DNA from: Negativicutes bacterium UBA1444
GTDB lineage: Bacteria > Bacillota > Negativicutes > UBA1444
Assembly (NCBI GenBank): GCA_002329525.1
Contig: DCTI01000243.1
Coordinates: 10,850-23,861, forward strand
Reading direction: 5' to 3'
DNA: 13,012 nt
Shown: in pieces, positions 1-13,012 of the stretch
How positions within the stretch are numbered: position 1 is the stretch's first letter
Layout of the letters: every line of letters begins with the position of its first letter
Made by a program: the position numbers and the translations under genes
The notes under the pieces: generated by a model
What the model was told of the DNA's origin: nothing
The model's database searches: none
The model's input: only the letters and a program-made list of their open reading frames with translations

Positions 1-39
1 ATTGTCCGATACTTTGGCAAAAAAAACTTTTGCTTTCAT
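1..39 (-). CDS. N-terminus of an unidentified protein (partial, runs off the left edge)
   Basis: Thirteen codons are visible, reading MKAKVFFAKVSDN from an ATG at 37-39. A good ribosome binding site (AGGAGG) lies just upstream at about 46-51, so this is a real gene start. The gene follows the TM1266-family gene on the same strand but is separated from it by a probable terminator, so it may have its own promoter. The opening resembles the start of some DUF362 (ferredoxin-like) proteins, but 13 residues are too few to assign a family and I do not claim one. Confidence 0.6.
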   Translation of the reverse strand, partial: MKAKVFFAKVSDN

Positions 40-67
40 GATGTCTTCCTCCTGTTTTTAGCGAATC

Positions 68-95
68 AAAAAGCGGAGCGCGGAATGCCGCGCTC
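68..95 (-). terminator. Probable intrinsic terminator after the TM1266-family gene
   Basis: Read on the minus strand, an 8-bp perfect stem GAGCGCGG / CCGCGCTC (76-83 with 88-95) encloses a 4-nt loop. It is followed after CGC by a run of five T (68-72). It lies between the end of the TM1266-family gene and the next minus-strand gene, so it probably ends the regulator/TM1266 transcript. The T-run is short, so read-through is possible. Confidence 0.6.
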
Positions 96-108
96 GCGAA
101 ACTTGCCC

Positions 109-127
109 AAATTTCCCGGGGAAATTT
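109..127. repeat. 19-bp perfect palindrome AAATTTCCC-G-GGGAAATTT
   Basis: Nine bases are repeated in perfect inverted orientation around a single central base, just beyond the stop codon of the TM1266-family gene (129-131) and ahead of the hairpin at 76-95. With almost no loop it makes a poor RNA hairpin and a better DNA operator. It could be a protein-binding site for the promoter of the gene at the left edge. Its function is unknown. Confidence 0.4.
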
Positions 128-128
128 T

Positions 129-392
129 TCAGAATTCCAGCGACATCAATTTAACTTTGACATACGGTACTTTTTGCAACTCCGACTGCATTTGTTCAAT
201 GTCCGCTTTGGGGCCGCATATCTGCAACAAAATTAGCCCGCTGGGAGAACAAGTTTCGATGCCCGCATCATGCAGACCTAAACGAACACGAATGTTGCAA
301 CCGTACCGGGTCAAAATTTCCTGGACTTTCGTCGCCGTTTCCACCCGATGCTCTTGCAGAACCGCCATGATATAGCCGCATTGCTCCATCAT
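129..392 (-). CDS. TM1266-family iron-only hydrogenase system putative regulator (ACT/NikR-C-like small protein)
   Basis: This 87-residue protein has the pattern of the TM1266 family: an opening beta-strand (GYIMAVLQEH), a helix that ends in a VQEILTRYG-like segment, then an RVRLGLHDAG strand/turn, a hydrophobic LILLQI strand and a final helix and strand (IEQMQSELQKVPYVKVK). Family members are ferredoxin-fold proteins often encoded beside [FeFe]-hydrogenase maturation genes and annotated as putative regulators; their molecular role is not settled. The start is taken as the ATG at 390-392 because AAGGAGG (401-407) sits 8 nt upstream; the ATG at 408-410 lies over this ribosome binding site. A second ATG follows immediately (387-389). 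The gene lies 70 bp after the fusion regulator on the same strand and is probably co-transcribed with it. No hydrogenase gene is visible in the window. Confidence 0.8.
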   Translation of the reverse strand: MMEQCGYIMAVLQEHRVETATKVQEILTRYGCNIRVRLGLHDAGIETCSPSGLILLQICGPKADIEQMQSELQKVPYVKVKLMSLEF

Positions 393-424
393 CTCGATGC
401 CCTCCTTCATATATTTTTGTTCCT

Positions 425-435
425 TCTGACATGTT
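425..435. repeat. TCTGACATGTT, an 11-bp match to the pckA upstream site
   Basis: The sequence TCTGACATGTT occurs here, in the gap between the fusion regulator and the TM1266-family gene, and again at 2320-2330 upstream of pckA. This copy lacks the leading G of the GT-N3-AC core, so it would be a half-site at best. It could be a weak extra operator or coincidence. Confidence 0.3.
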
Positions 436-462
436 CTCCGCCGTTGGCAAAACTCCTGCCTG

Positions 463-2151
463 TCAACCCAAGTTTACCCAGCCCCTGTATACCAATCCCC
501 GCATAACATCCATCGTAATTTGTTCATCTTCCAGCAGCAATTCGGTCGCATCGGTAGCCCCGACAATAATCGGTTTTCCCAGGCTCATGCAGGCAATCGC
601 CGCATGCGATGACAACCCTCCCTCTTCCACAATGAGACCTGCGGATTCCTCAATCAGCCCCAAATGTTCCGTGTCCGTAGCGGCAATGACCACAATTTTG
701 TTTTTGGCCCGTTTGTTAATATCAAACAGCGACTTCACAATCGCAACCCGACCGCTCACGATGCCGTTGCCGATCCCCTGTCCCTTCAGAATGATGTCGC
801 CGACAGTGATCAACTTGACTGAATTGTAGGCATTGGGAATATCCATGTTGCCGAGAACGCCGACAACCGAATCGCCATCTTTCAGGTGATTACCCTTAAT
901 CGCCGTATCGATGGCCAACTGCATCATATCTTCCTGGCGCAATGTCCGGCGGCTGAGCAACGGCTGAATGCCCCAGGCCAGCCGCAATTGCCGCACGACA
1001 TGCGGATTGGGCGATACGGCCAGCACCGGTAGTGCCTGACGAAATTTCGCCAGCATCCGGGGAGTGAAGCCCGTTTCCGTCGGGACCACAAAGGCCAGCG
1101 ATTTCATCGCCTGTGAGGCATGAACGGCCGTTGTGCACAGGGCATCCGCAACCGGACTGGCCACAACATGGCCGACTTTCTTCTCCGCGCGGGCAGCCTG
1201 AGTCTTTTCTTCCTGGGTGCGGGCGGCAGTTTTGACCGCGTTCAGCACGTCCAGCGGAAATTTCTGCGCCGCTCCCGCCGTCGTCACCATTACGCCGTCA
1301 AAGCCTTTTAAAACCGCTTTTTGTACGAGATCCTGACCTTCTACCCCAGAAGCGGCCATTGTTTCCTGGACGGATCCGGCGACGAACAAAAACTTGCCGG
1401 ACTGGGTCGCCTTCGTCACCAGCGCGGTCACCGCCGTCGCCTTATCGCCGTCGGCGAACAGGGCGGATTCTATGACCAAGCCGTCGGCGATTTGCAGCGC
1501 GTCTGTCAACTGGTCCATGGAAGCGGTCACCCGCGCCAGCAGCATGACGTTCGCTTCCACCGTGTCCAAAGTTCGCCGGACTTCAATCAAGGGCGTCAAA
1601 TCAGCCACCGTATCGACAATGACACAATCCATGCCGGCCTTGATCGCCATTTCGGCCGCCTGGATCCTTTTCTCCGTGGTTGCTTCGGAGATTTCCATCA
1701 TGAGGTTCGGCAGCATTCCCGTGTCGTTGGCAGCCTGGCGGACCGCCCGCACTTTGCGCGACCATTGGGCGCTGTCATCCCCCCGGGCAGTCAGAATCGC
1801 GCCATCCAGTCCCAGCTCGAACAGCGCCTGCAAGGTCCGGATATTCCAATCATCTTCCAGCATGAAAATCATCTTGGTCGCGCATCGTTCCATCGCTTCT
1901 CCCGGTGTAAACGACGAGCTGCCCGAAACATAATAGCCGCTGCCGCCGCGAACCTCAATCAGTCCGACATATTCCAAAGCGCTCAGTGCTTCCCGAACCG
2001 ATGAACGACTGGTATTGAAATGCTCGCAGAGCTCCTTTTCGCTCGGCAGCTTCTGGCCCCGCCGAAATCGCCCGCCTTCAATTCCCTGCCGCAAATAGTC
2101 AATGATGACCCGATAGGTTTTAATCCCGCTTTTTTCTCCCGGTTCTTTCAA
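463..2151 (-). CDS. GntR-type DNA-binding domain fused to a pyruvate kinase pseudoenzyme and a PEP-utiliser phosphohistidine domain; probable regulator of pckA
   Basis: This 562-residue protein starts at TTG (2149-2151), with AAGGAGG (2160-2166) 8 nt upstream; an ATG at 2206-2208 has no usable ribosome binding site. Domains in order: GntR/FadR winged helix (about 12-78, with LPSEKEL and SRSSVREAL); a pyruvate kinase A-domain barrel (about 92-312); an intact PK C-terminal domain (about 330-452, with AVSPNPHVVRQLRLAWGI); and a PEP-utiliser domain (455-560) with GGLSSHAAI, likely phosphohistidine His516. This tail is like the extra C-terminal domain of Bacillus pyruvate kinases. The PK B domain is absent: the barrel jumps from about 151 to 160. 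The RxNxSHG segment has become ILTARGD, the SKIEN lysine and metal-binding glutamate are replaced (LARVTA), the ARGDLG motif is lost, and ATQM reads AGSV. Catalysis is therefore unlikely. I infer a sensor of PEP, pyruvate or a sugar phosphate that controls divergent pckA. Confidence 0.88.
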   Translation of the reverse strand: MKEPGEKSGIKTYRVIIDYLRQGIEGGRFRRGQKLPSEKELCEHFNTSRSSVREALSALEYVGLIEVRGGSGYYVSGSSSFTPGEAMERCATKMIFMLEDDWNIRTLQALFELGLDGAILTARGDDSAQWSRKVRAVRQAANDTGMLPNLMMEISEATTEKRIQAAEMAIKAGMDCVIVDTVADLTPLIEVRRTLDTVEANVMLLARVTASMDQLTDALQIADGLVIESALFADGDKATAVTALVTKATQSGKFLFVAGSVQETMAASGVEGQDLVQKAVLKGFDGVMVTTAGAAQKFPLDVLNAVKTAARTQEEKTQAARAEKKVGHVVASPVADALCTTAVHASQAMKSLAFVVPTETGFTPRMLAKFRQALPVLAVSPNPHVVRQLRLAWGIQPLLSRRTLRQEDMMQLAIDTAIKGNHLKDGDSVVGVLGNMDIPNAYNSVKLITVGDIILKGQGIGNGIVSGRVAIVKSLFDINKRAKNKIVVIAATDTEHLGLIEESAGLIVEEGGLSSHAAIACMSLGKPIIVGATDATELLLEDEQITMDVMRGLVYRGWVNLG

Positions 2152-2166
2152 GAAAACGGCCTCCTT

Positions 2167-2179
2167 CCTGTCTGACAGG
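2167..2179. promoter_or_regulatory. Perfect palindrome CCTGTC-T-GACAGG, candidate GntR operator in the regulator's leader
   Basis: A perfect 6+1+6 palindrome has the GT-N3-AC core (GTCTGAC) typical of FadR-subfamily GntR operators. It sits immediately upstream of the ribosome binding site of the fusion regulator, where binding could block its own transcription. The same 7-bp core recurs at 2319-2325 near pckA. Operator function is inferred. Confidence 0.6.
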
Positions 2180-2297
2180 CACGTAATGTTTTCGGATTGT
2201 TGTATCATTTCGTTGCGAAATCGACAATTTCCTTTTCTTATTCCATGAATGCTGCGAAAACTTCCCTGATCCCCTTTTCTATTTTCAACAATGGGTA

Positions 2298-2350
2298 TAT
2301 AATTAAACCCGTAAATCAGTCTGACATGTTTGTTTTATATTGGGTATCTT
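2298..2350 (+). promoter_or_regulatory. pckA promoter region (two candidate sigma-A promoters)
   Basis: Two arrangements are possible. One has a perfect TATAAT at 2298-2303 with only a weak -35. The other has CTGACA (2321-2326, 5/6 to TTGACA), an 18-nt spacer and TATCTT (2345-2350). In the second, the candidate operator core GTCTGAC overlaps the -35; in the first it lies just downstream of the start. Either suits repression by the divergent GntR-type protein. On the minus strand the same AT-rich stretch could serve the regulator gene, but no clear -35 is seen. Confidence 0.4.
2317..2328. promoter_or_regulatory. Candidate GntR operator CAGTCTGACATG upstream of pckA
   Basis: This imperfect palindrome shares the GTCTGAC core (2319-2325) with the perfect palindrome at 2167-2179, and fits the FadR-type GT-N3-AC pattern. 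It overlaps a candidate -35 hexamer of pckA. A further TGTCAG half-site in inverted orientation lies at 2360-2365, 33 nt beyond CTGACA (2321-2326). Binding by the fusion regulator is an inference. Confidence 0.5.
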
Positions 2351-2394
2351 ATTTAAATTTGTCAGTTTAATATTCGGTAGAGGGGGTTGATGCA

Positions 2395-3993
2395 ATGAAT
2401 ATCGATTTCGAAGAACGGTTATTGCGCAGACACTCGGGTCCGGTTCATATTAATTTGGCAATTCCCCGTCTGGTTGAAACCGCTCTGTCCCGCAGCGAAG
2501 GCGTATTGTCAGCCGCTGGCGCCCTGCGCGTTTCTACCGGCAAATATACCGGTCGCTCCCCCAACGATAAATTTATTGTCGATACCCCAGACGTTCATCA
2601 CGACATCTGGTGGGAAAATAATCTGCGGATATCCGAGACGGCTTTCGACCGCTTACTTCAAAAAACCGTCGACTATCTCGACGGCCGGGAACTGTTTGTT
2701 TTTGAAGGTTTTGCCGGTGCCGACTCCGCACACGCTCTGCCAGTCCGAGTCATCAACGAATATGCGTGGCACAATATTTTTGTCCAGCAACTGTTCCTGC
2801 GTTCCCATGATACCGGCTGGACGTTCCCGGACGAGGCAGGGTTCACCGTGATTGCCGCTCCCAGTGTCAAGGCCGTGCCGGAGCAGGACGGCACAAATTC
2901 GGAAGCGTTCATCATCGTCAACTTCCCACGAAAAATTATTTTAATCGGCGGTACTCAGTACGCGGGGGAAATGAAGAAATCCATCTTTTCCGTGCTCAAC
3001 TATTTGCTGCCGAAGCAAGGCATCCTGTCCATGCACTGTTCCGCCAACCGGGGCTCAAAAAACGATGTTTCCCTGTTTTTTGGTCTTTCCGGTACAGGAA
3101 AAACTTCTTTGTCCGCCGACCCGGATCGGTTTCTGATCGGCGATGACGAACATGGCTGGGCGGAAAACGGCGTTTTCAACTTCGAAGGTGGTTGTTATGC
3201 GAAATGCATCAATCTGAGCCATGAAAACGAGCCGCAAATCTGGGATGCCATTCGGTTTGGCACGGTTCTGGAAAACACGGTCATCGACCCCGAAAGCCGG
3301 ACAATCGATTATGCCAGCGATGCCATCACCGAAAACACCCGGGCCGCTTATCCCGTGCACTATATTCCCAACTGCATTTATCCCGGCGCCGGCCAGCACC
3401 CCAGCACAGTCATTTTCCTGACAGCCGACGCTTTCGGCGTCTTGCCTCCCATTGCCAAGCTTTTACCGGAACAGGCCATGTATTACTTCCTGTCCGGCTA
3501 TACCTCCAAGCTCGCCGGAACCGAACGCGGCATCACCGAGCCCCAGGCGACTTTCTCCGCCTGTTTTGGCTCACCGTTTCTGCCGCTGCACCCCATGACT
3601 TACGCCAACTTGCTTAAAGAAAAGATTGCCCGTCATCAGACCCGGGTATTTTTAATCAACACCGGTTGGCAGGGTGGCGCCTACGGGATCGGCAAGCGCA
3701 TCAGCATCCAGCATACGCGCCGGATGGTCGCCGCAGCGATGGATGGCTATCTGGACTATGTCGATTATGAAATTGACCCCATCTTTAATTTGCACATTCC
3801 GGTTCGTTGCCCGGGAATCCCGGATGGGATTTTAAATCCCCGGACCTCTTGGTCGGATCCGGCGGCTTACCACAAATCCGCCATTCATCTGGCCGGAATG
3901 TTTGATAAAAATTTTCGCAAGTTCACGGGAGTCCCCCAGGAAGTGGCTGACTCCGGGCCCTTTGCCATCAAAGGGATCGTGGACGCGGGCTGA
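2395..3993 (+). CDS. pckA: Phosphoenolpyruvate carboxykinase (ATP)
   Basis: The enzyme interconverts oxaloacetate plus ATP with PEP, CO2 and ADP in the cytoplasm, at the PEP-pyruvate-oxaloacetate node; in fermenters it may also run in the carboxylating direction. The 532-residue length is normal for the ATP-dependent family. Visible motifs are TGRSPNDKF (52-60, substrate site), EYAWHNIF (122-129), [12 protein letters not shown] (185-196, with the metal-site lysine region), the P-loop [11 protein letters not shown] (230-240), IGDDEHGW (248-255) and [13 protein letters not shown] after it. The start is the ATG at 2395, preceded by AGAGGGGG at about 8 nt; the nearby ATG at 2389 hits a stop at once. 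The gene is divergent from the GntR/pyruvate-kinase fusion regulator and has its own terminator downstream, so it is probably monocistronic. Confidence 0.97.
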
Positions 3994-4016
3994 TTTCCCC
4001 CTCCTCACCTCAAGGG

Positions 4017-4055
4017 AAGCCGGTGACTGCAAAAAGTCGCCGGCTTCTTAGTTTT
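4017..4055 (+). terminator. Intrinsic terminator after pckA
   Basis: AAGCCGGTGACT (4017-4028) pairs with AGTCGCCGGCTT (4035-4046) as a 12-bp stem with one U-G wobble and a 6-nt loop. It is followed by CTTAGTTTT. It starts 23 bp after the pckA stop. The stretch from here to the nadE ribosome binding site (about 4056-4216) holds no gene or clear promoter that I could recognise. Confidence 0.85.
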
Positions 4056-4228
4056 CCGGATTCCGTCGGAGTATGAAAATTGCCAGCCGCCCGCTCTCCC
4101 CGCAGTCCCGGAAAAGGACATTGGAAATTTGGCGGCGAATAGTAATTTGAGTTCCATTTCGTTTTCGGCTCGGTTACCCGTTATTTTTCCACCAGTCCCT
4201 GCCGGCAAAAAACTTTGAGGTGAGTTGA

Positions 4229-6103
4229 TTGTTGAAAATTGCCCTGGCGCAAATCAAGGTCATTCCCGGCCGTCCCGACCTCAACGCGCAAAAAATGCTG
4301 CAGTTCATCGAGCGCGCCAAAGCCGAACAGGCCGACCTGATTTTATTTCCGGAAATGTCGATTCCCGGCTATCTACTGGGCGACACCTGGGAACAACCTG
4401 CATTCCTGCGCGACTGCGAAGCTTGGGGAGAAACCATCGCCCAGGCCGCCGATACCATCTGCATCTTATTCGGCAACGTCGCAATCGACTGGCAAAAAAA
4501 CGCCGACGACGGGCGGGTTCGCAAATATAACGCTTTTTTTGCGGCGCAGAACGGAAAATTTGTTGCTGATGGTTCGTTCCCGTATCCGTTTCGGATTAAA
4601 ACCCTGCAGCCCAATTACCGGGAGTTTGACGACGACCGCCATTTTTACAGTCTCCGAAAATTGGCCCAGGAACTAAGCACTCCGGTCGACGAGCTGCTGC
4701 AGCCCATTTGCGTCAACATTGGCGGACGGACGCTCAAAATCGGCGCCCTGCTGTGCGAGGACGGCTGGAGTGACGACTACAGCGTCAAGCCCGCTGCGAC
4801 GCTGAGCCGGCGGACTCCGCTCGACCTGCTTGTCAACTTGTCCAGTTCCCCATTTACTTTGGGAAAAAACGACAAGCGGCACCGGGTTTTCTCGCGCCAG
4901 GCGCGCGATGCCGGGGTTCCTTTGATCTATGTGAACAACGTCGGCATCCAAAACAACGGCAAAACCGTCTACACCTTTGACGGCTGCAGCACCGTGTATG
5001 GCCGGAACGGCGATACACTACTTCATTGCCCCCCATTCGAGGAACAACTGGCCTACCTGTTTTTTGAAGAACTGCAGCTGGCCCAGGCCACATCGGCGGT
5101 CCGGGTTCCGGACGACCGGGGAATCGACAGCATTTATTCCTGCCTGCGCTATGGCATAGAAAGTTTTCTCGAACAAACGGGCCTCGCCAAGATGGTGATC
5201 GGCGTTTCCGGCGGCATCGATTCGGCCGTTGCCGCGGCGCTGTACGCCCACATTCTGAAGCCGGCGAATGTTTTGCTGGTCAATATGCCCAGTCAATACA
5301 ACTCTCCGACCACCATCAACCTGGCCCATCAATTGGCCGAGAACCTCGGCTGTCGCTATGTCGAGATTCCGATCGGCGAATCCGTCGATCTGACAGTGCG
5401 CCAGATAGCTGCGGCCGGCCTGTCGTTGACCGCCTTCATGCGGGAAAACGTACAGGCGCGGGACCGGTCTTCCCGAATCCTCGCGGCGGCCGCGGCGGCC
5501 TTTGGCGGCGCTTTCACCTGCAACGCCAATAAAAGCGAAATGACCGTGGGATACTGCACCTTATATGGCGACGAATCGGGGTGCCTGGCCGCCTTGGCCG
5601 ACCTCTGGAAACATCAGGTCTACGCCCTGGGCCGCTGGCTCAACGAACAGGTCTACGCGCGGCCGGTAATACCGGCTGAGGTTTTTTCCATAGTCCCCAG
5701 TGCCGAGCTGTCCCCGGAGCAGGATGTCGATGCCGGCAAAGGCGATCCGTTGGTATATCCCTATCACGACTATCTGTTCCGCTCTTTCGTCGAACGCTGG
5801 CAGCGGGCCACGCCGGAAGATCTGCTGTCGTGGTACCGGGAAGGAACGGTCGAGAAGAATCTTGGCTGTGAGCCCGGTCTGGTCGCGCGAGTTTTTCCGA
5901 CGGCAGCCGATTTCATCGCCGATCTCGAACGATGGTGGCGTCTTTATACCGGCATGGGCGTTGCCAAAAGAATTCAGGCGCCGCCGGTACTGGCCGTCAG
6001 CCGCCGGGCGTTCGGGTTCGACCACCGTGAAGCTCAGAATCCAGTACATTTCACGCAACGCTATCTTCAGCTAAAGCAGCAGCTGTTGTCGCCAGAAAAA
6101 TAG
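4229..6103 (+). CDS. nadE: Glutamine-dependent NAD+ synthetase
   Basis: This enzyme performs the last step of NAD+ synthesis: it amidates deamido-NAD+ using ATP and ammonia released from glutamine. The 624-residue protein has the two-domain form. An N-terminal nitrilase-fold glutaminase shows the Glu-Lys-Cys triad: Glu42 in LFPEMSIPGY, Lys124 in KTLQPNYREFDDDR and Cys176 in LLCEDGW. A C-terminal synthetase has the pyrophosphate-binding SGGIDS loop (327-332). The start is a TTG at 4229 with GAGGTGA (4217-4223) upstream; a second TTG follows directly at 4232 and cannot be excluded. The gene is followed after 42 bp by the radical SAM gene, so the two may share a transcript. The codons and motifs show no sign of damage. 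Confidence 0.95.
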   Translation: MLKIALAQIKVIPGRPDLNAQKMLQFIERAKAEQADLILFPEMSIPGYLLGDTWEQPAFLRDCEAWGETIAQAADTICILFGNVAIDWQKNADDGRVRKYNAFFAAQNGKFVADGSFPYPFRIKTLQPNYREFDDDRHFYSLRKLAQELSTPVDELLQPICVNIGGRTLKIGALLCEDGWSDDYSVKPAATLSRRTPLDLLVNLSSSPFTLGKNDKRHRVFSRQARDAGVPLIYVNNVGIQNNGKTVYTFDGCSTVYGRNGDTLLHCPPFEEQLAYLFFEELQLAQATSAVRVPDDRGIDSIYSCLRYGIESFLEQTGLAKMVIGVSGGIDSAVAAALYAHILKPANVLLVNMPSQYNSPTTINLAHQLAENLGCRYVEIPIGESVDLTVRQIAAAGLSLTAFMRENVQARDRSSRILAAAAAAFGGAFTCNANKSEMTVGYCTLYGDESGCLAALADLWKHQVYALGRWLNEQVYARPVIPAEVFSIVPSAELSPEQDVDAGKGDPLVYPYHDYLFRSFVERWQRATPEDLLSWYREGTVEKNLGCEPGLVARVFPTAADFIADLERWWRLYTGMGVAKRIQAPPVLAVSRRAFGFDHREAQNPVHFTQRYLQLKQQLLSPEK

Positions 6104-6145
6104 CCTGCGTCGCCGGTGTCCAGAGGAGCAAGGAGGAAACGAATC

Positions 6146-7033
6146 ATGTTTGACAATGCGGAAGGAATGGTTTTTCGTCCGCCCAGCGAGGCCAACAGTT
6201 TTATTTTGCGGGTGACCATCGGCTGCGCGCATAATCGCTGCACCTTCTGTTCCATGTACCGCGATGTTCAGTTTCGCGCCCGCCCGTTGTCGGAAATCGA
6301 ACCGATCATTCAAAAAACCGCACGCTATTATCCAGGGATTCGCCGGGTCTTTCTCGCCGACGGCGATGCGCTGGTTTTATCGACCGACCGGCTTCTGGCA
6401 GTCATCGACTTGCTGAAAGCCAACTTTCCCAAGCTGTCTCGCATTTCCTGCTATGGCGGGCCACTCGACATCCTGCGGAAAACGCCGGCGGACCTGCAGC
6501 TGCTGAAACAGGCAGGAATGCAGCTGGTATATCTCGGCATCGAAAGCGGCGACGACGAGGTACTCGCCCGGGTGCAAAAAGGGGTTACCAGCGAGCAGAT
6601 GATTGAAGCCGGCCAAAAAATCATTGCCGCCGGCATGAAACTGTCAGCGATGCTGGTCCTGGGGTTGGGCGGCCGCGAGCTGTCGCGGCAGCACGCGATT
6701 AACAGCGCCCGCGTCGCCAGCGCCATCAATCCGACCATGCTCAGCGCGTTGACCCTGATGCTGCACCGTGGCACTCCACTGCGCGCTGAAGCCGAGCAGG
6801 GACTTTTTCAGCCGCTGTCTCCCTACGAATTTGTTCTGGAATTAAAGGAACTGGTCAACAGTCTGGACATGCACGCTCCCTGTATTTTCCGCAGCAATCA
6901 TGTTTCTAATATGTTACCGCTCGCCGGCACTTTGCCCGACGATAAAAACAGCCTGCTGCGGCAGGCCGAAGATGCTTTGCAATTATTGAAAAATCAAACC
7001 CGGCCCACATTCAATGATGACGGCCCCTTCTAA
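6146..7033 (+). CDS. Radical SAM protein of unknown function (EGMVFRPPSEA-type)
   Basis: This 295-residue protein opens with EGMVFRPPSEANSFILRVT, which I recognise from a common family of uncharacterised radical SAM enzymes. The iron-sulfur cysteines lie in GCAHNRCTFCSMY (Cys27, Cys32, Cys35), a CX4CX2C spacing and not the canonical CX3CX2C. Downstream are typical barrel elements: CYGGPLDIL, LVYLGIESGDDEVL (SAM ribose region) and LVLGLGGRE. No B12-binding or additional iron-sulfur domain is seen. The start is the ATG at 6146, because AGGAGG (6131-6136) lies 9 nt upstream; a GTG at 6116 would precede this ribosome binding site. The position 42 bp after nadE suggests co-transcription. The substrate cannot be guessed from sequence. 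Confidence 0.85.
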   Translation: MFDNAEGMVFRPPSEANSFILRVTIGCAHNRCTFCSMYRDVQFRARPLSEIEPIIQKTARYYPGIRRVFLADGDALVLSTDRLLAVIDLLKANFPKLSRISCYGGPLDILRKTPADLQLLKQAGMQLVYLGIESGDDEVLARVQKGVTSEQMIEAGQKIIAAGMKLSAMLVLGLGGRELSRQHAINSARVASAINPTMLSALTLMLHRGTPLRAEAEQGLFQPLSPYEFVLELKELVNSLDMHAPCIFRSNHVSNMLPLAGTLPDDKNSLLRQAEDALQLLKNQTRPTFNDDGPF

Positions 7034-7050
7034 CACAGGTCAGTACCGGG

Positions 7051-7428
7051 CTAGCGCTTGACTAGCCACCAGATCAGGCTGGAAATCGCCACCACCAACA
7101 AGGCAACCGGCAAAGCCACGAAGATCAAAAAGAGCACAACCGCCACAATCAGCAATTTAGTCAGCAGGCCCATGGATTGCGATCCAAACGACACCTGTCG
7201 CACGTAAACCCGGTGTCCCGGTCCTTCGCTGCGATACTCGTAACTGCCCGGCGACTCCTCCCGGAATCCCGTTTTGTCCCCAGCTTCACCGCCCTGTTGT
7301 ATCGTCATTCCTTTGAAGTCATCCCGCTCATCCGGGGGTAGAACCTTTACTTCGGCCGTTTCAGCGGCACAACGGCTGCAAACGCCACCGTCATTTTCCA
7401 TTTCCGCGCCACATTTTGGGCATTTCAT
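7051..7428 (-). CDS. Zinc-ribbon protein with a C-terminal membrane anchor, function unknown
   Basis: The 125-residue protein starts with an N-terminal zinc ribbon (MKCPKCGAEM, then CSRC; Cys3, Cys6, Cys17, Cys20). A charged and glycine-rich linker follows (about 21-85), and then a strongly hydrophobic segment (about 88-121), long enough for one long or two short membrane helices, ending in KR. It is probably an inner-membrane protein with the zinc ribbon in the cytoplasm. The start ATG (7426-7428) has a GAAGGAAG purine run upstream. It is convergent with the radical SAM gene, with only 17 bp between the two stops. I do not recognise a named family beyond this zinc-ribbon-plus-membrane architecture. 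Confidence 0.75.
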   Translation of the reverse strand: MKCPKCGAEMENDGGVCSRCAAETAEVKVLPPDERDDFKGMTIQQGGEAGDKTGFREESPGSYEYRSEGPGHRVYVRQVSFGSQSMGLLTKLLIVAVVLFLIFVALPVALLVVAISSLIWWLVKR

Positions 7429-7500
7429 TCGTCGTTTCTTCCTTCCTTTCTTCTACACAGGATGATTCGCCAAAAACACGTTAGTTCCTGCTTTCGATAG

Positions 7501-7532
7501 CGAAGCCCCGGCGCAACAGCGCCGGGGCTTCG
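7501..7532 (-). terminator. Very strong hairpin after the CoA-transferase gene, no U-tract
   Basis: CGAAGCCCCGGCGC (7501-7514) and GCGCCGGGGCTTCG (7519-7532) form a perfect 14-bp GC-rich stem with a 4-nt AACA loop. It lies 34 bp beyond the CoA-transferase stop. Neither side has a proper T-run (minus side CTATCG, plus side TTCATT), so it may act as a transcript-end stabiliser or a U-tract-less terminator. Confidence 0.6.
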
Positions 7533-7565
7533 TTCATTGGTCCGTTACTTGTCGTTTTCTGCCGA

Positions 7566-8744
7566 CTATTCTTCCGCAAAGAATTTTGCTGTTTCGGCTT
7601 CATCCCAGCCGAGAATTTCTTTCAGCAACTCAGCGGTATGTTGTCCCAACAGCGGCGCCGGACGCTCCACAGCCCCAGGGGTCACCGACATTTTGACAGG
7701 TACGCCGGCCATTTTCAGGTGCCCCGCTACCGGGTGCTCCAGTTCGACAATCATGTTCCGGGCTTTGATCTGCGGATCATTGACAATCTTATCCACTGTG
7801 TTGATCGGCGCGCAAGGCAATTCGGCCGCTTCCAATACTTCCATCCACTGTTCGATCGTCTTCGTACTGAAGACTTCATTCAATATGGCCGTCAGTTCCT
7901 TGACATGCGCCGTCCGGTTGCCATTCGTGTTAAACCGCGGATCCGTCAGCAGTTCGGGTTTCCCCAGAATGTTGCAAAGTTTCGTCCATAACCGGTCATT
8001 GCCGGCGCCGACGATGATATGCCCATCTTTGGCCGTGAACGACGAGAACGGCGAAATGGAGGGGTGGCGGTTGCCCAGCGGCGTCGGTACGCTGCCGGAT
8101 GTTACATAGCGGGCAATCGCGTTCTCCAATACGGCGACCTGGCAGTCCAGCATGCCGACATCGACCTTCTGGCCTTCACCGGTTTTTTCCCGGTGGTACA
8201 GCGCCATCATGACGCCATAGGCGGTGAACATTCCCGCGATGATATCGCCGACCGAGGCGCCGACGCGGCAGGGTTCGCCGCCTTCCGGGCCGGTGATGCT
8301 CATGATGCCGCCCATGGCCTGCACGATGATATCATAGGCCGGTTTGTATTGATAAGGTCCGCTGTGGCCGAAACCGGAGCAAGCGGCGTAAATAATCTTG
8401 GGATTGATTTTCTTCAGTTCATCGTAGCCCAGACCAAACTTCTCCATCGTACCCGGCCGGTAGTTTTCCACGACAACATCGGCATATTTGACCATTTCCT
8501 TGAATACGTCGCATTCCGCCTGACGCTTGAAATTCAGGGTCATCGACCGTTTATTGCGGTTCAGGCTCATGAAATAGGCGCTTTCCTTGCCGACAAACGG
8601 GCCGAACGCCCGGGAGTCGTCACCGACTTTCGGCGGCTCGATTTTCACAATGTCGGCACCGTAGTCAGCCAGCATCATCGTGCAATACGGTCCGGCCAAC
8701 ACCCGGCTCAAGTCTAGTACCCGCAATCCTGTCAATGGTTTCAT
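7566..8744 (-). CDS. Family III CoA-transferase (CaiB/BaiF type)
   Basis: Family III enzymes move CoA between carboxylic acids through an aspartyl-CoA intermediate. This 392-residue protein has the family hallmarks: the opening LTGLRVLDLSRVLAGPYC, LADYGADIVKIEPP, NRNKRSMTLN, VVENYRPGTM, SGFGHSGPY, the likely catalytic Asp138 in PAYDIIVQAMGG, and the late GQHTAELL segment. The start is the ATG at 8742-8744, which has AGGAGAG upstream; the open frame continues further up but that part is unlike the family. The substrate cannot be told from the sequence; formyl-, succinyl-, carnitine- and bile-acid CoA-transferases share these motifs. No acyl-CoA partner genes are adjacent. Upstream, a long leader with a terminator and a HutP-like gene suggests regulated read-through. 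Confidence 0.92.
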   Translation of the reverse strand: MKPLTGLRVLDLSRVLAGPYCTMMLADYGADIVKIEPPKVGDDSRAFGPFVGKESAYFMSLNRNKRSMTLNFKRQAECDVFKEMVKYADVVVENYRPGTMEKFGLGYDELKKINPKIIYAACSGFGHSGPYQYKPAYDIIVQAMGGIMSITGPEGGEPCRVGASVGDIIAGMFTAYGVMMALYHREKTGEGQKVDVGMLDCQVAVLENAIARYVTSGSVPTPLGNRHPSISPFSSFTAKDGHIIVGAGNDRLWTKLCNILGKPELLTDPRFNTNGNRTAHVKELTAILNEVFSTKTIEQWMEVLEAAELPCAPINTVDKIVNDPQIKARNMIVELEHPVAGHLKMAGVPVKMSVTPGAVERPAPLLGQHTAELLKEILGWDEAETAKFFAEE

Positions 8745-8784
8745 TTTTTTCTCTCCTTTTATATAAATTTTCATGTTGGGACAA

Positions 8785-8795
8785 TTGTGCAACAA
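8785..8795. promoter_or_regulatory. TTGTGCAACAA, a candidate GntR/FadR-type operator ahead of the CoA-transferase
   Basis: The site matches the general FadR-subfamily pattern TnGTnnnACnA exactly and sits in an AT-rich, nearly symmetric context (CAATTGT / ACAAATTG), 41 bp upstream of the CoA-transferase start codon. The regulator is unknown; the outer bases differ from the GTCTGAC sites near pckA. Confidence 0.3.
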
Positions 8796-8879
8796 ATTGC
8801 TTTGACATCGTGAACACCATTCGACGTGGCCGTGGCAAAATTCCTCCACTGGCTTGCGTTCTTTTATTGCAATATTTAT

Positions 8880-8926
8880 AAAAAAGAAAAAGACAGCCTG
8901 GGAAAACTCCCCTCCGTCTCTCTGTC
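8880..8926 (-). terminator. Candidate leader terminator upstream of the CoA-transferase gene
   Basis: On the minus strand, GACAG (8922-8926) pairs with CTGTC (8892-8896) around an inner hairpin GGGGA/TTCCC (8908-8912 with 8900-8904, one wobble), with an asymmetric internal loop. The tail is TTTTTCTTTTTT (8880-8891), the best U-tract in the window. It is about 140 bp beyond the HutP-like stop and 136 bp before the CoA-transferase start, so it could end the first transcript or attenuate the second. Confidence 0.5.
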
Positions 8927-9007
8927 ACCCATATTTTTTTGTTGTTATACTCATATAGGTTCATCTACGCCGTTCCCTTATGCCAGCCAGTCGATCCGGA
9001 ATGCACA

Positions 9008-9023
9008 CTCTACTCTATCTCTC
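9008..9023 (-). promoter_or_regulatory. NAG-rich cluster, possible HutP-type RNA target
   Basis: On the minus strand, six overlapping GAG/TAG triplets fall in 16 nt (GAGAGATAGAGTAGAG). HutP of Bacillus binds NAG triplets in its own operon mRNA, canonically spaced by 4 nt. Only one pair here, TAG (9015-9017) and GAG (9008-9010), has that spacing, so the match is loose. It lies between the HutP-like gene and the candidate terminator. Confidence 0.3.
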
Positions 9024-9066
9024 ATTTGGCCGGGGGTAGCGCTTGATTCATTTTTATAGACCCGGT

Positions 9067-9501
9067 TCAGGCATCCGTGCCCAAATGCATGATTCCCAAT
9101 CCGGCGCGATCATGGTTCGTCAGCGGATGTAACGCCGACTCTCCAAACAGGGCAACCGCCACCCACTGGCTATCACGCACAACGGCGATTTTCACCGCAA
9201 CACTTACGCTGCTGGCAACGTTGACCATAATGCCCCGCTTCGCTTCGTCGGTTGCATGCAACAACGCATGATAATTCGTGGGGGTTTTTGCCACGAGACC
9301 GGTATTCATGCAAGCCCCGATTACGGCTTTCGTCGTCTTGAGCTGAAATTCCGACAGCGCGGAATTTCCGCTCATTTCCGTGACAACAAAGCGGAATCCC
9401 TGGTCGGCCAGCATTTTTTTCACGGTTTCTTCGTCCTGCATATTGCGGGTCAGGGCCAACAACATGGCGGCGGTCCCAACGCTGCGGATATTGTCAAACA
9501 T
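9067..9501 (-). CDS. HutP family protein (histidine-responsive RNA-binding antiterminator homologue)
   Basis: HutP in Bacillus binds mRNA in the presence of L-histidine and Mg2+ and prevents termination ahead of histidine-utilisation genes. This 144-residue protein aligns along its full length: GTAAMLLALTRN, then GFRFVVTEMSGNSALSEFQLKTTKAVIGAC, then YHALLHATDEAKRG, then WVAVALFGESALHPLTNHDRAGLGIMHLG. His78, His82 and Glu86 have the spacing of HutP His73, His77 and Glu81, and His139 matches the C-terminal metal-binding histidine, so ligand binding looks preserved. The start is uncertain. The ATG at 9499-9501 has GGAG close upstream and best fits HutP; ATGs at 9519 and 9543 are alternatives. 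A TATAAT at 9533-9538 could serve as its -10. There are no hut genes nearby; the next gene is a CoA-transferase. Confidence 0.82.
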   Translation of the reverse strand: MFDNIRSVGTAAMLLALTRNMQDEETVKKMLADQGFRFVVTEMSGNSALSEFQLKTTKAVIGACMNTGLVAKTPTNYHALLHATDEAKRGIMVNVASSVSVAVKIAVVRDSQWVAVALFGESALHPLTNHDRAGLGIMHLGTDA

Positions 9502-9619
9502 ATTTCTCCGGCTATCCATCCAAATCATACGAATTATATTCATTACTTTATCATCATTCGGTCTAATTCGCAACAAGATTCGGTGGCACAGCTTTCCCCG
9601 GATACACCTCGCACCGAAA

Positions 9620-10192
9620 TTAGCGGAAGCCGGCAAGTTCGAAGGTGGCAACTGGGCGATATCGCCGTCGGCCTTCACTGATTTCGCTGGCAATGAGCGC
9701 AAACTGTTCGATTCGCATCGACGGAAATGGCGGCACAGGAAAATCGAGCCAACCGTTTTTCAATATGCCATCCCCCTGAAGAAAAAACGCGTCCCTGGCT
9801 AGGGTTATGTGGGGTTTATACGCGCGTTCCTCAACCGGAAAACCCAATTCCAGCATTGCCTGCGCAACGCCGGCCTGCAAAACCGACAATGCCGAAACAT
9901 CGCCTTTCATTCCAACCCAGACCACTCGCACAGGGTTCGGCGAGCCAAAATAACCGAGACGGTCGCCAACAGAGACCTGAAACGATGCCTGCCGAGACGC
10001 CACCACTGTCAGAACTTGACGAATGTCATCGATTCGTGATTCCGGCGTTTCGCCCAGAAAATGCAAAGTCAGATGCAAATTATCGCGGGCCGGAAATCTG
10101 CCCCCGCGCACCAAGCTCCGGATCTTATTTTGCAGGGAACACAACTCATCCACTACCATTGAGGGAAAATCGACACCAATAAACAGTCTCAT
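9620..10192 (-). CDS. thpR: RNA 2',3'-cyclic phosphodiesterase (2H/LigT family)
   Basis: ThpR proteins open 2',3'-cyclic phosphates on RNA ends. The 190-residue length is normal, and both HxT motifs of the 2H fold are present: HLT (40-42) in NLHLTLHFLGE and HIT (128-130) in YKPHITLAR. The start is the ATG at 10190-10192, giving the typical MRLFIGVDFP opening, with GGAGG 6 nt upstream; the open frame extends further but the extension overlaps the DUF503 gene. The gap from the DUF503 gene is only 25 bp, so the two are probably one operon. The natural substrate in bacteria is not well defined. Confidence 0.92.
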   Translation of the reverse strand: MRLFIGVDFPSMVVDELCSLQNKIRSLVRGGRFPARDNLHLTLHFLGETPESRIDDIRQVLTVVASRQASFQVSVGDRLGYFGSPNPVRVVWVGMKGDVSALSVLQAGVAQAMLELGFPVEERAYKPHITLARDAFFLQGDGILKNGWLDFPVPPFPSMRIEQFALIASEISEGRRRYRPVATFELAGFR

Positions 10193-10217
10193 GACAATCC
10201 TCCGGGATTCTGCATTG

Positions 10218-10499
10218 TCAGCGCAATTCACGCTGAATATCCGTAATTTCCGCCTCGGTATTTTCTTCGATGAACCCGATGATATGGTCCAAAATGCTGT
10301 CGGCCTGGCGAACAGTGCCGGCAACGCAGGCCAGCCCCAGCACGATGGTTTGCAAGGTATCCTGTTCTTCCACTTCGGCAATCGCCACATGAAATTTATT
10401 TTGGACCTTCGCGACGATGCTTTTCACCGCCATGCGTTTTTCCTTCAACGAGGACACCCAGGGTGCATACATTCGGATGATGATCGTGCCGACAATCAT
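10218..10499 (-). CDS. DUF503 (YlxP-like) family protein
   Basis: The 93-residue protein has the DUF503 signature: a short opening strand (MIVGTIIIRMYAP), the SLKEKR motif (17-22), NKFHVAIAEVEEQDTLQTIVLGLACV, and a final helix and strand. Members are small ferredoxin-fold proteins; Bacillus YlxP lies in the nusA-infB-rbfA neighbourhood and has been linked to ribosome maturation, but here the partner is thpR. The start is the ATG at 10497-10499, with AGGTGA at about 5 nt; the open frame extends further without family similarity. Stop and thpR start are 25 bp apart. Confidence 0.88.
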   Translation of the reverse strand: MIVGTIIIRMYAPWVSSLKEKRMAVKSIVAKVQNKFHVAIAEVEEQDTLQTIVLGLACVAGTVRQADSILDHIIGFIEENTEAEITDIQRELR

Positions 10500-10614
10500 T
10501 GCCCTCACCTCTGCGTCCGTAAACTCGCCGTTTCCATTTATCCTTTTGCCGCCGCGCAACCTCCGTTAGGCGGCTTTTCCAGAGATAGGTATTCCCCTTG
10601 CACAGAACGCCCAG

Positions 10615-11286
10615 TCAGTTTTCGTAAAAATCCTGTCGCTCAATTTTCGTCGTTGGCGCAACCAGCCGGACAAATGAAAAAATGTCGTCAAAATGTTGGC
10701 TCACCGCACTTTTGGCGATACCGGCGGGCGCATAAACCACAAACAGCACCTGCCTGGTTTCGGCGGTAATCCGGGTGCGGTAATCCGGCCCATACACGAT
10801 GCTGGAAATCACGCCGTCGGCATCGGCAATCAGCATGTCGCCCAGTTTGGCCGTTTGCTGCCTGCCATTGATCAGGCCGTACTCTTCCCTGCCGTCGGCA
10901 ACCCGCAGCCGCAGCGGCAGTTGTAACGATTGCCAATCATGCCCCGCGGTCAACAATCCATTTTTCAGTTCGGCCATGAACATCGCTTCCACCAGGGCGG
11001 CAACGGCGGGCAACGACTTCCCCTTAAAGCCGACCGACTCCAATTGATGCTGTACGTGGTAGGTCTGCCCGAAACGCTTATAATATGAATTATAGGCTTG
11101 AACCGGTTCATAGTCCGCGACGGCCCGACGATTCGGGAAGCGCGCCCGAATTTCCTCTTCCAGCACGCGCTTTTTATGTTCCAGCACGGCGCAACAGTCC
11201 GGATTGGCCACGCCGCTCAGCGTCATCAGGCCAACGCCGGCGCCCGGGAATGCTTGCTTCCACTCTTCGGAAACCATTAACATCAT
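10615..11286 (-). CDS. B3/B4 domain protein (phenylalanyl-tRNA synthetase beta-subunit-related)
   Basis: This 223-residue protein matches the stand-alone B3/B4 family related to the editing region of PheRS beta. Recognisable segments are YNSYYKRFGQTYHVQHQLESV (with Lys70-Arg71), then LPAVAALVEAMFMAELKNGLLTAGHD, then GDMLIADADGVISSIVYGPD and the RTRITAETRQVLFVVYAPAG strand pair. A role in tRNA or amino-acid proofreading is suggested by homology only; function is not established. The start ATG at 11284-11286 has AAGGGGG 7 nt upstream, and a second ATG follows directly. It lies 48 bp after the AraC gene on the same strand, so the two may be co-transcribed. A 115-bp gap to the DUF503 gene contains only a weak GCCGCC/GGCGGC inverted repeat. 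Confidence 0.85.
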   Translation of the reverse strand: MMLMVSEEWKQAFPGAGVGLMTLSGVANPDCCAVLEHKKRVLEEEIRARFPNRRAVADYEPVQAYNSYYKRFGQTYHVQHQLESVGFKGKSLPAVAALVEAMFMAELKNGLLTAGHDWQSLQLPLRLRVADGREEYGLINGRQQTAKLGDMLIADADGVISSIVYGPDYRTRITAETRQVLFVVYAPAGIAKSAVSQHFDDIFSFVRLVAPTTKIERQDFYEN

Positions 11287-11334
11287 AATACTACCCCCTT
11301 GATCCGTTTTGGCGGCGCCGAGACGCCGTCGGAT

Positions 11335-12216
11335 TCAACGGGTTTCATTATAGTTCCGCAGTCTGCCGGTGGATTGTACAAAATTGCGGTATTGTCCCGG
11401 TGACATGCCGGTGATTTGACGAAACCGCCTTGAAAAATGGCTCTGGTCGACGAAGCCGCTTTCCTGGGCGACAAAGGTTGCTGGGCAGCCCTGTTCCAGC
11501 AGCTTCCGGGCCTGACGCACCCGGACCTGTTGTTGATAGGCATGAGGTGACACACCGACCTGAGCGGTAAAAGACCGAATAAAATAATAGGGACTCAAAT
11601 GGCAAAGTCCGGCTAAATCCTGAATGGATAAATTCTCGGCATAATGCGCCTCCAGATATTCCAGGGCATGCTTCACAGCCGATGGTTCCCGGCCGGGATC
11701 CCGCAAACCCTGCCGTGGCTCGGCATAATGCAAAACCAACGAGGTCAGCAGGGCCAGCAGCCCTTCTTCCTGTTCCAGACGCGAAGTCTCGTTTTCCTCC
11801 AGAGCCTTGTGAAGTTTCTGGATTTGGCCGGCCAGCTGCAAATCATTGATTACCCCGGCGGCAAAGAACGGGAAGTATCCCGGTCGGCCGGTTATTTCAG
11901 TTGTTACCTGGTGCAACCGCTCCGGCGGCAGATAAAACATGCGATATGTCCAGCCAAGCCCATTCACCCCGGTCCCGGTATGCGCTTCGCCCGGCACGGC
12001 CAAGTTAATCTGCCCGGCCGGTGCGATCCAGGTCCCGCCCCGATACGAAAAGGACAACGCGCCCTGCTCAATGACGCCGACGGCATAGTCGTCATGGGCA
12101 TGGCGGGAAAAGGACTGCGCAGTGTAGCGAGCATGAAGCAGGTCCACATCTGGCAAGCACGGACTTCGCCAACATTTTACGATTTCGCTGGTTTTTCTTC
12201 CCCCGGCCGGCTTCAT
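11335..12216 (-). CDS. AraC family transcriptional regulator with N-terminal cupin domain
   Basis: The 293-residue protein has an N-terminal AraC-binding cupin (about 25-110, with FSRHAHDDYAVGVIEQG and PGEAHTG) for a small-molecule ligand. A helical linker follows (121-165), and then two C-terminal helix-turn-helix motifs: LSIQDLAGLCHLSPYYFIRSF (196-216), and FVAQESGFVDQSHFSRRFRQITGMSPGQYR for the second. The start is taken as the ATG at 12214-12216, 1 nt past the acetyltransferase stop, with GGGGA 8 nt upstream; an ATG at 12235-12237 would add seven residues and overlap the preceding gene. This tight junction shows translational coupling with the GNAT gene. The ligand and targets are unknown; the B3/B4 gene 48 bp downstream is a candidate target or passenger. 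Confidence 0.92.
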   Translation of the reverse strand: MKPAGGRKTSEIVKCWRSPCLPDVDLLHARYTAQSFSRHAHDDYAVGVIEQGALSFSYRGGTWIAPAGQINLAVPGEAHTGTGVNGLGWTYRMFYLPPERLHQVTTEITGRPGYFPFFAAGVINDLQLAGQIQKLHKALEENETSRLEQEEGLLALLTSLVLHYAEPRQGLRDPGREPSAVKHALEYLEAHYAENLSIQDLAGLCHLSPYYFIRSFTAQVGVSPHAYQQQVRVRQARKLLEQGCPATFVAQESGFVDQSHFSRRFRQITGMSPGQYRNFVQSTGRLRNYNETR

Positions 12217-12217
12217 T

Positions 12218-12811
12218 TCAGTTTCCCCGTCCGGCATTGGCCACGATCGCTTCCCAATCCGACTTCAGCAACGAGTAACAATACTGATCGACGAATTTTC
12301 CCCGATTCAGCTCATACTGCCGCAACAGGCCGTCCAGACGGAACCCGTTGCGTTCGAGCAGACGCGTGGAATTTTGATTGCCATAATTGACGAACGCTTC
12401 GATCCGGTTATAGCCGGCTGCCATAAAGCCATACCGCAATATCGCGCCGACCGCCTCGCTCATGAACCCCTGTCCCCAATACGGCCGGCCCAGCTCATAT
12501 CCCATTTCGGCGCGGTGATGCTCCGGCTTGTAGTTGTGAAATCCGCAAGTCCCCAAAATCGTTCCGTCGGCATTCCGGACGACGGCCCAGCGGATTCCCT
12601 GGCCGGCGGCGGACAACAGGTTGAGCAGCTCCATCATTTCCCTGGTTTCGGCGATGGACTGGAACGGTTCCAGCGAGAAATACCGCGTCACCTCCGGATC
12701 CGACCAGATGGCATGCAACGCGGGCGCGTCGTCGTCTTTGATCCGTCGGCAGGTCAACCGCTCCGTTTTGAGTGTCGGAAAATCTTCCGCCGCCACTGCT
12801 TCCCTGTTCAT
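12218..12811 (-). CDS. GNAT family N-acetyltransferase (RimJ/RimL-like)
   Basis: This 197-residue protein opens with LKTERLTCRRIKDDDAPALHAI, typical of RimJ/RimL-type N-acetyltransferases. It carries the acetyl-CoA pyrophosphate-binding segment RPYWGQGFMSEA (109-120) and the late NYGNQNSTRLLERNGF motif (142-157). Substrates in this broad group include ribosomal-protein N-termini, antibiotics and small amines, and cannot be told here. The ATG at 12809-12811 has AAGGAAG about 10 nt upstream. It is the first gene after the promoter at 12853-12882 and is directly followed by the AraC gene. Confidence 0.9.
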   Translation of the reverse strand: MNREAVAAEDFPTLKTERLTCRRIKDDDAPALHAIWSDPEVTRYFSLEPFQSIAETREMMELLNLLSAAGQGIRWAVVRNADGTILGTCGFHNYKPEHHRAEMGYELGRPYWGQGFMSEAVGAILRYGFMAAGYNRIEAFVNYGNQNSTRLLERNGFRLDGLLRQYELNRGKFVDQYCYSLLKSDWEAIVANAGRGN

Positions 12812-12852
12812 TGTGATTCAACTTCCTTCACAGGCCTTGCCTGCATTCAGAA

Positions 12853-12882
12853 TGTATAATTACTTCCACACCGGAACGGCAA
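12853..12882 (-). promoter_or_regulatory. Candidate sigma-A promoter of the GNAT-AraC transcript
   Basis: Minus-strand -35 TTGCCG (12877-12882) and -10 TATACA (12853-12858) are separated by 18 nt, about 42 bp upstream of the GNAT start. Each hexamer matches consensus at 4 of 6 positions. A TTCC-N5-GGAA inverted repeat lies in the spacer. Confidence 0.4.
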
Positions 12883-12938
12883 TTCCTGTATTGCTGCAAC
12901 GTCAATCCGTTCCGCGTCTCGCCGCGGCAAATGCAAAA

Positions 12939-12960
12939 CCCTCCGGGTCATCCCGGAGGG
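12939..12960 (-). terminator. Intrinsic terminator for the minus-strand gene entering from the right
   Basis: CCCTCCGGG (12939-12947) and CCCGGAGGG (12952-12960) form a perfect 9-bp stem with a 4-nt loop. On the minus strand it is followed by TTTTGCATTTG. It lies 32 bp past the stop at 12993-12995. Confidence 0.75.
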
Positions 12961-12992
12961 CCGATGGTTTTGTTGTTTCGCCAGAATGCCGA

Positions 12993-13012
12993 TTATTCTT
13001 CGTCCTGCCATA
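12993..13012 (-). CDS. C-terminal end of an unidentified gene (partial, runs off the right edge)
   Basis: A minus-strand frame ends WQDEE followed by TAA (12993-12995), with a clear intrinsic terminator 32 bp further on. The acidic tail and position are those of a normal gene end, but only six residues are visible, so neither identity nor the reading frame is certain. Confidence 0.4.

Follow-up and report, generated by a model that had tools for sequence, protein, structure and literature searches.

Why should a gene that reads largely as a pyruvate kinase (PK) begin with the DNA-binding head of a GntR regulator? The question is raised by a stretch of 13,012 nucleotides (hereafter the window) from contig DCTI01000243.1 of Negativicutes bacterium UBA1444 (G000 in our survey), in which a prediction made from the letters alone, the original prediction, had seen a glycolytic enzyme turned into a transcription factor.

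Domain architecture of the fusion protein

Profile searches recovered the domain order that the original prediction had read. The strand is corrected to minus; the TTG start codon lies at 2151, behind AGGAGG. The gene and its parts are:

463..2151, minus strand: fusion of GntR, dead pyruvate kinase barrel (no B domain), PK C-domain and PEP-utiliser, 562 aa, TTG start
2160..2165, minus strand: AGGAGG, ribosome binding site of the fusion gene (from the sequence)
1927..2118, minus strand: GntR winged-helix domain, residues 12-75 (Pfam PF00392, E 3.7e-19)
1252..1887, minus strand: pyruvate kinase barrel, about residues 89-300, without B domain, catalytic residues lost
814..1146, minus strand: PK C-domain (allosteric domain), residues 336-446 (Pfam PF02887, E 6.4e-23)
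1057..1080, minus strand: TETGFTPR loop, residues 358-365, retained equivalent of the PK effector phosphate loop
496..705, minus strand: PEP-utiliser (extra C-terminal) domain, residues 483-552 (Pfam PF00391, E 1.3e-16)
604..612, minus strand: SSH motif, residues 514-516 (His516 in 64/64 aligned members)

The head is of the GntR family (PF00392, 68.6 bits against a cut-off of 27), and the barrel plus C-domain have the fold of pyruvate kinase. The Pfam match to the barrel was weak (residues 156-301, 24.2 bits against a gathering score of 30), and the NCBIfam PK model NF004978 matched residues 147-558 (E 2.2e-59) with 201 bits, under its cut-off of 462, as expected of a decayed enzyme. The nearest PDB relatives by sequence were 2e28 and 3t05, both PKs with an extra C-terminal domain. 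Behind the head, the Pfam scan matched PK, PK_C and PEP-utilizers only, and none of the described GntR effector domains. The head had been thought to replace the start of the kinase; it is present, but it precedes an almost full barrel. The proposed deletion of the B domain was borne out, the domain being absent from the members printed in the alignment described below, with the column of R119 at the domain edge gapped in 64/64.

Distribution and descent of the family

Two protein searches returned the same set of 65 proteins that combine GntR, PK_C and PEP-utiliser domains and are 42-100% identical to the window's protein; as the searches scored the candidates sharing most words, the family has at least 65 members, and remoter fusions could be missed. 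Two matches were excluded: P0025 (476 aa), without GntR and matching a portion of the window's protein letter for letter, and P0067 (399 aa), a partial protein. The carriers are some anaerobic bacteria, the members' organisms including Lucifera butyrica, Anaerosporomusa subterranea, Sporomusaceae and Negativicutes bacteria, and the source annotations vary among 'pyruvate kinase', 'pyruvate kinase alpha/beta domain-containing protein' and 'transcription regulator hth gntr'. Among the matches listed in order of E-value, a full-length fusion was present in six of 380 genomes of the class (G000, G089, G289, G315, G317, and G318), a survey that a fusion split over contigs would escape. G317 belongs to the same genus as the window's genome, and the fusion stretches of G317 and G315 are those of the records SM1-B11.1 (Sporomusaceae) and Lucifera butyrica, respectively. 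An artefact joining two genes is ruled out, since the order is common to the 65 members and no internal stop occurs in any of the six genomes.

Elsewhere, 80 of 200 loci were kept, and two of these, L009 and L010, contain the full fusion; they are the G317 and G315 places. Eight of the other 78 loci, picked for long spans or ranges, were read and contained no fusion (seven GntR frames of 228-269 codons, and one that was longer and of another kind), and in the remaining 70, judged from the table alone, the match was confined to the GntR head.

A phylogenetic tree was built from the C-terminal 235 columns, with the root chosen on four Bacillus-type PKs and with 18 fusions hand-picked for spread, the same rows that served for the conservation figures below. 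The fusions grouped in a single clade (100/100), whose stem is long (1.83 changes per site) and whose inner branches are shorter; the clade lies on the Negativicutes side of a 100/100 branch. Placement beside other Negativicutes PKs was weakly supported (87/68), and the exact sister is unsure because of the long stem. The original prediction had read a Bacillus-type PK; in this tree, the fusion falls on the side of the Negativicutes PKs, at an exact place that is unsure. Among the PKs, the highest score with the fusion profile (290 bits) was that of a catalytically intact one from another genome of the class (L095, G316:C47); in the tree it is the first to branch off on the Negativicutes side, though weakly supported there. 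The possibility that the fusion is the cell's only pyruvate kinase is ruled out by a separate PK with intact motifs in the window's genome; the match list also includes, for all of the other five fusion genomes, a further place that matches PK alone. In the PEP-utiliser domain of the normal PK of the window's genome (L002, 802-2754), TSQ replaces TSH, so that the His kept by the fusion is lost.

Loss of the active site and retention of regulatory parts

We aligned 64 of the 65 members, including the window's own, with 11 PKs that have intact catalytic motifs (P0065 was missed by the motif used for cutting). Residues follow PK numbering. Of the five key residues R72, K269, E271, D295, and T327, none is retained in 55 of the 64 members and one in the other nine (K269 in eight, D295 in one), against all five in 11/11 PKs. 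In the window's protein, I119, T121, R207, T209, L231, and G259 stand for R72, N74, K269, E271, D295, and T327. The altered catalytic positions noticed originally in this one protein thus extend to a loss of the active site in all 64 members aligned, and the fusion protein is very probably a non-catalytic DNA-binding protein.

The regulatory parts have been retained. The effector phosphate loop was found by motif in 61 of 65 members, with equivalents of PK G435 and R439 in 64/64; an E-E/D-x-G-x-SSHAA motif was present in 64 of 65, the His and both Ser of SSH being found in all 64 aligned. In the GntR head, SRS[ST]VREAL occurs in 63 of 65 members and GRSSVREAL in one more. Mean consensus fractions across the 18 diverse members were 0.79 for GntR, 0.58 and 0.46 for the barrel parts, 0.71 for PK_C and 0.79 for the PEP-utiliser, which places the constraint in the GntR head and in the domains with regulatory function. 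These fractions, together with the Pfam matches, agree with the earlier view that the C-domain and the PEP-utiliser domain are well kept. A PK loop near the effector site (such as PVGxxGTTN) is altered in the family (NMDIPNAYNSV in the window), and therefore the ligand of the fusion may differ from PK ligands.

The divergent pckA gene and its candidate operators

PEP carboxykinase makes PEP in gluconeogenesis, and pyruvate kinase consumes it. In all six fusion genomes, pckA adjoins the fusion gene divergently, each copy scoring above the curated cut-off of TIGR00224; this link was absent from the original prediction. It is highly probable that pckA is a target of the fusion protein. In the window, the region contains:

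2395..3993, plus strand: pckA, ATP-type PEP carboxykinase, divergent neighbour and proposed target
2167..2179, no strand: perfect palindrome CCTGTCTGACAGG, candidate auto-operator directly before the fusion ribosome site
2298..2303, plus strand: TATAAT, candidate -10 box of pckA (string match)
2316..2328, no strand: TCAGTCTGACATG, candidate operator 1 of pckA
2358..2370, no strand: TTTGTCAGTTTAA, weaker candidate for a second pckA operator (operator 2), centred 42 bp from operator 1

On the other side, the genes behind the fusion gene vary. It is followed in the window's genome by CPF_0552, DUF362 (DUF362-ferredoxin), B3/4 and threonine synthase genes, all on its own strand, in G317 by DUF362, B3/4 and threonine synthase, in G289 by prephenate dehydratase, DUF362, an aminoacyl-tRNA editing domain, B3/4 and threonine synthase, and in G315 by prephenate dehydratase; in G318 a carboxylase/decarboxylase subunit gene comes after pckA. 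The CPF_0552-family protein of the window (93 aa, 129-410, minus strand, about 50 bp after the fusion gene) has a weak TM1266-like match. In G289 (L119 7096-7959, minus strand) and G315 (L121 9838-10716, plus strand), prephenate dehydratase lies directly behind the fusion gene, and the two genes may form an operon; PEP is among the precursors of the aromatic amino acids. Farther away in the window, a HutP-family protein (9067-9702, minus strand, E 1.3e-31) has a CoA-transferase and a LigT-type gene as neighbours, and no histidine-use genes were among its scanned neighbours.

Just two GTCWGAC occur in the 13-kb window, both within the 243-bp gap between the fusion gene and pckA. This count alone is unremarkable, because shuffles of the window contained 0.74 on average and two or more in 35/200; it is the place and the recurrence that are remarkable. 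GTCWGAC was present in the pckA leader of four of the six fusion genomes, against none of 29 control leaders (Fisher p 2.9e-4), the 33 control genomes of the class without fusion having been hand-picked for family spread, not at random. The pckA leader of G315 has a degenerate GTCTGAT only, with partners at 18 and 67 bp, and that of G089 has no GTCWGAC site. The controls comprise 28 genomes with a pckA match, two of them giving two loci (30 in all, of which L152, with almost no upstream DNA, was dropped), and were scanned from -350 to +60 of mechanically called gene starts; the scanned stretches contained two GTCWGAC matches, one within the reading frame upstream of pckA (G080) and the other a very short way into pckA (G288). 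The latter, GTCTGAC at L151 1467-1473, lies behind an ATG in a genome that has no fusion and belongs to the same family as G289, and might be chance or a relict.

In G000, G289, G317, and G318, the site is paired with a weaker partner, 42, 39, 41, and 41 bp apart, respectively. In shuffles of the flanks, four regions fell into a common 4-bp window in 0/3000 and three regions in 9/3000, a statistic that is flattered by a scoring consensus taken from the same leaders and by shuffles that preserve single-base composition only. The boxes of FadR-type GntR sites are described as TKGT and ACMA, GT and AC being typically 3 bp apart (PMC4494728), and the candidate site TKGTCWGACMA fits this FadR-subfamily form, TKGT-N3-ACMA. 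The site centre nearest to TATAAT lies 24 (G000), 22 (G289) and 25 bp (G318, the weaker of two sites) after its start, a place that suits repression; the distance is 32 bp in G315 and 37 bp in G317, where a further weak site is at 24. From this layout we infer that the fusion protein probably represses pckA. The CCTGTCTGACAGG palindrome directly before the ribosome site of the regulator in G000 suggests autoregulation, and no such palindrome was seen before the fusion ribosome site in the other five fusion genomes. A wide regulon found no support: TGTCWGACA occurs genome-wide 18, 14, 45, 32, 27, and 15 times in G000, G317, G289, G318, G315, and G089, against 13, 20, 41, 36, 34, and 18 for reversed-pattern controls, i.e., slightly above the control in two genomes and below it in four.

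A dead kinase as probable regulator of pckA, and alternative explanations

We propose that a duplicated pyruvate kinase became a transcription factor, whose GntR head would bind the GTCWGAC palindromes in the divergent pckA leader and block transcription of pckA. The non-catalytic kinase part is probably a tetrameric sensor, in which the retained C-domain loop might bind AMP, ribose 5-phosphate or a related sugar phosphate, the activators of PKs with the extra C-domain; the PEP-utiliser domain would transmit the state and thus change the spacing or affinity of the DNA heads, and the reach of a tetramer could span two operators separated by about 40 bp, or four helical turns. Plausibly, pckA would be kept off when the energy charge is low (AMP) or pentose phosphate is abundant; both the sign and the ligand are guesses. 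The original idea of a glycolytic enzyme turned transcription factor is thus well supported as something that we infer from the conserved fusion, the lost active site, the conserved C-domain, the pckA neighbour and the GntR-type sites. Of the signals that it named, PEP and pyruvate are unlikely to be sensed in the former active site, whose binding residues have been lost; the phosphate loop, having been kept, speaks rather for a nucleotide or a sugar phosphate. In PKs with an extra C-domain, which form tetramers, AMP and ribose 5-phosphate bind at the C-domain effector site and ATP inhibits, and in B. subtilis PK the extra domain is required for the effector response (PMC11834443), whereas AMP activation of T. 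saccharolyticum PK had no need of it (PMC7925390). Ligand binding by the C-domain phosphate loop is by a small measure the likelier case, and the proposal as a whole, a GntR-PK repressor of pckA that senses a phosphorylated metabolite through this loop, is on balance likely.

In a bolder form, which we put forward tentatively as an unlikely extension, the PK tetramer would have been converted whole into an allosteric DNA-looping repressor: the inherited R-to-T rocking would move four GntR heads that bridge the two operators spaced by about 40 bp, driven by energy charge (AMP or ribose 5-phosphate versus ATP) and possibly by the phospho-state of SSH. If this were true, the allostery that shuts PK off in gluconeogenesis would also set the gene of the opposing enzyme, and enzyme and gene would obey the same signal via the same molecular device.

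A different signal might also operate. Phosphorylation of SSH (His516, Ser514), e.g., by a DUF299 (PSRP/YqfL-type) kinase or a PEP- or ATP-dependent enzyme, might control DNA binding, in accordance with the strict conservation of the His and both Ser, the His being lost from the normal PK of the same genome. Phosphorylation of TSH in PEP-utiliser domains and DUF299 kinases have both been described (PMC9009071), and a DUF299 gene is present in all six fusion genomes, beside a CcpN-like gene in three of four examined. This presence is unspecific, however, because DUF299 also occurs in 20 of 22 genomes without fusion; the Thr reported as the DUF299 target is Ser in 64/64 members, and changing His and Thr of the motif to Ala in B. 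subtilis PK gave no growth phenotype (PMC11834443). We regard control by phosphorylation as rather improbable.

Somewhat less likely still is a fusion protein that chiefly activates pckA, or whose effect changes sign with the ligand. Two-site arrangements occur with activators too, and a promoter scan of the window favoured CTGACA-18-TATCTT, with operator 1 overlapping the -35 box (one found against 0.7 in shuffles). In all five leaders with any site, however, the sites lie downstream of TATAAT, where activators seldom act, although these -10 boxes are string matches only.

It is improbable that the conserved GTCTGACA is the -35 box of pckA or the site of another factor, the fusion regulating something else. 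In the window, TATCTT stands 18 bp behind CTGACA and agrees with a -10 box at 4/6 positions, but in G289, G315, G317, and G318 nothing placed 16-18 bp behind the site hexamers has more than 3/6 matches to TATAAT, which disfavours the GTCWGAC site as a -35 box outside the window; moreover, the site is absent from the 29 control leaders, and pckA is adjacent in 6/6. An enzymatic or scaffolding role in PEP metabolism with an incidental GntR head, to which the conserved PK-like domains and several source annotations as pyruvate kinase might point, is very improbable in view of the active site lost in 64/64 members, the absent B domain and a head that is among the best conserved parts.

Significance and comparison with known systems

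The fusion is real and conserved, a pseudoenzyme regulator, most likely of pckA, and is undescribed within the open PMC literature searched: no description of a GntR-PK fusion was found in open-licence articles, judged by titles and the beginnings of abstracts, in line with the original remark that no pyruvate kinase type of GntR regulator was known. By its sequence, it constitutes a new subfamily within the GntR family. Pyruvate kinase is among the best studied allosteric enzymes, and evolution seems to have dropped the reaction, kept the allosteric parts and set them on the gene of the opposing step. If confirmed, the fusion would add a new effector class to the GntR regulators, give an independent view, unmasked by catalysis, of sensing by the C-domain and the little understood extra C-terminal domain, and provide a natural sensor of sugar phosphates or energy charge. 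It would also follow that the family is mislabelled in those sources that call it 'pyruvate kinase'.

The CcpN system shares with the fusion its proposed target, pckA, and the physiological switch; in B. subtilis, CcpN, with DUF299/YqfL, represses pckA and gapB. CcpN consists of HTH_11 plus CBS domains, unlike the fusion protein, in which Pfam gave a weak HTH_11 match (18.2 bits, below 25) and no CBS, and it is a separate gene in three fusion genomes (G000, G317, and G089). Since CcpN-like genes coexist with the fusion there, a replacement of CcpN by the fusion is not supported, and they could control pckA by themselves. They lie directly before a DUF299 (YqfL-type) gene at L165, L167, and L160; in G315, one of two DUF299 genes was examined, and its scanned neighbour was a part of glycyl-tRNA synthetase.

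Compared with PKs that carry the extra C-domain (Geobacillus stearothermophilus 2e28, B. subtilis Pyk), the fusion differs by its missing B domain, dead active site, GntR head and adjacency to pckA. With the GntR family it shares the PF00392 head, and its candidate site has the 3 bp between GT and AC that are reported for FadR-type operators, but in place of the effector parts of the FadR, HutC, MocR, YtrA, AraR, and PlmA subfamilies it has a pyruvate kinase. MocR, a GntR head on an aminotransferase-like domain that uses PLP, resembles the fusion in joining this head to a metabolic enzyme fold, a principle that is thus already known, although its enzyme fold is a different one. MocR is named as a GntR subfamily in PMC4494728. 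Sensors derived from dead enzymes are likewise already known: in BzdR, as described in PMC3602430, a DNA-binding domain is combined with a shikimate-kinase-like effector domain, an enzyme domain which, as in the fusion, lost its activity and became a sensor, but with another enzyme fold, with benzoyl-CoA as ligand and with benzoate genes as targets.
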